Assembly: GCA_018061945.1 (NCBI GenBank)
Contig: JAGOTD010000003.1
Coordinates: 174,028-238,027 of the forward strand
Direction: 5' to 3'
Source of the DNA: Candidatus Peribacteraceae bacterium
GTDB lineage: Bacteria > Patescibacteriota > Gracilibacteria > Peribacterales > Peribacteraceae
Length of the DNA stretch: 64,000 nt
The position numbers and the translations under genes were made by a program. The notes under the pieces were generated by a model that saw only the letters and a program-made list of their open reading frames with translations, made no database searches and was not told the DNA's origin. Of this stretch, positions 1 through 64,000 are shown piece by piece; the first letter of the stretch is position 1; each line of letters opens with the position of its first letter.

Positions 1-650
1 TAATCCATCTGCGGGCTCAGCTCTCCGTCATCACTCTTCTTCTTGCGGGTCTTTTTGGCAGGAACGAGCGTGCCGTCGGCAGAAATGACTGCTTTAGCAG
101 CGGCTTCGGCGAGGTGTTTTGGGATGATCGCTTCGACTGCACCCCAGTTGGCATCGATGCCCTTTGGAATGAGGATCGTCACCTGGTCACCAACTTCTGC
201 GCGATAGAACGTAATGGAAGCGAGGAGAATGCGGTAGGCTTTGCCATCGGCAAGTACTTTGTACTGGCCATCTTCCTGAATAAGCACGCCGACGATCGTC
301 TTGCGATCGATAGGGGCAATCTGCTTGTAGATGAATTTACCTTCGTCGGTAATCGTGAGTTTCATGCCATCACCCTCAACAAGCTTACTCTTGGAAGCGT
401 AGTTGGCGGGAATTGGATACGTCTGGCTGTTACTATCGACCATGTTCTGGCCATCGAATACACCTTCCACTACTTTGCTTGTTGCGGCGTTGTAGGCGCT
501 GAGGCCCAGTGAAGTGGCTTTGGCGCTGTAGCGTTCGCGCGAAGAATCCGACACACCAGTAATATCGCGAAGCAGGCTTTGTGCTGTCTTGAGTGACGAC
601 ATAGCTGAGTCAATCAATTCCTGGATAGCGATGAGATTGTCGTCTGACAT
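1..650 (-). CDS. conserved-looking protein of unknown function, lysine-rich tail (C-terminus at window edge)
   Basis: The reading frame starts at ATG 650-648 and stays open to the left edge. It gives 216 residues and then a codon beginning TA, which could be the stop. Residues 1-35 are a helical, acidic N-terminus. Residues 60-175 look like a compact beta-rich domain, with segments such as VVEGVFDGQNM, PANYASKSKLVEGD and FIYKQIAPIDRKTIVG. The tail is basic (KKTRKKK). There is no signal peptide or membrane segment, so the protein is probably cytosolic. From memory, similar proteins recur in CPR genomes without an assigned function; this is not verified. A TACACC box (663-658) ends 7 nt before the ATG, matching the leaderless promoter pattern seen elsewhere in the window. 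Confidence 0.7.
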   Translation of the reverse strand, partial: MSDDNLIAIQELIDSAMSSLKTAQSLLRDITGVSDSSRERYSAKATSLGLSAYNAATSKVVEGVFDGQNMVDSNSQTYPIPANYASKSKLVEGDGMKLTITDEGKFIYKQIAPIDRKTIVGVLIQEDGQYKVLADGKAYRILLASITFYRAEVGDQVTILIPKGIDANWGAVEAIIPKHLAEAAAKAVISADGTLVPAKKTRKKKSDDGELSPQMD

Positions 651-678
651 GGGGAGAGGTGTAAAACGTAAGAAGGAT

Positions 679-1674
679 TTACCAATCGAGAGGCGTGGTT
701 ACGAGAGGCTTGGTACGGAGTTGGAGTTGGATCTCTGTGTAAGAAAGGAGTCCTTTCTGTGCTCCCATAGTTTCAACCACACTTGATGCATTGAGTGTAC
801 CAGCAATGAGTGCATTTGGCAAGGTTTGGCCGGTTACTAGAGCCCATGCGGCAGCTGTGCCAAACGCGTCGCCGGCACCTGTTGCATCGAGCACGCGCAC
901 ACCTGCGAGCGGGGGGCAAAACCAGCAGCCGTCTGCATTGGAAGCAAAGCTTCCATTGGGCCCGTCGGTAATACAAATATTGACGGCACCGGTTGTGCGC
1001 AGCTTGGCCATCGCTCCTTGTATATCACTTCCGCCGGTAAAGCGCAGAGCTTCTTCTTTATTCACGACAAAGAAGGAGGTGTGGGCAAGTAGCTCCTTTG
1101 TATGTTCGCTCTCTATACCATTGTCCAATTTTGATCCGCCGGGGTTCCAGGCCAGAAAGATCTGTTTCTTTTTCTTGAGTGCCGCGATCAAGTCGTCTTC
1201 GATCATGCACGATCTTTCGCACAGATGATTCAGATACACCAAGTCCGTATCGCTCACAAAATCACTATCGAATGTTGCATCCTGCAAATGTTCATTGGCG
1301 CCCGAATTGTACAAAATAGTGCGTTCGCCACTCGAGAGGAGGAGAATCATGGAAAAGCTACTCGTTTCATTCTCGATGATCGTAGCAGGCTTGGTATTCA
1401 CTCCTTCGTCCTGCATATTTTTCAGTAACTTCTCGCCCCATTGATCAGCGCCGATAATACCGCAAAATGCCGCTTGCATTCCAAGACGCGACAATCCTAC
1501 CGATGTATTGCTGGCACCACCTCCGCAGCTTTCGACAATTTTCTCGATGGGGACTTTTTTACCCAGATCGAATATGATTTTTTTATGATCACTGATCGAT
1601 TTCTCAATCTCCGGATTCATACTCAGAAACAAGTCGTACGTCGCACCGCCGATGGAGAGAGAGCGAAGAGACAT
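679..1674 (-). CDS. PfkB-family carbohydrate/nucleoside kinase
   Basis: The 331-aa length is normal for the ribokinase/adenosine kinase (PfkB) family, which phosphorylates a sugar or nucleoside hydroxyl using ATP. Visible signatures are the N-terminal substrate-loop glycines (GGGASNTSVGLSRLG, about residues 51-65) and the C-terminal PfkB signature DATGAGDAFG (about 264-273). The latter carries the catalytic Asp in the GAGD anion hole. A central AWNPG fits the ATP-side strand. The exact substrate cannot be read; fructokinase, ribokinase and adenosine kinase are all possible. The start is preceded by TATAAC five bases upstream and no Shine-Dalgarno. The gene stops 28 bp before the start of the unknown gene at 650, so the two may be cotranscribed. 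Confidence 0.85.
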   Translation of the reverse strand: MSLRSLSIGGATYDLFLSMNPEIEKSISDHKKIIFDLGKKVPIEKIVESCGGGASNTSVGLSRLGMQAAFCGIIGADQWGEKLLKNMQDEGVNTKPATIIENETSSFSMILLLSSGERTILYNSGANEHLQDATFDSDFVSDTDLVYLNHLCERSCMIEDDLIAALKKKKQIFLAWNPGGSKLDNGIESEHTKELLAHTSFFVVNKEEALRFTGGSDIQGAMAKLRTTGAVNICITDGPNGSFASNADGCWFCPPLAGVRVLDATGAGDAFGTAAAWALVTGQTLPNALIAGTLNASSVVETMGAQKGLLSYTEIQLQLRTKPLVTTPLDW

Positions 1675-1729
1675 GAGAGGTTATAGTCGAATAATGAATT
1701 TTCTATGAATCTATTATATCGACAATGAA

Positions 1730-1757
1730 GGCAGGAAGGGCAGAAAAGGCAGAAATG
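1730..1757. repeat. 9-nt degenerate tandem repeat (GGCAGAAAR family)
   Basis: Three successive 9-nt units, GGCAGGAAG, GGCAGAAAA and GGCAGAAAT, sit between the PfkB kinase and the surface protein. The same family occurs at 52009-52036 and, inverted, at 33971-34013 and 52139-52180. Confidence 0.75.
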
Positions 1758-1781
1758 TGAAGGACTGAGAGCTCTTTATTT

Positions 1782-4184
1782 TTATTGTTTATAGCGTCGA
1801 TGCATCATGTGCAGGAATGCTACCGCCTGCTTTTTACGGCGCAGGTGCAGGAGTGTTGCGCAGCCAAGACCGATTGTCGTGATCACGATCATCATAAGTG
1901 CAGTGAGCGGAAGACCGGTATGAGGAGTGGATGGGGGATTGCTGTAGTCGGGTGGAGGATCGTTGATGCCGTCGGGAATAGTACTAGGTGGCGTTTGAAT
2001 CGCGCCGCCTGGGATAGGATCGCCAGGAGCAGGATGGAAGCCGCTGTCGCCGGTTGGAGTTGCCGTAATAACTGTTGCAAGTTCCGAGAGGAGTTTTCCA
2101 GTCAGATCGATCGGGGTCACTTTCACTTCGTAGGCGACTCCATTGATAAGGTCGGGGACAAAGATGATCGGCGCGGCCTCGAACGTAAGCGAGGAAATGT
2201 AGCGACCTGGCTCGGTGCCAAATTCTACTTTCTGCTTGGAAAGCGGCAGCCCGTTTGGTGCGGCAATGGCCAGACGAATGCGGCCATCTTCGCCAGTTGC
2301 AACGATTTTTAGTCCAAGCGGCGTTGCGGCGACCGGATCACTCTTCTGTGCGCTCTCATCGCCGTTAGTGTTGACGGCTGTCATGGCAAATACATACTGC
2401 TTTCCTGGTTCCAATCCTTTGATAGTTGCCGAGGTCGCGTTGCTGGCAGCCTCCAGTTTATAGAAATAATTATCCGGAGAATCACCGATGTAAATATTGT
2501 ACTTGGCAATTTTTTCAGCAGTAATCTGCTTCCAGCTGACAAACACAATCTGCGGACGACTTTCGGCTTTCACCTCTTCTACAAGCGGCGTTCCTTTGGC
2601 GAGGATCGAAAGCTTTGCCAGAACCGTTGCGTCGTTACCGGCCGGATCAGTCGCCTTGATTTTTACGTCATACGTTTTCATGGCTGGCGCTGTGAACGTT
2701 GCCGTGTACATTCCCGGCGTTCCTTCTTTGAGTGTGAGAATATCGGTTGCCAGTTCCATGGAGACAAGCGGCAAACCAGTTTCAGCTTTGACTGTGACTG
2801 TTGCCTTTTCCGCTTCTTTGGGAGACTGCGGAGAGAAGGTAATGCTTTCGACTGCTGGCGGAGTGGTATCGAGAATGATGTGCAGCGGAGCCGATTCGTA
2901 CTGCTTGTTTTCGCTGCGGATGAAAATCGTATGATCGCGCTGAGCCGGATTGAGCTTCACCATCACGCGGAAAATTCCTTCACCGTCGGTTTCGCCCATC
3001 GCATCTTCTATGCCGCCTTTGGCCACAACGTTGATAAGACTTGGGGCTTTGCCTTGGACGAGTACATCGGTGGTATTTACTTGAGCCTCGTTTTTTGGAT
3101 CCAAAATCTGAATGGCACCGGTTGCCAGAGCGTCGCCGTTCACCGTAATAGTGAGCGTTCCTTTGATAGCCGGATTGGTTTTATCGGTAAACGTAAATGT
3201 CTGTTCGCCGGGCGTCTGAGCACGGAAGGCGAGTGGGGCGCTGCGTATACCTAAATCCGATGGACGGAAATCGAGCGAACCGACTGCGGGCTGTTTTGGA
3301 TCGGCGCCTTTCTTGGGGAAATCGCTATCGCTATCGGTAGACGTAATGAGAACGGTATTGATGTAATTTTCCACGACGCGATTCGATGAGTCGAGTGCGG
3401 TAACTGTGAGGCTGAAGAGTTCATTCTTTTTAACCGGTGCGTCTTTGGAGAGTTTCACATCGAAGTGATCAATCGTGCCAAAATCGCCACCAGCACCCGA
3501 AAGTCCGGCGGTGAGCAGGCTGGCCGACAGAGAACCGGAAGTACCATTTCCCACCCTCACCGTAACGGCATTCAGGCGCGAGCTGGTAATAAGATCGTAC
3601 GCACTGAGTGTCATGTCGCCATTTTCGCGACTGCTCACTGTCCAGGAAAAACGGCCACTACTATCGGTCTGGCGCGACTGTGCTTCTATGCTGTCGCCAC
3701 TGCGGCTTGAGAGCAGAACGAGCGGACGATTGGCGATCGGATTATCGTAGCGGTCGTGCACTGTTGTTGTAATAGTGACAGTCTCTTTGCCATCGGCGCG
3801 GATCTGATCGGCGGACGCACGCACATCACTGTGCTGGCTGTCGGCGCTGTCGGCAACAACCGTAAAACTCGTACGCGCATCGTTACTTTTTACGCCGTAC
3901 TGTCCCGCTACCTGTGTTTCGCTCGAGGGAATGAGCGTTGTGCCCTTACCCGCTGCGTCGAGTGTGACGACATGCTGGTAGCTGGTACCAAATGGCGGAA
4001 GAACTTCGATACTCAGTGTTCCGCCGTTTTCACAGTCGGCAACACTTACTTCGCTGCCAAGACCGGCAACGGTATCTGCAGCGTCGATTCGACAGGTGCC
4101 AACTGCTTCCAGTTGCACAGGCGACAGCATCAATGCAGTTATTACGAGTGAGCCTACGAATGTTTTGATTGTTTTTTGTGTCAT
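1782..4184 (-). CDS. large secreted surface protein with Big_1-like and FN3 domains and a C-terminal anchor
   Basis: The protein is 800 aa. It has an N-terminal signal peptide (about 1-27, hydrophobic core SLVITALMLS) and several beta-sandwich modules. A Big_1/invasin-like domain lies around 120-215 (ADGKETVTITTTVHDRYDNP). Ig-like segments follow at about 240-520, and a fibronectin type III domain at about 535-625 (SWKQITAEKIAKYNIY, LEPGKQYVFAMTAVN). After a proline-rich linker it ends with PHTGLP, a membrane helix and LRRKK. That layout resembles a Gram-positive-type sorting signal with a non-canonical LPxTG box, or a simple membrane anchor. It probably acts in adhesion or envelope structure at the cell surface; the function is inferred from architecture only. 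TACAAT lies 11 nt before the ATG. Confidence 0.8.
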   Translation of the reverse strand: MTQKTIKTFVGSLVITALMLSPVQLEAVGTCRIDAADTVAGLGSEVSVADCENGGTLSIEVLPPFGTSYQHVVTLDAAGKGTTLIPSSETQVAGQYGVKSNDARTSFTVVADSADSQHSDVRASADQIRADGKETVTITTTVHDRYDNPIANRPLVLLSSRSGDSIEAQSRQTDSSGRFSWTVSSRENGDMTLSAYDLITSSRLNAVTVRVGNGTSGSLSASLLTAGLSGAGGDFGTIDHFDVKLSKDAPVKKNELFSLTVTALDSSNRVVENYINTVLITSTDSDSDFPKKGADPKQPAVGSLDFRPSDLGIRSAPLAFRAQTPGEQTFTFTDKTNPAIKGTLTITVNGDALATGAIQILDPKNEAQVNTTDVLVQGKAPSLINVVAKGGIEDAMGETDGEGIFRVMVKLNPAQRDHTIFIRSENKQYESAPLHIILDTTPPAVESITFSPQSPKEAEKATVTVKAETGLPLVSMELATDILTLKEGTPGMYTATFTAPAMKTYDVKIKATDPAGNDATVLAKLSILAKGTPLVEEVKAESRPQIVFVSWKQITAEKIAKYNIYIGDSPDNYFYKLEAASNATSATIKGLEPGKQYVFAMTAVNTNGDESAQKSDPVAATPLGLKIVATGEDGRIRLAIAAPNGLPLSKQKVEFGTEPGRYISSLTFEAAPIIFVPDLINGVAYEVKVTPIDLTGKLLSELATVITATPTGDSGFHPAPGDPIPGGAIQTPPSTIPDGINDPPPDYSNPPSTPHTGLPLTALMMIVITTIGLGCATLLHLRRKKQAVAFLHMMHRRYKQ

Positions 4185-4316
4185 AAAATCTATCTATTGT
4201 AGCAAAAAATGCCGTTTTCCGCAATGGTTGGAGCATCTATGCGCTTTATTTCTACAGTTTGTCAATGCAGAGATGGCCAAAAACAGCTCGGCGCACATGG
4301 GCATGCGCCAAACCAG

Positions 4317-4325
4317 TGATACAAT
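4317..4325 (+). promoter_or_regulatory. extended -10 box of the 4333 lipoprotein gene
   Basis: TGATACAAT has the extended TGN motif followed by TACAAT (4320-4325). Only 7 nt separate it from the ATG at 4333, which predicts a leaderless transcript. Confidence 0.55.
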
Positions 4326-4332
4326 AATCGCC

Positions 4333-4905
4333 ATGCGACGTGCGTGGATCATTGCCATAGTTAGTCTTACACTTGCCGCTTGTGGATCAGGCTCTACAGC
4401 TACGACTGTTGCGTGTGTGAGTCCTTTTTGGAACAGCGTGTTTGCGACCTGTCTGCCAACCGGCTGGAAAGTCCTTTCATCCGAAAATTTGCGCGCGCTT
4501 GGTGTGCCCGAGGAAACAATCACCGCTTTTCAGGTTACCGAACCACGCGGTGGTCAGTTTGATACGGTTACTGTCACACAGGAACCATTGGCTCAAGATC
4601 TCACCACGACCGACTACAGTCAGGCGAATGTCGCGGCCGTCACATCGCTTCCCGACTACAAACTCCTCGATAAATCGGTGGTATACATCGATGGCAAAGA
4701 ATCGGCACTGCATGTGTTTACAGCGCGATCAGCCGCCAATAATCCTATTCGCCGATACTATCAGTTAGGTGCCGTCAAAGAGCGCACTGGCTACACCTTT
4801 ACTGGTTCGTTTCCGCTCAGCATTACCGATGCCGAAGCCAATGAAGTGGGATTCATTTTGAAGAATGTGAGTTTTGTGGATCCGGCGACGGTGGTGAAGA
4901 AGTAG
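4333..4905 (+). CDS. small lipoprotein of unknown function
   Basis: The 190-aa protein begins MRRAWIIAIVSLTLAACGSG. This is a classic lipoprotein signal with lipobox LAAC, so Cys17 would be lipidated and the mature chain tethered outside the membrane. An upstream in-frame extension back to 4096 is open, but it lacks features and would bury the signal peptide; 4333 is therefore preferred. The mature part (PFWNSVFATCLPTGWKV onward, containing the segment TAFQVTEPRGGQFDTVTV) resembles the small single-domain lipoproteins common in CPR genomes, but I recognise no family. It is transcribed divergently from the surface protein at 4184. Confidence 0.75.
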   Translation: MRRAWIIAIVSLTLAACGSGSTATTVACVSPFWNSVFATCLPTGWKVLSSENLRALGVPEETITAFQVTEPRGGQFDTVTVTQEPLAQDLTTTDYSQANVAAVTSLPDYKLLDKSVVYIDGKESALHVFTARSAANNPIRRYYQLGAVKERTGYTFTGSFPLSITDAEANEVGFILKNVSFVDPATVVKK

Positions 4906-4943
4906 GGGGTAGTTTGTAGGGTTTAGCTTGTTAGCTTTTAGTT
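4903..4943. repeat. 7-nt degenerate tandem repeat (TAGNNTT family)
   Basis: Units TAGGGGG, TAGTTTG, TAGGGTT, TAGCTTG, TTAGCTT follow one another at 7-nt spacing and start in the lipoprotein stop codon. Confidence 0.55.
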
Positions 4944-5347
4944 CAATCAATATTTATGTACTTAAGGGGGCGGAATGCTTTCTGCGGCGCATAATTAATA
5001 CATTTGAGATTTTGTGGAAGCACAAGTCGCTCCTTGCGTGTTGAAATTTATAAAAAATGATGACTATAATTACTCAGGGCGATCGTTGAGCACAAGTCAC
5101 GTAAAGCCGCTAAAGCGGCCACGTGACACGTAAAATCTAGAGTTACTACAATAATTTCTGAATGAGGGGGCTGCGCCACGCCTGCGTGCCGGAACATTCG
5201 GATATTTTGAAAAGCAGGCACGTGGCGCCGAAGGCTTTTAATAGCCCTGTAGTAGATGCTTCGCATCACTACAGGACATGAAGTGCAGTTTTAAGAGCTT
5301 CGTGGCGGTGCCATGAAGTCATCGGAGCGTAGCGGAGATGTACTTCA
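4944..5347. other. gene-free region dense in inverted repeats
   Basis: No convincing gene is present in this 404-bp stretch. Three strong hairpins can be read. The first is 5096-5127 (GTCACGT...ACGTGAC enclosing GCCGCT...AGCGGC). The second is about 5244-5273 (CTGTAGT and GATGC pairing with GCATCACTACAG, with one bulge). The third is 5312-5350 (CCATGAAGT pairing with ACTTCATGG), which abuts the tRNA-Cys 3' end. A longer imperfect pairing (GCGCCACG with CGTGGCGC) spans about 5172-5228. They look like decayed palindromic elements rather than RNA genes. Confidence 0.5.
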
Positions 5348-5422
5348 TGGAGGTGCCGGCGGGAATTGCACCCGCGTATGGGGGTTTTGCAGACCCCTGC
5401 CTTACTGCTTGGCGACGGCACC
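5348..5422 (-). tRNA. tRNA-Cys (anticodon GCA), CCA encoded
   Basis: Read on the minus strand, the acceptor stem GGTGCCG pairs with CGGCACC and is followed by discriminator T and an encoded CCA (5350-5348). The anticodon stem GGGGT/ACCCC holds the loop CTGCAAA, giving anticodon GCA. The D arm is GCC-AAGCAGTAA-GGC and the T arm GCGGG-TGCAATT-CCCGC. Two normally invariant positions differ together: D-loop position 18 is A instead of G, and T-loop position 55 is G instead of T. The rest, including the G19-C56 partners and U73, is normal for tRNA-Cys. Confidence 0.93.
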
Positions 5423-5654
5423 AGCGGACGAGAGTGTACAGGGAGGAGAGGGTTAGGGCTAGGGATGGGGGAGAGGACTTGGGGACTCGGACTTTGGACT
5501 TTGAAGAGATATTTATAGTAGAGGTGAGTACATTAAAACTTTATAAATTTAGAAAAATATTCTGAACTTTATAAAGTTTCGTTTTTGATGTGATTCGCTA
5601 TCTCCTGATCGGGAGCGCCATGCTTGGCGCGGCGAGATATGCAATATTTCATCT

Positions 5655-5693
5655 CCTTCCGGGACGCGGCGTCCCGGCTGCGGATGTATTTTG
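5655..5693 (-). repeat. palindromic CCGGGACG repeat, copy 1
   Basis: CCGGGACGC and GCGTCCCGG form a 9-bp hairpin (5659-5677) flanked by CTGCGGATGTATTTTG. The same flank and stem occur inverted at 23136-23170 and 57622-57688. Confidence 0.7.
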
Positions 5694-5738
5694 TTCCTCT
5701 GGTTCATCTGCATCCTCTGGTTCCTCTGTTTCTTCTCC
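5693..5738. repeat. 9-nt degenerate tandem repeat (GTTCCTCTG)
   Basis: Units GTTCCTCTG, GTTCATCTG, CATCCTCTG, GTTCCTCTG and TTTCTTCTC occur at strict 9-nt spacing. They resemble the complement of the GACTCAGAG family. Confidence 0.75.
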
Positions 5739-5770
5739 ACATTCCATTTGCATAATCCTGCTGCGCCCTC

Positions 5771-5776
5771 TATAGT
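5771..5776 (+). promoter_or_regulatory. -10 box of purP1 (leaderless spacing)
   Basis: TATAGT ends 7 nt before the ATG at 5784. Confidence 0.55.
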
Positions 5777-5783
5777 CCCACAA

Positions 5784-6839
5784 ATGAAAACGAAGCCCCA
5801 TAAGAAGTCGGCTGGTATTAGCAAAACCAAAGACATTGTTATTGCGACGATTGGCAGCCACAGCGCGCTACAGATTTTAAAAGGCGCGCGCGACGAAGGT
5901 ATTCGCAATTTGGTCATCTGTAAGCGGGGACATGAGCGTGCGTATAAGAGTTACGACGTCGCCGATGAAATTATTCTGGTCGATGACTGGAATGAATGGA
6001 ACGATGAGTTGGAACAAAAACTTCTCGATAGAAATGCCATCATTATTCCCCACGGTTCGTTTATTTCGTACATGGGCACCGACAGAGTAAAGAAAATGAA
6101 AGTGATGTACTACGGAACCAAAGAAATTTTAGAGTGGGAAAGCAACCGCACTATGGAGCGCGAATGGCTTCTGAAGGCCGGCATCAACATGCCGCGCGTC
6201 TTTAAGAAGCCCGAAGACATCGATCGTCCGGTTATCGTCAAATTCCACGGTGCTGGCGGCGGTTTTGGCTACTTCGTTGTCCGCAATGCAGAACAGTTTT
6301 ACGAGGTAAAAAATCGCAAGTATCCGGAGGAGCACGACTACACCATTCAGGAATACATTATTGGTGTGCCGCTCTATGTGCACTATTTCTACTCGCCGAT
6401 TACCGGTGAGCTGGAAATTATGAGCTTTGACCGTCGCTACGAATCCAACGCCGATTCCATCGGGCGCATTAAGGCCGAAGATCAACTGGCTGCCAATATT
6501 CACACAAGCTACACCATTGTGGGCAATCAGCCGATTGTCGTACGCGAATCGATGCTCCCCGAGTTCTTCGAGATGGGGGACAGGGTCGTCAAAATCAGTC
6601 AGGAACTCTGCGGCAAAGGACTCTTTGGTCCGTTCTGCTTGGAAAGTATTATCACACGTAAGCTGCAGACATTCGTGTTCGAAATCAGTGCGCGTATAGT
6701 TGCGGGTACCAATCCATTTATAGAAGGCTCGCCGTACACAGCGCTAAAGTACGATGTGCCCATGAGCACTGGCCGTCGCATCGCTCGCGAGATTCGCATC
6801 GCGATTGAGCAGGGAAGGCTGGAGGAGATACTTGGCTAA
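5784..6839 (+). CDS. purP: PurP-family formate-dependent AICAR ligase-like ATP-grasp enzyme, paralogue 1
   Basis: This 351-aa protein matches the PurP family, best known from archaea. PurP makes FAICAR from AICAR, formate and ATP in purine biosynthesis, replacing the PurH transformylase step. Visible signatures are the N-terminal IGSHSALQILKGARDEG nucleotide-binding loop, TMEREWLLKAGINMPRVF, DIDRPVIVKFHGAGGGFGYF of the ATP-grasp core, and the C-terminal IVAGTNPFIEGSPYTALKY. ATG 5784 (MKTKPHKK) is chosen because TATAGT lies 7 nt upstream; the open frame further upstream runs through repeats. A second family member follows 112 bp downstream. Which paralogue is the true ligase cannot be decided here. 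Confidence 0.85.
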   Translation: MKTKPHKKSAGISKTKDIVIATIGSHSALQILKGARDEGIRNLVICKRGHERAYKSYDVADEIILVDDWNEWNDELEQKLLDRNAIIIPHGSFISYMGTDRVKKMKVMYYGTKEILEWESNRTMEREWLLKAGINMPRVFKKPEDIDRPVIVKFHGAGGGFGYFVVRNAEQFYEVKNRKYPEEHDYTIQEYIIGVPLYVHYFYSPITGELEIMSFDRRYESNADSIGRIKAEDQLAANIHTSYTIVGNQPIVVRESMLPEFFEMGDRVVKISQELCGKGLFGPFCLESIITRKLQTFVFEISARIVAGTNPFIEGSPYTALKYDVPMSTGRRIAREIRIAIEQGRLEEILG

Positions 6840-6840
6840 A

Positions 6841-6911
6841 AACGAATTACGACGCACGAATTATGAATCATGATTTTCTCGTACTTCGTAATTCGAAATT
6901 CGTACTTCGAA
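6841..6911. repeat. 7-nt tandem repeat with inverted copy (ACGAATT family)
   Basis: ACGAATT, ACGACGC, ACGAATT, ATGAATC is followed by CGTACTT, CGTAATT, CGAAATT, CGTACTT. All units are 7 nt, and the second half is complementary to the first, so a long multi-register hairpin can form between the two purP genes. Confidence 0.8.
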
Positions 6912-6939
6912 CCAATTGCTCATTACCTTTCCTGCTCGC

Positions 6940-6945
6940 TACACT
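6940..6945 (+). promoter_or_regulatory. -10 box of purP2 (leaderless spacing)
   Basis: TACACT ends 6 nt before the ATG at 6952. Confidence 0.55.
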
Positions 6946-6951
6946 ATATCT

Positions 6952-8094
6952 ATGAATTCAATAAATATCGATCAACTTCTTCAAGGCTATGACCTCTCCA
7001 ATCTCACCGTCGGCGTTCTTGGTGGTCACAGCGCATTAGACTGCGCGCACGGAGCCAAGCGTCATGGTTTTAAAACGGTTGCCATTGCACAAGCTGGTCG
7101 ATCGAAAACATACGATACGTATTTCAAATCGCACGGTGGACGCGGTTGTATCGACGACGTGATTACGGTGAAAAAGTTTGAAGATGTTCTGGATGAAAAA
7201 GTGCAGAAGCAGCTGCGGGACATGAACACGATCTTCGTACATAACCGTTATTTCTGGGTGTATTTCAAAGATTTCAGCAAAGTCGAAAATAGCTTCCATG
7301 TCCCGATTTTCGGCTCTCGCACACTGCTTAAGCTGGAAGAGCGCGATCAGCCGTACAATCAGTACAGTTTGCTCGATGACGCCGGTATTCGTACACCGAA
7401 AATTTTTAAGAATGCCAAAGATATCGATCGTCCGGTTCTGGTAAAGGCACACGAAGTCGAGCGCAGTTACGAGCGCGCATTCTTTATCGCCACCTCTGCC
7501 GCTCACTACGAATCACAAGGAGTGAAACTAGAGAAAGAAGGAAAAGTATCCGCCGATTGGCGTACGGCAACTATCGAAGAATTTGTGGTTGGCGCTCCGG
7601 TAAACTTTAATTTTTTCTACAGTCCACTCACAAACGAATTGGAATTGATTGGTACCGATATGCGCAGACAAACGAATTTGGACGGCTTCCTGCGTATGAC
7701 AGCCGATCAGCAGAAAATGGCTCTGGATTACGTGGATCTCAAGATGATCGAAACGGGTCACGTGGCATGTACCGTGAAAGAATCAATCCTTGAAAAGGCA
7801 TTTGATCTCGGTGAGAAATTTGTGAAAGCGACCAAGAAATTGGATAAAAAGCTGGATCCGTCTGGTAAAGGCATCGTTGGTCCGTTTGCATTGCAGGGTG
7901 CAGTCGTCGCCGAAGATGGCAAAGAGGATATTGTGATTTTCGATGTCAGTTTGCGTATTCCTGGTTCACCTGGAACACGCGCAACGCCGTATTCCGGTTA
8001 CTTGTACGGCGAGTCTATGAGTGTTGGCGAGCGTATCGGTTTGGAGCTCAAGAAAGCTGTGAAGCTGGGCAGAGTGGGGGAGATTGTGACGTGA
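6952..8094 (+). CDS. purP: PurP-family ATP-grasp enzyme, paralogue 2
   Basis: This 380-aa second PurP homologue begins MNSINIDQLLQGYDLSNLTV and keeps the family landmarks: VGVLGGHSALDCAHGAKRHG, DIDRPVLVKAH, NFFYSPLTNELELIG, and a C-terminal SLRIPGSPGTRATPYSGYLYG that corresponds to the substrate-binding end. Compared with paralogue 1, the glycine-rich ATP-grasp strand (HGAGGGFGYF) is replaced by HEVERSYERAFFI, so its nucleotide chemistry may differ. It has its own leaderless promoter, so the two need not be coexpressed. The stop is TGA, which supports the standard code. Confidence 0.82.
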   Translation: MNSINIDQLLQGYDLSNLTVGVLGGHSALDCAHGAKRHGFKTVAIAQAGRSKTYDTYFKSHGGRGCIDDVITVKKFEDVLDEKVQKQLRDMNTIFVHNRYFWVYFKDFSKVENSFHVPIFGSRTLLKLEERDQPYNQYSLLDDAGIRTPKIFKNAKDIDRPVLVKAHEVERSYERAFFIATSAAHYESQGVKLEKEGKVSADWRTATIEEFVVGAPVNFNFFYSPLTNELELIGTDMRRQTNLDGFLRMTADQQKMALDYVDLKMIETGHVACTVKESILEKAFDLGEKFVKATKKLDKKLDPSGKGIVGPFALQGAVVAEDGKEDIVIFDVSLRIPGSPGTRATPYSGYLYGESMSVGERIGLELKKAVKLGRVGEIVT

Positions 8095-8220
8095 GTTGAA
8101 TTCCAAGGAAAGATGAATATCTACTCAGCAGCGCCCCTCCGTGGGTGCGGCGGGTTATGATCAATCACCGCGGGCAGGGACGCCCGCTACTGCAGTGATG
8201 GTAAATATTCAATATACGTC
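8095..8220. other. convergent intergenic hairpin region
   Basis: Between purP2 and csaA lies a GC-rich hairpin (GCGGGC with GCCCGC, about 8171-8188) that may end transcription from either side, although no clear T tract is visible. Confidence 0.35.
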
Positions 8221-8562
8221 TCAAAAAATCCTCGATCCCAGCGGCAGCTCAGTATCAAAGCCCAGTAATGCGATATGGCCATCAGCATTTGCCGCGCCCA
8301 TCGTAAGACACTCAGACATAAACGGCCCAATCTGTTTCGGTGCGAAATTGATGGTACACACAACCAGCCGGTTCATGAGTGTTTCTTTGGTATACAGCTG
8401 CGTAATCTGCGCAGACGATTTCTTGGTGCCAATCTCGGGTCCAAAGTCGATTGTCAGCTTGTAGGCAGGCTTTCGGGCTTCGGGGAAATCCTGTACATCA
8501 ATAATACGCCCGACACGCATATCTACTTTCTCGAAGTCGGGGTAGGAGATGATTTTGCTCAT
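8221..8562 (-). CDS. csaA: CsaA-like tRNA-binding domain protein
   Basis: The 113-aa protein consists of a single tRNA-binding (OB-fold, EMAP/Trbp111-like) domain. The landmarks are DMRVGRIIDVQDFPEARKPA at residues 14-33, IDFGPEIGTKKSSAQIT, and a C-terminal GPFMSECLTMGA. This matches CsaA, a homodimeric protein with chaperone-like and tRNA-binding activity. A longer open frame upstream has no support. ATG 8562 is chosen because the family N-terminus fits and TACACT ends 9 nt upstream. Confidence 0.85.
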   Translation of the reverse strand: MSKIISYPDFEKVDMRVGRIIDVQDFPEARKPAYKLTIDFGPEIGTKKSSAQITQLYTKETLMNRLVVCTINFAPKQIGPFMSECLTMGAANADGHIALLGFDTELPLGSRIF

Positions 8563-8571
8563 ATTGTTATC

Positions 8572-8577
8572 AGTGTA
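8572..8577 (-). promoter_or_regulatory. -10 box of csaA
   Basis: On the minus strand TACACT ends 9 nt before the ATG at 8562. Confidence 0.5.
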
Positions 8578-8672
8578 TAGATATTCTATCTGAATGAAAT
8601 ATGACGAAAAGCCGCCATCCGTAGATGGCGGCTGTACATTGCTCCTTGCATCAAGTTGTCGATTGCCGATGT

Positions 8673-9191
8673 TCATGCCATGCTCTCGACGCTGGCGATA
8701 ATAACCATCATCCAACTTTGGGCTTCTTCGTCATCATCCTGCCCAATTTTTCTGATCTCAATCATCAAGAAGGACATCATGACGAATTGGTCAAATCCTA
8801 TTTCGCCGCCGTCATCCTGCTCGCTTTCCATTTCTATATATTGCTGCCTGAATTCCTCCAGAAGATCGGGGTTATCTCGTTCGAGCTCATGAATGAACTC
8901 CAGTATTGCGCGACATGCAATCGTATAAAGGAGAATTTGAAGTGAATTAGACCATTCAAGTCTCCTTGCCATCAGCATGACATGGCCAATGCTATTTTTA
9001 CCATTGTTACAGCATTCCTTCATGAATGCAGTAATCATGCTGATAACGTTCTTGGCATTGATGAGGTTTTTTGGCGCTTTGTCATACGCGGAACCGCTAG
9101 TGAGAAGAGCGGTCTTGTCGGTAATCTGCCGTGCGATGAGGGACCACTCTGCGCAATGGTTGAAAACGATCTGAAAGATGACGTTGGTCAT
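8673..9191 (-). CDS. 172-aa protein of unknown function
   Basis: I do not recognise this protein. It is mostly helical. The N-terminal half carries five cysteines in all (Cys13 and a CC pair near residue 60 among them), and the C-terminal third is acidic (ELERDNPDLLEEF, ESEQDDGGE, GQDDDEEAQ). There is no signal peptide; the helices ILLYTIACRAILEFI and VMMSFLMIEIR are amphipathic rather than clearly transmembrane. Its ATG overlaps the TGA of a 17-codon leader ORF (9241-9188) as ATGA, which suggests translational coupling. It lies between csaA and tRNA-Ala. Confidence 0.6.
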   Translation of the reverse strand: MTNVIFQIVFNHCAEWSLIARQITDKTALLTSGSAYDKAPKNLINAKNVISMITAFMKECCNNGKNSIGHVMLMARRLEWSNSLQILLYTIACRAILEFIHELERDNPDLLEEFRQQYIEMESEQDDGGEIGFDQFVMMSFLMIEIRKIGQDDDEEAQSWMMVIIASVESMA

Positions 9192-9241
9192 GTTCTTGCC
9201 CTTGATTTGAAGGAAGCGGACGATCTACCCGTTATGGGCAT
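9188..9241 (-). CDS. 17-aa leader ORF coupled to the 172-aa gene
   Basis: On the minus strand ATG 9241-9239 opens a 17-codon frame (MPITGRSSASFKSRART) that ends in TGA at 9190-9188, sharing ATGA with the next start. TATAAT (9256-9251) ends 9 nt before this ATG. That is the same spacing as for leaderless genes, so the leader ORF rather than the long gene would sit at the mRNA 5' end. The peptide itself shows nothing recognisable; its role would be to deliver ribosomes to the downstream start. Confidence 0.45.
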   Translation of the reverse strand: MPITGRSSASFKSRART

Positions 9242-9250
9242 ATCATTATA

Positions 9251-9256
9251 ATTATA
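9251..9256 (-). promoter_or_regulatory. -10 box before the leader ORF
   Basis: A consensus TATAAT on the minus strand, 9 nt before ATG 9241; a second TATAAT follows directly at 9250-9245. Confidence 0.5.
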
Positions 9257-9375
9257 AAATGTATTTTTTATTTTGGCAATTAAATGCTACCTATCATAAA
9301 TCAAATACAGACATTTGTATTCTGCTTTAACAAGCAGACAATTTTCTCTTTGTTCACTATGCAATGTTTTTCATT

Positions 9376-9451
9376 TGGTGGAGCTGAGGAGATTCGAACT
9401 CCTGACCCTCTGCTTGCAAAGCAGATGCTCTACCAGCTGAGCTACAGCCCC
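9376..9451 (-). tRNA. tRNA-Ala (anticodon TGC), CCA encoded
   Basis: Minus strand: the acceptor GGGGCTG pairs with CAGCTCC and includes the G3-U70 wobble pair that identifies alanine tRNA. The anticodon stem TCTGC/GCAGA holds the loop TTTGCAA (anticodon TGC). The T loop TTCGAAT is canonical. CCA is encoded (9378-9376). Confidence 0.97.
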
Positions 9452-9774
9452 ATTATTTCTATCCGCTGGTGACGGATGCATCTTGGTTTCGTGGCTACCA
9501 TCAGCCTAGGCTGATACGCTCCACATAGATGCCGCAAGATTGTACCGGAAATTTTGTATCTGGCTATACTCTTTTTAGCAAGTGGGCACTGACTGTGTAA
9601 AATCTATCAGATTCTTTCAATGTATCAAAACCAGAGCGGCCCTTCGTGGCCGCGGACTCGGTACGACTGCCGATGCTTCACTTCCCACACCGCGCCCGGG
9701 AACGGGACGCTCTGCAGGTGGAGGAAATTATTGTGACTGCACATCAAACAGGGTCAATGACCAGTTACTCTTTC
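9452..9774. other. gene-free gap with palindromes
   Basis: No gene is seen in these 323 bp upstream of tRNA-Ala. The stretch contains the perfect 16-nt palindrome ATCAGCCTAGGCTGAT (9500-9515), a CGGCC...GGCCG hairpin around 9635-9655 and a GC-rich CCCGGGAACGGGACGC segment. tRNA promoter elements probably lie close to 9460-9490 but are not clear. Confidence 0.4.
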
Positions 9775-10011
9775 TTATATTGGCCTCGGCCGGAAGAAGT
9801 TGGTAATGGGCGAGAACAAGACATCCATGGTGCCGGTCATAAAGGCGATGCTCCAGAAGAAGAGGAAAATGGCGCAGATGATCATCACGTTATACACGCC
9901 ACCGACTTTCTGCATCCACTCGGCCTCGCCGAACATGTCGCCGATTGCTTCGCGCTTGACCACCAGAAAGAAGCTTCCGACGATGCCGAGTAAACCGAAG
10001 ATAATATTCAT
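9775..10011 (-). CDS. small membrane protein downstream of thioredoxin
   Basis: The 78-aa protein has two hydrophobic helices, MNIIFGLLGIVGSFFLVVKR (1-20) and VYNVMIICAIFLFFWSIAFM (about 39-58), separated by a short charged loop (EAIGDMFGEAEWMQK). It ends in a basic tail. No family is recognised with certainty; small two-helix proteins of this look are frequent in CPR genomes. Its ATG lies 6 nt after the thioredoxin stop codon, so the two are almost certainly cotranscribed. Confidence 0.7.
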   Translation of the reverse strand: MNIIFGLLGIVGSFFLVVKREAIGDMFGEAEWMQKVGGVYNVMIICAIFLFFWSIAFMTGTMDVLFSPITNFFRPRPI

Positions 10012-10017
10012 ACAGAT

Positions 10018-10341
10018 TTAAGCGGCGATTGCGGCATCGAGCTTTATGCTCAGTTCTTCCTTGGAACGAGCGCCGACAAATGAATCGACCACTTCGCCTT
10101 TCTTGATGAGCAAGAAAGTAGGGATGCTCATAATGTTGTACTTGCCTGGCACCTCGGTGTTGTCATCGACGTTCATTTTTACAATCTTCACTTTGCCTTT
10201 GTACTTTTCGCCGAGCTCTTCGACAATTGGTAGCATGGCTTTGCATGGGCCACACCAAGGAGCCCAAAAATCGATGAAGACCGGCATATCAGCCTTAAGT
10301 ACTTCGGCGTCGAACGTTGCATCGGTGATTGGGTTGGCCAT
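10018..10341 (-). CDS. trxA: thioredoxin
   Basis: The 107-aa length is typical of bacterial thioredoxin 1, a cytosolic disulfide reductase. It contains the active site WAPWCGPCK around residues 28-36 and the cis-proline loop SIPTFLL at about 74-80, and ends with a charged helix. There is no signal peptide. It heads a two-gene unit with the small membrane protein. A TATACT box lies about 30 nt upstream, so this gene, unlike many neighbours, may have a short 5' leader. Confidence 0.95.
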   Translation of the reverse strand: MANPITDATFDAEVLKADMPVFIDFWAPWCGPCKAMLPIVEELGEKYKGKVKIVKMNVDDNTEVPGKYNIMSIPTFLLIKKGEVVDSFVGARSKEELSIKLDAAIAA

Positions 10342-10516
10342 ACGAGAGGGGAGTGAGAACTAGTGAGTAAGATGAGTATAAACGATGATGATCGGAAGAT
10401 GAAGAAGAAAAGAATATCTAGACAATTGCTTGTCGGCCATAACTCATTAGTGCGACGGCTGAACAATGTACAATGATGGAAGATGTCCTATAAAGCTACA
10501 ACCTAAGAACTACTAC

Positions 10517-11797
10517 CTAATTGTGTCCTTTCGATAATAACCCTTTCGTTATCTGTTTGCCGATTTCCACCGCTGGTTGGCCGTAGATATCGATACGATA
10601 CAACTTGCCTAAGTACACCACTTCGCTCATCAGCAAAAAGAAGAGTTGGCCCAAGTGATATTCATCGAGTCGCTGCAGCGAAATAGTTGCGTGCGGACGC
10701 TTGGCCGAGGTGAGCGCCTGGCTCGTGCCTTCGTAACACGCATCGAGCAGCTGGCCGAAGTTTTTTCCGGCGATATAGCCAAAAGGACCGGGGACATTCT
10801 TGGGCACTTCGTAGCGCTGCTTATCGATTTCGCGCACGAACAGATGCCATGATTTGCGCGGGCCGGCCATCCATTGCTGGAGTAGCGAGTGCTGATCCTG
10901 CGTGCCGATTGCGGCCTGAGGAATGGGGTTATAGCCTTCGGTCTTGCCGAGACTTTCGGCGAGCAGCTGCTGCTCCCAGCGCGCGAGTGATTGGAGCCTG
11001 TCGCCGTAGGGCATAATGACACGGATCGGATAATTGCGACGCGTATCGAGCAAAAATTGCACAGCTGCGAGTGATGCTGCCGGGTTTTTGGTGAGCGTTG
11101 TTTCCTGACAATGCGTATCCATTTCTTTGGCTCCGCGACAAAAGGCGTTGATATCGCCATTGAGCAGCGCGAGGCTAAGTAAGCCAACAGGCGTGAAGAT
11201 CGAGTAGCGTCCGCCGACGTTGGATGGAATCGGAAGTATCGTCATCTTGTGATCCATCGCGAAGCTGCGCAGCAGTCCGTCTTTTGGGTCGGTAATGGCG
11301 ACGACTCTGCTGCCGGGGTGAATTTTAACGACCTCCCGTACTTTTTCGAACAGCGCGAAGAACGCACTCATCGTTTCTAGTGTGCCGCCGGATTTGCTCA
11401 CCACTACAATCAACGCTGTTTTCCAATCGATGTGAGCGGCGTGCAGTGCAAGAGTATGAGGATCGATGGTATCGACAATCACAAACTCGGGAGTGGACGG
11501 TGTTTCGAATACTTCTTGTATCACTTTTGGACCGAGACCCGAACCACCAATGCCGATCCAGACAACAGTTTTGATCCCGTCGGCCTTTGCGCGCTTGGCG
11601 ACTTCTTGCACCTGTTTTATGGCGTCTTTGTCGTACGGATTCATCGACCAGCCGTGTTCGCCCTTTTCACGTTCGGTCAGCCAGTCTTCGGTATAGCGGC
11701 GGATGAGTGAACGGATGGTGGAAAATTCGGTATCAGGGATGCCGTAGCTAGGTGTAATGACTTTGGCGAGCGTTCCTTTGATATCGACGGTAAGCAT
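10517..11797 (-). CDS. pgi: glucose-6-phosphate isomerase
   Basis: The 426-aa protein interconverts glucose-6-phosphate and fructose-6-phosphate. The length suits the shorter bacterial PGI type. Visible motifs are VVWIGIGGSGLGPKVIQEVF near residue 78, VVVSKSGGTLETMSAFF near 134 (sugar-phosphate SIS loops), the catalytic-region SNVGGRYSIFTPVGL near 193, and GTQDQHSLLQQWMAGP near 300. It lies 47 nt downstream of ruvA on the same strand, suggesting a ruvA-pgi unit. With transketolase elsewhere in the window, it supports an active sugar-phosphate network. Confidence 0.95.
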   Translation of the reverse strand: MLTVDIKGTLAKVITPSYGIPDTEFSTIRSLIRRYTEDWLTEREKGEHGWSMNPYDKDAIKQVQEVAKRAKADGIKTVVWIGIGGSGLGPKVIQEVFETPSTPEFVIVDTIDPHTLALHAAHIDWKTALIVVVSKSGGTLETMSAFFALFEKVREVVKIHPGSRVVAITDPKDGLLRSFAMDHKMTILPIPSNVGGRYSIFTPVGLLSLALLNGDINAFCRGAKEMDTHCQETTLTKNPAASLAAVQFLLDTRRNYPIRVIMPYGDRLQSLARWEQQLLAESLGKTEGYNPIPQAAIGTQDQHSLLQQWMAGPRKSWHLFVREIDKQRYEVPKNVPGPFGYIAGKNFGQLLDACYEGTSQALTSAKRPHATISLQRLDEYHLGQLFFLLMSEVVYLGKLYRIDIYGQPAVEIGKQITKGLLSKGHN

Positions 11798-11844
11798 AGG
11801 ACAGGAGAAGGAAGAGGAGAGGACACGCAGAGCGTGATTGGACT

Positions 11845-12459
11845 TTACGACGCACGAACGGCAGAAATCTTGCGATTGGTGGCAAGTGAGCGCAGTGCGG
11901 CGGTCACTCGATCTTCGGTGCGCGCGTGATCGGCGGACACGGCTTGTAGCGCCTTGAGAGCCAAATTCTGATCGTATCCAAGCGAGAGCAATGCGGCCAG
12001 AGCGTCGCGATCAATCACATCATTGTCTGTTTGCGGGTTATTGCTTGTGAGCGAATCCGGATGCTTTTCGTAAATCGACTTTAATTCCAGTAATAATTTT
12101 TCGGCCTTTTTTTGACCAACACCTTTTACCTGCGCCAGAATATTTGCATCCTGCATCGCAATTGCCTGCATCAGTAAATTGCGTGAAATGGAACAGAGTT
12201 CGAGCGCCAGCTTTGGGCCAATTCCCGACAAACTGATGAATTGCACAAACAAACTACGATCTTGTTCCGAGAGAAAGCCAAAAAGATCCAATCGATCTTC
12301 ACGAACGTACGTATGGACAATCAGTTTTTGCTCCTGCCCTTCGGCGACTTTTTCCCAGACTGGTAGGGGAACAGTGAGTAAATAACCCACTCCCTGCACA
12401 TCGATACTTACTTGTGGAGGAGTGAGCCTGTGAGCAATCCCGCGCAGTGAATGAATCAT
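11845..12459 (-). CDS. ruvA: Holliday junction branch migration protein RuvA
   Basis: The 204-aa RuvA binds the four-way junction and recruits the RuvB motor. Domain I is the OB fold (MIHSLRGIAH, QVSIDVQGVGYLLTVP, VREDRLDLFGFLSEQDR). Domain II has two helix-hairpin-helix motifs, LSGIGPKLALELC and VKGVGQKKAEKLLLELK. Domain III (DALAALLSLGYDQNLALKAL) is the RuvB-contacting three-helix unit. ATG 12459 is preferred over an upstream ATG because MIHSL matches the family N-terminus and TATCAT ends 8 nt before it. Confidence 0.95.
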   Translation of the reverse strand: MIHSLRGIAHRLTPPQVSIDVQGVGYLLTVPLPVWEKVAEGQEQKLIVHTYVREDRLDLFGFLSEQDRSLFVQFISLSGIGPKLALELCSISRNLLMQAIAMQDANILAQVKGVGQKKAEKLLLELKSIYEKHPDSLTSNNPQTDNDVIDRDALAALLSLGYDQNLALKALQAVSADHARTEDRVTAALRSLATNRKISAVRAS

Positions 12460-12467
12460 GGGAAGTA

Positions 12468-12473
12468 ATGATA
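12468..12473 (-). promoter_or_regulatory. -10 box of ruvA (leaderless spacing)
   Basis: TATCAT on the minus strand ends 8 nt before ATG 12459. Confidence 0.45.
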
Positions 12474-12512
12474 GCAAAAAAGCGGGCTGTTGCCTGTATA
12501 TCTTTCTTTACA

Positions 12513-12662
12513 TGTGTGTCGTGGTTCGGCTGCGCTCACCATGACACACGTATAGCGCTTATTATGAAATTGCTATCCGTTTAGTATTGGTAGTCAGTAA
12601 AGCTGAGCTTGTCACCCTAAGCGTAGTCAATCGTGTCACCCTGAGCGCAGTCGAAGGGTGAC
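12513..12662. repeat. inverted copies of the TGAGCGCAGTCGAAGG-type repeat
   Basis: TGTGTC...GACACA closes a hairpin (12513-12550) containing GGCTGCGCTCACCATGAC. Two further copies, CACCCTAAGCGTAGTC and CACCCTGAGCGCAGTCGAAGG, follow at 12610-12660. The same words return at 23170-23250. This motif type is widespread in intergenic DNA of environmental bacteria. Confidence 0.65.
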
Positions 12663-12682
12663 TTCTATTAATCTCAAAAATA

Positions 12683-12691
12683 TGCTATAAT
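12683..12691 (+). promoter_or_regulatory. extended -10 box of the M23 peptidase gene
   Basis: TGCTATAAT is a consensus extended -10. The ATG lies 14 nt after it, leaving a leader of roughly 7 nt. Confidence 0.6.
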
Positions 12692-12705
12692 ATGAGGATT
12701 TCTCT

Positions 12706-14514
12706 ATGCATTTTCGTTTTCCCTCTTCTCGTTGGCTGGCCATTCTCCTGGTGTCGCTCTGTGTGCCGACTCTTACGTCGTCGCAAGTCGTTGCGACAGA
12801 TGACGAGTTTACGCAGGCGAAAACCGAGTTCGACAGCATGCTGCATAAAGCAGCCGAAAGCAGCCAGCGCAAGGCGCAGTTGGAGCAGGATTTGGCAGCG
12901 TACAATTCTACGGTTAAAGAAGTGCAAGATGCCTTGCTAAAAACAACGCAAGAGCGCAAGCAGGTTCGCACCGATATTGCGCAGCGCAAAGAGCTGATAG
13001 CGGTATTGGAAAAACAAATTGCGTCGATCCGCGATACGAAATCTTTCTACACAGAGATTCAGAAAGATCAGAAAGCGGAGCTCGTGACATTCGTGCGCTA
13101 CGTGGCCACGCGGCAGATGGAAGTGGCCGATACCGGGCCGGTGGTTGGTGGCTCTATCATCCGTCAAATGCTGCGCGGATCGCTGGGCGATATTATCGAA
13201 CAGGATTTAAGCCGTCAGGCACTCCTTACCGCTAGACGTCAGTTTTTGTCGGAACTATCGGTGTACATGACAGAAAATGATTCGGCTCTCTTGCGCCTAG
13301 AAGATATGGAAGGCCAGCTTCAAGCGGAGGTTTTGGCACTTCAATCAACCTATGAGTCGCTGCAGAAAAAAGCTGAGGAAGTGCAGGCCGTTGTCGATAT
13401 GAGCTGGCAGCAGAAAGTGTTAACCGAGCAGGAATTGCAGCAGGTCCAGAACGAAACCAGCGAAGTGGACAATGAACTGGCTGCTATGCAAAGCAGCTTA
13501 CTTGCTATTCACACACAGCTCAAAGAAGCCAAACTCAAGCAACTGTCGGCCGATATGGCGACACTCGAACAGCAGAAAAAGGATTTCATGAATAAGAAGC
13601 TACTGCTGCAGGCGACAGAAGTGCGACTCACAACTATCGATGACGAACAATTGCGTGCGCTCAATAATGCCATGAGTAAGCGCAATACCGATAAAAATCT
13701 GTATAAGCGGGTGGGTGAATTGCAGCTGAAAATCAGTCAGAAGGAAAAAGAGTACGCGCAAAAATTGCAGACAGTTGGTGCACTCACAGGCAGCGGACAG
13801 GATGCCGAAGCTCTGAAAGTGCAGGCAGCCAAAGAAGCGGAAGTGAAGGGCTTACAGACCGACCTGCAGCGCATGCGTGATACGCTCGCGCTTTTACAGC
13901 AAGGAGTGCCACTCGATTATGCCGAAGACTACACGCGTAAAAAGCTTCTGTGGACGATTGCGGAAGCTCAGCTGAAAACAACGCGCGAGGATATTGTCAT
14001 CACAACAGCCGATCTCGCCAAACTGGAGACAAAAATCAGTGATCTGCAAGCAGAGATCGATGGTGTGAAAGATGATTCATTTCAGCTTAAGGCACTGCGT
14101 GTCACCGATTTCATCTGGCCGGTAAAGGGTTATGTGACTGCCGGCTTTTACGACACGGCGTACCAGAAAGTGTTCCACGTGCCACATCGTGCTATCGATA
14201 TCGCCACTATGCAGGGAACATCCGTCCGGGCAACAGCCGATGGTATCATTTTCCACGTCAGACTCGGTGGCGCTAAAGGCTACACATACGTGCTCATCGG
14301 TCATCGTAACGGCTATGCCAGCTTGTATGGCCACCTCTCCAAAGTGCTCGTTAAAAACGGCGACATTATTGCCCAGGGACAAATCATTGGGCTTTCGGGT
14401 GGCAGGCCGGGAACAGACGGCGCAGGTCCCATGACAACCGGTGCACACTTACATTTTGAGATCACAAAAAACGGCGCACACATGGATCCGCGTTCAGTGT
14501 TGCCGGGGAAATAG
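12706..14514 (+). CDS. secreted coiled-coil M23-family peptidase (EnvC/NlpD-like)
   Basis: The 602-aa protein has an N-terminal signal peptide (WLAILLVSLCVPTLTSS). A long predicted coiled coil runs through about residues 30-455 (heptad-rich EQDLAAYNSTVKEVQDAL and so on). A C-terminal M23 (LytM) domain occupies about 470-600. Zinc-binding residues can be read in HRAIDIAT (HxxxD) and HLHFEITKNG (HxH), with GHRNGYASLYGHLS between them, so the peptidase looks catalytically intact. This is the EnvC-like layout, in which a coiled coil regulates a peptidoglycan endopeptidase or an amidase activator at division. The protein would act outside the membrane. Confidence 0.88.
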   Translation: MHFRFPSSRWLAILLVSLCVPTLTSSQVVATDDEFTQAKTEFDSMLHKAAESSQRKAQLEQDLAAYNSTVKEVQDALLKTTQERKQVRTDIAQRKELIAVLEKQIASIRDTKSFYTEIQKDQKAELVTFVRYVATRQMEVADTGPVVGGSIIRQMLRGSLGDIIEQDLSRQALLTARRQFLSELSVYMTENDSALLRLEDMEGQLQAEVLALQSTYESLQKKAEEVQAVVDMSWQQKVLTEQELQQVQNETSEVDNELAAMQSSLLAIHTQLKEAKLKQLSADMATLEQQKKDFMNKKLLLQATEVRLTTIDDEQLRALNNAMSKRNTDKNLYKRVGELQLKISQKEKEYAQKLQTVGALTGSGQDAEALKVQAAKEAEVKGLQTDLQRMRDTLALLQQGVPLDYAEDYTRKKLLWTIAEAQLKTTREDIVITTADLAKLETKISDLQAEIDGVKDDSFQLKALRVTDFIWPVKGYVTAGFYDTAYQKVFHVPHRAIDIATMQGTSVRATADGIIFHVRLGGAKGYTYVLIGHRNGYASLYGHLSKVLVKNGDIIAQGQIIGLSGGRPGTDGAGPMTTGAHLHFEITKNGAHMDPRSVLPGK

Positions 14515-14575
14515 GTTTAGGGCTGGGCTTTGGGTTTTTATGCAGAGATTTGAATTTTCATGTATCCAGATCATT

Positions 14576-14612
14576 CGTAATTCGTAATACGTGATTCGTA
14601 ATTCGTTTATCG
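14576..14612. repeat. 7-nt tandem repeat (CGTAATT units)
   Basis: CGTAATT, CGTAATA, CGTGATT, CGTAATT and CGTTTAT are the complement of the ACGAATT family. They lie between the M23 gene and rsmI and run into the rsmI stop codon. Confidence 0.75.
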
Positions 14613-15278
14613 TCCCTCCATCACAATCACAAACTCTCCCTTTACTGTCAGATTTTTTGCAACGTCTTCCAATGCACTAATCGTTGTAGCGATAATTTCT
14701 TCGTGCATTTTTGTGAGTTCGCGCGCGATGACAATGCGGCGTGTGTGTTGATCGGCAAAGATATGTGCAAACTCAGACAGCGTCTTCAAAATCCGATGCG
14801 GCGATTCGTAGAACACAATTGTTTTCTCTTCATTGATGAGTGATTTGAGCAATGTCTGCCTGCCTTTTTTGATCGGCAAGAATCCGAGATAGGTAAATGT
14901 ATGAATCGGCAGTCCGCTTGCAGATAAGGCAGCGAGAAAAGCCGATGCGCCCGGAATCACTTCCAGCGGCAGATTGGCTTCGCGTACCTTGGAGACAAGT
15001 GCGTAACCGGGGTCCGAAATGCACGGCGTGCCGGCATCAGATACCAGGCACAAATGTTGGCCGGATGCGAGGCTGCGCACAATATGATCGACTTTGCCAC
15101 TATCGGAATAGCCATGCAGTGAGATGAGTTGTTTTTTCGGCAGGCTTAAAAGCTGAAGCAAATGCCCGGCTACACGCGTGTCTTCGCATACAATGCCGTC
15201 ACACTTTTTGAGCGTCTCGAGTGCGCGCAGTGTAATGTCGCCGAGATTGCCTATAGGAGTGGAGACGATTGAGAGCAT
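14607..15278 (-). CDS. rsmI: 16S rRNA (cytidine1402-2'-O)-methyltransferase RsmI
   Basis: The 223-aa SAM-dependent methylase modifies C1402 in the decoding centre of 16S rRNA. Family signatures are MLSIVSTPIGNLGDITLRAL at the N-terminus, VCEDTRVAGHLL, SLHGYSD, LVSDAGTPCISDPGYALV, and the C-terminal VIARELTKMHEEI. The frame is open to 15365. MLSIV at 15278 matches the usual RsmI N-terminus; an ATG at 15290 is the alternative. A hairpin (15308-15345) lies just upstream. Confidence 0.93.
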   Translation of the reverse strand: MLSIVSTPIGNLGDITLRALETLKKCDGIVCEDTRVAGHLLQLLSLPKKQLISLHGYSDSGKVDHIVRSLASGQHLCLVSDAGTPCISDPGYALVSKVREANLPLEVIPGASAFLAALSASGLPIHTFTYLGFLPIKKGRQTLLKSLINEEKTIVFYESPHRILKTLSEFAHIFADQHTRRIVIARELTKMHEEIIATTISALEDVAKNLTVKGEFVIVMEGR

Positions 15279-15307
15279 CGGATGCAGCATAATAGAGATT
15301 GTGCGTA

Positions 15308-15345
15308 TAGCAAGCCGCCCTAAAGTCGAAATGACTTCAGGGCAG
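15308..15345. repeat. imperfect hairpin upstream of rsmI
   Basis: GCCGCCCTAAAGTC pairs with GACTTCAGGGCAGC around a short GAAAT loop, with one mismatch in the main stem. It lies between rsmI and the PEP-CTERM gene. It lacks a T tract, so a role as a terminator is doubtful. Confidence 0.4.
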
Positions 15346-15381
15346 CGTGCGGTTTTTAGCATCATCGGAATCCATTCTGAA

Positions 15382-16041
15382 TTATCTCTTCTGGCGTCGT
15401 GCCATCAAGACGATTGGGATAATCGCCAGCAAGGCGCTGACTATGGTTGCGGGTTCGGGGGTCGCCCTCGGATCAGGGACTAGAGTTTCTACCCGGGCCA
15501 CTCCTAAGCTCCAGCCTGCCGAAGCATGACTGGGAAGGAAGTTGTTGAATCCTGGGTTAGCAGCTCTGCTGAGCCAATACGAATTTCCGGCCAAGGCCGT
15601 GCCGCCGTTGGTGGAAATATAGTACTCTTTGTCGACTCCCGAAACGGTTACAAAAATGTAACCAGGCGTGAGGCTGATAGGATCAATGGGAGCCATCCAT
15701 CTTTGTGTTCCAGCGTTCCTGTCGATCGTGATGACCGTATCCGTGATCATCGTGCTGGTAAGAGCATTGTAAAGACGTAAACGCGCATGAGCGGAGTCAT
15801 TGGGTGCGCCGCTAAGGCCGCCGTCGAAAAACAGATGAGTTGCCTCGAACCCTTCATTCAGCCTGATGAGGCCGCCGAATGCCTGCCCACCAAGAGGTGA
15901 GTTGTAGACGGCAAGCGCTCCTTCAAAGGTAGGAGGGGAAGGCATGTCACCCACTGTTCTGTATACCACCCCCGCCGAAGCGGACGTTGCGAAGAGGCCG
16001 GCCATCGTGATGGCGGCAAAGAAACGCAGGATCTTCTTCAT
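15382..16041 (-). CDS. secreted PEP-CTERM sorting-domain protein
   Basis: The 219-aa protein starts with a clear signal peptide (MKKILRFFAAITMAGLFATS, cleavage after ASA). It ends with a PEP-CTERM signal: TPEPATIVSALLAIIPIVLM followed by ARRQKR, that is a Pro-Glu-Pro box, a helix and a basic stop. In known systems such proteins are processed by exosortase (EpsH-type) and go to the cell surface or exopolysaccharide. The mature part is beta-rich with no recognisable catalytic domain. ATG 16041 is chosen because it creates the signal peptide; the upstream in-frame extension does not. No exosortase gene is in this window. Confidence 0.85.
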   Translation of the reverse strand: MKKILRFFAAITMAGLFATSASAGVVYRTVGDMPSPPTFEGALAVYNSPLGGQAFGGLIRLNEGFEATHLFFDGGLSGAPNDSAHARLRLYNALTSTMITDTVITIDRNAGTQRWMAPIDPISLTPGYIFVTVSGVDKEYYISTNGGTALAGNSYWLSRAANPGFNNFLPSHASAGWSLGVARVETLVPDPRATPEPATIVSALLAIIPIVLMARRQKR

Positions 16042-16367
16042 CGCAGTAACCCTCGGAGTCGAGTATGAAATCCTTTTGATGCTGTGAATGACCAACACGG
16101 TCATTCAAAACCGCGTCCTTTCGGATAAGAATCAGTATCCAATGTCTAGTTTACTTTGCAAGTAAGGTGCCCTTGAATAAGTATCCGTTTTATTGTGGTC
16201 ATAAAATGCCTCATTGCGAGCATTGTTTCTGTGCTTTTTGCTTCGTCGTCCAGAGAATCAATTTTGTGCGCACCAATACAGCAGCAGACTCTTTGCTTTT
16301 TTGACGACTATGGTAGACTCTCCGTACGGAAAAGAGACTTCTTTGTTGATTCATTCTTCCTTTGACT
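16042..16367. other. divergent intergenic region before gyrA
   Basis: No gene is present in these 326 bp. Toward gyrA an extended -10 (TGGTAGACT, 16311-16319) is visible, about 48 nt before the start, so gyrA appears to have a real 5' leader. The rest shows no repeat or RNA motif that I recognise. Confidence 0.45.
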
Positions 16368-18914
16368 ATGGCGAAAAAACCCGAGAATAACGAGCAGCAG
16401 GCTGCAAATCTCCTCAATAATATCGGCTCCATTCTTCCACGTCCCATTGTCACCGAAATGGAAGAAAGTTACTTGGATTACGCAATGAGCGTCATTGTTG
16501 CTCGCGCTTTGCCCGATGCTCGCGATGGTTTAAAGCCTGTGCACAGACGTATTCTCTATGCTATGAACGAGCTTGGTCTGCGCTCGAGTGCTAAGTTTCG
16601 TAAATGCGCCGCGGTCGTGGGAGACGTGATGGGTAAGTATCACCCACACGGAGATTCGGCGATCTATGAAGCACTTGTGCGTATGGCTCAGGACTTCTCG
16701 ATGCGTTACCCGATCATCTTCGGACAAGGAAACTTCGGAAGCATCGATGGCGACAACGCGGCTGCCATGCGTTATACCGAAGCCAAAATGCAGCGTGTCA
16801 CCGACGAAATGCTCAAGGATATCGAAAAGAACACGGTCGAATTCCGCCCCAACTACGATGGTTCCAAGAAAGAGCCGTCGGTATTGCCATCACGCATTCC
16901 TAACTTGCTCTTAAACGGTACGGTTGGTATTGCCGTCGGTATGGCAACGAACATTCCGCCGCACAACTTGCGCGAATTGGTCGAAGCAATTTTGCACCTG
17001 GCAGACAATCCACAGTCGACAGTCGAAGATTTGCTCAAGTTTGTGAAAGGTCCAGATTTCCCGACAGCGGGTTTTGTGTACGACAAAGAGGCGCTCAAGC
17101 AAGCGTACCTTACCGGTCGCGGCTCGGTTGCTATTCGCGGCAAAGCCGAAATAGAGGAGGGGACAGGCAATCGCCAGATCATCCGCATCAGCGAATTGCC
17201 GTATCAGGTGAATAAATCAACGATGATCGAAAAGATGGCCGAACTGGTAAATGACAAGATCATCGTCGGTATTTCGGATATCCGTGACGAGTCCGATCGC
17301 GATGGAATCCGTATCATCATCGAGCTTAAAAAAGACAGCTATCCACAGAAAATTCTCAATCAGCTCTACAAGCACACCGATTTGCAGACGAGTTTTGGCT
17401 ACAACTGCATTGCGCTTGCCGACGGCATTCAGCCCAAACTCCTCAACTTGCTCGAGTTTTTGCAGATCTTCATCAATCACCGTCGCGTTATCATTACTCG
17501 AGCAGTGACATTCGATCGCGACAGAGCCAAGGAACGCGCGCATATTTTGGAAGGACTCACGATCGCTCTCGATAATATTGATGCTGTCATCTCTACTATT
17601 CGCGAAAGCGAAACAAAAGAAGAGGCAAAGGTGAACCTCATGAAGAAATTCAAGCTCTCCGATATTCAGTCCGATGCTATTTTGCAAATGCAGCTGCAGC
17701 GTTTGGCTGGTCTCGAGCGTAAGAAAATCGAGCAGGAACTCAAAGAAATCAAGGCATTCATCAAGGAATGCGATGCCATCTTGGGTGATCCTAAAAAGGT
17801 CGATGCCATCATGAAGACAGAGCTCAAAGAAATCCGCGAGCGCTTTGGTGATGATCGTCGCACCGTTATTGTGCCGCATGCAATTGGTCAGCTTTCGGCC
17901 AAGGACACGATTCCGGATGCCCCGATGATTGTGGCTCTTACGACGCAGGGCTATGTAAAGCGCTTAAGCCCGGCTCAGTTCCGCGCCCAAAACCGCGGTG
18001 GCAAGGGTATTAAGGGTATGACGACAAAAGATGAGGACGAAATTCTCAGCTTGCTGTCGGCCAGTAACCACGATGATCTTCTGTACTTCACGACTACCGG
18101 TCGCGTGTTCCAGTTGCCAGTGTACGAATTGCCACAGGCCAGTCGTATTGCGAAGGGCCAGGCGATTGTGAACTTGTTGCAACTCCAACCAGGTGAAAAA
18201 GTCGCAGCTGTGCTCAAGGCCAAGTTGGAAGGCAAGAAGCACCTGTTTATGACGACGATGCAAGGAACCGTGAAGCGTTGCGACTTATCCGAATTCCAGA
18301 ATATCCGCCGTAGTGGTCTTATTGCACAGAAAATTCCCGACGGCGATGAACTCAAATGGGTGGTTGCGACAACCGGCAACGATGAAATCTTTATCCTCAG
18401 CAAGAAGGGGAAGGCGATTCGCTTCCACGAAAATGATGTCCGTTCGATGGGCCGTGCTGCTGCCGGCGTGCGCGGTATCCGCCTCAATTCCGATGATCGT
18501 GTGGTCGAAGCTGCCGCTATCTCTACGCCAGAAACAAGCGAACTGCTGGTGGTGATGGAAAACGGACTCGGCAAGTCGAGCCTTGTATCGCTGTATCGTC
18601 TGCAAGGACGTGGCGGAAGCGGAGTGAAAGCTGCGCAGCTCAATGCCAAAACTGGCGATATTGTTGGTGGCTACGTTCGCGAGCCAGGCGAGGACGCCGA
18701 TCTCATCTGTATTAGCAAACAAGGCCAGACGATTCGCATGCGTCTCTCCGATATTCCATCTCGCGGTCGGGCGACACAAGGTGTCATCATCATGCGCCTC
18801 GATGGTGGCGATAAAGTGGCTTCCATGAGCGTTGTAATGCACGATGCGGGGGAAGCGACGGCAGCAACAGGGGAAGAGCAGGCAGAGCCGGAATTGTTTG
18901 AAGAAGAGAAGTAA
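16368..18914 (+). CDS. gyrA: DNA gyrase subunit A
   Basis: The 848-aa gyrase breakage-reunion subunit introduces negative supercoils together with GyrB. The N-terminal winged-helix/tower region shows [20 protein letters not shown], the quinolone-region [20 protein letters not shown] (with the usual Ser retained) and the catalytic tyrosine in [11 protein letters not shown]. The C-terminal beta-pinwheel carries a GyrA box written QNRGGKG rather than the usual Q(R/K)RGG(R/K)G. That this is GyrA and not ParC rests on the presence of this box in the pinwheel. An acidic tail ends the protein. The ATG at 16368 (MAKKPENN) is preferred over an in-frame TTG two codons earlier. Confidence 0.96.
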
Positions 18915-18924
18915 CAGGTGTAGA

Positions 18925-18960
18925 GGTAAGGTAGGTAAAGAAAGTAAGGTAGGTAAGGAA
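18925..18960. repeat. 9-nt tandem repeat (GGTAAGGTA)
   Basis: GGTAAGGTA, GGTAAAGAA, AGTAAGGTA and GGTAAGGAA follow at strict 9-nt spacing just after the gyrA stop. Confidence 0.75.
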
Positions 18961-18982
18961 TGTTTTTCCCCACAATTGACTC

Positions 18983-19011
18983 TTGCCAACAACCCAGACC
19001 ATCCGTACAAT
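18983..19011 (+). promoter_or_regulatory. promoter of rpmE
   Basis: TTGCCA (18983-18988), a 17-nt spacer and TACAAT (19006-19011) form a standard sigma-70 promoter. Only 9 nt then separate it from the ATG, so the mRNA would have at most a 2-3-nt leader. Confidence 0.6.
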
Positions 19012-19020
19012 CCTCCAGCT

Positions 19021-19284
19021 ATGAAGAAAGGTATCCACCCAACAATGCACGCCGACGCGACGACAACCTGCACATCCTGCAGTTCCGTCTACGCAATTCC
19101 GTCTACTGTTAAAACACAGCAGGTAGAAGTCTGCAGCAACTGCCACCCGGTTTATACCGGTGAGACACGCGGTATTATGGCTTCGACTCGCGTCGATCGC
19201 TTCCGCAAGGTTCAGGCTCTTTCTAAGGAAAAGCAGGAGAAAGAAGAGGTTGTTAAGGCCAAGAAGAGCAAGAAGGCTGCATAA
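19021..19284 (+). CDS. rpmE: 50S ribosomal protein L31
   Basis: The 87-aa L31 starts MKKGIHPTMHAD. It has two cysteine pairs, CTSC (about residues 17-20) and CSNC (about 38-41), so it is the zinc-binding (C+) type. The CHPVYTGE segment is diagnostic. A lysine-rich tail follows that is longer than in most L31 proteins. The gene stands alone between gyrA and hrcA with its own promoter and a terminator right behind it. Confidence 0.95.
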   Translation: MKKGIHPTMHADATTTCTSCSSVYAIPSTVKTQQVEVCSNCHPVYTGETRGIMASTRVDRFRKVQALSKEKQEKEEVVKAKKSKKAA

Positions 19285-19300
19285 CTCTGATCATCAATTC

Positions 19301-19329
19301 AAAAAGCCATCCTTACGGGTGGTTTTTTT
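19301..19329 (+). terminator. rho-independent terminator after rpmE
   Basis: AAAAAGCCATCC, a TTAC loop, GGGTGG and seven T residues; the stem contains one G-T pair. Confidence 0.85.
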
Positions 19330-19370
19330 GTGGATTGAGTAAAATTGCCGACATCGTCGCTATTTTCCGG

Positions 19371-19376
19371 TATAAT
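19371..19376 (+). promoter_or_regulatory. -10 box of hrcA (leaderless spacing)
   Basis: A consensus TATAAT ends 6 nt before ATG 19383, so transcription would start at or next to the A of the start codon. No CIRCE copy is visible here, so hrcA does not look autoregulated through that operator. Confidence 0.65.
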
Positions 19377-19382
19377 TTGTGT

Positions 19383-20093
19383 ATGAACTCCCGCCAAGCC
19401 AAGCTTTTGCAGGCTATTATCGATCAGTTTATCCAAACAGCTCTGCCTGTTGGGTCAAAAAAATTGCTTGAATCTGCCGAATTCTCGGTGTCGTCGGCGA
19501 CTATTCGTAACGAGATGATGTTTTTAGAAGAGGAAGGATTTTTAGAGCAACCGCATATTTCGGCAGGTCGTATTCCAACTATCAAAGGCTACCGAACCTA
19601 TGTACAGGACTTTATGCAGCCGACTGATTACCAGAAAGCGGTGCGCAGTAAGTTTGATACCCTCAAAGAACAGTATTTTCAGGAGAAAGATCGTGAGCGT
19701 GTCTACGAATCTGTCGCGTTGCTTTCCCACATGATTCAAAACGTGAGCTTTGCGACAGTTCCGCACAGGTCCGAAATCTACTATTTAGGTCTAGCCCATG
19801 CTATGCGCCAGCCAGAGTTTTTGGCAGATCCACGGTTTGTCAGTGGCGTTGTAGAAGTGCTGGAGGAAAAGCTGAGTGCACTGCTCTCCAAAGTCGAAAT
19901 CGATGGCAAGATTCGGTATTACATCGGACAGAAAGATTTGTGTAGTGAGTTTACCAGTTGCAGCCTGATGGTCACCGAGTACCGTGTCCGCGATCAGCGT
20001 GGCGTTATCGGCATTCTGGGTCCTGTGCGTATGGATTATGGCTACAACACGGTCGCTTTGGATATGGTGGCGGATATGGTGAGGCACGGGTAG
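19383..20093 (+). CDS. hrcA: heat-inducible transcription repressor HrcA (short form)
   Basis: The 236-aa protein begins with the HrcA winged helix: MNSRQAKLLQAIIDQFIQTA, VGSKKLLES, SSATIRNEMMFLEEEGFLEQPHISAGR. The IRNEM and SAGR(I/V)PT motifs are diagnostic. A GAF-like and dimerisation part follows, ending in GVIGILGPVRMDYGYNTVALDMV. At 236 aa it is about 100 residues shorter than textbook HrcA; the insert domain appears reduced. HrcA represses chaperone and protease genes by binding CIRCE. One CIRCE copy is found in this window, in front of clpC (62159-62185). Confidence 0.92.
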   Translation: MNSRQAKLLQAIIDQFIQTALPVGSKKLLESAEFSVSSATIRNEMMFLEEEGFLEQPHISAGRIPTIKGYRTYVQDFMQPTDYQKAVRSKFDTLKEQYFQEKDRERVYESVALLSHMIQNVSFATVPHRSEIYYLGLAHAMRQPEFLADPRFVSGVVEVLEEKLSALLSKVEIDGKIRYYIGQKDLCSEFTSCSLMVTEYRVRDQRGVIGILGPVRMDYGYNTVALDMVADMVRHG

Positions 20094-20246
20094 ATCTAAG
20101 ATCAAGATCTGGCTTGGATTGGTCGTCGAGACGCGCCGGACTGGAAGATGATATAAATCTATCTAAATATTATCTTAATCAAGAAACAGTCCGGCACGTC
20201 TTTACGGACGGATAGCGATACCTCACTTTGATTGATCGTTAGCTTC

Positions 20247-20290
20247 AATCCTCTGAGTCGTCTGAGTCCTTTGTTTCCTCTGAGTCTTTC
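20247..20290. repeat. 9-nt tandem repeat (GAGTCCTCT family)
   Basis: GAGTCGTCT, GAGTCCTTT, GTTTCCTCT and GAGTCTTTC follow at 9-nt spacing ahead of the VirD4-like gene. Confidence 0.75.
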
Positions 20291-20314
20291 GTCTGCTACA
20301 GTATCTACCATTCT

Positions 20315-23113
20315 ATGATCGACGCTGCCAAAAGCATTCTTCTGCGCATCCGCCCTTCGCTTCCTGACCCCGACGATAAGTCCAAGGTCAGTCGCGGGCC
20401 TATTATGATGGAGTCGGCGATTTCGGCTTTGCATTACCTCAAAGGCGAGCAGGCGGAGATCAGTTTTGAGGTGGGGTACCATGGCAGCAAGATTTGTTTT
20501 TATGTTCGCAGTCACAAGGCGGTTTCGGGACTCATCGAAAGTCAGTTATATGCGCAGTACCCCGACGTTGATATAGAATCAGTTCCACAGGATATTTTTA
20601 CAGCCAAAGAAGGGGAAATGGTGGTATATACCGATTTGCGCTTAACCGATCCGGAAGTGTATCCCATCAAGCGTCATCCGCAATTCGATGACATGATGGC
20701 ACGTCAGAATATCGATACGATGGCCGGTATTACGTCCACTCTCTTGCGCTATCCCGAAATCGGCATGCGTGGACACATTCAAGTGGCGTTTGAACCGGTG
20801 GAAAGTAAGTATCGTCGTCGTGTGCTCAAATTTCTGCCGCTTCTTACCCGAGGAATTGCCAAAAAATCACCAGCTTATGCCAAAGCATTTACCTCTGTGC
20901 ATTTGGCGCGCGGCTGGCGATGGTGGGCGTATTTACCGCTGAATATTCTCATGGGTGGTTTCCGCGCCTGGTTCTCGTTTGTGCCATCGGCTGGCGATCT
21001 CCTCAGCGAATCGATGAGTGCAAAAAATGATGCCGAAGATTCACATGTGGACTCGGAGTTTTCGATGGTCGGCAAGCGCTCGCATGAGCGAGAAGATAGC
21101 GTCGCTGGCATCGCCGACAAAACCAATCGACTGCTGTTTGGCACCAACGTACGTTTGAGCGTGATTGCCAAAGCAAGCTCTGTGGAAGCCGCCACGCACA
21201 AATTGCAGGAAATGGTCAGTAGCTTCCGTCAGTTCTCGTTGCCGCAAAGTAACGGTTTTAGAATGTCGAAAATAGAAACAGCGGCCCAGATTCCGATGGG
21301 CATCAAACTGCGTCCGTATGTTTTATCAGTCGAAGAGCTGGCCACACTCTGGCATTTGCCGAACCTTCTGGTGAAAACACCGAATATCGATTGGGTGACC
21401 AGCAAGAAGCTTGAGCCACCGGTAGAATTGCCACTTCTCGAGCAGGAGAAAGAGCTAACCGTTCTTGGTGAGGCAGTCTTTCGCGGCGGTCGCCATCGCT
21501 TTGGTATTCGTCCTGACGATCGTCGTCGCCACATGTACATCATCGGTAAAACCGGCATGGGAAAGTCGACTATTTTGGAGAATATGATTTTCTCGGATAT
21601 CCAGAGCGGCAAAGGAGTAGCTGTTATCGACCCACACGGAGACTTGGTGGAAGCGTGTTTGCGCTACATTCCGGCCAGTCGCAGTAATGATGTCATTTTG
21701 TTTGATCCGGCCGATAAAATGTATCCGCTGTCGTTTAACATGCTCCACTGCACGAATCCAGACCAAGTAGAACTGATTGCGTCGGGCATGATGGCCGTGT
21801 TTACCAAGCTCTGGCCCGATGTTTGGAGCGGACGTATGGAAAATATTCTGCGCAATGCACTGCTGGCCCTCATCGAAACACAGGGTAACTCCATGCTCGG
21901 TATCCTGCGTATGTTTACCGACGATGCGTATCGCAAGAAAGTGGTCGATCACACGACCAATCACGTCGTGAAAAGCTTCTGGGAAGATGAATATTCGGCG
22001 TGGTCGGAGAAGTATCGCACCGAAGCAATCGCCGCTATCCAAAACAAAATCGGCCAGCTGCTCTCGGTGCCGCTCATTCGCAATATTGTCGGCCAAACGG
22101 CCAACAAGCTCAATGTTCGTGAGGCGATGGATACTGGCAAAATCATTTTGGTAAACCTGAGTAAAGGCAACTTGGGAGAAGATAACTCAGCGTTTCTCGG
22201 CTCCATGCTTGTCACCAAATTCCAGCTCGATGCCATGAGCCGGGCCGATATACCCGAAAAAGAACGCAAAGATTTCTTCCTGTACGTCGATGAGTTCCAA
22301 AACTTCGCTACCGAATCCTTTGCAACTATTCTTTCCGAAGCGCGTAAGTATCGCTTGAGTCTCACGCTGGCAAACCAGTACATCGCGCAGCTGCTGATTG
22401 GCGATAAGAGTACGGTGCTGCAAGATGCTATTTTTGGAAACGTCGGGTCGATGGTCAGTTTCCAAGTGGGTTCCGATGATGCCGAGGTGCTTGCTATGCA
22501 GCTGGAAGAAATGGTGCAGCCAAAGGATATTCTCAGCTTGCCAAAGTACCACGCGTACATGCGCCTGATGATCAATGGTATGGCTAGTAAGCCGTTCTCG
22601 GTTTCGACACTCGCTCCGCCGAAGTTCGAACAAGACGAAGGCCGCGTCGAAAAAATCCGCGCGTTATCGCGTGAGCGGTATACCGAAGGCCGCATGGAAG
22701 TAGAGGATAAGATCAGCAAGTGGATGGCGAGTGCCAAAGAGGGGAGAGTGGCGGTGGTAAAAGTGGAGAAGCAGAAAGAAAAAGAGAAGGAAGAGATGGA
22801 GAAAGCACGTAAAAAGGGCATGAAACTGCCGGAATACCGCGCCTGGCGCGACCGCGAAATGTGGATCAACGATTTCAATATGATCCGCAAGAAGGAGTTT
22901 TTAGGCGAGGTGCTTAGCACTGAGGATAAGGCAAAGATGAAGGAATTAGGCGACAAGCTGGAGAAGACCGGAGGCATTCCGCCACCGAGTAAAGCGATGA
23001 TGGATATGAAAGACAAGAAAGAGGGGAAAACAGGGGAAAATGCGAAGAACCAGACTGTGAAATCCGAGACAAATATCAAGATACAAGATACAAATATCAA
23101 AAAATCTCAGTAA
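20315..23113 (+). CDS. VirD4/TraG-like type IV secretion-type ATPase
   Basis: The 932-aa protein has about 400 N-terminal residues containing a helical, partly membrane-near region (WWAYLPLNILMGGFRAW). These are followed by a RecA-like motor: Walker A IIGKTGMGKST near residue 409, PHGDLVEACLRYIP, Walker B FFLYVDEFQNFAT near residue 655, and the sensor SLTLANQYIAQL. This is the TraG/VirD4 coupling-protein or TraM-recognition type, very common in CPR genomes. The C-terminus is a charged lysine/glutamate-rich tail (KEKEKEEMEKARKKG). It probably energises DNA uptake, pilus function or secretion at the membrane, together with the PrgI/VirB4-like pair near 58 kb. Confidence 0.85.
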   Translation: MIDAAKSILLRIRPSLPDPDDKSKVSRGPIMMESAISALHYLKGEQAEISFEVGYHGSKICFYVRSHKAVSGLIESQLYAQYPDVDIESVPQDIFTAKEGEMVVYTDLRLTDPEVYPIKRHPQFDDMMARQNIDTMAGITSTLLRYPEIGMRGHIQVAFEPVESKYRRRVLKFLPLLTRGIAKKSPAYAKAFTSVHLARGWRWWAYLPLNILMGGFRAWFSFVPSAGDLLSESMSAKNDAEDSHVDSEFSMVGKRSHEREDSVAGIADKTNRLLFGTNVRLSVIAKASSVEAATHKLQEMVSSFRQFSLPQSNGFRMSKIETAAQIPMGIKLRPYVLSVEELATLWHLPNLLVKTPNIDWVTSKKLEPPVELPLLEQEKELTVLGEAVFRGGRHRFGIRPDDRRRHMYIIGKTGMGKSTILENMIFSDIQSGKGVAVIDPHGDLVEACLRYIPASRSNDVILFDPADKMYPLSFNMLHCTNPDQVELIASGMMAVFTKLWPDVWSGRMENILRNALLALIETQGNSMLGILRMFTDDAYRKKVVDHTTNHVVKSFWEDEYSAWSEKYRTEAIAAIQNKIGQLLSVPLIRNIVGQTANKLNVREAMDTGKIILVNLSKGNLGEDNSAFLGSMLVTKFQLDAMSRADIPEKERKDFFLYVDEFQNFATESFATILSEARKYRLSLTLANQYIAQLLIGDKSTVLQDAIFGNVGSMVSFQVGSDDAEVLAMQLEEMVQPKDILSLPKYHAYMRLMINGMASKPFSVSTLAPPKFEQDEGRVEKIRALSRERYTEGRMEVEDKISKWMASAKEGRVAVVKVEKQKEKEKEEMEKARKKGMKLPEYRAWRDREMWINDFNMIRKKEFLGEVLSTEDKAKMKELGDKLEKTGGIPPPSKAMMDMKDKKEGKTGENAKNQTVKSETNIKIQDTNIKKSQ

Positions 23114-23135
23114 TCAATAATCAATTGATTTGCAA

Positions 23136-23170
23136 TCAAAATATTCCGCAACCGGGACGCCGCGTCACGG
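23136..23170 (+). repeat. palindromic CCGGGACG repeat, copy 2
   Basis: CAAAATATTCCGCA, ACCGGGACGCCGCGT and CACGG follow one another. It is the inverted orientation of the element at 5655-5693, with one stem mismatch. Confidence 0.65.
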
Positions 23171-23259
23171 AAGTCATTGTTCGACTGCGCTCACCATGAC
23201 ACTCACTTGGCATGTCTTTGCGTGTCATCCTGAGCGTAGCCGAAGGAGACGCATATAAC

Positions 23260-23282
23260 AAAAAAGACCCTTTCAGGTCTTT
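23260..23282 (-). terminator. rho-independent terminator, minus strand
   Basis: On the minus strand AAAGACC, a 6-nt loop and GGTCTTT are followed by further T residues. It implies that something upstream (above 23283) is transcribed leftward. Confidence 0.6.
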
Positions 23283-23636
23283 GTTTGTGTTTCCGCTATC
23301 GGTAGCTTGCCGCAGGGCGTGATACTGAGCGGATGTTTGTATTTGGATGAGGGGTCCGATTCTCTGCCTTGCTTTGGGCGCTTGTTTCTCCTCGTGTCCG
23401 GGCGAGGTCCCCGTATAGGTAGCAAAAGTTCCAAAAGGATCAGTGCCGCCATGGGGAGTGGGGTTGGGATACACTCCTTTCATCAACCTCGGATGAAAGC
23501 AGCGATATCGCAGAGCAGAGAGAAGGGTAGTCACAGTTACTACGAACGTTACTATGCCCAGTATGATACAAAAATATTTGTAGATGAGTGCCCGGGAGGA
23601 ACGAGCGCAGTAGTTGGTCGAGCAGACGAGTCGCAA
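23283..23636 (-). CDS. doubtful small membrane protein frame
   Basis: A minus-strand frame from TTG 23636 encodes a hydrophobic helix (YFCIILGIVTFVVTVTTLLS, about residues 21-40) and then a polar chain with PHGGTDPFGTFATYTG. It is placed correctly for the terminator at 23260-23282. Against it, the frame has no stop before the terminator and reads on to 23136 through repeat DNA, and the start is TTG. It may be a degraded gene or a chance frame. Confidence 0.2.
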
Positions 23637-23679
23637 CCTGTGTGCCGTTTTATTTGTGAATACCCTTCTTTGTGCTGAT

Positions 23680-23704
23680 ACAACTGAGAGCGTTTCTCAG
23701 TTGT
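23680..23704. repeat. perfect 10-bp inverted repeat
   Basis: ACAACTGAGA, loop GCGTT, TCTCAGTTGT. It has no T tract on either side, so an operator, RNA leader structure or palindromic element is more likely than a terminator. Confidence 0.6.
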
Positions 23705-23939
23705 AGTTGGTAGGTGGTGTAAAAGAGCTAACTGTTTGTTTTTGTTGTCTGTGTGTTGATCTGTTTTGAACAAATCACTGCATCATAATCACGGAACCTA
23801 CCGAGAGCAAGTAACAGAGCTGGAGTCGAGTACGCAAATGTAGTGATCATATTATTTGTACAGTAAAATGTACTTTCAAAATGGCTTGTAGATGCGCACA
23901 GACTATTCAGTGTATAAATTATGTGACTATCTAAAAAAG

Positions 23940-23981
23940 GACTCAGATGACTCAGAAGATTCAAAGGACTCAAAGGATTTC
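23940..23981. repeat. 9-nt tandem repeat (GACTCAGAT family)
   Basis: GACTCAGAT, GACTCAGAA, GATTCAAAG and GACTCAAAG occur at exact 9-nt spacing. Confidence 0.8.
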
Positions 23982-24019
23982 CTTTAAAAATCATCATCGT
24001 AGTATGGGTTGTTATTGAT

Positions 24020-24181
24020 CTATCCCACTTCGCTGTCGCAGCAGGTTTGGCACAGAGTTCCGCACGTTGAGCAGAAATATTTAAGCCGCTTTTCTACGAG
24101 CGTGCCGGCACAAATATGGCACACATCACATGATCGCTTTGTGAAGGGGGCATCGGCAGGCGTTGGTTGTGCAGTTGTCAT
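24020..24181 (-). CDS. 53-aa zinc-ribbon protein
   Basis: The protein starts MTTAQPTPADAPFTKRSC and then packs nine cysteines into 35 residues: CDVCHIC near the start, CSTCGTLCQTCC near the end. The spacing (CxxCxxC ... CxxCxxxCxxCC) points to a two-site zinc ribbon or treble-clef fold. No enzyme part is present; a nucleic-acid or protein adaptor role is possible but unproven. The frame extends upstream to 24343, but that part overlaps the divergent SLH gene and has no support. TAGACT lies 10 nt before this ATG. Confidence 0.6.
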   Translation of the reverse strand: MTTAQPTPADAPFTKRSCDVCHICAGTLVEKRLKYFCSTCGTLCQTCCDSEVG

Positions 24182-24272
24182 TATAAGAATCAGTCTACCT
24201 GTTTTCTGTAAGAGGCATTGAATATTTTTCGTCTTTTTCCCATAATGGGCACTCATTTTCCAATTCTTCTCT

Positions 24273-25784
24273 ATGAAGCTTTTACCTACATCTCTCTCTC
24301 GATCACTCGTGATCGTCTTTGTTCTCGGCATTCTTGTCGGCACTATTACAACCAGCAGCGTGAATGCAGCTATTAAGGGTTCGGCAAAATTCGTCGATGT
24401 TCCTTTTGGGGCTTTCTACGATGATGCAGTAGGGGAGCTGTCGGACGTTGGCATTATCCGCGGTACCGATGCAACGCACTTCTCGCCCAACAAGCCGGCA
24501 ACGCGCGGCGAAATTGCCGTCTTGCTCAAGCGCCTGCGCGATGATATGCGCGGAATCAGCCAGGTTCCAAGTGTTCCTCAGCCGGTGCTTTCTTCAAGGT
24601 CGAGCACGCCTTCTGTTCGTTCCAGCGCAAAATCCAGCTCGTCGTCGAGTAAAAGCTCGTCAGTCTCTTCGTCGTCGTCTTCCTCGTCCTCTAGCGTTAC
24701 TTCTATTCCCGTCACGTTAGCTGGTGGCGTTCGTTTTACAACACCCTACTTCACGGTTGATAAAAATGGCGGCAACATGCGTGTTACGGTTGTGCGTATT
24801 GGTGCAAATCAAGGCACAGTCACCGTTACCTATACGATGAGCGGCGGAACTGCTATTGCTGGCAAAGACTTTACGCCAAGTACCGGCACGCTCACGTTTG
24901 CAGGGAAGGAAACGAGCAAGGCTATTATGATTCCTATTTTCAATAACAGTGCCGCGGTCGGTAATCCAGTCATCAATTTGGCATTGAGTGGCATTACAGG
25001 CGGCGCAACACTGCTCGATCCTTCCAAGGCATCTGTCACTATTTTGTATAACAGTTCTGCCAGCTCCAGCACATCATCTACTGCTCCGGCTGTGCCTATC
25101 AATACTGTTGGTACATTCAACTTTAGCGCCAGTCAGTATGGTGCTGCAGAGAATATTTCCTCGCTCACAGTCACCGTCGTTCGTTCGGGCGGTTCCAACG
25201 GTATCGCCGCTGTCAATTACGCGAGTGCCGATGGCACGGCAAAATCCGGTGCCGACTACACAGCAGTGAACGGCTCCCTCACTTTTGCCGCTGGTGAGAC
25301 TACCAAGACATTTGTGATACCGGTTGCTAGTAACACTGCAACCGATGGAAACCGAAAGTTCAGTTTGACTCTCTCGAGCCCAAGCGGAGGTTCGGAGCTC
25401 GGAGCCATCAAAACAGCGGATGTCACAGTAATAGACGATGAAACCGCAGTCTTTGGTTCTGGATCCTTCCGTTTCAGTAATACGAACTTCACTGCAAGTC
25501 GTACGACGCAAAACTTCGGTATTGTGTACGTTACGCGCATTAACAGCGTGGCTCCGATCTCTGTAGGGGTCGCAACCAATGGCGGTACTGCATTGCCAGG
25601 ATCCGACTACGATGCGACAACCGGCACTCTCAGCTTTGCAGCCGGTGAATTAACCAAGCCATTCTTTATTCCGATTCGAAACAGTTCAGTAATTGGTACT
25701 CGCGCTGTGAGCGTCATCCTCAGTAACCCAAGTAATGGTGCCACTATTACCGATCCGACCATCACCCAGCTCTCCATCCAGTAA
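24273..25784 (+). CDS. SLH-domain surface protein with three Calx-beta repeats
   Basis: The 503-aa protein carries a signal peptide (LVIVFVLGILVGTITTSSVNA). One S-layer homology domain follows at about 38-90 (FVDVPFGAFYDDAVGELSDV, IRGTDATHFSPNKPATRGE). A serine-rich linker spans about 100-150, and three Calx-beta-like domains follow at about 155-260, 275-390 and 395-500. Each Calx-beta unit shows the repeated pattern (G)GTA..G.DY....GTL.F..GE..K.F.IPI. The SLH domain would bind cell-wall polymer, and the Calx-beta units would extend outward, perhaps binding calcium. The role is likely adhesion or S-layer construction. A strong bidirectional terminator follows. Confidence 0.88.
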   Translation: MKLLPTSLSRSLVIVFVLGILVGTITTSSVNAAIKGSAKFVDVPFGAFYDDAVGELSDVGIIRGTDATHFSPNKPATRGEIAVLLKRLRDDMRGISQVPSVPQPVLSSRSSTPSVRSSAKSSSSSSKSSSVSSSSSSSSSSVTSIPVTLAGGVRFTTPYFTVDKNGGNMRVTVVRIGANQGTVTVTYTMSGGTAIAGKDFTPSTGTLTFAGKETSKAIMIPIFNNSAAVGNPVINLALSGITGGATLLDPSKASVTILYNSSASSSTSSTAPAVPINTVGTFNFSASQYGAAENISSLTVTVVRSGGSNGIAAVNYASADGTAKSGADYTAVNGSLTFAAGETTKTFVIPVASNTATDGNRKFSLTLSSPSGGSELGAIKTADVTVIDDETAVFGSGSFRFSNTNFTASRTTQNFGIVYVTRINSVAPISVGVATNGGTALPGSDYDATTGTLSFAAGELTKPFFIPIRNSSVIGTRAVSVILSNPSNGATITDPTITQLSIQ

Positions 25785-25805
25785 TTCTCTCATCACCAAG
25801 CCAGT

Positions 25806-25838
25806 AAAAAGCCTTACCGCGCGGTAAGGCTTTTTTTT
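25806..25838. terminator. bidirectional rho-independent terminator
   Basis: GCCTTACCGC and GCGGTAAGGC form a perfect 10-bp stem, flanked by AAAAA and TTTTTTTT. It separates the convergent SLH and dgkA genes. Confidence 0.93.
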
Positions 25839-25875
25839 ATGACCGATTGGTATCGAAAGTGTTGATCGCACACAG

Positions 25876-26265
25876 TTATATCATCCGTTGCACCATCAGC
25901 GGCAAGAAAATAGAGAGAATGACTACCACGTTTAAACAGAGACTTATCAACGAAGCGGCAGAGGCCACATCTTTTGTCAGTTTGAGGCCCATATGATGAC
26001 CGTTTGCCTTGGTATCGATTTTGCGCCACAGTTCGTCGCAGGTATCGACGAGGCGTTCGAGGGCGGTATTGATGAGCTCGATTGCCAGAAAGAGTGCGCC
26101 GGATACAATGAGCAGCAGCCATTGGATCATCGGAATATTTTCGATTTCAGCGAGAATGAGCACCACTGTATATGTTCCCAAAAACAAACGCAGGTTGCGT
26201 TCGGCAGCCACGGCATGGTGGAGGCCGTGCAAAGCATGACGAAGACTCTGATGTGCGCGTTTCAT
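25876..26265 (-). CDS. dgkA: diacylglycerol kinase family protein (probable undecaprenol kinase)
   Basis: The 129-aa integral membrane kinase has three transmembrane helices (LFLGTYTVVLILAEI, WLLLIVSGALFLAIELINTA, LISLCLNVVVILSIFLPLMV). The family signature ELINTALERLVD (catalytic Glu and Asn) and the preceding AERNLR are visible. The later TKDVASAASL corresponds to the usual AKDxAAAAVLL. In Gram-positive-type bacteria this family phosphorylates undecaprenol. It starts 5 nt after the glyA stop, so it is in an operon with glyA. Confidence 0.9.
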   Translation of the reverse strand: MKRAHQSLRHALHGLHHAVAAERNLRLFLGTYTVVLILAEIENIPMIQWLLLIVSGALFLAIELINTALERLVDTCDELWRKIDTKANGHHMGLKLTKDVASAASLISLCLNVVVILSIFLPLMVQRMI

Positions 26266-26270
26266 ACAGT

Positions 26271-27536
26271 TTAGTTTGTAATGCCCGGAACCGGGAATTT
26301 GCGGCAGAATTCGATCACTTCCTCATGAAGTTTAGAGATAGCAATCGGGTCAGCGCGTTTCTCGATGGCCTGTAACATAAAGTTACCGAGGATTTCCATT
26401 TCTGGTTCTTTCATACCGCGGGTGGTGATTGCAGGCGTCCCTAGACGAATGCCCGATGGATCCATCGGTTTACGTGTGTCGTTAGCGATCATGTTCTTGT
26501 TGAGGGTGATGCCGATCGAATCAAACAAATGCTCCACTTCGCCACCACCCAGATTCCACGATTTCACACAATCGATGAGCATCATGTGGTTATCTGTTCC
26601 GTTGGTAATGAGCTTGGCGCCATGATCCATAAAGTGCTTGGCCAGATACTTGCTGTTGGCAATCACTTGCTTGGCATACACCTGAAATTCCGGCTTGAGC
26701 GCCTCACCAAAGGCGACGGCTTTTGCCGCAACCATCTGCATGATCGGTCCGCCCTGGAAGCCGGGGAAAACCGACTTATCAATCTTCTTACCGAGTTCTT
26801 CTTCGCGACATAGAATCATACCGCCACGTGGTCCGCGAAGCGTTTTGTGTGTAGTAGTGGTAATGACATCGAAGCCGTCATCGAATGGATTGCGCAGTGC
26901 CTTACCCGCAATGAGTCCGGCGATATGCGCCATATCGGCGACTGTGTATGCACCGACTTCCTTGGCAATTGCCTTCATTTTGGCGTAGTCGAGTTCGCGT
27001 GGATACGCCGAAAAACCAGCCAGAATAATTTTTGGCTTTTCGCGCTTGGCGACTTCCAGCATTTCATCGTAGTCGATTTCCCCAGTCTCGATGTCTTTCA
27101 TTTTGTAGCGAACGAATTTGAAAATCTTGGTGATGTACGTTACCGGATGTCCGTGTGTGAGGTGTCCGCCATGGCTTAAGTCCATGCCCATAATGGTGTC
27201 GCCCGGTTCGAGTAATGCAAAGTACAGAGCCACGTTGGCCGGTGCTCCCGCATGTGGCTGAACGTTGGCATGGCCGGCGTTGAACAACTGCTTGGCGCGG
27301 TTGATAGCGAGTGTCTCCACGTTATCGGTAAATTCCTGACCGCCGTAGTAGCGGCGATTGGGGTAGCCTTCACTATATTTATTGTTAAACACTGTGCCCA
27401 TTGTTTCCAGTACGGCAGGGGAGACATAGTTTTCGGAGGCGATCAATTCGACTCCATCTGTCTGCCGCTTCATTTCGCCCATGACAGCGCTAAAAACATC
27501 CGGGTCCTGAGATGCAAGGGCGGGGAAAGAAGGCAT
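26271..27536 (-). CDS. glyA: serine hydroxymethyltransferase
   Basis: The 421-aa PLP enzyme converts serine and THF to glycine and 5,10-methylene-THF. Diagnostic stretches are ELIASENYVSPAVLE, YSEGYPNRRYYGG, NVQPHAGAPANVALYFALL, LSHGGHLTHG, and the PLP lysine in TTTTHKTLRGPRGG (about residue 229). It is full length and uninterrupted. It leads a unit with dgkA. PLP for this enzyme could come from PdxS/PdxT encoded nearby, and its one-carbon product links to FthC and purine synthesis. Confidence 0.97.
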   Translation of the reverse strand: MPSFPALASQDPDVFSAVMGEMKRQTDGVELIASENYVSPAVLETMGTVFNNKYSEGYPNRRYYGGQEFTDNVETLAINRAKQLFNAGHANVQPHAGAPANVALYFALLEPGDTIMGMDLSHGGHLTHGHPVTYITKIFKFVRYKMKDIETGEIDYDEMLEVAKREKPKIILAGFSAYPRELDYAKMKAIAKEVGAYTVADMAHIAGLIAGKALRNPFDDGFDVITTTTHKTLRGPRGGMILCREEELGKKIDKSVFPGFQGGPIMQMVAAKAVAFGEALKPEFQVYAKQVIANSKYLAKHFMDHGAKLITNGTDNHMMLIDCVKSWNLGGGEVEHLFDSIGITLNKNMIANDTRKPMDPSGIRLGTPAITTRGMKEPEMEILGNFMLQAIEKRADPIAISKLHEEVIEFCRKFPVPGITN

Positions 27537-27747
27537 GCAGTGGTGGGGAAAGAAGTGCTCACAGAGTAGCGCAATTGATGATTGAGCAAAATCGAAAATA
27601 TGCTCATTTTATTGGTTCAACGAATCATCTGCGCAAGCGAGGTCGTCGGGACGGGATGATGGTAGTGATGGCATCGTAAATGGTTCATTTTGTGTTGATC
27701 GAGACACCGCGAGCAAATTATAGAACGCTGGAGATTGTAGGCTTTAT

Positions 27748-28320
27748 TTACCGCATCTCGATTAATCCTCGATCCGTCATCACGCCATTCATCTTTTCAT
27801 CATGCGCTTCCATCGGCAAATCGCTCACGAGCTGACATTCAAAACAAATACCGATGTAGCGTGTCTGTGGGTTGATTATTCGCTGGCCATGGATCCAGTG
27901 GTCGTAGCCGCCATTCCCACGGCCCATGCGCAGGCCTTTGCGTGTAAATGCGCGGCCGGGCGTAATCACCAGATCGATCGCTTTACGATCAGCAACAGGC
28001 GTTGAAGTTGGAGGTTCCATGAGATTCGTGATCGGATTTTTCTTGGCTTCATCAATCGATTTCACTGCACGAAAGACGAGTGCGTTATGCTCGATTGCTG
28101 GCAGTAAGACAGTATGGCCTTTCTCGAGTGCTGAATGGAGAAATGGTACAATATCCGGTTCATCGGCAAATGGCACGTAGCCGGTGATCGTCATGTGCTC
28201 GCGCGTTAAGAGTTTTTCCAGTGTGCGGCACATAATGCGGCTTTCGGTTTCGCGTTGCTTGGCCGACACATGCGACAGTCGTTCTTTTATGGCCCGGCGG
28301 AGTTCGATTTTTGCTTCCAT
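27748..28320 (-). CDS. fthC: 5-formyltetrahydrofolate cyclo-ligase
   Basis: The 190-aa ATP-dependent enzyme converts 5-formyl-THF to 5,10-methenyl-THF. Recognisable parts are KIELRRAIKERL at the N-terminus, YVPFADEPDIVPF, LVITPGRAFTRKGLRMGRGNGGYD, and a C-terminal VMTDRGLIEM. The usual GxGxGYYDR signature reads GRGNGGYDHW, so one tyrosine is replaced by Gly while Tyr-Asp is kept. ATG 28320 lies 4 nt after the dnaX stop, indicating an operon. The open frame before it lies inside dnaX and is rejected as coding. Confidence 0.88.
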   Translation of the reverse strand: MEAKIELRRAIKERLSHVSAKQRETESRIMCRTLEKLLTREHMTITGYVPFADEPDIVPFLHSALEKGHTVLLPAIEHNALVFRAVKSIDEAKKNPITNLMEPPTSTPVADRKAIDLVITPGRAFTRKGLRMGRGNGGYDHWIHGQRIINPQTRYIGICFECQLVSDLPMEAHDEKMNGVMTDRGLIEMR

Positions 28321-28324
28321 GGTA

Positions 28325-29824
28325 TTAGAAAGATCCGAAAACATCTTCGGCGGCCTGCGCCAAATCAACATCGCTTGCGGGTACAGGAGCTGGTGCGGGT
28401 GCCGTTTTTTCGATGATACACACGATTTCGAGCGGAGCTCCGACAATGTCTTTGATCACTTCTTCGACCGCGCGGCTAGCCGACGTATCGGCCACTTTAT
28501 CGCGGTGAAACGCCGAGCCGAAGCTGAGCGTGAGGGCATTGCCATCAAGCCCAGAGACAATGGCGTTTTTGAGTGACATGCGTACGTGCGCCGGGTTTAC
28601 TTTATCGACAATCTTGATCCAGTTTTTGCGAATTTCGGTGAGGGAAATTGATCCTTCGACAGCTGGAGCTTTTGTCACTTCTGGTGCTGGCTCCGCGATC
28701 ACTTCTTTCGTAGCGATTGGTTTTGCAGGCACTGGTTCGGTTTTTGGAGTAACAGATTTCGCAGCAACAGGTGCGGGTGGTTTCGATTGGACGGACTGAG
28801 TGGGAGGAGCTTGTGTGATTGGAGTATCTGAACATAGTGAAAGCAGTGCGGCTTCCAGCACGAGTCCGGGCACTGGTGCAAAGCGTAAATCTTGCACTGC
28901 CTTCAGGAGTACATCGATTGTGCGGACATGTGACAGGGGATTGGCACTTCGAGCTATATCGGCGTGCATGCGTAGACGCAGACGACCGAGGAGTTCGACC
29001 GTGAGGGTATCGAGTGGGACATTCGTATCTTCTGCCTCGCGCACGAGCGAGCTGATTGTCTGGGCATTCCTGCTATCGATTGCTTCCAGCAATGTCGTCA
29101 CGATCGTAGTGCCGGTTTTTCCGATGCGCTGCTCCACATCGGTCACATCGATTTTCGGAAGTGAACGCAGTTGATCGAGCAGCGAAATGGCATCGCGAAA
29201 ACTGCCCGATGCATGAAAGGCGATGGTACTGAGCGCTTCATCGGTCACCTCAATTTTTTCCTCGGTTGCGATATAGCGCAGTCGCGACATCAAATCTTCG
29301 GTCTTGACGCGTTTAAACAGAAAGCGCTGACAACGCGATTGAATCGTGTCGGGTACTTTGTGCAGTTCGGTTGTGGCAAGAATGAAGAAGGCGTAACTCG
29401 GTGGCTCTTCCAACGTTTTCAGCAGCGCATTAAATGCCTCTTTGGTAAGCATGTGTACTTCATCAATCACGTAGACTTTCGTTTTGGCAATCAGCGGCGA
29501 AAACTGGATTTTTTCGATCAGCTCACGAATGTCGTCGATGCGACGATTGCTGGCTGCATCAATCTCCACAAAATCCACCAGTGAACCGTTTTCTACTCCC
29601 TGTTCAATTTGTGTCCGCAATACCGGATCCTCCGTTCCTTTGAGCAGAAATGTCTTCGCCAAAATGCGGGCGACCGATGTTTTGCCCGTCCCGCGTGTGC
29701 CGCAAAACAAATACGCATGCGCCAGCTGGTCGCGTTCGATTGCCTGCCTGAGTGTTGTGACAATCGGGTCCTGGCCGACAACACTATCCAGAGATTGCGG
29801 CCGATATTTGAGATAGAGAGTCAT
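28325..29824 (-). CDS. dnaX: DNA polymerase III subunit gamma/tau
   Basis: The 499-aa clamp-loader ATPase shows LKYRPQSLDSVVGQDPIV, Walker A GTRGTGKTS (residues 42-50), Walker B YVIDEVHMLT (about 118-127), and the sensor/arginine-finger segment LATTELHKVPDTIQSRCQRF. The zinc-binding module that normally follows Walker A has lost all four cysteines: residues 60-85 contain none. A proline/alanine-rich linker (about 330-385) leads to a tau-type C-terminal domain. I see no obvious programmed frameshift site. TACACT lies 10 nt before the ATG; fthC follows. Confidence 0.95.
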   Translation of the reverse strand: MTLYLKYRPQSLDSVVGQDPIVTTLRQAIERDQLAHAYLFCGTRGTGKTSVARILAKTFLLKGTEDPVLRTQIEQGVENGSLVDFVEIDAASNRRIDDIRELIEKIQFSPLIAKTKVYVIDEVHMLTKEAFNALLKTLEEPPSYAFFILATTELHKVPDTIQSRCQRFLFKRVKTEDLMSRLRYIATEEKIEVTDEALSTIAFHASGSFRDAISLLDQLRSLPKIDVTDVEQRIGKTGTTIVTTLLEAIDSRNAQTISSLVREAEDTNVPLDTLTVELLGRLRLRMHADIARSANPLSHVRTIDVLLKAVQDLRFAPVPGLVLEAALLSLCSDTPITQAPPTQSVQSKPPAPVAAKSVTPKTEPVPAKPIATKEVIAEPAPEVTKAPAVEGSISLTEIRKNWIKIVDKVNPAHVRMSLKNAIVSGLDGNALTLSFGSAFHRDKVADTSASRAVEEVIKDIVGAPLEIVCIIEKTAPAPAPVPASDVDLAQAAEDVFGSF

Positions 29825-29834
29825 AAGGGACAGC

Positions 29835-29840
29835 AGTGTA
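29835..29840 (-). promoter_or_regulatory. -10 box of dnaX
   Basis: TACACT on the minus strand ends 10 nt before ATG 29824. Confidence 0.5.
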
Positions 29841-29906
29841 GCATTGAACGATGAAAGAATTAAGAATTACCCACCTATGTCAGCTGCGGCTGACTCCGGC
29901 GGGCAG

Positions 29907-29934
29907 GCGAATCATGAATGACGAATTACGAAGG
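29907..29934. repeat. 7-nt tandem repeat (ACGAATT family)
   Basis: GCGAATC, ATGAATG, ACGAATT and ACGAAGG, next to the palindrome GTCAGCTGCGGCTGAC (29879-29894). Confidence 0.65.
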
Positions 29935-30024
29935 CTTTGTTTGAGATATTTCGTAGAGCTTTTATCTATTCCTTTCCTTTTCCTGTGTTACACTTCCTCT
30001 GTTATTTTCTCTTTTTATACTCTC

Positions 30025-30636
30025 ATGAATACTTCTCGATTTTCGCTTACTCTCGCTACTCTCAGCTTGGCTTTTGTTGCGTGCGGCCCGGTGGATACCA
30101 CTGGCCTTTCGGCAACATCTAGCCGCACGCCAGCCGGTAATGCCGATGGATTTGTTACCGTTATGGAATACGCGGATTTCCAGTGTCCAGCGTGTAAATC
30201 GGCTCACGAGCTCATCAGCAAACCGCTTGTGGAAAAATACGCCAGCAATATCCGTTTCGAATTCAAGCATTTCCCACTGCAGGGTATTCACCCCTATGCC
30301 ATGGAAGCGGCGCAGGCAGCAGAATGTGCAGCAGATCAGGGTAAATTCTGGGAGTTTGTCGATATCAATTACAAGAATCAGGCAAATCTCAATTCATCCG
30401 CGCTGCGCACGTGGGCTGCAGAGCTCAAGCTCGATACAGCTCTGTTCGATCGCTGTTTGAAGTCGGGCATCAAGAAAGCTGTCGTTGATGCCGATTACGC
30501 TCAAGGCGAAGCACTGGGTGTCAATTCCACTCCGACGTACTTTGTAAACGGAGTGAAGGTACCGGTCAATGGTTTGGATACAATCACTGCCGCAATCGAC
30601 GAAGCACTCAAGCAACAAACTTCTACACCACTCTAA
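30025..30636 (+). CDS. DsbA-family thiol-disulfide oxidoreductase lipoprotein
   Basis: The 203-aa protein has a lipoprotein signal (MNTSRFSLTLATLSLAFVAC, lipobox FVAC). A thioredoxin-fold domain with helical insertion follows. The active site YADFQCPACKSAH (CPAC, about residues 49-52), GVNSTPTYFVNG with the cis-proline, and the FKHFPL segment are typical of the DsbA/DSBA-like (DsbG/BdbD) group. It would oxidise or isomerise disulfides in exported proteins, anchored outside the membrane. The frame is open upstream to 29851 but crosses repeats; 30025 gives the signal peptide. Confidence 0.92.
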   Translation: MNTSRFSLTLATLSLAFVACGPVDTTGLSATSSRTPAGNADGFVTVMEYADFQCPACKSAHELISKPLVEKYASNIRFEFKHFPLQGIHPYAMEAAQAAECAADQGKFWEFVDINYKNQANLNSSALRTWAAELKLDTALFDRCLKSGIKKAVVDADYAQGEALGVNSTPTYFVNGVKVPVNGLDTITAAIDEALKQQTSTPL

Positions 30637-30674
30637 AGGCGAGTAGATTTGTGATTGGAATTTTTACGTCTGAA

Positions 30675-30749
30675 GAGCGGTAAGACATAAGCGGTAAGCG
30701 GTAAGCAGATCAAAATTTCTTGCCGCTTACCGCTAGCCGCTTATCGCTT
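30675..30749. repeat. 7-nt tandem repeat with inverted copy (AAGCGGT family)
   Basis: GAGCGGT, AAGACAT, AAGCGGT, AAGCGGT, AAGCAGA, then GCCGCTT, ACCGCTA, GCCGCTT, ATCGCTT. The halves are complementary and can pair in several registers. It lies between two convergent lipoprotein genes. Confidence 0.85.
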
Positions 30750-30791
30750 TTACGAAGGAGCTTTTGCTTTATCCGTTATTACTAAAGTTTG

Positions 30792-31364
30792 CTACTTCGT
30801 GAGCTGTACAAACGAATACGGTCGCTTGAGGACGGTGTCCCACAGGACAATTGTTCGATATGTTTCTGGCTTACTGTTTGCCGGCAGCTTGTATTGTTGC
30901 GCTCCATAGACCGATTGAATGACACCGAGATCGAGAGCGGTTTTATCCGGAAATGCTGTATCACGCGGATCAATGGCGTTTGTCAGGTATACATGCAGGT
31001 TAATGCCTGGCTGCGTTTGGAAATCCGAAGAAAAATACAGTGTTTTCTCCAGTAATAATCCATATCCCTGCACATCTTCTTTGATGCCGATAAAGCTTCC
31101 CATCATGCCTTTTTGTTGTTCTTGTCGTGCATCGTCGGCAATAGTTTTTGCTTCGTCTATTTTCTTTTGAATGATGTCTTTCATGCCAGGTTGCTCTACG
31201 ACTGCGTCTTTGCTTATAAAGAGATTGGCCAGCGTATCCGCCAACTCATCGCCATAGCGCGACGCGGTAAAAGGATTCTTGTTTTCTGTTGCGAGGGAAG
31301 TAGGCGAATTGCTACACGCACAGAGGCCGATTGCCATAGTGCATAAAAGGAGGGAGCGGCGCAT
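30792..31364 (-). CDS. DM13-domain lipoprotein
   Basis: The 190-aa protein has lipobox LCAC (MRRSLLLCTMAIGLCACSNS). The C-terminal 100 residues match the DM13 domain pattern: LHVYLTNAID, LDLGVIQSVYGAQQYKLPA, YRTIVLWDTVLKRPYSFVQL. DM13 is proposed to be a redox-linked electron-transfer domain, often with a conserved Cys; here no cysteine remains in the domain. The N-terminal part is helical and charged. It is convergent with the DsbA-like lipoprotein, but no functional link is shown. Confidence 0.78.
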   Translation of the reverse strand: MRRSLLLCTMAIGLCACSNSPTSLATENKNPFTASRYGDELADTLANLFISKDAVVEQPGMKDIIQKKIDEAKTIADDARQEQQKGMMGSFIGIKEDVQGYGLLLEKTLYFSSDFQTQPGINLHVYLTNAIDPRDTAFPDKTALDLGVIQSVYGAQQYKLPANSKPETYRTIVLWDTVLKRPYSFVQLTK

Positions 31365-31412
31365 GGAAAGGGAAAAAAGGAGTAAGTTGACAGTATTGTA
31401 GCGTATGTCTCA

Positions 31413-33242
31413 TTAATTGTTGATAATTGGCGGGCCAGCTGCTGTTTTCTTGAATGAAACAGCAGGTAAGCCGAGTCCGCCATACATCAGCCCTGCCTTT
31501 TCCATTGTTTTCGCACACGAGCGCAGCACAGTAAGCTCCGCAATAAACTTTTTGTTCCACTCTGATGGTTTTGGATTTCCATCATTATTTGCACAAATAT
31601 TCAGCCAATACAGCCGCTTTGGTGGCTGCTCAGTTTCCATAAATTCTGCCAGTTTTTGTGTTGCTGCTCCATCTTTGATATCCAGATGCAGGTTCGTCGG
31701 CTTATTTTTGGCATGCTCCTCCTTTCGTACATAGGCAGCGTGCGCTGTCGTACCGTCCAGGTTATCTTCGCGCCCAATATCCAGGCCTCGGTCACCACGC
31801 CATTTTGTTTGCATTCTATTTTTTTTACTTGCTCCTTTACGCAGTTTGTCGTTGTCCAAATATCCGCGATTTTCACACCACGTACGGTTATAGATTCCCC
31901 AGCGTAGCTGATGGATATTGCGATTCGCATGCGACGATCGAAGCAGGCGCTCAACCATCGGACGCATACTAGTATCCATGTTGCGTACTGTGTTATTCAT
32001 TGTTTGCACTGCGATATTTGCTTCTTCCATGGGACTTTTCTTTTCTTTTGTTCCAGCTGCTCCCTTTTTGTCCTTCCGCATTCTCTTCAAATAATTTTTC
32101 ATGGAGTCAATGTTGGATTTCTCGCTGTCGCTCATGGTTTCTCGCGTTGCTTCGGCTTGTTTAATTTTTTCTGATGCAGCTTTCCAGTCTTTCATATCCA
32201 GCAAATGACGGATGGTGAGGAACAGGGGATTCTCCTTGCGGATATCATTGGCTCCCACCAATCGCAGATCCATTTCTTTTACATATGCCAAGCGCTCCTT
32301 ATAGGTCATTTTGGTGAAAGCTGCGCGAGGAATGAGGTTCATGCCTCGTACACGCACTTTGCCGCGCTTTTGGATCTTGCTCGCAATTGCATCGTATTTA
32401 CTGAGAACCTGGTAACGCTGACGAATGTCGTTGTGAATGCCGCTATTTAAATACTCTTCTATTTCTTTGCGAGATTTTACGCCATCGAAAATACGTTTTA
32501 AGAGTGATCCGACACGATCTGCGCTGATCGCTCCATCTTTTACAGGACCAGCAAGAATCTGCTTCGCGCGCTTGTGTAAGTCCTCGTTGCCAGTTTCTTT
32601 CGAATGTAATGCGGCTTTTGCGCGATCAACCAAGTTTTTTCTTTTATCGTAATGCATGTTCAAAAACTCCTCTTTATTCTGCATTTTTTGTAGTTCAGGA
32701 TCCATTTTTAGAAGATTATTAAAACGTGGATCTTTCATGATCTTTTCACGTTCTTCGACTACTTTAATCCATCGGTCAACAAATTTACTCATTTCTCCTG
32801 AAATCCATTTAGATTTTGTTTCAAAGGAGGATTCGGAGCTATTTTTTGCTGAAGTATCATAGAAACGGTCCATCCATCTCTTTTTTGAATCTTCAGACAT
32901 GTATGGTGCTGCTCTGCGCATTTCGGACGTAAATTTTTCATACAAAATCTCACCTTTTTCTACAACTTCTAATCCACTTTTTTTGATAAAATCTTCACGC
33001 CAATAAATACTCTTTTGGTTTTCTGTATCATCGGTAGCTTCAAAATCCGTAAGCCATTTCAGTGTGGTAATTGTAGTAGATTTACTTCCAAAGCCTGTAG
33101 TGTTCATCACGTTTCGGTATCTTTCTTTGAATCCTAAAATATCTTTCACTCTTTGCGTCATACGAGCTTCTTCGGCTGGATTTTTTGTATCAGCTGAATC
33201 GATTGATTGTCGTGCCCGGTCAGGTGTTTCGGTGAACGCCAT
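31413..33242 (-). CDS. 609-aa cytosolic protein of unknown function
   Basis: I do not recognise this large protein. It starts MAFTETPDRARQSIDSADTK, has no signal peptide or membrane helix, and is rich in Lys, Arg, Glu and Asp. Long helical stretches run through about residues 40-420 (KTKSKWISGEMSKFVDRWIK-type segments). A more globular, Trp-rich C-terminal part follows (HQLRWGIYNRTWCENRGYLD, KRLYWLNICANNDGNPKP). It is nearly 2 kb long with an intact frame, so it is surely expressed. TATACT ends 10 nt before the ATG. Family, partner and function are unknown. Confidence 0.8.
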   Translation of the reverse strand: MAFTETPDRARQSIDSADTKNPAEEARMTQRVKDILGFKERYRNVMNTTGFGSKSTTITTLKWLTDFEATDDTENQKSIYWREDFIKKSGLEVVEKGEILYEKFTSEMRRAAPYMSEDSKKRWMDRFYDTSAKNSSESSFETKSKWISGEMSKFVDRWIKVVEEREKIMKDPRFNNLLKMDPELQKMQNKEEFLNMHYDKRKNLVDRAKAALHSKETGNEDLHKRAKQILAGPVKDGAISADRVGSLLKRIFDGVKSRKEIEEYLNSGIHNDIRQRYQVLSKYDAIASKIQKRGKVRVRGMNLIPRAAFTKMTYKERLAYVKEMDLRLVGANDIRKENPLFLTIRHLLDMKDWKAASEKIKQAEATRETMSDSEKSNIDSMKNYLKRMRKDKKGAAGTKEKKSPMEEANIAVQTMNNTVRNMDTSMRPMVERLLRSSHANRNIHQLRWGIYNRTWCENRGYLDNDKLRKGASKKNRMQTKWRGDRGLDIGREDNLDGTTAHAAYVRKEEHAKNKPTNLHLDIKDGAATQKLAEFMETEQPPKRLYWLNICANNDGNPKPSEWNKKFIAELTVLRSCAKTMEKAGLMYGGLGLPAVSFKKTAAGPPIINN

Positions 33243-33328
33243 AAGGAAAAGGAGTATACAGCGAATTGAAAATTGGTGCGATGAAAAGGGTTGCAATTTT
33301 TTCCATCTGGCGTGACTATGTTTTGTGT

Positions 33329-33334
33329 TACACT
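33329..33334 (+). promoter_or_regulatory. extended -10 box of dcd
   Basis: TGTTACACT (TGN plus TACACT) ends 9 nt before ATG 33344. Confidence 0.55.
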
Positions 33335-33343
33335 CCTCTTCCT

Positions 33344-33931
33344 ATGATCCTCTCCGATCGCGACATTAAGGCTGTTATCAAATCCGGCCGCGTAAAAATT
33401 TCTACCAGTCATGAAGAGCTTTTTCAGCATATTCATGCCAGTAGCATGGATTTGCGTTTGGGTAATATTTTTAAAGTCTACGAACACAGCAAATGTGCGC
33501 TGCTGGACCCGAAGAACCCTCAGTCCTTTGCCAATAACATGCGCGTGATCGATGTCGCCGATGGCGATCCGTTCATTATTCAGCCTGGCGAATTCGTACT
33601 TGGAGTCACGCAGGAAACGGTCACGATTCCAGATGATTTAGTCGTACGCGTCGAAGGTCGCAGCTCACTTGGTCGCCTTGGCATCATTATTCACTCCACT
33701 GCCGGCTTCGTCGATCCGGGTTTTAGTGGTACTATCACTCTCGAAATCAGTAACCTCAACCGTCTGCCGATTGCGCTGTATCCGGGTATGCGTGTGTGCC
33801 AGATCGCCTTTGAGACCATGTCGTCTCCGGCCGAAATGCCGTATAATCTGAAGCCATTTAGCAAGTATCAGAATCAGGTATTGCCCGAAGAAAGTCGATT
33901 GAGTATCGATCCGGAGTTTGTGAAGAATTAA
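33344..33931 (+). CDS. dcd: dCTP deaminase
   Basis: The 195-aa trimeric dUTPase-fold enzyme deaminates dCTP to dUTP, feeding dTMP synthesis. Diagnostic parts are SSMDLRLGNIFKV, VEGRSSLGRLGIIIH, and HSTAGFVDPGFSGTITLE with the catalytic Glu, followed by LYPGMRVCQIAFE. The C-terminal tail KYQNQVLPEESRL closes over the nucleotide. A bifunctional deaminase/dUTPase cannot be excluded. The start at 33344 matches the family N-terminus (MILSDRDI). Confidence 0.95.
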   Translation: MILSDRDIKAVIKSGRVKISTSHEELFQHIHASSMDLRLGNIFKVYEHSKCALLDPKNPQSFANNMRVIDVADGDPFIIQPGEFVLGVTQETVTIPDDLVVRVEGRSSLGRLGIIIHSTAGFVDPGFSGTITLEISNLNRLPIALYPGMRVCQIAFETMSSPAEMPYNLKPFSKYQNQVLPEESRLSIDPEFVKN

Positions 33932-33970
33932 AGTCATCAGATCAGATTGTTCAATATAGCAATCTCGAAA

Positions 33971-34013
33971 CCTTCCTGCCTTTCCTGCCCTTTCTTACTT
34001 TTCTGCCTTCTGC
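33971..34013. repeat. 9-nt tandem repeat (inverted GGCAGAAAG family)
   Basis: GCCTTTCCT, GCCCTTTCT, TACTTTTCT and GCCTTCTGC; almost identical to 52139-52180, 18 kb away. Confidence 0.8.
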
Positions 34014-34022
34014 ATAATCACG

Positions 34023-34028
34023 TACTAT
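34023..34028 (+). promoter_or_regulatory. -10 box of pdxS (leaderless spacing)
   Basis: TACTAT ends 6 nt before ATG 34035. Confidence 0.5.
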
Positions 34029-34034
34029 TTTTCT

Positions 34035-34907
34035 ATGAAAGCCCATCATTCTACCGGTCTCGATCTCGCAAAAATGCTCAAAGGCGGCGTTATTATGGAT
34101 GTGGTGGATGCCGAGCAAGCCAAGATTGCGGAAGATGCCGGTGCTTGCGCCGTTATGGCTCTCGAACGTGTTCCGTCGGATATCCGTGCGCAGGGAGGAG
34201 TGGCTCGTATGAGCGATCCAGAACTGATTATTGGTATTCAAAAAGCTGTCTCTATTCCAGTGATGGCCAAAGTGCGCATCGGACACACGATGGAAGCGCG
34301 TATTTTAGAAGCGCTGAAAGTCGACTTCATCGATGAAAGCGAAGTGTTAACACCTGCCGATCCGTTTGATCATGTAAATAAGCGCGAATTTAAAGTGCCG
34401 TTTGTGTGTGGCGCGACAAATTTGGGCGAAGCATTGCGGCGTATCAATGAAGGAGCAGTGATGATCCGCACGAAAGGGGAGGCGGGAACCGGAAACGTGA
34501 TCGAAGCGGTTCGTCATTTAAAGATCATCAAGCAAGGGATGGCAGATCTTATCGATATGGACGAAGCGACGCTTGAGATGTTTGCCGATATGGAACGTGT
34601 ACCGATTGCATTGTACAAACAAGTGCGCAAAGCTCAGCGACTGCCGGTTGTTACATTCGTTGCCGGCGGCATTGCAACACCTGCTGATGCAGCTTTGATG
34701 ATGTCGATGGGAAGCGAAGGTGTGTTCGTTGGCTCAGGTATTTTTAAGGCCAAAGATCCCAAGAAAATGGCTAAGGCGATTGTTGAGGCAACGGTGCATT
34801 TTAAAGACGCTGCGTATATCGCCAAAATTTCGACCGGTCTTGGCGACGCCATGGCAGGCCTCGAGATTGGGACACTCCCGACCAAGATGCAGGAGCGGGG
34901 ATGGTGA
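34035..34907 (+). CDS. pdxS: pyridoxal 5'-phosphate synthase lyase subunit PdxS
   Basis: The 290-aa (beta/alpha)8 enzyme builds PLP from ribose 5-phosphate, glyceraldehyde 3-phosphate and ammonia. Conserved segments are [40 protein letters not shown], the first active-site Lys in [44 protein letters not shown], and [16 protein letters not shown]. It works as a dodecamer fed with ammonia by PdxT, whose gene follows. Each gene in the cluster appears to have its own promoter. Confidence 0.97.
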
Positions 34908-34911
34908 CGGA

Positions 34912-34942
34912 GGAATTAGGAATTAGGGATTAGGACTTAGGG
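34912..34942. repeat. 7-nt tandem repeat (GGAATTA family)
   Basis: GGAATTA, GGAATTA, GGGATTA, GGACTTA between pdxS and pdxT. Confidence 0.75.
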
Positions 34943-34985
34943 CATGTTAACCAATGAGATTCTGTATTCTCCATACAGCATTCAG

Positions 34986-34991
34986 TATACT
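34986..34991 (+). promoter_or_regulatory. -10 box of pdxT (leaderless spacing)
   Basis: TATACT ends 6 nt before ATG 34998. Confidence 0.6.
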
Positions 34992-34997
34992 GAGCGC

Positions 34998-35585
34998 ATG
35001 ATTATCGGAGTACTCGCATTTCAGGGTGATTTCGCGGAGCATATCGACGTGTTGAAGTTGCTCAAGATTGATTGTATGGAAGTACGCAACGTTCAAGATC
35101 TTGGGCTCGTTCAAGGACTTATCATTCCCGGTGGCGAAAGTACGGTGATGGCGAAGTTTTTGGCGTCGACAGGAGTTGGTAAGGAAATTAAACGTCGTGT
35201 GCGGAGCAAAAATCATCCCCTCGTTGTGTATGGAACATGTGCGGGTGCTATACTGCTAGCCAAAATTGCAACTGGAAAAAATGCACCGGAAACACTCGGG
35301 CTTTTGGATATTACCATTGAACGCAATGCGTACGGCGCGCAAATCGATAGCTTCGAAACCACATTACTCATCCAAGGAATCAAATTACCCATCACCGTTT
35401 CGTTCATTCGCGCACCGAAAATTGTGCGGGTGGGAAAGGGGATCGAGATTCTGGCAATGCACGAAAAATCGCCAGTGCTCGTGCGAAAAGGGAATGTCAT
35501 GGCCGGAACATTTCACCCCGAAGTCCGGTCCCAGACAGCTCTTCATGAGTTGTTTGTTGGCATACTGAAATCTTCGCTGGCATGA
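34998..35585 (+). CDS. pdxT: PLP synthase glutaminase subunit PdxT
   Basis: The 195-aa class I glutamine amidotransferase supplies ammonia to PdxS. The fold starts IGVLAFQGDFAEHI. The oxyanion glycine loop is PGGEST (44-49), the nucleophile is Cys81 in VVYGTCAGAI, and the His-Glu pair is H173/E175 in GTFHPEV. The catalytic triad is thus complete. ATG 34998 is supported by the family N-terminus and by a -10 box 6 nt upstream; the frame is open a little further upstream through repeat DNA. Confidence 0.96.
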   Translation: MIIGVLAFQGDFAEHIDVLKLLKIDCMEVRNVQDLGLVQGLIIPGGESTVMAKFLASTGVGKEIKRRVRSKNHPLVVYGTCAGAILLAKIATGKNAPETLGLLDITIERNAYGAQIDSFETTLLIQGIKLPITVSFIRAPKIVRVGKGIEILAMHEKSPVLVRKGNVMAGTFHPEVRSQTALHELFVGILKSSLA

Positions 35586-35650
35586 GTTGATGTTTTCCTA
35601 CGCATCATTGATCAGTATTGAAACATCTTGGGATTGACGAGCACTCGCTC

Positions 35651-35656
35651 TATACT
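35651..35656 (+). promoter_or_regulatory. promoter of the pdxT paralogue
   Basis: TATACT ends 6 nt before ATG 35663. TTGGGA (35628-35633) lies 17 nt upstream as a weak -35. Confidence 0.6.
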
Positions 35657-35662
35657 TTACCT

Positions 35663-36259
35663 ATGACTATTGGAGTTCTTGGGTTTCAAAAAGGCTTTGA
35701 GCAGCATATCAAGCTGCTTGAAGGCGAGGGCATTACATGCAAAAAAATTCTGACACTCGAAGATCTTTCGACAGTTGAAGGACTTATCATCCCGCATGGA
35801 AATGTTGTAGAGCTTGCCGCTTCTGTGCAATCGACAGGATTAGACAAAGAGATTGTTCGTCGGGTGGCGCTCAAAAAGAACCCGCTTGTTGTTCTCGCAC
35901 TTGGCAGTGGTACAGTATTGGCTGCCAAGAAAATCGTTGGACATTCTGCTCTTTCACCACTTGGTCTTATCGATATCGTTGTCGAGAACGCTGAACGATC
36001 AGTAAAAGATGAAATTGCCGATACGTCGTTGAGTGTTGACGGTATCATGACTCCGCTTCCGGTTCACGTGTATACAAGTCTTGCAATCACGAATCTAGGG
36101 ACAGATATTGAAGTAATGGCTGAGTACCAACAAAAAACAGTATGTGTGAGAAGTGATACTGTTTTTGCCAGTACGTTTGATTCTTTCGAGCGGAGCAATC
36201 TTCACATGCTTTTTGCGATGACTGTCGAGATGAATAACGGGCTTGTTGATTATCTATAG
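35663..36259 (+). CDS. PdxT paralogue without catalytic residues (pseudo-glutaminase)
   Basis: This 198-aa protein aligns with PdxT from end to end almost without gaps (IGVLGFQKGFEQHI, VEGLIIPHGN, NPLVVLALGSGTVLAAKK, ASTFDSFE). Every catalytic feature is lost. The nucleophile Cys81 is Gly, His173 is Asp, Glu175 is Phe, and the GGES oxyanion loop is HGNV. The frame is intact, has its own promoter and follows pdxT by 77 nt, so it is not simply a decaying copy. By inference it could bind PdxS or PdxT as a regulatory or structural subunit. It might also bind a different ligand. Confidence 0.85.
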   Translation: MTIGVLGFQKGFEQHIKLLEGEGITCKKILTLEDLSTVEGLIIPHGNVVELAASVQSTGLDKEIVRRVALKKNPLVVLALGSGTVLAAKKIVGHSALSPLGLIDIVVENAERSVKDEIADTSLSVDGIMTPLPVHVYTSLAITNLGTDIEVMAEYQQKTVCVRSDTVFASTFDSFERSNLHMLFAMTVEMNNGLVDYL

Positions 36260-36265
36260 CAACTG

Positions 36266-37156
36266 TTAGACAAAACTTTGCATTAACTCGCTCACATCAT
36301 GAATGTCGACTTCCTCAACTGGTGTCGTCTTCTTATCCATACGTGGCGTTAAGCGCTCATAGAAATTCGGGACATCTTCGCGACGGTAGAGAATGCCAGT
36401 CGAGATGCGCTTGGTTGTATCGACGGCAAGGGCGCGAGCTTTGGTAAAATCTGATGGATCGTGGCCTTCTTCCTCTACTTTGTAGCAACGTTCCATAAGC
36501 GTCTCGTGCGTTGCAAAGTGATTGTAGGTCGGACATTCCTGCAGCACATCGACAAAGGCGAATCCGCGGTGTGTCATGGCGGCTTTCATGATGCTGGTGA
36601 GCTGTTTAATATCGCCGGCAAATGCGCGGGCGACGAATGTGGGTTCGAGTGAGAAGACGAAATCCATCGAGTTGATGGTGTGTTCGGGAATGCCGTTTGG
36701 CGAAGCATTCATGGGCTGGCTTTGCGGCGTGAGAGAGCTGGCCTGACCGGTTGTTAGTCCGTAGTTTCCGTTATTATGCAGCACGAACACGATGGGATAG
36801 TGACTCCGCACAGCATGAACCAAATGCCCGATTCCTTCCGAGAAGCTGGCGCCATCGCCACCGAAGGCGATCACGGGCAAGCGGGGATTGGCAAGTTTGG
36901 CTCCAGCAGCAAACGGCAGAACGCGACCGTGGAGGCCGTGGAAACGATAGCCCATGAGCTTGTCCGATCCATTGCCATGACAACCGACGTCATAACACAG
37001 AAGCACCTGCCACGGATGCAGGCCCATTTCTGTGAGAGATTTCTTGATGCTCGTCCAAATACCGTAGTTACCACAACCATCGCACCATGTGCAGCGATTG
37101 GCACTGGCGTATTCTTTCATCTGAACCGGCTGTGATGCATCGAGAGGAATGGGCAT
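36266..37156 (-). CDS. 2-oxoacid:ferredoxin oxidoreductase, beta (TPP-binding) subunit
   Basis: The 296-aa protein carries the TPP domain of the KorB/PorB family. RCTWCDGCGNYGIW near residue 22 holds iron-sulfur-type cysteines. YDVGCHGNGSDKL is followed by GRVLPFAAGAKLANP, then the TPP-Mg signature GGDGASFSEGIGHLVHA...NNGNYGLTTGQASSLTP (GDG...N). With the alpha/gamma fusion upstream it would oxidise 2-oxoglutarate, pyruvate or a related 2-oxoacid to the acyl-CoA and reduce ferredoxin or flavodoxin. ATG 37156 is chosen over a longer upstream frame on family N-terminus. Confidence 0.92.
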   Translation of the reverse strand: MPIPLDASQPVQMKEYASANRCTWCDGCGNYGIWTSIKKSLTEMGLHPWQVLLCYDVGCHGNGSDKLMGYRFHGLHGRVLPFAAGAKLANPRLPVIAFGGDGASFSEGIGHLVHAVRSHYPIVFVLHNNGNYGLTTGQASSLTPQSQPMNASPNGIPEHTINSMDFVFSLEPTFVARAFAGDIKQLTSIMKAAMTHRGFAFVDVLQECPTYNHFATHETLMERCYKVEEEGHDPSDFTKARALAVDTTKRISTGILYRREDVPNFYERLTPRMDKKTTPVEEVDIHDVSELMQSFV

Positions 37157-37262
37157 AATTGAGGGAGGGGACTTGTCCTGAGCGAGCGAAGCGAGTCGAA
37201 GGATTAGTACTTTGGATTGAATAATAATGACATCACCAGAGCGGGCGTTCGCGCCCGCGGGT

Positions 37263-39014
37263 TCATGCAATTATCGATTGTAATTTCTCGATCAATTCAT
37301 CGGTAAAAAACGGACGACCGTCGTACTTCAGAATTTTATGAGTCACCTGCAAACCGGTTTCCTGACGAATGAGCATGCCGAGCTGGCCTTGATAGTTTCC
37401 TTCGATGAGCACGCTCGTCTTTGCCTGCTTCATTAGCTTTTCCAATAACTCAGTTTTGAGTGGCCACAGATACGTAAAGTGCAGGTAACCGATTTTGAGT
37501 TTGGCGAATGCCTCGTTTTCCAGTGCATCGAGTACCGGGCCTTTGGTCGAGCCCCAACCGATCAGTAGAATGTCCGGCTTTTTTGCGCCATACAGAACTG
37601 GCTCGGGTAATTCTTCCTTAAGTGCAGCCAGTTTCTTCATGCGTTTGTCCAGCTGTGCGATGGCGTTCGGTGCGCTTTCATCGATACTTCCATCGCCACT
37701 GTGTTCATCGCCCTGCGCGTTGTACGTTGCGGCAGCGGAACCTGGCAACCAACGAGGAGAGATGCCGTCTTTTGCATTCACATCAAAACGATCCGCAGAC
37801 TTGAGTGCCGCTAGTTCTTTCTCATCCGTCACTAAATGCCCGCGATTGATTTTGGCTTTCTTCTGATCAAATGGCTCTTGGGTGAAGAGTGCCTCGGCAA
37901 TCTGCTTATCGGTTAAGACAATGACGCTGATTTGAAACTGTTCGGCCAGATTGAACGCGTCATTCATCAAATCAAAAGAATCCTCCGCGTCACTCACGCC
38001 AATAATGCAACGAGCGAATTCGCCGTGTGCGGTGTGGATTGCCATCAGCAAGTCACCTTGGCCGGTCCAAGTCGGTAAACCTGTTGCGGGTCCCGGTCTC
38101 TGAGCCAAGACAAAGACAGTCGGATTTTCGATGATGGCATTGAGCGACAGTGTTTCACTCATCAGATCGAACCCCCCACCCGAAGTGGCAGTGAGTGCGC
38201 GGGTGCCCATGTGCATGGCGCCCGAGACCATTTGTGCGGCGGTAATTTCATCTTCTGCCTGCTTGATGACCATACCGGTTTTGTTCTGAATGGCGGCAAT
38301 GTACGAGAGCAGGGGAGAACTGGGCGTCATCGGGTAACCCGCATACAGACGCACGCCCGCATGTACGGCGCCAAGTCCCATCGCCTCCGAACCGGTAATC
38401 AGCAAATGATCCTGCCATTTCTTCCCAGGCTTTGGGAGCGACAATGCACAGTCCTTTGCTTCGCGCTCGCGAAACGCAAAACCTTCTTCTATACACTTCA
38501 TGTTCATCTCGAGTAAATCTTTCTTCTTGGCAAATTTCTCACCAACCATTTTTTTGAGCGGCTCCATTTCCTGGCCAAGCATCGACCACACGCAGGCAGT
38601 GAGAATCACGTTTGCGAGAATCGCTTTGGCGCTGAGGCGCGTTAAAATCTCTTCGATTGGCAAATAGATAAAATGCAGATTATTGGCTTTGATGAGTTCG
38701 TTATCGGCATCCGTAAATTTCCAGTTGGGTGTCGAATGAATAAAGACGCCGTTGGGTTTGAGCTCCGGAATATTGTGTTCAAAACCATGGTGATTAAACG
38801 AAATGACGATATTCACTTTGGTTTCGCTGCTGCGGATTTCCTCGTTACTGATATCCAGCTGATAACTGGCGTGTCCGCCTTTGATGAGCGATGGGTATTC
38901 GCGGTAGCCAAACACGCAGTAGCCGCCGCGCTTGAGCGCTTTCGCTACAATTTCCCCGACAGAGTTGATGCCTTGGCCCGAGGAGCCGACGATTTTGAGG
39001 GAAACGCGATTCAT
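37263..39014 (-). CDS. 2-oxoacid:acceptor oxidoreductase, fused gamma-alpha subunit
   Basis: The 583-aa protein joins a gamma domain (residues 1-185: LKIVGSSGQGINSVGEIVAKAL, YREYPSLIKGGHASYQLDIS) to an alpha domain (from about 205: GSEAMGLGAVHAGVRLYAGY, PMTPSSPLLSYIA, QAEDEITAAQMVSGAMHMG, TATSGGGFDLMSE). The KorA-type order and the absence of a ferredoxin domain indicate a two-subunit enzyme with separate electron carrier. ATG 39014 lies 19 nt after the flavodoxin stop, and the beta gene follows after 106 nt, so the three look like one functional unit. Substrate choice cannot be read. Confidence 0.93.
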   Translation of the reverse strand: MNRVSLKIVGSSGQGINSVGEIVAKALKRGGYCVFGYREYPSLIKGGHASYQLDISNEEIRSSETKVNIVISFNHHGFEHNIPELKPNGVFIHSTPNWKFTDADNELIKANNLHFIYLPIEEILTRLSAKAILANVILTACVWSMLGQEMEPLKKMVGEKFAKKKDLLEMNMKCIEEGFAFREREAKDCALSLPKPGKKWQDHLLITGSEAMGLGAVHAGVRLYAGYPMTPSSPLLSYIAAIQNKTGMVIKQAEDEITAAQMVSGAMHMGTRALTATSGGGFDLMSETLSLNAIIENPTVFVLAQRPGPATGLPTWTGQGDLLMAIHTAHGEFARCIIGVSDAEDSFDLMNDAFNLAEQFQISVIVLTDKQIAEALFTQEPFDQKKAKINRGHLVTDEKELAALKSADRFDVNAKDGISPRWLPGSAAATYNAQGDEHSGDGSIDESAPNAIAQLDKRMKKLAALKEELPEPVLYGAKKPDILLIGWGSTKGPVLDALENEAFAKLKIGYLHFTYLWPLKTELLEKLMKQAKTSVLIEGNYQGQLGMLIRQETGLQVTHKILKYDGRPFFTDELIEKLQSIIA

Positions 39015-39033
39015 GAGAATGTAGAACGTGGAA

Positions 39034-39522
39034 TTACTGGTGAGTTGGCAGAGGTAATTTGTCGATTTGGGCAAGCAGTGCCTCGCCCCAGCGGGTGATT
39101 TTTTCTTCCTGTCCATACGGATCGTTGATAATTTTCAGCGGAGGGAGAAACAGATTGGCATTATGATTTTTGAGGAAGTCTGTCAGGTGATCAACCGCCT
39201 TGCACGTAAAGAAGTAGCGTTCATCACCGAGGCCAATCGCGCTACATGGCTTGCCTGCCAGATCAATCGCTTTCATTTTATTCATGAGTAAATCAAACAT
39301 GAATGGATTCAGCTGGCCTTCACTGTTGCCCGTATTCCATGTGCCACAGGCGAGAATGAGAATATCGGCGGCCAGCAAATCGGCTTCTGTCGTCTTCTCG
39401 GCGCGCTGTTTGACCACGCGTAAATCGCGACTGTTCTTTTGGAGCCAGTCGATGAGTGTGTCTACTACAAACTCGCTGTGGCCGGTCGACGAACTGTAGA
39501 CAATATAGGCGGACCTAAGCAT
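39034..39522 (-). CDS. flavodoxin
   Basis: The 162-aa FMN protein has the phosphate-binding loop YSSSTGHSEF (about residues 9-18), ILACGTWNTGNSEGQLN with the FMN-stacking tryptophan, and IGLGDERYFFTCKAVDHL. The length indicates a short-chain to mid-length flavodoxin. Lying directly upstream of the oxidoreductase on the same strand, it is the likely electron acceptor of that enzyme. TACAAT ends 7 nt before ATG 39522, which decides the start against the longer frame. Confidence 0.93.
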   Translation of the reverse strand: MLRSAYIVYSSSTGHSEFVVDTLIDWLQKNSRDLRVVKQRAEKTTEADLLAADILILACGTWNTGNSEGQLNPFMFDLLMNKMKAIDLAGKPCSAIGLGDERYFFTCKAVDHLTDFLKNHNANLFLPPLKIINDPYGQEEKITRWGEALLAQIDKLPLPTHQ

Positions 39523-39529
39523 GGATCGT

Positions 39530-39535
39530 ATTGTA
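39530..39535 (-). promoter_or_regulatory. -10 box of the flavodoxin-oxidoreductase unit
   Basis: TACAAT on the minus strand, 7 nt before ATG 39522. Confidence 0.55.
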
Positions 39536-39647
39536 GTAGGGAAAGGGGGCGTCTGTATATATTGTTTCGCTTTCAATATATAGTACACTCTCGCGGCAGA
39601 TTAAACGGGCAATTATCGGCCCAGGCCGATGGTTAGCATCCGTTTCC

Positions 39648-39724
39648 GGGCAATTAGCTCAGTTGGTTAGAGCGTTCGATTCACATTCGAAAGGTCACAA
39701 GTTCGAATCTTGTATTGCCCACCA
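39648..39724 (+). tRNA. tRNA-Val (anticodon CAC), CCA encoded
   Basis: The acceptor GGGCAAT pairs with ATTGCCC and is followed by A and CCA (39722-39724). The anticodon stem TTCGA/TCGAA carries the loop TTCACAT (anticodon CAC, valine). D loop AGTTGGTTA and T loop TTCGAAT are canonical. The palindrome ATCGGCCCAGGCCGAT (39615-39630) lies just upstream. Confidence 0.96.
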
Positions 39725-39795
39725 CGTAAAATCGCTTTGCGATCAAGTGGTACAGCCAATAATTACAGTCTTTACCATCGTATTCGAAAGGCTTG

Positions 39796-39859
39796 CCCGG
39801 CGTAGTCAGCCAGGGCTGACGAAGTCGGGTCCTCGGTTCGACTGCGAGATCGTCCACCA
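39796..39859 (+). pseudogene. tRNA 3'-half-like relic
   Basis: CTCGG-TTCGACT-GCGAG resembles a T arm (39832-39848), and ATCGTCC-A-CCA (39849-39859) resembles the 3' acceptor strand with CCA. The matching 5' strand (GGACGAT), D arm and anticodon arm are missing. The closing T-stem pair 53-61 is a G-G mismatch. In place of the missing parts stands a long hairpin (CCCGGC...GTCGGG enclosing GTCAGCC/GGCTGAC, 39796-39829). It is 72 nt downstream of tRNA-Val and is best read as a decayed tRNA. Confidence 0.4.
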
Positions 39860-39942
39860 TGTATACAATTGAGAGGTGAAATATTTGATAATTTTTCTAG
39901 TGGCTGTATTCTCACAGTTCCATTGTTCTTCCCTTCCTTCTT

Positions 39943-40521
39943 ATGATGAATTCTGTGCACTCTCTAGTCTGGCCCGGGTATTTTTTGTTTATGGCATTAC
40001 ATATGCTTGGCATGATCGCTGCGACAGTCGGCTTTGTTTTTCTGGTTGTTTGGGCGGTTAAAAAATTGCACACCGATCAACTGAAGCGTTGGGGGATTGG
40101 GTTACTGCTTTTGGGTCTTCTTGTCTGCGGCATAACGTTTTTTGGCATTTCTTACAAAACAGTGGTGCGGATGAAAGATGGAGTGCATATGCGCGATACC
40201 ATGATGATGGAGCATGCGATGGTCTCTGATGATGAAGGCATGATGCGCGAGGAGGGTGGCATGATGATGGGTGGTGATCATAGCGATGCTATGACGATGG
40301 GTGATATGACAGATATGCTCAAAGGCAAGACCGGCAACGATTTCGATAAAGCATTCATCGAAGGCATGATCGTGCATCATCAGGGAGCCATCGATATGGC
40401 CAAGGCCGCGCAAGTTTCTGCCGGTCACGCAGAAATTAAGACAATGGCAAATGCCATTATTTCGGCTCAGCAGAGCGAAATAGACATGATGAAGCAGTGG
40501 CAGAAGGCGTGGGGATTCTAA
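39943..40521 (+). CDS. DUF305-type membrane protein, Met/His-rich
   Basis: The 192-aa protein has two transmembrane helices (FLFMALHMLGMIAATVGFVFLVVWAV; WGIGLLLLGLLVCGITFFG). A linker extremely rich in Met, His and acidic residues follows (about 85-125, for example HMRDTMMMEHAM). It ends in a C-terminal DUF305 four-helix domain: DKAFIEGMIVHHQGAIDMAK, HAEIKTMANAIISAQQSEID. The HH..G..DMA pattern is the DUF305 signature. The Met/His content suggests copper or other metal binding outside the membrane, which is inference. The start may be either of two adjacent ATGs. Confidence 0.88.
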   Translation: MMNSVHSLVWPGYFLFMALHMLGMIAATVGFVFLVVWAVKKLHTDQLKRWGIGLLLLGLLVCGITFFGISYKTVVRMKDGVHMRDTMMMEHAMVSDDEGMMREEGGMMMGGDHSDAMTMGDMTDMLKGKTGNDFDKAFIEGMIVHHQGAIDMAKAAQVSAGHAEIKTMANAIISAQQSEIDMMKQWQKAWGF

Positions 40522-40557
40522 GAGGGGAATTGGGCGAGGAAAAAATCTAATCTGTAA

Positions 40558-40631
40558 AGAATGTAGAACACAGAACGTAGAACGTAGGAAAAGATATTCT
40601 ACGTTCTATCGTTCTCAATTCTACGTTCTTC
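40558..40631. repeat. 7-nt tandem repeat with inverted copy (AGAACGT family)
   Basis: AGAATGT, AGAACAC, AGAACGT, AGAACGT, then the inverted ATTCTACGTTCT words at two registers. It lies between the DUF305 and SLH/propeller genes. Confidence 0.75.
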
Positions 40632-40709
40632 TTTCGCTTGCAATCACCTGTAACCTTTTTCTGGTGTGCAACGTAGTGGTCTATAGTTCCCTCGTTCCCC
40701 CTTTATTGT

Positions 40710-43220
40710 ATGTTTTCTTCTCGTCTGCGCCTTGGCGCATTACCCGTACTGACAGCGCTTGTCGTGTCACTCTTTCCGGCTGTTCCGGTGCAGGCGGCAT
40801 TGTCGCCGGCGCTCACGTCGCTTCAGAAAAAAGGTGTCATCACCGGTTACGCCGATGGCTCGCTTGGTGAAAAGCGACTCGTCAGTCGAGCGGAGTTTTT
40901 GAAAATGGTTCTCACAGCTCAGAAGGCCGACACAGCGACATTTGCCAGCGATTGTTTTTCCGATGTGAAAAAAGCAGATTGGTTTAGTCGGTACGTGTGT
41001 TACGCCAAAGCCAAAGGCTTTATTGGCGGTTACGCTGGGAATATTTTCAAGCCGAATCAAACTGTTTCGTTTGCCGAGGCCGGCAAAATTTTATCGCTTG
41101 CCTACAAACAGAACCCGCAGGCTCAGACCGCGGATTGGTACGAGCCGTATGCTCGTTCGCTCGAGGCATCCAAGGCGATTCCTACAAACATCAGCAAGCT
41201 CGATATGCCTCTCACGCGCGCCGATACAGCCGAAATGCTGTGGCGGGTGAGCGAAGGCAAAACCGATCAGCCATCCAAGGGATACTTGAACGTGAAATAT
41301 CCGGAGGTAAAAATCAATCTTGCATCGGATACGGTATTGCATCCGACTTCCTGCAAAGATCTGCAGGCGTTTATTCAGGAGTCGAGCCAGACGACATCGG
41401 TCGATTACTATTACCGCAACGGTGGCGTGATGCCTCAGGAAGGCGCAGCGGCTCCTATGGTGAAAGACGCAACTCTCAGCAATTCTACAACTGGTGGCGG
41501 ATCTGATGATCACTCTGTGACCAATGTGCAAGTACAAGGAGTAGACGAAGCAGATATTGTGAAAACCGACGGCAAGTATTTGTACATTGTCGATCGCCAG
41601 GGAGGAAAGCAGATTCGCATTGTTGCTGTTGATGCCAATGGTAGTTTGACACTCGCTTCGACACTCGATTTTTCCTCTGATCAATTCAATCCAACCGAAC
41701 TCTATATTCAAGGCGATACCCTCGTTGCCATCGGTTCGCTGTGGACACCGATTATGTACAATAGCGACACCGTCAACTTTGGTGCGAAAATGATTGCACC
41801 CGGTGGTATGCCCTACGGTGGCAGTCAGAAACTCCAAGTGCGTCTCTACAATGTCTCCAATCGCAACAAGCCAAGCCTCACGCGCACGCTGTCTTTTGAC
41901 GGCCGCGAAGTCTCGTCGCGCATGATCGGTGGCAAAGTGTACTTGGTACTCAATCAGGCACTACGTTGGTGGGGCGGTCCGATTCGTCCGCTTTCATCGG
42001 CTCAGGACAATTCGCAGCTCCCGCAGTACAGCGACAGCGCGCTCAAAATTACCGACAAGCCACTCGTCAACTGCGGCGATGTGGTCATCATTCCGCATAT
42101 TCCTTCGCCGCAGTACTTAACAGTACTCGCTATTCCTACCTCTTCGCCAACGGCGGCTATCGGAAAGGAAGTGGTATTGGGGGACGCCCAGAGCATCTAC
42201 ATGTCGCTTAAAAACTTGTACGTTGCAGCACCGCTGTATCGGTACAGCTGGGATGGATCGGGTGATGGTGGCACGACCACCAACTTGTATCGATTTGCTT
42301 TAACGGATGATGGCATTGCTCTCAAGGCGCAGGGTTCTGTACCTGGCCGTATTCTCAATCAGTTCTCCATGGATGAAAGCAATGATACGTTCCGCATCGC
42401 GACGACTATCGATTCTGTCTGGACGCCTATGGCCGAGACAGCATCGAGTAATAGCTTGTACGTTTTAAATGAGTCGCTCGAGCGCGTTGGCACACTGGAA
42501 AACATCGCTAAGGGTGAGCGCATCTACTCTGTGCGTTTTATGGGTAAGCGCGCTTACATGGTCACGTTTAAGACCGTTGATCCGCTCTTTGTAATTGATC
42601 TCGCAGATGGCCGCAACCCAAAGATTTTGGGCGAACTGAAAATCCCAGGCTACAGCGATTATTTGCATCCCTACGATGAAACACACTTGATCGGTTTTGG
42701 AAAAGAAGTCGATCCATCCATCGATGCCGATAAAGTACACAGTAACAATGCGGTGTACTATACCGCGATTCTCGGTATGAAAATCTCGCTGTTCGATGTG
42801 TCCGATGTTAGCCGTCCAAAAGAGATGTTCAAGGAAGTAATTGGCGACCGAGGAACCGAAAGTCCGGTTCTCACCGATCACAAAGCGTTGCTCTTTGAAA
42901 AAGACAAAGGACTGCTCAGTTTCCCGGTAAATGTGTACAAGAAGTCCACAAGCAGCCCGACAGCCGATCCTCAGCCTGCGTTCCAGGGTGCGTACGTGTA
43001 CGACGTCAGCTTGACCAAAGGCTTTATGCTCCGAGGAACTATTTCGCACGCGCAGCCAAAAGTCACAGGCACAGATGCATGGTATCCATTCAGCAATGCA
43101 TTGGAGCGTATTGTCCGTATTGGCACGAATTTGTACACGCTTTCCGCCGATCAAGTCCAAAGCCATACCCTCAGCGATCTCAAAGCTGTTGGCGCTCTCT
43201 CATTTTCGGCAAGCAAATAG
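40710..43220 (+). CDS. secreted SLH-domain protein with beta-propeller (PF09826-type)
   Basis: The 836-aa protein has a signal peptide (LGALPVLTALVVSLFPAVPVQA) and SLH-type segments at about 28-160 (VITGYADGSLGEKRLVSRAE, CYAKAKGFIGGYAGNIFKPN). A long beta-propeller domain follows that matches the secreted Beta_propel family: VTNVQVQGVDEADIVKTDGK, GKYLYIVDRQGGKQIRIV, PGRILNQFSMDESNDTFRIA, IPGYSDYLHPYDETHLIGFG. It is probably exported and held on the cell wall by SLH. The propeller likely mediates protein or polymer binding; no catalytic residues are evident. It is one of two SLH proteins here, implying an S-layer or SLH-binding wall polymer. Confidence 0.88.
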   Translation: MFSSRLRLGALPVLTALVVSLFPAVPVQAALSPALTSLQKKGVITGYADGSLGEKRLVSRAEFLKMVLTAQKADTATFASDCFSDVKKADWFSRYVCYAKAKGFIGGYAGNIFKPNQTVSFAEAGKILSLAYKQNPQAQTADWYEPYARSLEASKAIPTNISKLDMPLTRADTAEMLWRVSEGKTDQPSKGYLNVKYPEVKINLASDTVLHPTSCKDLQAFIQESSQTTSVDYYYRNGGVMPQEGAAAPMVKDATLSNSTTGGGSDDHSVTNVQVQGVDEADIVKTDGKYLYIVDRQGGKQIRIVAVDANGSLTLASTLDFSSDQFNPTELYIQGDTLVAIGSLWTPIMYNSDTVNFGAKMIAPGGMPYGGSQKLQVRLYNVSNRNKPSLTRTLSFDGREVSSRMIGGKVYLVLNQALRWWGGPIRPLSSAQDNSQLPQYSDSALKITDKPLVNCGDVVIIPHIPSPQYLTVLAIPTSSPTAAIGKEVVLGDAQSIYMSLKNLYVAAPLYRYSWDGSGDGGTTTNLYRFALTDDGIALKAQGSVPGRILNQFSMDESNDTFRIATTIDSVWTPMAETASSNSLYVLNESLERVGTLENIAKGERIYSVRFMGKRAYMVTFKTVDPLFVIDLADGRNPKILGELKIPGYSDYLHPYDETHLIGFGKEVDPSIDADKVHSNNAVYYTAILGMKISLFDVSDVSRPKEMFKEVIGDRGTESPVLTDHKALLFEKDKGLLSFPVNVYKKSTSSPTADPQPAFQGAYVYDVSLTKGFMLRGTISHAQPKVTGTDAWYPFSNALERIVRIGTNLYTLSADQVQSHTLSDLKAVGALSFSASK

Positions 43221-43232
43221 CGAGAAATCGTG

Positions 43233-43238
43233 TATAGT
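43233..43238 (+). promoter_or_regulatory. -10 box of the RluA-type synthase gene
   Basis: TATAGT ends 8 nt before ATG 43247. Confidence 0.5.
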
Positions 43239-43246
43239 AGGCCTCT

Positions 43247-43906
43247 ATGGCCATCCGCAAAGAACGCATTTTGTACGAAGACGACACTCTCCTCGCAGTT
43301 ACCAAACTGGGCGGAGAGCTTGTTGTAGCCGGCAAAGGCCGTATGGATAAGCTGCCGCTCCTCAACTTTTTAAAGGATGATTATCCGGGTATTGCACCAC
43401 TTCATCGCCTCGATTTCGAGACATCGGGTGTTATTGTTTTTGCCAAGCGAAAGGGGATTGTCCAAAAAGTTATCGATTCGCGTTTCGAAGGCTGGCGCAA
43501 AATCTACTTGGCACTGGCGCTCGATCCGTTCGAGAAACCGAAGGGTATCATCGATTCACCACTGCCAGCACGCAGTGGCAACGGAACGGTAGAATGCCAG
43601 ACTAAATACGCTGTCAAAGAGACGTTTAAGGGTTGTTGTCTTGTGGAAGCAGAAATTGAGCGTGGTCAGTTTCATCAAATCCGCCGCCATTTTGCATCCA
43701 TTAAACATCCGCTCATTCTCGATGAAGAATATGGCAATAAGGCGCTCAATCGGTTGTTTACGAAGGAATTCAAATACTCGCGTTTCTTTCTGCATGCCTC
43801 AAAAGTCATTATGCCTCATCCGATCACCGGAGCAATTTTGACTATCGAATCACCGATGCCGAGACAGTTTACCGATGTTCTTGATCAGCTAAGGAAGCGA
43901 AACTAA
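43247..43906 (+). CDS. RluA-family RNA pseudouridine synthase
   Basis: The 219-aa enzyme isomerises uridine in RNA. The catalytic motif HRLDFETSGVIVFAK contains the active Asp. ILYEDDTLLAVTKLGG at the start and RGQFHQIRRHFASIKHPLILDEEYG further on are the usual RluA/RsuA-superfamily segments. It has no S4 domain and is short, closest to minimal RluA/RluC-type proteins. The exact target (23S rRNA or tRNA) cannot be told. Confidence 0.92.
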   Translation: MAIRKERILYEDDTLLAVTKLGGELVVAGKGRMDKLPLLNFLKDDYPGIAPLHRLDFETSGVIVFAKRKGIVQKVIDSRFEGWRKIYLALALDPFEKPKGIIDSPLPARSGNGTVECQTKYAVKETFKGCCLVEAEIERGQFHQIRRHFASIKHPLILDEEYGNKALNRLFTKEFKYSRFFLHASKVIMPHPITGAILTIESPMPRQFTDVLDQLRKRN

Positions 43907-43914
43907 TCGATACA

Positions 43915-44988
43915 TCATGCAACGCCAGCCAGATCTTTATTTTTAGTATTCAATGGGATCCGTACCTCAAAACACGCGCCTTTTTTCGGTTCGCTGATAC
44001 AGGAAATAGACCAGCCTCGTACATCCGCAATTGTTTTAGCCAAATATAGCCCTAATCCCGACCCGTCCGGATGGTATTTTTTGGCAAAATGACCGCGATA
44101 AAATTTGTCGAATATTTTTTTCTGATCGCGTAGCGAAATGCCGATTCCGTTATCGCTGCAGCGTACGACACAGTGGCTGCCTGTTTTCAAGAGGACCAAT
44201 AAGATATCTCCTGCATTCGGATCGGTGTATTGTGCGGCATTGATGATGATGCGTCGTAGCAACTCATAGACGAGTTTTTTATTCTCATGAATCATAAGTG
44301 AGCTGCCGTCATAGTCCAGATGGTAATCTCTGGCAGGAAAGCTTTCTTTTATTTCATTGATAATTTCCTGCAGAATCCCAAAGATGCAAAACTCAGAATC
44401 TGGTTGGCGATGGGCATGCAGGACATTTGAGATCGCCAGCAGATCATCAGTCAGCATATCGAGCGCTTTCTCGCTGCTATAGTGACGCTGTAAATCCGAC
44501 AGTTCTTTTTGAGATAGGCTTGTCTTTTCAAACAGCCATTTTAAAGGCCACTGGATTTTTATGTGATCCGGCGCATTTTCTTGTGCCGCCTGAATGAGTT
44601 GTTCTCTGTGCATCTGTTCATCCACATTCAATTCTATACCGATAAAATATTCTGCTTCATTGTGGACATCTAGGATCGGAATAATATGAACTTCCTGCCA
44701 GTAGTATGTGTTATCGCGCCGGCGGTTGCGCATTTCACTGATAAACGTTTCCTTGTGATCCCGCAGCGTTTCCCACATCTCCGTATAAAACTCTTTCGAC
44801 ATATGCCCTCCCCACAGATCTCCCGGCTTGCGACCGATCATTTCTTTCTTAGAAAAGCCCGTGTGTTTTTCGGCGCCGGCGTTGGCGTAGAGAATAATGC
44901 CTTTTTTATCAGTGATCACAACGTGTTCGTCTGATCGATCAAAACCCTTGAGCAGGCCTTGTAATTCTGTTGAGAGAGGCGAGGACAT
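43915..44988 (-). CDS. PAS-domain histidine kinase with atypical H-box
   Basis: The 357-aa protein has no membrane segment. A PAS domain covers about 15-125 (DKKGIILYANAGAEKHTGFS, GRKPGDLWGGHMSKEFY) with a PAC tail. A helical dimerisation region (126-185) and a complete HATPase_c follow: N box RRIIINAAQYTD, G1 CSDNGIGIS, F box IFDKFYRG, G2 DGSGLGLYLAK. The usual HELRTP H-box is absent. The nearest candidate is His142 in HIKIQWPL, one residue further from the proline than normal. It may therefore be a degenerate or unorthodox cytosolic sensor kinase. No response regulator gene is adjacent. Confidence 0.85.
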   Translation of the reverse strand: MSSPLSTELQGLLKGFDRSDEHVVITDKKGIILYANAGAEKHTGFSKKEMIGRKPGDLWGGHMSKEFYTEMWETLRDHKETFISEMRNRRRDNTYYWQEVHIIPILDVHNEAEYFIGIELNVDEQMHREQLIQAAQENAPDHIKIQWPLKWLFEKTSLSQKELSDLQRHYSSEKALDMLTDDLLAISNVLHAHRQPDSEFCIFGILQEIINEIKESFPARDYHLDYDGSSLMIHENKKLVYELLRRIIINAAQYTDPNAGDILLVLLKTGSHCVVRCSDNGIGISLRDQKKIFDKFYRGHFAKKYHPDGSGLGLYLAKTIADVRGWSISCISEPKKGACFEVRIPLNTKNKDLAGVA

Positions 44989-45149
44989 GAATAAAGTGAC
45001 GGTAAGATATAACTGTTAGTGTAGAATATTAGTTGGCCAGCATCAATTTCTTCCTTCAAACTTGCGTGTACAAGTAGGAGAATTTTCAGGACAGTCATTA
45101 TTTGAGTGCTATGCATTATGAGGCAGAGGCACGTTGTTAACTTGTCTTC

Positions 45150-46982
45150 TCACACACTGATTCCATAACGAGTGTTAATGGATGTTCTTATAGCAGCGAG
45201 CCTTGTCAGTGAACGGGATGTTTTCGAGAAATTGCTCGAGCCGATAGTCCCTGTATCATGCGCAGCTGTACGATAGCTACTGCTAGTCGGCTTGAAGCCG
45301 GCTTTCAAGTACGGAAGAAGGCTGGATGTTGTGAGCGCAGGGTTTGCCACGATATAGGAAACGGCGTCGGCTTCTTTTTGGGTAGTGGTGGAAGAGGCAG
45401 ACCCCCGTGTTACCGCCCATGAAGCAAGTGTGCGGGTAGAATCTTCAAAGACAGGATTTTGACCATCAAGATCGTTCACGCCAGGAGTAGTGCTCCACTT
45501 TGACGCGTACCCTCGACCTTCATTTGTAAATCCAGATGTGTTCGATGTCGTTTTTGTCAGATACCCAGCGTTGTAATCAACGTTTGCTGGTGACATCAAA
45601 TCCTGTGTTGATGAGCTATCGACGTTGTATGCTTTATATCCTGTTGAAGTAGTGCCGTAGAATAAATTGGATTTCACGGATGCATAGCGATTGGGCGTTT
45701 CAACAGATGTATACAGATGTCCGATTTCCAATCCGCACTGTCCTTCAACGTTGACTGTGTTGTGGTCAATATACAGCGCTAACCCCGCTGTTACAGAACC
45801 GTTTGAGGTAAGCAAGGCTCCAGTGTTGCTTCCTCCTCCATTTGGCAATATTAAATTGCGACGACAGTTAACCGTGAATGTGGATGTTGTCGTCGAGCCA
45901 ACTAAAAAAACGTTGCCTGAGGAATTCGTTCCGTTAAAATAGGCGACGTTGTCTGACCAGTCATAGGTAGTGTTGGCAGGCGGGTTTAAAATAGAAGCGA
46001 GAAAATGAGGATTACTGCCGGAAGGGTTGTCCCAAAAAAGAAAGCAATTCGTCACGCTGCCCGAGATGGCAATATTGTCGAATGTCTGTCTAATGAAGCA
46101 GTTTTTCATTGCTGTCCAGTTTTTGGAGCTTGTGACCAGGAGTCCATTGCCAAAATAGCAGCTGTCGAATGTCATTCCGTGCGCAGTGACGACTTTGATC
46201 ATTTTGTCAGTGGCGACGCGGGTGAAGGCGCGCGTTCCGGTTGTCTGGTCCGATCCTGAGCTTGTAGTGATTGGCCAAGAGGTGGACTCATTGGTGAGCG
46301 AGGATGCAATGGTCACGTCGGTCATGGAAAAAGACGGGACACCGTTTGTGAAAGGGGCGTTAATTTGGCCGCAACTTGTGAAGGTGCAGTTAGTGAGTGA
46401 GGACGTTAGTTGACGGTTATCCAGCAATATATTCAGTGCATTGCGACTGCTGTCTCCGATATTGGTAAAATCGCAGTACGTTGCTTGTATGCAGCCTTCG
46501 CCACCGAAGGCAGCATTGTTATGATACGCATTGCGTGTTCCGTCCCCAGCTGATGAAATGGAGCAATGTGACCCCGACGTGCCATTGATACGCCAGCCTC
46601 GGGCATCCCCCGGTGACTGCCCTCCGTCGTAGCTGCTTGCGATCTTTATGGAGTAATTGATGGTGCCGCTTGCACCCGTTGCATCAAAGACGATAGCAGT
46701 GCCCGCATTCATTGTGACGCCGGCTGCATGGCTTTGTGTATCGGTTAGCTGGCCTTTTACCGTGAGCGTTCCTGTCGAAAGAATGAGTCGTGCTGAGGCG
46801 CTGCCGTTGCCAATGGTTAATACCGCCACATCGGTTGCAGGGCTGTTGCCTACTGTACGGCTTCCGTCCATGGTCACAGTATGGTTGATCGTTACCGTGT
46901 CTCCGTCTCCTGGGATTGTTCCGCCAGTCCATGTAGATGTGGATGACCAGTTGCCATTTTGTGCGGATGTAATTGCGGCCAT
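45150..46982 (-). CDS. 610-aa G8-like/right-handed beta-helix protein
   Basis: The N-terminus NGNWSSTSTWTGGTIPGDGD followed by TVTINHTVTMDG resembles a G8 domain. The rest is Ser/Thr/Asn/Gly-rich beta structure with short strands that suggests a parallel beta-helix (TNCTFTSCGQINAPF, MKNCFIRQTFDNIAISGSVT). No signal peptide or membrane anchor is visible, which is odd for such a protein. It may be exported by a non-Sec route, or the true start may differ, but no upstream in-frame extension is evident. Its low-charge composition differs from its neighbours and may indicate acquisition. TACACT ends 11 nt before the ATG. Confidence 0.75.
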   Translation of the reverse strand: MAAITSAQNGNWSSTSTWTGGTIPGDGDTVTINHTVTMDGSRTVGNSPATDVAVLTIGNGSASARLILSTGTLTVKGQLTDTQSHAAGVTMNAGTAIVFDATGASGTINYSIKIASSYDGGQSPGDARGWRINGTSGSHCSISSAGDGTRNAYHNNAAFGGEGCIQATYCDFTNIGDSSRNALNILLDNRQLTSSLTNCTFTSCGQINAPFTNGVPSFSMTDVTIASSLTNESTSWPITTSSGSDQTTGTRAFTRVATDKMIKVVTAHGMTFDSCYFGNGLLVTSSKNWTAMKNCFIRQTFDNIAISGSVTNCFLFWDNPSGSNPHFLASILNPPANTTYDWSDNVAYFNGTNSSGNVFLVGSTTTSTFTVNCRRNLILPNGGGSNTGALLTSNGSVTAGLALYIDHNTVNVEGQCGLEIGHLYTSVETPNRYASVKSNLFYGTTSTGYKAYNVDSSSTQDLMSPANVDYNAGYLTKTTSNTSGFTNEGRGYASKWSTTPGVNDLDGQNPVFEDSTRTLASWAVTRGSASSTTTQKEADAVSYIVANPALTTSSLLPYLKAGFKPTSSSYRTAAHDTGTIGSSNFSKTSRSLTRLAAIRTSINTRYGISV

Positions 46983-47101
46983 AGAACAATTTTAGTGTAA
47001 TGAAGATGTTGTTAGTATATCAATACGCTGAAATGAAGAATGAGTGGCTTATTCGTCAATATAGGTCATTTTCATCAGGATGAAACTTACGTGCAATTTT
47101 T

Positions 47102-47128
47102 AAAAAAGAGCCCTTTCGAGCTCTTTTT
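47102..47128 (-). terminator. terminator of the histone-fold gene
   Basis: AAAAAGAGC pairs with GCTCTTTTT, with a T run on the minus strand; it can also work in the other direction. Confidence 0.8.
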
Positions 47129-47147
47129 GGAATCGACGAACGATTGA

Positions 47148-47318
47148 TTAACAGTCGCAAGCGTAGACAGTCTGGCGCTTGTTTTCCTTAGCGCGCCATA
47201 CAGCTTTCTTGAGTGCTTCCTCGACCATCTTGTCGAGAGCCTCTGTCAGATCGCCGCCTGTGCGCATGTCCATTTTGCTAAGCATTTCTTTTACGCGTGC
47301 TGTTACTGTGTAACTCAT
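47148..47318 (-). CDS. 56-aa histone-fold-like (DUF1931-type) protein
   Basis: Minus strand ATG 47318 to TAA 47148 encodes a short, charged, helical protein: VKEMLSKM, then GGDLTEALDKMVEEALKKA (long central helix), then WRAKENKRQTVYACDC. The order of short helix, loop, long helix and an R-x-T-V loop matches the histone fold as in archaeal histones and the short bacterial DUF1931/Bd0055-type proteins. Helix 3 is truncated after VYACDC, and the terminal CDC is unusual. It has its own terminator. A DNA-binding or nucleoid role is inference from the pattern only. Confidence 0.7.
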   Translation of the reverse strand: MSYTVTARVKEMLSKMDMRTGGDLTEALDKMVEEALKKAVWRAKENKRQTVYACDC

Positions 47319-47439
47319 AGTAAAAAGAGAAGAAAATAATATAGTTGATTGTAGACGCTTGTAGGCCAGTAGACAATTATTCTAGCAATGCTTTAGTGGA
47401 CTAGTTTCAACATTCGTCGAGAAGCTATGTTTGGGCAAA

Positions 47440-47522
47440 ATGTACAATTGACGATGTAAAATGTACAATGGCCTTTGAAAAATTGGTTTCATGGTCAATT
47501 GTCCATTGTTCATTGTACATTC
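47440..47522. repeat. 7-nt tandem repeat with inverted copy (ATGTACA family)
   Basis: ATGTACA, ATTGACG, ATGTAAA, ATGTACA, then TCAATTG, TCCATTG, TTCATTG, TACATTC. The hairpin ends 6 nt before the trpS start. Confidence 0.85.
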
Positions 47523-47528
47523 TGTTCT

Positions 47529-48494
47529 ATGCGTATTCTCACAGGACTTCAGCCATCGGGTCAGTTGCATATTGGTAATTATTTTGGCTCTCTCAAGCCG
47601 AATTTAGAGCTGGTCTCTAAGGCAAAGGAAAGTTTTCTGATGGCAGTGGATCTGCATGCCCTTACGACTGTTCAGGACCCTGCGTTGCTCCGTCAGTATC
47701 GTCACGATATTATTCTTGATTATCTCGCTTGTGGTTTTGATCCTGACAAATCCACCATATTTTTTCAATCCGATGTACCGGCCCATACCGAGTTAATGTG
47801 GATTTTAATGACCGTAACGCCTATGGGTCTTTTAGAACGCGCTGTGAGTTACAAAGACAAGGTAGCGAAAGGGATTGCGGCCAGCGCGGGATTATTTACC
47901 TATCCGGTACTCATGGCTGCCGATATTCTTCTGTACGATATAAATATTGTGCCCGTTGGCAAAGACCAGAAACAGCATGTCGAAATGGCGCGCGATATTG
48001 CTATGAAATTCAACAATATATTTGGTGACACTCTGGTTGTTCCCGAGCCGCAAATTCGTGAAGACGTGGCGGTTGTTCCAGGAACCGATGGCCAGAAGAT
48101 GAGTAAAAGTTACAGTAATACTATTCCGCTTTTTGGTGACGAAAAGATGATCAAGAAGGCCATTATGGGAATCGTGACGGATTCCAAAGGAGTCGAAGAA
48201 CCCAAAGATCCGGATACGTGTACTGTCTTTCAGATTCATAAACTTTTCTTGTCTGATCATGAGAAAAAAGAGCTGCGTGAAAAATATCTGGCCGGAGGAA
48301 TGGGGTATGGTGACGCTAAAAAAATGCTGTTTGAAACCTATATGGATTTTATGAAGCCGGCACGAGAGCGTCGTGCGCAGCTAGTAGCCGATCCTGCAAC
48401 AGTTGAGGCGATTATTCTAAGCGGCGGCAAGAAAGCGTCAGTTATAGCCGAAGCAACTCTCATGCGAGCAAAGAAAGCAGTCGGATTACTCTAG
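47529..48494 (+). CDS. trpS: tryptophanyl-tRNA synthetase
   Basis: The 321-aa class I synthetase has the HIGH-type motif GQLHIGNYFGSLKP near residue 13, the Trp-pocket segment AVDLHALTT, FTYPVLMAADILLYD, VPVGKDQKQHVEMARDIA, and KMSKSYSNTIPLF near residue 194. It is complete. The frame is open upstream to 47475 through repeat DNA, but MRILTGLQPSG is the family start. The inverted half of a 7-nt repeat array lies directly before the gene and could sequester or expose the start. Confidence 0.97.
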   Translation: MRILTGLQPSGQLHIGNYFGSLKPNLELVSKAKESFLMAVDLHALTTVQDPALLRQYRHDIILDYLACGFDPDKSTIFFQSDVPAHTELMWILMTVTPMGLLERAVSYKDKVAKGIAASAGLFTYPVLMAADILLYDINIVPVGKDQKQHVEMARDIAMKFNNIFGDTLVVPEPQIREDVAVVPGTDGQKMSKSYSNTIPLFGDEKMIKKAIMGIVTDSKGVEEPKDPDTCTVFQIHKLFLSDHEKKELREKYLAGGMGYGDAKKMLFETYMDFMKPARERRAQLVADPATVEAIILSGGKKASVIAEATLMRAKKAVGLL

Positions 48495-48591
48495 AAACAT
48501 ATGCGTGATTTTTGTTGCTTTTTGGCTGATTTATGCGGTGCATACAGCCGAAAAATGCTATAATAAGACTGTTTCATACCAATATTCTTTT

Positions 48592-49113
48592 ATGCTTCAT
48601 ACGAAAGTACATCCTGCCATTGCCCTCGTGGCGATTGGTTCCACTATCTCTCTTTTCTGGCTTGTGACATCCACAAGCGTGCAAGCATCTTCCGATATGA
48701 TGCGCAATGCAGAGGCTCAGAGTCTGCGGCCTGTGACCGAAACCGAAGCGCAGTTCCGACTGCGTATGCGTGCGGCTCAGGCGAAAGAGCGAATGACGCC
48801 TGTAAAAAGCTCGTCGTCCGTGTCCTCGTCACTTGCGCCTTGCGCACCAGTTTCTTCCGTTGCCAGTAGCGCTACCTCGTCCATTGCTTCGTCGAGTATT
48901 ACCAGCATTGCCGATTTGACTTTGTCGCAGCTCGATACTCTTCGTCTGCAAATCCGCACACGCGTTTGCCCGGTGCATGGCGATCCGGGTTACATGGCTA
49001 TTTGCCGCAAGTTGCTAGAAACCGAATTAAAGCGCAATCCGCGTCCGGAGCTCAAAGGCGCTGTCAATCCGGATCAGGCAAAGTACATACAGTCATCCAG
49101 TTCTTCGCGCTAG
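48592..49113 (+). CDS. small secreted serine-rich protein
   Basis: The 173-aa protein has an N-terminal hydrophobic segment (AIALVAIGSTISLFWLV) serving as signal or anchor and then a charged helix (ETEAQFRLRMRAAQAKER). A serine-rich linker (about 70-115) leads to a C-terminal part with two cysteines and a helix (RVCPVHGDPGYMAICRKLLE) and a final SSSSSR. No family is recognised. TGCTATAAT (48556-48564) is a strong extended -10 about 27 nt upstream. Serine-rich linkers also occur in the SLH protein at 24273, so this may be another surface protein. Confidence 0.7.
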   Translation: MLHTKVHPAIALVAIGSTISLFWLVTSTSVQASSDMMRNAEAQSLRPVTETEAQFRLRMRAAQAKERMTPVKSSSSVSSSLAPCAPVSSVASSATSSIASSSITSIADLTLSQLDTLRLQIRTRVCPVHGDPGYMAICRKLLETELKRNPRPELKGAVNPDQAKYIQSSSSSR

Positions 49114-49117
49114 AAAC

Positions 49118-49255
49118 CTATAACACCGGATTTTCTTCCTCCCCTGATCCTTCCCCGATCAGGGGATCTTTGTAATGATCTTCGCCCGGATCAGTTTCTG
49201 CGGGCTCCAGTTCATCGGTTGCATCTTCGTCGTTGGTGTCATCGAAATAGTGCAT
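49118..49255 (-). CDS. possible 45-aa acidic peptide
   Basis: From ATG 49255 the minus strand encodes MHYFDDTNDEDATDELEPAE followed by TDPGEDHYKDPLIGEGSG and EEENPVL, with about a third acidic residues. The frame also continues upstream to a TTG at 49327 through a hydrophobic stretch (VSFLIIIF), which could make a 69-aa membrane-anchored form. A hairpin lies inside the gene. It may be chance. Confidence 0.3.
   Translation of the reverse strand: MHYFDDTNDEDATDELEPAETDPGEDHYKDPLIGEGSGEEENPVL
49141..49165 (+). terminator. hairpin after the serine-rich gene
   Basis: CCCCTGATC and GATCAGGGG form a perfect 9-bp stem, followed only by ATCTTTG; a weak terminator at best. Confidence 0.45.
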
Positions 49256-49322
49256 AAAAATAATAATGAGGAATGATACAGAAGCTGACGCTATAGTAGC
49301 TGGAAACTTTCCAAGACCGAGG

Positions 49323-49328
49323 TACAAT
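49323..49328 (+). promoter_or_regulatory. -10 box supporting a GTG start
   Basis: TACAAT ends 7 nt before GTG 49336, which agrees with a leaderless GTG start for the glycosyltransferase. Confidence 0.55.
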
Positions 49329-49335
49329 TTCTTTC

Positions 49336-50919
49336 GTGAGTAGTATTCGACTATCTATTACTAGGTTTGTGAAAAATATTTCATCCACTCAGTGGGCAAT
49401 CATTTTTGCCCTGGTTTTTTTCTGTATCCAGCTGACGCAAATTTCTGCGTATGGTGCCAGTTGGGATGAATTGCTTCACTACAGTTGGGCGCAGCTTATC
49501 TGGCGTTTTATCAGCACTGGAAAAGCCGGCTATCTCGACCTTCTGTCGTCCAATGGTCTTTATTATGGTCCGACTTTTTACTTGTTCAGCTACTTTTTTG
49601 CGTCTGCACTGTCTACAGTATTTGGCTTGTCTCTCGTCGTATCTGAGCATATTCCTATTTTGATTACTGCTTCTATCGGTGTTTTCGGTTTTTATCTGTT
49701 GAGCGCACGCTTCTATGCCAAACGCGTTGCGGGTGTTGCCACTTTTCTTTTGTGTACATATCCGGCATTTATCGCTCACAGTCACTATAATCCCAAAGAC
49801 ATTCCGCTACTGACAGCATTTGTTTTTGCGCTGTTAAGTTTCGATCTTTACCGAAAGAGCCAATCGATGCGGACGGCGATACTTGCGGGTTTTGCCTTCG
49901 GTCTCGCGGTCCTTTTCAAAATGACGGCGTTATTTCTGTTACCGATTATCTTCATTGCCGTTGTCGTAGACTGGATGTTGCGTGGTATGCCTCGCTTTGC
50001 TTTGGTGTATCAAGCGAAGCTATTTTTTAGTGCAGTTATTACTACATGTGTCACTATTTTTGTTCTCTGGCCAACGTTATGGCTGCGGCCGATGGTATTT
50101 TTCTCTGCTATCAAGTTATTTCTTGGCCAGGCATTCTGGCATGGCAAAGTACTGTATTTCGGGACGATGTATGAATCGGCACAGTTGCCGTGGCACTATA
50201 CGATTGGTCATCTGTTTCTTGCTACTCCCGTTCTTCTCGCCGGTTTTTTCCTGATTGGAACGTATGTACTCTGTCGATCGATACGCGCGTCTGGTACTCG
50301 GTTTGCAGCTCTTCTCATTTTGCTGTGGGTAGGCATCCCGCTCACTTTTAGCATTGTATCAGCAACCGCACGGTATGATGGCATGCGTCAGTTTCTGTTT
50401 GTGGTACCGGCTATTTTGCTGATTGCAGCTTGTGGAATTGATGCATTGCTTGCATTGATTTCGAAGCATTTCCCCGCACGCTTTACGATTGTAATGCCTA
50501 TTATTTCTGGGCTTATAGTGCTTTCACTTGGTCATGAAATTCTGCTCGTGCATCCCTACGAAGGATCGTATGTGAACGAATTGATTCGGCTGCGCTACCC
50601 GTCGCATATCGAAAAAGTATTGGAGATAGAATATTGGGGATCAACCTATAAAGAGGGGATTGAGTGGCTTTCAGACAATGTTGAAACTGGCTCCACTCTT
50701 TGCGTGCGCCCGGCTGCAGACATGATGTACTGGTATGCACCACTGCCAAACGATATGCAGATCAGCTGCGATAATCGTGCGCAGTATCTCATGTTTTTCA
50801 CGCGCTTTAGCGCACTACCCGATGGATTTGATCGCATATCTATGGAGCCTATTTTCCGTATTTCTCGCATGAACAGCGATCTTCTGCTGATCTATAAATT
50901 GCCGCCCGGGGAAATGTAA
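49336..50919 (+). CDS. GT39/PMT-type membrane glycosyltransferase
   Basis: The 527-aa polytopic protein has about 11 hydrophobic helices. The first loop contains SAYGASWDELLHYSWAQLIW, the acidic D/E motif seen in GT-C enzymes (PMT, ArnT), and a later HSHYNPKDIPLLTAFVFAL matches the second GT-C loop. A C-terminal exposed domain of about 110 residues follows (EYWGSTYKEGIEWLSDN). GT-C enzymes use lipid-linked sugars to glycosylate proteins or lipids at the outer face of the membrane. The likely targets could be the Ser-rich surface proteins encoded nearby, which is inference. The start is GTG. Confidence 0.82.
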   Translation: MSSIRLSITRFVKNISSTQWAIIFALVFFCIQLTQISAYGASWDELLHYSWAQLIWRFISTGKAGYLDLLSSNGLYYGPTFYLFSYFFASALSTVFGLSLVVSEHIPILITASIGVFGFYLLSARFYAKRVAGVATFLLCTYPAFIAHSHYNPKDIPLLTAFVFALLSFDLYRKSQSMRTAILAGFAFGLAVLFKMTALFLLPIIFIAVVVDWMLRGMPRFALVYQAKLFFSAVITTCVTIFVLWPTLWLRPMVFFSAIKLFLGQAFWHGKVLYFGTMYESAQLPWHYTIGHLFLATPVLLAGFFLIGTYVLCRSIRASGTRFAALLILLWVGIPLTFSIVSATARYDGMRQFLFVVPAILLIAACGIDALLALISKHFPARFTIVMPIISGLIVLSLGHEILLVHPYEGSYVNELIRLRYPSHIEKVLEIEYWGSTYKEGIEWLSDNVETGSTLCVRPAADMMYWYAPLPNDMQISCDNRAQYLMFFTRFSALPDGFDRISMEPIFRISRMNSDLLLIYKLPPGEM

Positions 50920-51226
50920 AATATGCATAAAGAACACTTTTTTCTCCCAGATTTCCAATAATTGATGGAGTGTCTGAATCAAGATTAATAAATTGTTAGT
51001 ACCATATTGTCAGAATAAGGATTTTAAGAAGTTTTCCAATACTCACTTGTTGCAGTAGTAATTTTCTTGAGGACATCCCTGTACACCCTCTAGGAAAAAG
51101 AGTGAGCAATAAAGCGGCAGTAACCTTTTTCATAATAACAGTTTGTCCTTTCCAAATAGTTTCTGTCTATGAGCGTTTCAGTTGCATAGCTCAAAAGCAC
51201 TAGGTTTATGAAAGGCGCAAATTGGA
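50920..51226. other. AT-rich gap
   Basis: Nothing recognisable is seen in these 307 bp between the glycosyltransferase and tRNA-Gly. Confidence 0.4.
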
Positions 51227-51301
51227 TGGAGCGGGCGAACGGAATCGAACCGTCATCACCAGTTTGGAAAACTGGGGTAATAACCACTATACGACGCCCG
51301 C
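51227..51301 (-). tRNA. tRNA-Gly (anticodon TCC), CCA encoded
   Basis: Minus strand: the acceptor GCGGGCG pairs with CGCCCGC and is followed by T and CCA. The anticodon stem CCAGT/ACTGG holds the loop TTTCCAA (anticodon TCC). D loop TATAGTGGTTA and T loop TTCGATT are normal. Confidence 0.96.
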
Positions 51302-51374
51302 AGCAGGCACGATTGTAGGCGAAAATAGGTGTTTGTACAGATTAAACATGGAATTGTGAGTCTAGATCTCGCGG

Positions 51375-51671
51375 TTACGAATTCTTCGCAATCACCTTCC
51401 TCATCTTTTCTTCACTCACCTTTGTCCACGGATTGCAGCTCACCACTCTTTTGAAAATCAGCCACAAAGCTTTTGGTAGAGATTCTTTTTGTAGTTTCTC
51501 CACTGCGTACTGCGAACACGTTGGTTGGTGGCGACAGAAACCGTAGGGAAACGCACCTGCAAGCCAGCTGTGGTCGGGGGACAGAGTTGCTTGATACACG
51601 CGAACCAGCACAATAAATGGTGTTGCGAGAATACGGCGAGCAGTGTTTGGAAAGTTGTAGTCGAGTTTCAC
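51375..51671 (-). CDS. yidD: membrane protein insertion efficiency factor YidD
   Basis: The 98-aa YidD-family (DUF37) protein assists YidC-dependent insertion at the membrane. Diagnostic parts are LVRVYQATLSPDHSW, GFCRHQPTCSQYAVEKL with the conserved cysteines, and FKRVVSCNPWTK. A longer frame begins at GTG 51707, but GTG 51671 is preferred: TATCCT (51684-51679) ends 7 nt before it and the length is closer to the family norm. An N-terminal amphipathic helix is expected. Confidence 0.9.
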   Translation of the reverse strand: MKLDYNFPNTARRILATPFIVLVRVYQATLSPDHSWLAGAFPYGFCRHQPTCSQYAVEKLQKESLPKALWLIFKRVVSCNPWTKVSEEKMRKVIAKNS

Positions 51672-51711
51672 GTCTTGTAGGATAGTTGGTAGTTTCCGTC
51701 CTGTCACTTCT

Positions 51712-51996
51712 ATGATGCCTATAACCTACAACGACGTCATCGCGTTTCTTACTATTTTGGCGCTGGCGATGGGTATTATTTTGCTCTATCACCTCATACT
51801 TATTGCACTCAATCTTCGTCGTGTCAGCAAGCGGGTGGATACAGTATCGGAAGAACTGGAGGCTGTCGTCATGAAGCCGCTGAGCGTGATGGATAACGCG
51901 ATGGAATGGATCATTGGATTTTTTGAGGGCATGAAAGATGAGAAGCATCCGCACAAGCACAAGAAAGATGTCGATTTTGAAGTAGTGGACGTTTAG
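51712..51996 (+). CDS. small single-span membrane protein
   Basis: The 94-aa protein has one transmembrane helix (VIAFLTILALAMGIILLYHL, about 9-28), then a charged helical part (RRVSKRVDTVSEELEAVV) and a basic/acidic tail (EKHPHKHKKDVDFEVVDV). It resembles DUF948-like or accessory envelope proteins only in layout; no family is assigned. It is divergent from yidD, with only a few tens of bases between the starts. Confidence 0.65.
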   Translation: MMPITYNDVIAFLTILALAMGIILLYHLILIALNLRRVSKRVDTVSEELEAVVMKPLSVMDNAMEWIIGFFEGMKDEKHPHKHKKDVDFEVVDV

Positions 51997-52008
51997 AAGG
52001 TTTTTGAG

Positions 52009-52036
52009 GGCAGAAAAGGCAGAAAGGGCAGAAAGG
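52009..52036. repeat. 9-nt tandem repeat (GGCAGAAAG family)
   Basis: GGCAGAAAA, GGCAGAAAG, GGCAGAAAG; inverted partner at 52139-52180. Confidence 0.75.
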
Positions 52037-52138
52037 TTTTTCGTGGTTCGTGTTATCGAATCGAGCGAAATGATCGAATCGCCGCAATCTAGTGTTTTTG
52101 AAGGCAGAAAGGTAGGGTTTTAGGAAAGCCAAAAATAC

Positions 52139-52180
52139 CTTCCCGCCTTTCCTGCCCTTTCTTACCTTTCTGCCTTCTAC
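52139..52180. repeat. 9-nt tandem repeat (inverted copy)
   Basis: GCCTTTCCT, GCCCTTTCT, TACCTTTCT, GCCTTCTAC; nearly identical to 33971-34013. Confidence 0.8.
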
Positions 52181-52189
52181 TATATCTTC

Positions 52190-52195
52190 TACAAT
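52190..52195 (+). promoter_or_regulatory. -10 box of tkt
   Basis: TACAAT ends 8 nt before ATG 52204. Confidence 0.5.
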
Positions 52196-52203
52196 CTACC
52201 CAT

Positions 52204-54576
52204 ATGACTACCACACACTCTGTCGCCGATCTCATTGGCAAAGATCCATCTATTGTTCCCATGTCGCTCCAGCGCATTGCTCAGGCAAGCGAAGAAGGCG
52301 AAAGGCTGTGGGTAGGGCCGCAGGATGCTGCCAAACTCACGGCAGAGGAAGTCGAGCTATACAACTACGCGCATCAAGTACTCATGTACTTGTGTATTCA
52401 GGCACCGACCAAACATAAGTCGGGACACCCGGGTGGATCGCTTTCAGCATTTACGTTTGCGTACGAAGTCACACGTCGTAGAAATCCTGTTACCGATCAA
52501 CCACTACGTTTTAGCGCCGGACATTTGTCGCTGCTGGCGTATCATCTCGAATGGCTCTTTGGACGCGATGGCACCGATGCACGGCTTGCTTCGCCTCAAA
52601 CTATCATAGACACATTCCGTGTGATTGGTGGTTTGCCGGGGCACGTGGAAGCGGGGGTTGGGGATATTCCGTTTGGGACAGGCCCGCTCGGCAAAGGCCT
52701 TTCTAATGCACTCGGTGTCGCGTTTGCGCAGCAGTATCTTGGCAAAACCGGCGCTGTCGATATTCTGCTTGCCGATGGCGATAGCCAGGAAGGGCAAGTA
52801 CTGGAAGCCATGCGTCTTGCGGGGCACCTTAAGCTCGATCGCTTGGTAGTGCATGGCGATTGGAACGATATTCAGCTCAGCGGCATTCCATCCAAAACGA
52901 TGGCAACGGATTTAGCGTCGGTTGCAGCCAGCATGGGCTGGTCGGTGATCGAAGTGCAAAATGGCAATGACTACGCACAGGTGCGTGCCGCTCTCGACAA
53001 AGCCGATAGCCTGCTTGGCAAAGGCCATCCGATTTTCATTTGCTACTACACAACGATGGGTTATGGCGTTCCGCTAATGGAAGACGGATCCAACAAGGGA
53101 ACGAAAAATTTCCACGGTACACCACTCAGCAAAGAAGAAGGTGAGTTAGCGCTCAATTCACTCAAGCTGGCGCCACTGGAAGAAATCGCCAAAAAACTGG
53201 AACCGATGCGTCTCTCGTTCAAGAAAAAATTTGATGCAGCGCGGGCAAAGCGTGAGAAGGCTGTATTGGATTTTAATTTACCAGCTGGCTACAAGCGTAC
53301 CATCACCGAAAAAGCTGGTGCTGCCCGCAAAGATTTTGGTGCGGTGCATCTTAAAGCTCTTATGGCTGGCGACAAACGTATTGTCGTATTGCACGCCGAC
53401 CTAGCTGAATCCGGTGGATTTGGCGTTGTGGAAAAAGAGTTCCCAAATCGTGTCATCAATGTCGGTGTTGCCGAAGCAAACATGTACATGATGGCTGCGG
53501 GCATGCGCCAGGCCGGACTTCTTCCTGTCACGTACACATTCGCAGCATTTGGTACCAACGAAGCACGGGCCAATGCGCGCCTCATCGATGTCAATACCGG
53601 TCATATTCCACTCGGTGTCTTGCACGATTGTACGCATGCGGGACTGAGTGTCGGGGAAGACGGAGAAACCCATCAGGACAGAAACTACGTGAATATCCCG
53701 TTCGATCACACAGAAATTTGGGTAGCGGGGGACAGTAACCAAGCCGGTGCTATGGCGGAGAAAGCGATGGCGACGATCGCCAAAGGCACAGAGAGTATCT
53801 ATGTGTTCTCCAGTCGGTCAAATCACCCGCAGCTTTTGGATGCATCGGGCAAAGCATTGTACGGTCCCGATTACGAATTTGATGGTCGTGCCACGATTGT
53901 CCGCGGACACGGCGACCAGCGCGATAGTGCGACGATCATCAGTTACGGAGCTGCATTGCACGAAGCTGTGGCGGCGGCGGATATTCTATCGTCTGAGCAG
54001 CGCACGGTGCGTGTATTGAACGCTGCTTGTATTCGCCCACTCGATAGCAGCGCCATCATTCAAGCTGCACTCGAAACACAGCACCTCATCGTCTGCGAAG
54101 ATCACAATACCGAAGGCGGCCTCGCTACTCAGATCGCCGATCTCATCGCCGATTTGTGTTTGCCTTGTACATTGCGCCGCATCGGTGCGCGTCATTATTT
54201 CCCATCTGGCCCGTCCGAACAGCTCACTATCCTCGCGGGTTTGGATGCCGAGAATATTGCCAGCATTGTGGAAGATCAATTCTCGCTTCGCCTTGCGCAG
54301 GGCGAAGAAATTTTTGTCGCCTTCCTCTACGGACTAAAAGAACGTTTGCCACACACGCGCTTTGCGGCTCGGGCTGCTGCGTACATTCAGCGTTTGTCGC
54401 AAGACACGAAATACTTTGCCACTCTACGTGAAATGTGGAAGATCAAATCACTTCCGCCAAGCGATCTGCCAACTGTCGATGCACTCATGGCCACTCTGTC
54501 CGATATGTCGGTGCCCGATGTAAATCCGCTTACGGGTATTGATCGCGAGGCGCAGCATGATAATGGCATTATTTAG
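52204..54576 (+). CDS. tkt: transketolase (long form)
   Basis: The 790-aa TPP enzyme transfers two-carbon ketol units in the pentose phosphate pathway. The TPP domain shows KSGHPGGSLSAFTFAYEV, the loop GPLGKGLSNALGVAFAQQYL and the GDG motif LLADGDSQEGQVLEAM. The Pyr domain has FPNRVINVGVAEANMYMMAA. The C-terminal domain has VLNAACIRPLDSSAI and ARHYFPSG. It is about 120 residues longer than usual: an extra N-terminal 45 residues and a C-terminal helical tail after about residue 690. It may have a phosphoketolase-like or dimer-stabilising extension, but motif order is that of transketolase. Confidence 0.9.
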   Translation: MTTTHSVADLIGKDPSIVPMSLQRIAQASEEGERLWVGPQDAAKLTAEEVELYNYAHQVLMYLCIQAPTKHKSGHPGGSLSAFTFAYEVTRRRNPVTDQPLRFSAGHLSLLAYHLEWLFGRDGTDARLASPQTIIDTFRVIGGLPGHVEAGVGDIPFGTGPLGKGLSNALGVAFAQQYLGKTGAVDILLADGDSQEGQVLEAMRLAGHLKLDRLVVHGDWNDIQLSGIPSKTMATDLASVAASMGWSVIEVQNGNDYAQVRAALDKADSLLGKGHPIFICYYTTMGYGVPLMEDGSNKGTKNFHGTPLSKEEGELALNSLKLAPLEEIAKKLEPMRLSFKKKFDAARAKREKAVLDFNLPAGYKRTITEKAGAARKDFGAVHLKALMAGDKRIVVLHADLAESGGFGVVEKEFPNRVINVGVAEANMYMMAAGMRQAGLLPVTYTFAAFGTNEARANARLIDVNTGHIPLGVLHDCTHAGLSVGEDGETHQDRNYVNIPFDHTEIWVAGDSNQAGAMAEKAMATIAKGTESIYVFSSRSNHPQLLDASGKALYGPDYEFDGRATIVRGHGDQRDSATIISYGAALHEAVAAADILSSEQRTVRVLNAACIRPLDSSAIIQAALETQHLIVCEDHNTEGGLATQIADLIADLCLPCTLRRIGARHYFPSGPSEQLTILAGLDAENIASIVEDQFSLRLAQGEEIFVAFLYGLKERLPHTRFAARAAAYIQRLSQDTKYFATLREMWKIKSLPPSDLPTVDALMATLSDMSVPDVNPLTGIDREAQHDNGII

Positions 54577-54610
54577 CGAATCGCGAATTACGAAGTACGA
54601 ATTACGATTG
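54576..54610. repeat. 7-nt tandem repeat (ACGAATT family)
   Basis: GCGAATC, GCGAATT, ACGAAGT, ACGAATT, ACGATTG just after the tkt stop. Confidence 0.75.
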
Positions 54611-54650
54611 AGAAGAACGTAGAATGTTCAATATTCTACGTTCTTTTCTC
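54611..54650 (+). terminator. hairpin terminator after tkt
   Basis: AGAACGTAGAAT (54614-54625) pairs perfectly with ATTCTACGTTCT (54633-54644), followed by TTCTC. The unit AGAACGT is the same as in the repeat at 40558. Confidence 0.6.
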
Positions 54651-54736
54651 ATTCCATCTTTCATTTCAACTTGCTCTGATACTTCTATCAATCGTAACCA
54701 GATGACATCTATCTCTTATTCAGCGAGAATGAGCGC

Positions 54737-55045
54737 ATGACCGTTCCACGAAAAAAGCCGGTAGTAGAAAGAATCGATCCGGTGGCGCACGAGAAATTGC
54801 TGATGCGCATCGAAAGCGATTTGCGCAAGTCTATCAGCATTCCGCGCAGTATGTGGCGTTCGTTTCTTGCGGGTGTCATGTCGGCATCAGGCGCACTGGT
54901 AGTTGTGGCGATTGTCATTCCTTTTGTGCTTGTCTTTCTACAAAGTATCCAGTGGCCGCCACTGGTCGCGCAGTTTGTGACACAAGTTATTTTCCAGATC
55001 GAGCAAGCAGGCCGCCGTCCTCTCCCAGTGTCTGACGGTCAATAA
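54737..55045 (+). CDS. small membrane protein (DUF5665-like)
   Basis: The 102-aa protein has a charged N-terminal helix (VAHEKLLMRIESDLRKSI), then WRSFLAGVMSASGALVVVAI and FVLVFLQS forming one or two transmembrane segments. It ends with an amphipathic helix and a polar tail. The layout resembles DUF5665 (a conserved basic helix followed by a GGGxA-type membrane stretch), but this is an impression. The last 59 bp overlap the convergent gene at 54987. Confidence 0.6.
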   Translation: MTVPRKKPVVERIDPVAHEKLLMRIESDLRKSISIPRSMWRSFLAGVMSASGALVVVAIVIPFVLVFLQSIQWPPLVAQFVTQVIFQIEQAGRRPLPVSDGQ

Positions 55046-55511
55046 AGAGGGCGATGTAAAAACGCTTGATCATGTCGGCTGATGCGCCGAGTAATTCATC
55101 GATGACTGATGACAGGCGGCGGATCTTTTTGTAGATTTCGGTGAGCGCATACGCAGAGCCTTTGCTTCTGGATTTTGCCAGTTTGTGTGCCTGTTTATCC
55201 AGTGCATGCACTTCGCTATGAATATGCGCGATAATCTTTTCCTGCATTTTCGGTGGCACCGGCAAATTGGCAATGGCTTCGTCGCGGCTAGAAGTACCGG
55301 TTACTTGTGCCTGTGCACCAGATCCCTGGCTTCCGCCACCCATATCACTCGCCTTGTCTTCGCCCATTCGTTCGCTGATTTTGCCCATCAAATCGATCAT
55401 CTCCACAATTTCTGTCAGCTTCTGTGGTTGAAACACTTGAGCAGGCGCCGACTTTTCAGTCGTTACTAGTGCTGTCTTTGCCGCTTCCGGTGAAGCCTTT
55501 GGCGCGTCCAT
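54987..55511 (-). CDS. 174-aa protein of unknown function
   Basis: I do not recognise this protein. The N-terminal third is Ala/Lys/Glu-rich, a Gly/Ser-rich spacer (ASDMGGGSQGSGAQAQ) follows, and the C-terminal half is helical (KMQEKIIAHIHSEVHALDKQ, ALTEIYKKIRRLSSVIDELL) with an almost coiled-coil look. No signal or membrane helix is seen. It ends inside the neighbouring convergent gene. Confidence 0.65.
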   Translation of the reverse strand: MDAPKASPEAAKTALVTTEKSAPAQVFQPQKLTEIVEMIDLMGKISERMGEDKASDMGGGSQGSGAQAQVTGTSSRDEAIANLPVPPKMQEKIIAHIHSEVHALDKQAHKLAKSRSKGSAYALTEIYKKIRRLSSVIDELLGASADMIKRFYIALFIDRQTLGEDGGLLARSGK

Positions 55512-55577
55512 AACCCCTCTATTGTCTCTTATTTACGCTAAAAAGTCAAGTATTGCGCATCAGCAAGCCATTTATGG

Positions 55578-55583
55578 TAGTAT
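55578..55583 (+). promoter_or_regulatory. -10 box of the HIT gene
   Basis: TAGTAT ends 6 nt before ATG 55590. Confidence 0.45.
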
Positions 55584-55589
55584 GAATGT

Positions 55590-55925
55590 ATGACTTCTCC
55601 TGACACAATTTTCCATAAGATCATTCGCCGCGAAATACCGGCTACCATTGCTCACGAAGATGGCGACGTAATTGCCATTCACGATATTCATCCCAAGGCC
55701 AACACTCATGTTTTGTTCATCCCGAAGCAATTTCTCGCATCGATTGCGAGTATCGATCCATCTACTGAGCACATTCCAGGCATGCTGATCGCCAAAGCAA
55801 AAAAGTTTGCACAGGAAAAGGGGATTGATGGCTACAAATTACAATTCAATGTTGGTGCTGGCGGTGGGCAGGAAGTGATGTATATACATCTTCATTTTCT
55901 GAGCGATATTAAGATAAAAAATTAG
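55590..55925 (+). CDS. HIT-family nucleotide-binding hydrolase
   Basis: The 111-aa protein matches HINT/HIT proteins: IFHKIIRREIPATI, HEDGDVIAIHDIHPKANTHV, and GAGGGQEVMYIHLHFLSD. The histidine triad HxHxH reads YIHLH: the first His is Tyr, while the nucleophilic middle His and the last His remain. HIT hydrolases cleave nucleoside phosphoramidates or AMP-lysine adducts. Activity is probable but may be altered. Confidence 0.88.
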   Translation: MTSPDTIFHKIIRREIPATIAHEDGDVIAIHDIHPKANTHVLFIPKQFLASIASIDPSTEHIPGMLIAKAKKFAQEKGIDGYKLQFNVGAGGGQEVMYIHLHFLSDIKIKN

Positions 55926-55929
55926 TCGA

Positions 55930-56013
55930 TACGCGACGAAGTACGACGTACGAATCACGAATTACGAGGATCATTAGCAATATCGTAATTCGTGATTCAT
56001 AATTCGTAATTCG
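55930..56013. repeat. 7-nt tandem repeat with inverted copy (ACGAATT family)
   Basis: ACGAAGT, ACGACGT, ACGAATC, ACGAATT, then CGTAATT, CGTGATT, CATAATT, CGTAATT. It stands next to the terminator at 56014. Confidence 0.85.
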
Positions 56014-56049
56014 AAAAAAGCCGCAGGAACGAATCCCTACGGCTTTTTT
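56014..56049. terminator. bidirectional terminator between HIT gene and rpsA
   Basis: AAAAAAGCCG ... CGGCTTTTTT, with CAGG/CCCT extending the stem around a loop. Confidence 0.8.
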
Positions 56050-56066
56050 CGATTATATTGATGAGA

Positions 56067-57404
56067 TTATTCTGCGTATCCCGCTGCCTTTGCCTCTTCT
56101 TCTGTCTTGAAGTGGACACGGTTTTCCTCGGCGATCTTTTTCGCGGCGGCAGAACCGGCGGCGTAGAATTTCTTGCCAGACTTGGAAGCGACGAAACCTT
56201 CTTCGGAAGCTTCCTCTTTAGATTCTTCTTTTTTCTCGGCCTTCTTCTCGTCTACTGGCTTATCGAACTTGCCTTCCTGCTCGGCGCGAATGCGCTCGAG
56301 CGTTGCGGCGTCGATTGGCTTGAGGGCCTTGATGGAGAGTCCAATGCGGCGCTCATCTACATCGATGTTGATGACTTGCGCGTCTACCTTCTGGCCGATT
56401 TTGAGGCCTTCGGATGGATCCGTGATTTTCTGGTGAGCGATTTCTGTGAGGTGAACGAGACCGGTGATGTCCTTCTCTAGGTTCAAGAATGCACCGTAGT
56501 CGGCAAAGCGAACGACTGTGCCGTGGACTTTCTTGCCAACCGGGTAACGCTCTGCAATTTCCTCCCATGGATCTTTCGTGAGTTGCTTGATGGACAGCGA
56601 CAGCTTTTCGCCATCGATGCCGATCACTTTCACGCTTACTCTGTCGCCAACGACTGCGTATTCCGATGGATTCTTGACGTGGCCCCACGCGATTTCCGAA
56701 ATGTGGACCAAGCCTTCCAATCCGTCGAAGGCAACGAACAGACCGAATTTAACGATGCCGCTTACGATTCCATCGCGTCGGTCGCCGATCTTGAGAGTCT
56801 CTAAAACCTTTGAGCGTTCCTCGGCGATAGCCTCGCGCTCGGAGACAACGATTTTGCCGGAATCTTCATCGAGTGTAATGATTTTGACCGTGAAGGTGTG
56901 ACCAATAAACTTAGAAAGGCGATTGATGATCTCGGAGCTATCGGCGTTGTTCACGCGTGGATAGTTGACCGGAGCGAGCTGACTGACTGGCAAGAACGTG
57001 CGGATACCGTCGATGTTGGCAAGCAGGCCACCCTTATTGGCTTCCTGAGCTGTGAATGGCATTGTTTTGTCGTCTTCCACCATCTTGTGGAAACGATCCC
57101 AGGCCTTCTGCTGGCTGGCCATACGCAAGCTCATCACAACCATTCCTTCGTCGTTCTCTTCTTCGAGTACGAGTGCGGCAACGTTTTCACCGGCGTTCAG
57201 ATCCTTAAATGTATTGAGTGAATCACGTAGTTCGCGACCGGAAACGATACCGGTTGCAACCCCCATGAGGTCGAGCAGAAGCTTGTTCTTGCCCTTAAAA
57301 ATAACCGTACCTTCGACCAGTTCACCTGGGCGGGGACGGAAAACTTGTGGCGAATCCTTGAGGAGTTCGACCATTATCGAGACATGCGCTTTTTTCGGAG
57401 ACAT
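56067..57404 (-). CDS. rpsA: 30S ribosomal protein S1 (four S1 domains plus C-terminal module)
   Basis: The 445-aa protein has four S1 RNA-binding repeats at about 25-90, 110-180, 195-265 and 280-355 (for example GIVSGIVKFGLFVAFDGLEG, HGTVVRFADYGAFLNLEK). A charged linker (KKAEKKEESKEEASEE) and a small C-terminal module follow: SKSGKKFYAAGSAAAKKIAE, EENRVHFKTEEEAKAAGY. The module resembles a short zinc-free version of the tail seen at the end of many CPR proteins. S1 helps load unstructured mRNAs on the 30S subunit. The start MSPKK (57404) is chosen; the upstream open frame runs through repeats. Confidence 0.9.
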   Translation of the reverse strand: MSPKKAHVSIMVELLKDSPQVFRPRPGELVEGTVIFKGKNKLLLDLMGVATGIVSGRELRDSLNTFKDLNAGENVAALVLEEENDEGMVVMSLRMASQQKAWDRFHKMVEDDKTMPFTAQEANKGGLLANIDGIRTFLPVSQLAPVNYPRVNNADSSEIINRLSKFIGHTFTVKIITLDEDSGKIVVSEREAIAEERSKVLETLKIGDRRDGIVSGIVKFGLFVAFDGLEGLVHISEIAWGHVKNPSEYAVVGDRVSVKVIGIDGEKLSLSIKQLTKDPWEEIAERYPVGKKVHGTVVRFADYGAFLNLEKDITGLVHLTEIAHQKITDPSEGLKIGQKVDAQVINIDVDERRIGLSIKALKPIDAATLERIRAEQEGKFDKPVDEKKAEKKEESKEEASEEGFVASKSGKKFYAAGSAAAKKIAEENRVHFKTEEEAKAAGYAE

Positions 57405-57544
57405 GATGGAATATGTGGTGCAAGGGAAAGGATAAAGGCGCAGACCCTCTTGCACGAGCAGGGCGATGCGAGACGTACTGTAGCTTTGGCTTGTGGAAGT
57501 GTCAAACGGGAGGATATGAGGATTAGAGGATGCAAGGATGAGAG

Positions 57545-57586
57545 GACTCAAAGGACTCAGAAGACTCAGAGGAACCAGAGGAGAGG
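57545..57586. repeat. 9-nt tandem repeat (GACTCAAAG family)
   Basis: GACTCAAAG, GACTCAGAA, GACTCAGAG, GAACCAGAG, GAGAGG. Confidence 0.8.
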
Positions 57587-57621
57587 ATATGAAGATGAGA
57601 AGATGCAAGGATGAGAGGACT

Positions 57622-57688
57622 CAAAATATCCGCAGCCGGGACGCCGCCCGCCTGAATGACTTAGAGTCGGGCAGGCGTCCCGGAAGGG
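57622..57688 (+). repeat. palindromic CCGGGACG repeat, copy 3
   Basis: ATATCCGCAGCCGGGACGCC, then GCCCG, a 16-nt loop, CGGGCAGGCGTCCCGG. It has a longer arm than the copies at 5655 and 23136. Confidence 0.75.
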
Positions 57689-57793
57689 AATAAGGTATTT
57701 GAAAAAGCGCCGCGGCAAGCATGCCGCTCCCTGGATTTCAAAGGTTTTGTAAAAGCATAGTTCCTAAAAAGCTAAGAAGCTAATTCCTACTTC

Positions 57794-58558
57794 CTAAATC
57801 AACATTGATTTCTCCAGGTTTAAATCCTGCAATGTCGAAAATTTCTCTTTCTGGCTTGTCTCGGGGTTATAGACTTGATAGAACAACTGCACGAGTTCGG
57901 GCGTCTTTAAGCGTTCCATGGTAATACCGATGCCCTCGAGACCGGACTGAATGAGAGTCACGCGGTCGCGCAGGACTTTGCCGGAGTTTTTGAAGTCGCG
58001 GTTGCGTTGCAGTGCTTTGGCTTTCGTATCATCCACGCTCATCCAATCGATGAAGCGCGTGAGCAGGCCGCGTTTTGTGGCGACGTTCGCATCGACCGGC
58101 ACGATAATGTAGTACGACTTCTGCATGATTTCGGCCACGTTTACGAGCTTTTCCATAAAGCCGGCGTAATCCACGGCTTGCGACTTAAGCAGGGGATTGG
58201 TGTGCGCAACCGACTTCTCTTCCAGTTTTTTCAGGTATGGATCGATATTCAAACGACTGGAGCGAATAAGAATCTGAATCGGAAATGTGAGTGTATTTAC
58301 AAACGACTGGTAACCCGAAATGATTCCCTGCTGCTCCACTTCGCTTTTAAGACTAAAGTTGAGGGCATGAACTTTGAGAACCGCGCGAATGCCGCCGTTT
58401 TTGAGGATTAAGCTGTCTTCGCGGATTTCGGCAATCGGCAGAAAGCGCTGAGTGGAGGACATGAAGCTCGTTTTGCGAGCATTCACGGTATTTTTTGTAG
58501 GTGGACCCTTTGGCTTTTCGTCCACAGTATCGCCGGTAGTGCCTGCTGGTATTGGCAT
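57794..58558 (-). CDS. VirB4/TraC N-terminal-domain-like protein
   Basis: The 254-aa protein resembles the N-terminal domain of VirB4/TraC ATPases: RFLPIAEIREDSLILKNGG, IRAVLKVHALNFSLKSEVEQ, ILIRSSRLNIDPYLKK, and KSYYIIVPVDAN. It ends before any Walker A motif, so the ATPase module is absent from this gene. In CPR genomes a separate VirB4 ATPase often follows, but here the next gene is rpsA. Its ATG shares one base with the TAA of the PrgI-family gene, so the two are coupled. Confidence 0.78.
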   Translation of the reverse strand: MPIPAGTTGDTVDEKPKGPPTKNTVNARKTSFMSSTQRFLPIAEIREDSLILKNGGIRAVLKVHALNFSLKSEVEQQGIISGYQSFVNTLTFPIQILIRSSRLNIDPYLKKLEEKSVAHTNPLLKSQAVDYAGFMEKLVNVAEIMQKSYYIIVPVDANVATKRGLLTRFIDWMSVDDTKAKALQRNRDFKNSGKVLRDRVTLIQSGLEGIGITMERLKTPELVQLFYQVYNPETSQKEKFSTLQDLNLEKSMLI

Positions 58559-59229
58559 TATTGTGCGGATTTGGAGAAAATATGACTGAACGCAGTCAAG
58601 TCATCGGAAATACCGTCGATCGATGGGCCATGCACCGATCCTTCCACCTGCACACGTTCTTTGCGAACAGGCGTTGGTTCCTTGGCAATTTCGTCGGCTG
58701 GCTTGGTGCTTACTTTTACCTCTGCTGGTGTGTCAGTTGAAACAGACTGCACGCCATCGAGAGGTGTCGCTGCTGGCTGTGTAGGAATGCTTAAGCGTGC
58801 CAAGTCTTCTTGCCTGCGTTCGACTTGGTGCGTGACTTCGGTCAGCTTGCGCGAGATATCGATTTTCTGTGCGTCCGTTTTCTTTTCCTCTTTTGGCGGA
58901 CGTGTGACAATATTGATGGAAATGCCAGGATGTGGGCTCCACGAGCGCACAACCGGCTTATTCATGTGCTCGATCCAGAGCAAAATAATATTGAACAGCG
59001 TGATGTCGTTCACTTTCAAAAATGCAAAGGCTGCGGCCACAATAGCCGGGCTCCAGAGCATAATCGTCACTGGCACGCTTACCGGTCCACCTTGCGTGAC
59101 CGTTGCGTACAATACGTAGCTAAAAGCCGTGCCGATACCAATGATCATTAGCTGTTTGAGCGTGACCGGACCGATGATACGGTCTTCAACGTAGACGTTC
59201 TGTGGTATTTTGACAGCTTCCATTGCCAT
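58558..59229 (-). CDS. PrgI-family membrane protein
   Basis: The 223-aa protein begins with the PrgI pattern: KIPQNVYVEDRIIGPVTLKQ, then two membrane helices (LMIIGIGTAFSYVLYATVTQ; VTIMLWSPAIVAAAFAFLKV) and ITLFNIILLWIEHMNKPVVR. Its C-terminal half is a charged, proline-rich cytosolic tail. PrgI/VirB3-like proteins anchor VirB4 at the membrane in conjugation-type machines, in agreement with the coupled VirB4-like gene. The start is ATG 59229 or 59223; TATAAT lies 25 nt before. Confidence 0.85.
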   Translation of the reverse strand: MAMEAVKIPQNVYVEDRIIGPVTLKQLMIIGIGTAFSYVLYATVTQGGPVSVPVTIMLWSPAIVAAAFAFLKVNDITLFNIILLWIEHMNKPVVRSWSPHPGISINIVTRPPKEEKKTDAQKIDISRKLTEVTHQVERRQEDLARLSIPTQPAATPLDGVQSVSTDTPAEVKVSTKPADEIAKEPTPVRKERVQVEGSVHGPSIDGISDDLTAFSHIFSKSAQ

Positions 59230-59536
59230 AGGATTTTTGATGAGAAATCTAAATATTATAGCAGAAACGGGGTTTTTGCTCAAGAGGAGGGGGAATAAGG
59301 ACTCAGATGACTCAAAGGACTCAAAAGACTCAGAGGAGATCTATATTTCCCGCAGACCCAAAGTGTCCCTTTCGGGGCCCGGACGCAGCTTCCCGGTGAC
59401 TATTTCTCGTAATTTCATCAACCGCTGCGGGCAGAATGCTCGCTCTGGGGATTGTAGGATTGATTTTCTCCGGTACATCAACAAAAAGAGGGAAGTGATC
59501 GCTCACAACCCTCTTTTGCGTACTTATCACTATTTT
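59230..59536. other. gap with repeats between clpC and the PrgI gene
   Basis: No gene is seen. It holds a GACTCAGAT 9-nt repeat (59300-59340), a degenerate GGGGCCCGGACGCAGC palindromic remnant near 59375-59400, and the PrgI promoter (TATAAT, 59260-59255). Confidence 0.45.
59300..59340. repeat. 9-nt tandem repeat (GACTCAGAT family)
   Basis: GACTCAGAT, GACTCAAAG, GACTCAAAA, GACTCAGAG, GAGATC. Confidence 0.8.
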
Positions 59537-62131
59537 TTACGCCGCCATGCTCTTTTCGCGCACTTCGGTCTCTGCTTTATCGCCGTGCATCAGACTGAAC
59601 TGATCCTTGTCTTTGCCGACAATCTTGATGATGTCGCCCTTACGGAACATGCCTTTCAAAATACTTTCGGCGATATGATCTTCCAAGTGTTCCTGGATAG
59701 CGCGGCGAACCGGACGTGCGCCGTATTCGGAATCGAAGCCGAGTGTACCGAGATTGTTGATCGCCTTGGCATCGACCACGAGTCCGTAGCCTTGCTCCTT
59801 AAGACGTGCAGCCAAATGCTGAATGTGAATACCGACAATCTTGCGGATAGAGTCTTGTGAAAGAGCATTGAAGACGATGGTTTGATCGATGCGATTTAAA
59901 AACTCTGGGCGGAAATGTTCTTTGAGTTCATCTAGCACTTCCTGTGTCTTTTCTTCGTACAGCTGCTCTTCGCGCTTGGCTTCTTTCTCGAGCTTGAAGC
60001 CGATTTTGCCGGCTTCCTTCGTGAGCTTATCGGCACCGATGTTGCTGGTCATAATGATGATCGTGTTGCGGAAATCGACTGTCTTGCCCTGGCCGTCTGT
60101 AAGGACCCCGTCTTCCATAATCTGGAGCAAAATATTGAAGAATTCTGGGTGAGCTTTCTCGATTTCATCGAACAGCACAACCGAGTACGGCTTGCGGCGA
60201 ACAGCTTCTGTAAGCTGACCACCCTCTTCGTAACCGACGTAACCGGCAGTCGTACCAGTTAAGCGCGATACGTTGTGGCGCTCCATAAACTCGGACATAT
60301 CGATTTTGATAAGGGCATCTTCGCGCTGGAAAATTTCCTGTGCGATAGCTTTCACCAATTCTGTTTTACCCACACCGGTTGGTCCCATAAAGAGGAACGA
60401 CCCGATTGGGCGACGCGCATCGGAGATACCGACACGGCTGCGGCGGATAGCACGCGCGACTTTCTGAATCGCATCGTCTTGGCCAACCACACATTTGCGG
60501 AGAACCGTTTCGAGCGAATTGAGGCGCTTGGTTTCGGACTTCATCAAGCGGCTGATCGGAATACCCGTCATGCGGGCAATAACGGCTTGAATGTCGTCTT
60601 CGGAAATCGCGATTGGTGCGCGCTTGTCGCCATCAATTTGGCTTGTGATCGTCTTCTTTTCTTCGAGTAATTCTTCCTCTTCTTTGCGCAGCTTAAGCGC
60701 TTGCTGGTATTTCTGCTCTTTCACTGCAACCTGCTTTTTGGATTCCATGGCTTCGAGTGCCTTTTCGATTTCTTTGAGGCGTGGTGGGATAACGGCATTG
60801 TGCTTGAGGCTCTTGCCGGCCGATGCTTCGTCGAGCACGTCGATGGCTTTATCTGGCAGGAAACGTTCGGTTAAGTAGCGCTTGCTCAGCTTGACTGCGC
60901 TATCGATTGCCGAATCATCAATCGTCAAGTGATGGAACGATTCAAAGCTCTCTTTGAGTCCCTGCAAAATGCGAATGGCATCGGGAATAGAAGGCTCTTC
61001 AACCATGACAGACTGGAAGCGACGCTCGAGCGCGCGATCCTTCTCGATTGTCTTACGGAATTCGTCGGTTGTGGTCGCACCCAAAACCTGGAGTGCGCCG
61101 CGGCTGAGTGCTGGCTTCAAAATATTACCCGCGTCGAGTGAACCTTCGGCGGCTCCGGCACCAACGACAGTGTGCATTTCGTCGATGAACAGAATGATTT
61201 CGCCATTACTTTCGGTTGCTTCCTTAATAATATCATCGAAGCGCTGCTCAAATTCGCCGCGGTACTTGGTCCCAGCAACGAGTGAGCCCATATTGAGCTG
61301 CAGCACGCGCTTACCGATGAGTGACTGAGGCACGTGGCCGTCGGCAATGCGCTGCGCCAAGCCTTCGGCGATAGCTGTTTTTCCCACACCGGATTCACCG
61401 ATGAGTACCGGGTTGTTTTTCGTTTTGCGATTGAGGATATGAATGACACGCTCAATTTCCGTTTCGCGACCGATAATCGGATCAAGCTTCTTCTCCTTCG
61501 CTTTATTGGTCATGTCATCCGTAAAGTAATCCAGCACGGGAGTTTTGCTCTTGCCCTCAGTCTTTTTCTTTTTAAGACCTTCTGGATCCGTCTGATTCTG
61601 CATACCGACAAGCGCGCCCTGCAAACCCTGGAAGAACGACTCGAGTGATGTCTCGAGATTTTTGTTCTGCTGACGGAACTGACTGATCTGTCCGAACATC
61701 TCTTCTATATGAACCTGAAGATCATGTGGAACAATCTGCATGCTTTCCAGAAGTACTGTTGCTGCATTCTTGCCCGTGGAAATAACGGCGTACAAAAGGT
61801 GCTCCGTGCCAATGTTGGCGTGGCGGAACTTGTGCGCGATCATCACGCTCTGTTCGATGACAGTATTAAGAGCAACAGAGAGGCCATGTTTAATGTTCTG
61901 TCCTTCGCTTTCGAGCTCGGTATTCTTGCTGGATTTCTGCAGGATGCGAATATTCTCCTGCGTGACACCGGCTCCGGTAAGAATAGAAAAGCCAAGAGAC
62001 TTTGGAATACTGAGTAACCCAAGCAGTAAATGATCCGTACCGATATAACTCGACTTCATATTCTTTGCTTCCTGTTCAGCTAGCTGCAATGCCAGCTTGG
62101 CGTTTGGAGTGAAGCGGTCGAATGGGTGCAT
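59537..62131 (-). CDS. clpC: ATP-dependent Clp protease ATP-binding subunit ClpC
   Basis: The 864-aa Hsp100 unfoldase has a Clp N-domain (1-145), AAA-1 with Walker [15 protein letters not shown], a short middle domain with UVR-like coiled coil ([20 protein letters not shown]), and AAA-2 with Walker [18 protein letters not shown]-2 also has the ClpP-docking loop [11 protein letters not shown], an (I/V/L)GF tripeptide, so it should feed ClpP rather than act as ClpB. A charged C-terminal tail follows. No clpP is in the window. Expression is probably controlled by HrcA through a CIRCE element directly upstream. Confidence 0.93.
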
Positions 62132-62139
62132 ATAACTGT

Positions 62140-62145
62140 AGTGTA
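62140..62145 (-). promoter_or_regulatory. -10 box of clpC (leaderless spacing)
   Basis: TACACT on the minus strand ends 8 nt before ATG 62131. TTAGAC (62170-62165) could be a weak -35 with 19-nt spacing, inside the CIRCE element. Confidence 0.55.
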
Positions 62146-62158
62146 GAAAATTGGGGAG

Positions 62159-62185
62159 TTAGCAGTCTAACATGTCGAGTGCTAA
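62159..62185. promoter_or_regulatory. CIRCE operator for HrcA
   Basis: On the plus strand TTAGCAGTC, nine bases, GAGTGCTAA. The CIRCE consensus is TTAGCACTC-N9-GAGTGCTAA; only one base differs. It sits 13 nt upstream of the clpC -10 box, over the -35 region, and so could block RNA polymerase directly. Confidence 0.85.
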
Positions 62186-62415
62186 TGAGTCCAGAGGAAT
62201 CAAACTATAGTATCACATTTTTGCTGTCCGGTTGGGAAATAAACTTGCGACTTTTTCAGAGAGGGTCGCAGTTACAATAAGAAGAGTATTGTTGACAATT
62301 GTAAAGGACTCAAAGGATGTTCACCATGAAGTCATGATTATAGTGGAAGCAATATTTGCTTATTCAAACAAAAAATTTGCACGAAGTGTCACCTTTTCCT
62401 TTAACTACTTCCTGT

Positions 62416-62453
62416 GAGTCCTCTGAGTCTTTTGAGTCCCTTGAGTCCTTTTT
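62416..62453. repeat. 9-nt tandem repeat (GAGTCCTCT family)
   Basis: GAGTCCTCT, GAGTCTTTT, GAGTCCCTT, GAGTCCTTT: the complement of the GACTCAAAG units, immediately after the AI-2E transporter stop. Confidence 0.8.
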
Positions 62454-62455
62454 AT

Positions 62456-63715
62456 TCAATCCACCTTCTTCCTACTTATATGCCGCAAGTCATCGATGAA
62501 GATGGCGACAATCGTTGTGACAGGCACGGCCAAAATGACACCGAGTATTGGGTGAATGGTGCTGGGGAAGCTGACTGCTACCAGCATGCCGAACATGACG
62601 ACAATCGGCGACAGGCCGACGGCGTGTTTCATGACGAGTGGTACAAGAATATGGTTTTCGCAGAACTGAATAGCGTAGTAAATACCCATGGTAATCACCG
62701 CCCAGACAAACCCGCCTTGTGTGCCAGCGATCAAAACAGCTGGAACAGCCGCGATAATCGGACCGGCGTAGGGGATGATTTCGGTGAATCCGGCGAGCAG
62801 AGCCAGTGTAAGTGCATATGGCATGCCGAGAATTTTGAGGGCAATAAAGGCCATCAAGCCAATCGAGAAACACAGAATAATCTGACCCTGCGCCCACTGC
62901 GACATTTTGAGGTACACAGCCTCCGCTTTGGCGTCCACGTAGCGGCGATAATGACGAGGGAAGAATATGCGGAAGTAGTTGCTGATCTTCTCTTTCTCCA
63001 TCTGAATGAAAAATGTGAGGAACAAAATGAGGATCGATGTTGCAATAAAGTTAAAGACCGAACCAGCCAATTGAACGGCAAAGCCGAAGGAATTCTGAGC
63101 CGCCAGCGAAAGGTTGGCGCCAAACTGCGTCATTGCATCGGTTCGATCTTTGATTTGCAGCCCTTCCAGAAGATTGTGCATCAGCGATGATAATTGTGCA
63201 TTGATTGCATCGGACACCAGAGGAATTTGTACATCGGGAGTTGCCAGGAAATCATCGGCACTGCGATTGATAAGCCGGGCTAAATCTTGCACCTGATACG
63301 CGACAATCGGAATGAGTGAGGCAACAAGGAAGATGAGTACCGATAGGAAAAGTATGTAGACCAGCAGCACCGCAAAGCCGCGCGGGATACGCATGCGCTC
63401 CAAAAACGATACGCTCGAGTCGATGACAATCGAAAGAAAGAATGCCAGACACAGAATGAAAATCTTGTCCCGGATAGTGAAGAGAAACTGTGCGCCGAGG
63501 TAAATTGCAAAAATGGCCAGAGTGGCTTTTACAACGCTCGACAGTGTGATGGCAATGGTGAGATCTGCGCCTGGCATTTCGGCTTCGGCGCCCTCCGCTG
63601 TGTTGGATGCCTTCTTCTGCGCTTGCTTTGCAGCCCTCGCTTTTGTCCAAATTTCGTGCGCTTTAGTGCCTAAAATCTGAATGGATTTAAAGGATGGTTG
63701 TGGTTCTTTTTTCAT
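62456..63715 (-). CDS. AI-2E family transporter (PerM/YdiK-like)
   Basis: The 419-aa membrane protein has a charged N-terminal region, then about eight transmembrane helices. Family landmarks are FAIYLGAQFLFTIRDKIFIL, LVYILFLSVLIFLVASLIPI, LALLAGFTEIIPYAGPIIAA, and the terminal HPILGVILAVPVTTIVAIFI. This family includes permeases, some linked to autoinducer-2 export or Na+/H+ exchange; the substrate cannot be deduced. It follows the VirB2-like gene with only 4 nt between stop and start, so it may be cotranscribed with it. Confidence 0.9.
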   Translation of the reverse strand: MKKEPQPSFKSIQILGTKAHEIWTKARAAKQAQKKASNTAEGAEAEMPGADLTIAITLSSVVKATLAIFAIYLGAQFLFTIRDKIFILCLAFFLSIVIDSSVSFLERMRIPRGFAVLLVYILFLSVLIFLVASLIPIVAYQVQDLARLINRSADDFLATPDVQIPLVSDAINAQLSSLMHNLLEGLQIKDRTDAMTQFGANLSLAAQNSFGFAVQLAGSVFNFIATSILILFLTFFIQMEKEKISNYFRIFFPRHYRRYVDAKAEAVYLKMSQWAQGQIILCFSIGLMAFIALKILGMPYALTLALLAGFTEIIPYAGPIIAAVPAVLIAGTQGGFVWAVITMGIYYAIQFCENHILVPLVMKHAVGLSPIVVMFGMLVAVSFPSTIHPILGVILAVPVTTIVAIFIDDLRHISRKKVD

Positions 63716-63719
63716 AGAA

Positions 63720-64000
63720 TTACTGGGTAACGGTAGAAACGACGGTATCGATAATAGCGTAGGCCATCAGTGACACAATGAGTCCGAGGATAGAATACAA
63801 AATACCTTTTTTGGCTGCATCGGTACTGCCTTCCGTGACAGGCCCGATCATCCAGCGAAAGCCGTTGTACATTAGCATAATGAGCGAAATCGAACCTGCG
63901 AGACTGATAACCGCGTAGGTTAAAGACTGCACATAAAAAGGAATGCAATCGAAATGAATATCGCCGTATTTAAAATCACATTGATCCGGAATAGGGATCG
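63720..64000 (-). CDS. VirB2/TrbC-like pilin protein, 5' part outside the window
   Basis: The frame is open to the right edge and reads IPIPDQCDFKYGDIHFDCIP before the hydrophobic part. Two helices, AVISLAGSISLIMLMYNGFRW and GILYSILGLIVSLMAYAIID, are separated by a short loop with MIGPVTEGSTDAAKK. That is the VirB2/TrbC pilin layout that is common in CPR genomes, with cysteines ahead of the helices. The N-terminal signal peptide must lie beyond the window. An internal GTG at 63932 could be mistaken for the start. It may belong with the PrgI and VirB4-like genes about 4 kb away. Confidence 0.8.
   Translation of the reverse strand, partial: IPIPDQCDFKYGDIHFDCIPFYVQSLTYAVISLAGSISLIMLMYNGFRWMIGPVTEGSTDAAKKGILYSILGLIVSLMAYAIIDTVVSTVTQ

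Follow-up and report, generated by a model that had tools for sequence, protein, structure and literature searches.

The window, a stretch of 64,000 nucleotides from a Candidatus Peribacteraceae genome of 1.37 Mb, contains the two genes of a PLP synthase followed by a third, related frame. The lyase subunit is encoded by a canonical pdxS (34035..34907, + strand), the only copy in the genome, which scores 461.6 bits against NF003215 (cut-off 395) and 439.9 bits against TIGR00343 (cut-off 438.45). The neighbouring pdxT (34998..35585, +) encodes the live glutaminase subunit, with the GGEST, GTCAG and FHPE motifs all present and a TIGR03800 score of 190.2 bits, over the cut-off. It is followed by an intact frame of 198 codons (35663..36259, +; P0001), encoding a dead PdxT paralogue, or pseudo-glutaminase, of 198 amino acids, and then by a convergent gene (36266..37270, -), which we take to be a korB-like gene for a 2-oxoacid oxidoreductase subunit. 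The only other sampled genome and species of the genus, G001 (uncultured Candidatus Peregrinibacteria bacterium, contig CALMES010000075.1), carries an orthologue of the paralogue at the matching place (L057 5601-6197), which makes two orthologues in all. Both genomes share the gene order dcd-pdxS-pdxT-paralogue, followed by korB and korA in convergent orientation, where dcd, korA and korB are names that we presume. The GC3 is low in the paralogue of both species (0.38 for 35663-36259 and 0.40 for L057 5601-6197), compared to 0.48-0.60 in pdxS, pdxT and korB. In addition, a 627-codon ORF (31413-33296, -) has a similar counterpart in the sister species (L057 1322-3205).

Sequence comparison revealed that the paralogue is homologous to PdxT along its full length, with an identity of 38-39% to the neighbouring PdxT, and a search of the whole genome at E values up to 1 returned two genes, the paralogue itself and pdxT. 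It matches the SNO family (PF01174) with 39.8 bits and an E value of 5.6e-10, above the Pfam gathering score of 27 bits, which together with the predicted fold assigns it to the SNO superfamily and bears out the original prediction of an intact PdxT paralogue beside pdxS-pdxT. Against the PdxT equivalog TIGR03800, by contrast, it scores 67.8 bits and its orthologue in G001 73.3 bits, both below the cut-off of 105.55, and SNO is the only family that it matches above cut-off.

The PdxT motifs GGEST, GTCAG, RNAYG, FIRAP and FHP are catalytic or glutamine-binding. Their counterparts in the paralogue read HGNVV, ALGSG, NAERS, VYTSL and FDS, respectively, so that the paralogue lacks the catalytic Cys and His and has lost the oxyanion loop as well as its contacts to glutamine. 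The same holds for the orthologue, which shows PHGN, LGSG and FD as in the window; both copies lack C81 (Gly), H173 (Asp), the Glu of the Cys-His-Glu triad, the GGES oxyanion loop (HGNV) and the glutamine-binding Arg motifs RNAYG and FIRAP. The replacements of Cys81 by Gly and of His173 by Asp had been predicted, as had an altered GGES loop, and all of them recur in our alignment, the loop with G45>H, E47>N and S48>V. It was also predicted that Glu175 is Phe; no Glu is aligned at this position, whereas the assignment of Phe depends on gap placement, as MAFFT opens a gap of two residues a short way behind Asp173 of the paralogue. Despite this gap, the alignment with PdxT is fairly described as nearly gap-free, and the C-terminus of the paralogue extends a few residues beyond that of PdxT.

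The AlphaFold2 model of the paralogue, built from 38 rows, has a pLDDT of 92.5 and a pTM of 0.90, and shows the PdxT fold as predicted. Superposition by VIA-align against the PdxT structure 2nv2_D gave a Z-score of 29.5 and 1.7 Å over 191 residues. The nearest solved folds listed by VIA-align are all PdxT, in agreement with Foldseek, and neither program lists a fold closer than PdxT. A model computed from the two paralogues without PdxT rows is too poor (pLDDT 44.8), so the good model leans on the PdxT rows. The geometry of the pocket discussed below is a putative one, drawn from equivalences with PdxT.

The paralogue is restricted to the genus. A profile of the two paralogues found matches at paralogue strength (E near 1e-115) in two of the 74 genomes of the family and two of the 353 genomes of the class, that is, in both genomes of the genus and in none of the other 351 of the class. 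In a sample of the phylum (n = 379), one match of this strength was found, in the window's own genome, G001 having evidently not been drawn. Beyond the genus, the best profile match reaches an E value of 4e-33 (L032). The family members that we inspected, L004-L056, proved to be ordinary PdxT and carry GGEST wherever the motif is readable. A search for the paralogue gave no match among the genome contigs outside the genus or among the viral contigs, and a scan of the genome contigs with PdxT returned one locus. Four genomes of sister genera (G026, G077, G078 and G086) show an empty site, with a distance of 7-17 bases from the tblastn match of pdxT to that of korB. In G005 and G085, unrelated sequence of ~460 and ~525 bases separates pdxT from korB; these gaps hold no relic of the paralogue, the profile matching no better than an E value of 0.79. 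No korB was seen within the 1.5 kb flanks of the remaining examined loci. As a separate observation in sister genera, the PdxT frames of L026 (G025) and L017 (G026) span 237-296 residues with matches in separate pieces, pointing to putative insertions inside PdxT.

Both genomes are drafts and G001 has 6% contamination, which would allow for an artefact of binning or assembly. We regard this as next to impossible, since the order dcd-pdxS-pdxT-paralogue-korB-korA is identical in two species, on contigs 272 kb and 42 kb long. A tandem duplication of pdxT in the ancestor of the genus would have given rise to the copy, which came to separate pdxT from the korB-like gene. In the best tree, the paralogue pair stands beside the genus's own PdxT with a support of only 36/32, at which an older or horizontal origin is neither shown nor rejected.

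Between the two species, the paralogue shares 47% identity (46.7%), compared to 89% for PdxT. The end branches of the paralogues are 0.97 and 1.46 long, against 0.05 and 0.09 for PdxT. By NG86, the paralogue has a dN/dS of 0.225, compared to 0.084 in pdxT, 0.053 in pdxS and 0.012 in korB; the value for the paralogue is rough because its synonymous sites are saturated. Dividing its dN of 0.47 by the dS of the neighbours (0.83-1.44) gives 0.33-0.57, a moderate constraint, and GY94 rejects omega=1 (2dlnL 69.6). Moreover, we ran 2000 neutral simulations brought to the fourfold divergence of the neighbours (0.49). The simulated pairs reached a mean identity of 24% and a maximum of 34%, and stops arose in 99.8% of the runs, leaving an open frame in 0.2%, compared to the 46.7% and the open frames of the observed pair. 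The paralogue is therefore under constraint, though it evolves far faster than PdxT.

These results bear on the idea of a duplicate that decays slowly under relaxed selection, its frame open by chance. Such a duplicate would be consistent with the fast evolution, the restriction to one genus and a GC3 under that of the neighbours in both genomes. However, the neutral simulation excludes the observed identity together with the open frame, omega=1 is rejected, and the two copies share a promoter offset and ten replacement residues. We thus consider it a poor candidate. A pseudogene in decay, the outcome that the original prediction had tied to missing orthologues and relaxed selection, is rejected by the orthologue, the simulation and the selection tests. 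The absence of selective constraint that defines a pseudogene does not apply; instead, the lost catalytic residues, the conserved orthologue and the purifying selection characterize a pseudoenzyme, whose inactivity is deduced from its residues. The view of a maintained dead glutaminase thus gained support from an orthologue with the same inactivating residues.

The paralogue appears to have a promoter of its own. A promoter-like TTGGGA-17-TATACT (35628..35656, +) ends 6 bases ahead of its ATG, and TTGTGA-17-TATACT (L057 5566-5594) occurs in G001 with the same spacing and ATG offset, where the spacer between pdxT and the paralogue is just 15 bases. The pdxT gene is likewise preceded by a TATACT box (34986..34991, +), whose 3' end lies 6 bases before the ATG in both species. 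Counts of promoter-like sites are not above those in shuffles (1 vs 2.4 and 3 vs 2.7), and it is the box offset common to both species, rather than the number of matches, that supports the separate promoter claimed earlier. A TATACT so near to the start suggests a leaderless transcript. Within the window, a TATAAT-like box lies 4-8 bases upstream of 12 of the 449 ATGs that open frames of at least 100 codons (nested ATGs included), 0 of the 213 for frames of 60-99 codons and 15 of the 1635 for those under 60 codons. The box is somewhat enriched, not universal, and leaderless starts as a general habit were rejected. Further long ORFs, with starts at 19383, 5784 and 43247, have such boxes 6-8 bases ahead of the ATG, a placement that suggests leaderless transcripts for some genes of the window.

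The column analysis drew on 36 of 43 distinct PdxT rows collected, many of them trimmed to match ends, and found 46 columns that are at least 90% conserved in PdxT. Both paralogues keep 15 of these, largely glycine, proline and hydrophobic residues, and one paralogue keeps another 4. Ten columns have changed to an identical new residue in both copies (G10K, G45H, E47N, T80L, C81G, A82S, G113S, A139S, P140L and H173D), nearly all within the old active site, and 17 have changed to differing residues. Over 16 active-site and glutamine-contact positions, a set defined after alignment, the two paralogues are identical at 11, compared to 81 of 182 elsewhere (p 0.07). At the C-terminus, 11 of the 18 residues of the stretch 181-198 are identical in the pair, and this stretch is helical in the model.

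Altogether, we propose that a tandem-duplicated PdxT became a pseudo-glutaminase with a rebuilt pocket that is retained for another job, an account which we hold to be about evenly balanced between right and wrong. After losing its glutaminase chemistry, the duplicate would have been kept as its old glutamine pocket turned into a new conserved small-molecule site, putatively formed by K10, H45, N47, L80-G81-S82-G83, S139-L140 and D173. The N-terminus of a helix carrying G-S-G beside a Lys and a His would seem apt to accommodate a ligand that is anionic or phosphorylated. Once bound, the ligand would set a regulatory state that may be relayed via the conserved C-terminal helix (residues 179-198), and the signal may pass without docking on PdxS in the manner of PdxT, to a target that would not have to be the PLP synthase. 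Against this proposal, the conservation of the pocket is only slightly above that of the remaining positions, 17 of the 46 columns have diverged between the two copies, and the comparison involves two fast-evolving orthologues with saturated synonymous sites.

The same replacements could also mean that the rebuilt pocket (K10, H45, S82 and D173) now catalyzes another reaction. The fold class of PdxT includes serine and other hydrolases, the new polar residues at the old active site are common to both copies, and Pfam Peptidase_S51 gives a sub-threshold match of 14.6 bits. However, the position of the nucleophile is Gly in both copies, no known catalytic set is recognizable, and SNO stands alone above cut-off. 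A new enzyme thus seems improbable, and we favor a rebuilt pocket that binds a ligand.

The main rival is a regulatory pseudo-subunit that would bind the PdxS dodecamer in place of PdxT, or pair with PdxT, and thereby damp, stabilize or tune PLP synthesis, by analogy a mirror of plant PDX1.2 on the glutaminase side. The gene lies directly behind pdxS-pdxT in both genomes, an adjacency that tandem duplication alone would also yield, and the predicted PdxT fold is kept. Published reports describe the regulation of a plant PLP synthase by PDX1.2, a pseudoenzyme of the other subunit (PMC6829848), and an occupancy of PdxT on PdxS that can be sub-stoichiometric, leaving room for a second partner (PMC11237949, PMC11708016). 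The separate promoter favors separate control, which we do not count against a pseudo-subunit.

The docking surface tells otherwise. In the Staphylococcus aureus complex, the PdxT residues contacting PdxS include E14, E47, R106, Y58, E112 and E125 (PMC11237949), and the β6-β7 loop is described as a PdxS contact for Plasmodium (PMC8313854). R106 corresponds to R109 by alignment with Bacillus subtilis, which we assumed for S. aureus as well; Y58 was mapped roughly, and no confident counterpart was found for E112 or E125. The mapped residues E14, E47 and R109 are lost in both paralogues, and the β6-β7 docking loop (109-119) is the least conserved stretch of the pair. Over the contact set (14, 47, 58 and 109-119), assembled after alignment, 2 of 14 positions are identical, compared to 90 of 184 elsewhere (p 0.013), so the conserved surface by which a PLP synthase subunit would contact the N-terminal helix of PdxS is not seen at the sequence level. 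If the paralogue docked on PdxS, the PdxS of the genus would be expected to differ from its relatives, and it hardly does. Genus-specific changes affect one of 163 conserved columns in PdxS and none of 47 in PdxT, each compared with 34 other rows, PdxS with two full genus rows and a third, partial row of its own excluded. The PLP synthase of the genus looks ordinary in these alignments, and a pseudo-subunit appears unlikely to us, more credible than a new enzyme all the same. A PLP synthase subunit with a structural or regulatory role, placed first in the original prediction, is hence not our first choice, and the alternative given there, a new ligand-binding protein, fits the sequences better. 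The paralogue probably performs a new, non-glutaminase job, and it probably acts as a regulator that binds a ligand, not as a canonical PLP synthase subunit.

A second dead PdxT-like protein was found in another genome of the class, G056, which encodes a lone SNO-like protein (L028 1168-1722, -; also L058) with 25% identity to the window's PdxT. It has Gly-Ser aligned at C81-A82, its oxyanion loop reads GGDN, and the His is replaced by Tyr. In this genome, which is 96% complete, no match to PdxS exceeds the cut-off (best 31.6 bits), and no SNO match was found besides the lone protein. Its gene is flanked by a long ORF with what appear by eye to be SLH-like repeats and by a presumably RseP-like protease ORF. 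The protein is likely of separate origin from the genus paralogue, and the case suggests that dead PdxT-like proteins can be kept without PdxS. On a tentative reading, the paralogue would be a stand-alone sensor, a PdxT-derived pseudo-glutaminase with a new ligand pocket that acts apart from PdxS under its own leaderless promoter, with the G056 protein as a second independent case. If true, a genus of Peregrinibacteria with small genomes would have converted an enzyme of the PLP pathway into such a sensor. The dead twin is presumably of use to a genome of 1.37 Mb that retains it next to the live gene. With the empty site, the active parent gene and the two orthologues at hand, the change from enzyme to binding or regulatory protein is directly testable.

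Loss of the catalytic Cys with retention of the class I glutaminase fold has a precedent in the dead glutaminase domain of carbamoyl-phosphate synthetase I. That domain is fused to its synthetase, whereas the paralogue is a free protein beside a live copy. Compared to PdxT/Pdx2/SNO (PF01174, TIGR03800; PDB 2nv2, 2iss, 4wxy and 8u7j), the paralogue is similar in its full-length homology, predicted fold and adjacency to pdxS-pdxT, and differs in the replaced Cys, His, oxyanion loop and glutamine-binding motifs and in the lost PdxS contacts that could be mapped. Pseudoenzymes of PLP synthase are known on the synthase side from plant PDX1.2; on the glutaminase side we found none in searches of the open-licence PMC literature. 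Like PDX1.2 (PMC6829848), the paralogue is a dead, lineage-restricted paralogue of a PLP synthase subunit that has been kept, in the plant case for a use. However, PDX1.2 is of PdxS-side origin and joins its catalytic homologue, whereas the paralogue stems from the glutaminase side and bears no sign of canonical docking.

Follow-up and report, generated by a model that had tools for sequence, protein, structure and literature searches.

A predicted face-to-face histone of 56 residues encoded across an order of Patescibacteria

The window, by which we mean the whole 64,000-nucleotide stretch analyzed here, contains on its minus strand a gene of 56 codons (47148..47318, stop included) whose product, judged from its open reading frame, the PDB matches of its family profile, and its order-wide homologues, is an alpha3-truncated histone. 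Its most likely function would be that of a tetrameric nucleoid protein which wraps or bends DNA non-specifically. We regard it as very probable that this single-fold histone of the face-to-face (FtF) type forms a tetramer ring wrapping or bending DNA and organizes the nucleoid alongside HU. Tetramerization, DNA wrapping, and abundance are presumed by analogy with the histones HLp and HTkC.

Bacterial histones have been reported in under 2% of bacterial genomes with a phylogenetically patchy distribution, and their main reported hosts are Bdellovibrio, Leptospira, Planctomycetota, Myxococcota, and Elusimicrobia (PMC10627809, PMC11390915). The open literature that we searched held no link of histones with the nucleoids of Peregrinibacteria, Gracilibacteria, or Patescibacteria, although supplementary-table entries may exist. 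The histone class itself has already been described; what is new is that nearly all sequenced members of one CPR order carry such a histone together with HU, and that a cysteine-rich branch exists.

Histone fold

A PDB search with the single sequence returned HBb (E 0.002), HTkC (0.004), and HLp (0.045), with HBb as the best natural match, while matches to armadillo designs were discarded as repeat artifacts. The family profile, which was built from 27 relatives and searched against the PDB, recovered HLp 9qt0 at E 9.9e-15, HTkC 9f2c at 4.2e-13, and HBb 8fvx at 1.2e-10, followed by HMfA (0.005) and HMfB (0.49), with NF-Y proteins ranking behind HMfA. The strong matches of the profile were exclusively histones. 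Alone, the protein gave sub-threshold matches only in Pfam, NCBIfam, and PHROGs and lay under the Pfam and NCBIfam histone cut-offs; weak matches to YbaB, PadR, and RluA were taken as chance, as they did not recur among relatives.

From the single sequence, AF2 predicted no more than two helices (pLDDT 68). With a three-row alignment, it placed one helix at residues 2-15, a second at 21-45, and a single terminal turn at 53-55, at moderate model quality (pLDDT 73, pTM 0.47). The best eight PDB matches of this model in Foldseek were all chains of HBb, HTkC, and HLp, with HBb ranking first and with probabilities of 0.93-0.99, but E-values of only 0.02-0.09. The same three histones came first in VIA-align (Z 4.1-4.5, rmsd 4.0-4.9 over 47-49 residues). 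The argument for a histone is carried by the sequence evidence, since these Z values are weak in themselves. A sequence-only reading of this DNA had proposed a histone fold from a charged helix-loop-helix pattern with an R-x-T loop, and had pointed to two C-terminal cysteines that could bind metal or cross-link a dimer. The pattern, the loop, and the cysteines are present as described, and the fold assignment is borne out by the profile, as well as by an AF2 model whose top matches are bacterial and archaeal alpha3 histones.

HLp, an FtF histone from Leptospira perolatii (PDB 9QT0-9QT2; PMC12701072), aligns over 53 residues without a gap, the HLp number being that of the window protein plus 7. 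Along the minus strand, helix alpha1 comprises about residues 5-15 (47274..47306; AF2 model, alignment, and HLp contacts, PMC12701072) and helix alpha2 residues 21-45 (47184..47258; AF2 model and alignment), the latter containing R42, which equals HLp R49. Residues 46-53 (N K R Q T V Y A) are placed by the alignments in the L2 loop (47160..47183), where N46, K47, R48, and T50 are the equivalents of HLp N53, K54, R55, and T57. The truncated alpha3 ends in C54-D55-C56 (47151..47159), as judged from the alignments, AF2, and the HLp literature; D55 corresponds to the RD-clamp aspartate (HLp D62), and C54 and C56 to T61 and F63, which in HLp lie at the dimer-dimer interface.

In the AF2 model, a 25-residue alpha2 is followed by a terminal helix of 3 residues, and the protein stops three residues past the L2 loop. 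An alpha3 of 3-4 residues is the defining feature of alpha3-truncated histones (PMC11390915), in which alpha2 is shortened as well. The third helix had been read from the letters as cut; it is indeed short, yet this is not a truncation artifact, as all single-fold relatives from the order share this end, and in the window protein and its family the chain stops one residue past the L2 aspartate. The same reading had placed the protein close to a lower size limit; the short third helix defines this group, and 56 aa is a normal length within it (PMC11390915).

Other histone classes fit less well. The nucleosomal archaeal class, in which alpha3 has about 10 aa, was rejected because the protein stops three residues past L2. 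Its members HMfA and HMfB share the histone fold, the R-x-T L2 motif, and the RD clamp with the window protein but have a full-length alpha3 and a longer alpha2, and their profile match is only weak. The pseudodimeric DUF1931 class, in which one chain holds two histone folds and the DNA-binding residues are lost, was rejected as well, as the window protein is a single 56-aa fold in which DNA residues are largely kept; among the matches listed for it (E up to 10) there was no DUF1931, which 15 of the 27 relatives matched weakly.

Gene conservation and distribution

The reading frame runs on the minus strand from an ATG at 47318 to a TAA at 47148-47150, and its 56 codons plus TAA translate into MSYTVTARVKEMLSKMDMRTGGDLTEALDKMVEEALKKAVWRAKENKRQTVYACDC (56 aa). 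It is a real gene and not a chance ORF. The 1.37-Mb genome to which it belongs, a Peregrinibacteria/Peribacteria (Patescibacteria) MAG of an uncultured bacterium, holds a single match to the protein. L004, the sole other genome of the genus, encodes an identical protein (100%), and the coding DNA differs at 5 of 168 nt, all of them third codon positions and all synonymous; the neighboring tryptophanyl-tRNA synthetase (TrpS), against this 100%, has 70% identity only. Read from the sequences, the all-synonymous divergence between the congeners is the mark of purifying selection on the histone.

Putative signals for expression surround the gene on the same strand. A promoter-like TTGTCT-17-TACAAT (47348..47376) is kept in the congener with a diverged spacer, and directly downstream of the gene lies an intrinsic-terminator-like hairpin (47103..47128) with a U-tract, detected by folding (shuffle z -4.7), the stem of which is also kept in the congener. 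A simple terminator scan missed this hairpin; the U-run probably forms pairs within the stem, which would explain the miss. The leader (47319..47343) is pyrimidine-rich (84% C/T) and has no Shine-Dalgarno (SD) sequence. Comparison of leaders across histone genes gave a 25-nt C/T-rich leader without Shine-Dalgarno in 61 of 61 genes examined (mean 85% C/T), frequently with a CCCC core. As a control, genes of the window in general average 62% pyrimidine with an SD-like motif in 5 of 45; initiation at pyrimidine-rich sites without an SD motif may therefore characterize the lineage. A leader similar to that of the histone precedes the HU genes in L033-L035.

The histone gene stands alone, between the gene of a 610-aa protein (45150-46982, minus strand) and the divergent TrpS gene (47475-48494, plus strand). 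The 610-aa protein, without a Pfam match and unassigned to a family, is about 90% conserved beside the histone within the genus; visual inspection suggests a repetitive surface protein with a beta-solenoid. For TrpS, the TTG start set by the ORF caller at 47475 is probably too early; an alternative ATG about 54 bases further in gives MRILTGLQPSGQ and agrees with the start of the congener's homologue. An operon link between histone and trpS was considered and dropped because the adjacency is confined to the genus.

Homologues were found in CPR/Patescibacteria, as the sequence-only reading had proposed. Within the order, 68 of 74 genomes encode one (55 of 57 among high-quality genomes), and close relatives in named records belong to "Candidatus Peregrinibacteria" and "Candidatus Peribacteria" MAGs. 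The homologues have 54-57 aa, except for a 119-aa tandem doublet in three of the 68 genomes. Among other genomes of the class, a histone is present in 2 of 279, both from one family. A sample drawn from across the phylum showed a related form in ten genomes, which belong to three other families; these counts exclude a match of 39 residues (E 4e-4) that lies within an open frame of 830 aa in G548. The family trees comprise 53 columns and resolve only some clades, and for this reason no direction or source of transfer is inferred.

HU is present in 67 of the 74 genomes of the order, including that of the window. Replacement of HU by the histone was considered and dismissed, as the two coexist in nearly all of these genomes. 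One member of the order, G050 (complete, one contig, 98%), gave no histone match and four congeners have one, which is probably a recent loss; the histone is thus not strictly essential to the lineage. The FtF-type histone comes near to being a core gene throughout an order of Patescibacteria whose genomes mostly measure 0.7-1.8 Mb. Its order-wide retention beside HU and its near-absence in the rest of the class argue strongly that this lineage has adopted, or kept, a histone-based organization of the nucleoid.

DNA contacts, cysteines, and the tetramer interface

HLp contacts DNA through K15, K17, K21, T27, G29, T56, and T57, and in simulation also through K54 and R59 (PMC12701072). Of these positions, the window protein keeps R8, K10, T20, G22, K47, and T50, with the basic alpha1 residues R8 and invariant K10 standing for HLp K15 and K17 (K17 being K16 in HMM numbering). 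Three positions are changed, namely K21 to S14, T56 to Q49, and R59 to Y52. DNA affinity or binding mode may differ from HLp, because S14 and Y52 replace the DNA-energy residues K21 and R59; K14 and R52 are retained by most of the order.

By analogy with HTkC and with HLp, which wraps about 60 bp of DNA (PMC12701072), two 56-aa chains would pair along alpha2 into a head-to-tail histone-fold dimer, and two dimers would close a torus-shaped tetramer, meeting at the C-terminal portion of alpha2, at L2, and at the one-turn alpha3. The ring contacts would be made by R42, N46, and R48 against C54, C56, and R48 of the facing dimer. Such a ring is predicted to bind DNA without sequence preference on a basic rim formed by R8, K10, T20, G22, K47, R48, and T50, with the DNA running along alpha1, L1, and L2 and being wrapped or bent. 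The ring would then act as a nucleoid-organizing protein beside HU.

The window protein belongs to a subclade of 9 rows (SH-aLRT 100) in which every member ends in CDC. Inside this subclade, a group of seven rows (SH-aLRT 99) has six cysteines, located at positions 20, 25, 32, 43, 54, and 56 of the window protein. A pair of cysteines in a protein of 56 residues is unremarkable (binomial P 0.08); six in 54 residues, by contrast, are unusual (P 2e-5, with the local cysteine rate of 1%). Histones with six conserved cysteines over this length occur in L006-L009, L012, L014, L020, and L021, which represent three genera. C54 and C56 occupy the positions at which HLp has T61 and F63, two residues in contact with the facing dimer, so that a metal site or a disulfide could, on geometric grounds, be conceived of at the tetramer interface. 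It is a speculative and rather unlikely extension that the CxC motifs of opposing dimers meet at each interface of the CDC proteins and form a metal site or disulfide staple, giving a metal- or redox-controlled ring. If true, up to six conserved cysteines per histone would make for switchable chromatin, and to our knowledge metal- or redox-switchable chromatin of such kind has not been described for any known histone.

The loss of two basic DNA contacts (Y52, S14) and the gain of cysteines in the CDC subclade could also mean that the histone fold has a main role other than DNA packing, that is, a regulatory or protein-interaction role, possibly metal- or redox-linked in this subclade. Prokaryotic histone folds need not all be global organizers (PMC11390915), which speaks for the same idea. 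We consider such a role improbable, as R8, K10, K47, R48, and T50 are retained in the window protein and the full basic set including R52 in most of the order, and as the gene is near-universal, single-copy, and monocistronic, as expected of a nucleoid protein.

The assignment as an FtF histone relies on the tetramer residues. Schwab et al. gave R41, N45, R47, T49, and D54 of D4GZE0 as the strongest FtF residues; the first two, R and N, form the dimer-dimer contact, and bacterial dimers such as HBb were defined by the absence of these two tetramer residues (PMC11390915). In HLp, the five are R49, N53, R55, T57, and D62 (PMC12701072), and because the alignment is gapless with an offset of 7, they fall on R42, N46, R48, T50, and D55. 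All five, as well as K10, are invariant in 27 of 27 family representatives, and the spacing R-x3-N-x-R-x-T is found in every single-fold family member among the aligned rows. In the literature, these residues serve the FtF tetramer contact, the L2 clamp, and DNA binding. The two residues lacking in bacterial dimers (R48 and N52 in HMM numbering) are both present and invariant. The FtF motif is kept by the other Patescibacteria families and a viral contig as well.

An HBb-like bacterial dimer, which would work only as a dimer and bend DNA or coat it edge-on, could be argued from the first rank of HBb in Foldseek and in the natural matches of the single-sequence search (E 0.002). The family profile instead favors HLp and HTkC, and HBb carries S and D at the positions of the invariant R42 and N46. 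As HBb lacks two of the five invariant FtF residues, the window protein is, by its residues, FtF-type and not a bacterial dimer, and we find the dimer-only alternative very unlikely. That the protein is no histone at all but a small helical ORF arisen by chance or a small DUF without relation to histones, as its position below the Pfam and NCBIfam cut-offs when taken alone might suggest, is refuted in practice by the profile match to known histones (E 1e-14), the invariant histone L2 motif, the order-wide conservation, and the all-synonymous divergence.

Compared with known histones, the putative FtF histone shares with HLp the tetramer residues R49/N53/R55, the RD clamp R55-D62, the L2 threonine T57, a truncated alpha3, and a single gene copy. 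In addition to the three changed DNA positions, it differs by T61 to C54 and F63 to C56 and by the lack of an N-terminal tail, and its host has HU, whereas Leptospira does not. HTkC, the archaeal FtF histone of Thermococcus kodakarensis (PDB 9F2C; PMC11390915), has the same fold with a truncated alpha3, an equivalent of R42, and the RxT loop but carries E at the family's invariant N46 position, and its L1 is 2 residues longer. HBb (Bd0055) of Bdellovibrio (PDB 8FVX, 8CMP; PMC10627809, PMC11317129) has the same alpha3-truncated fold, an RKTV-like L2, and the RD clamp, and both hosts keep HU; apart from lacking the R42 and N46 tetramer residues, it has an L1 longer by 1 residue.

Histones of very small size occur naturally in this order, tandem doublets and cysteine-rich variants among them, and they could be used to test the minimum number of residues for a wrapping histone. 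Tandem doublets of the FtF-type histone occur in L052, L073, and L074 (119 aa each) and in L114. In the three doublets from the order, the N-terminal fold has A in place of the tetramer arginine and the C-terminal fold keeps the arginine; unlike DUF1931 doublets, the doublets retain the L2 and alpha1 DNA residues. A single-fold FtF-type histone is also encoded at 1965-2156 of a 63.9-kb contig from a viral collection (L128, IMGVR_UViG_3300009506_000024); it contains the R/N tetramer motif and has a short, basic tail at its N-terminus.
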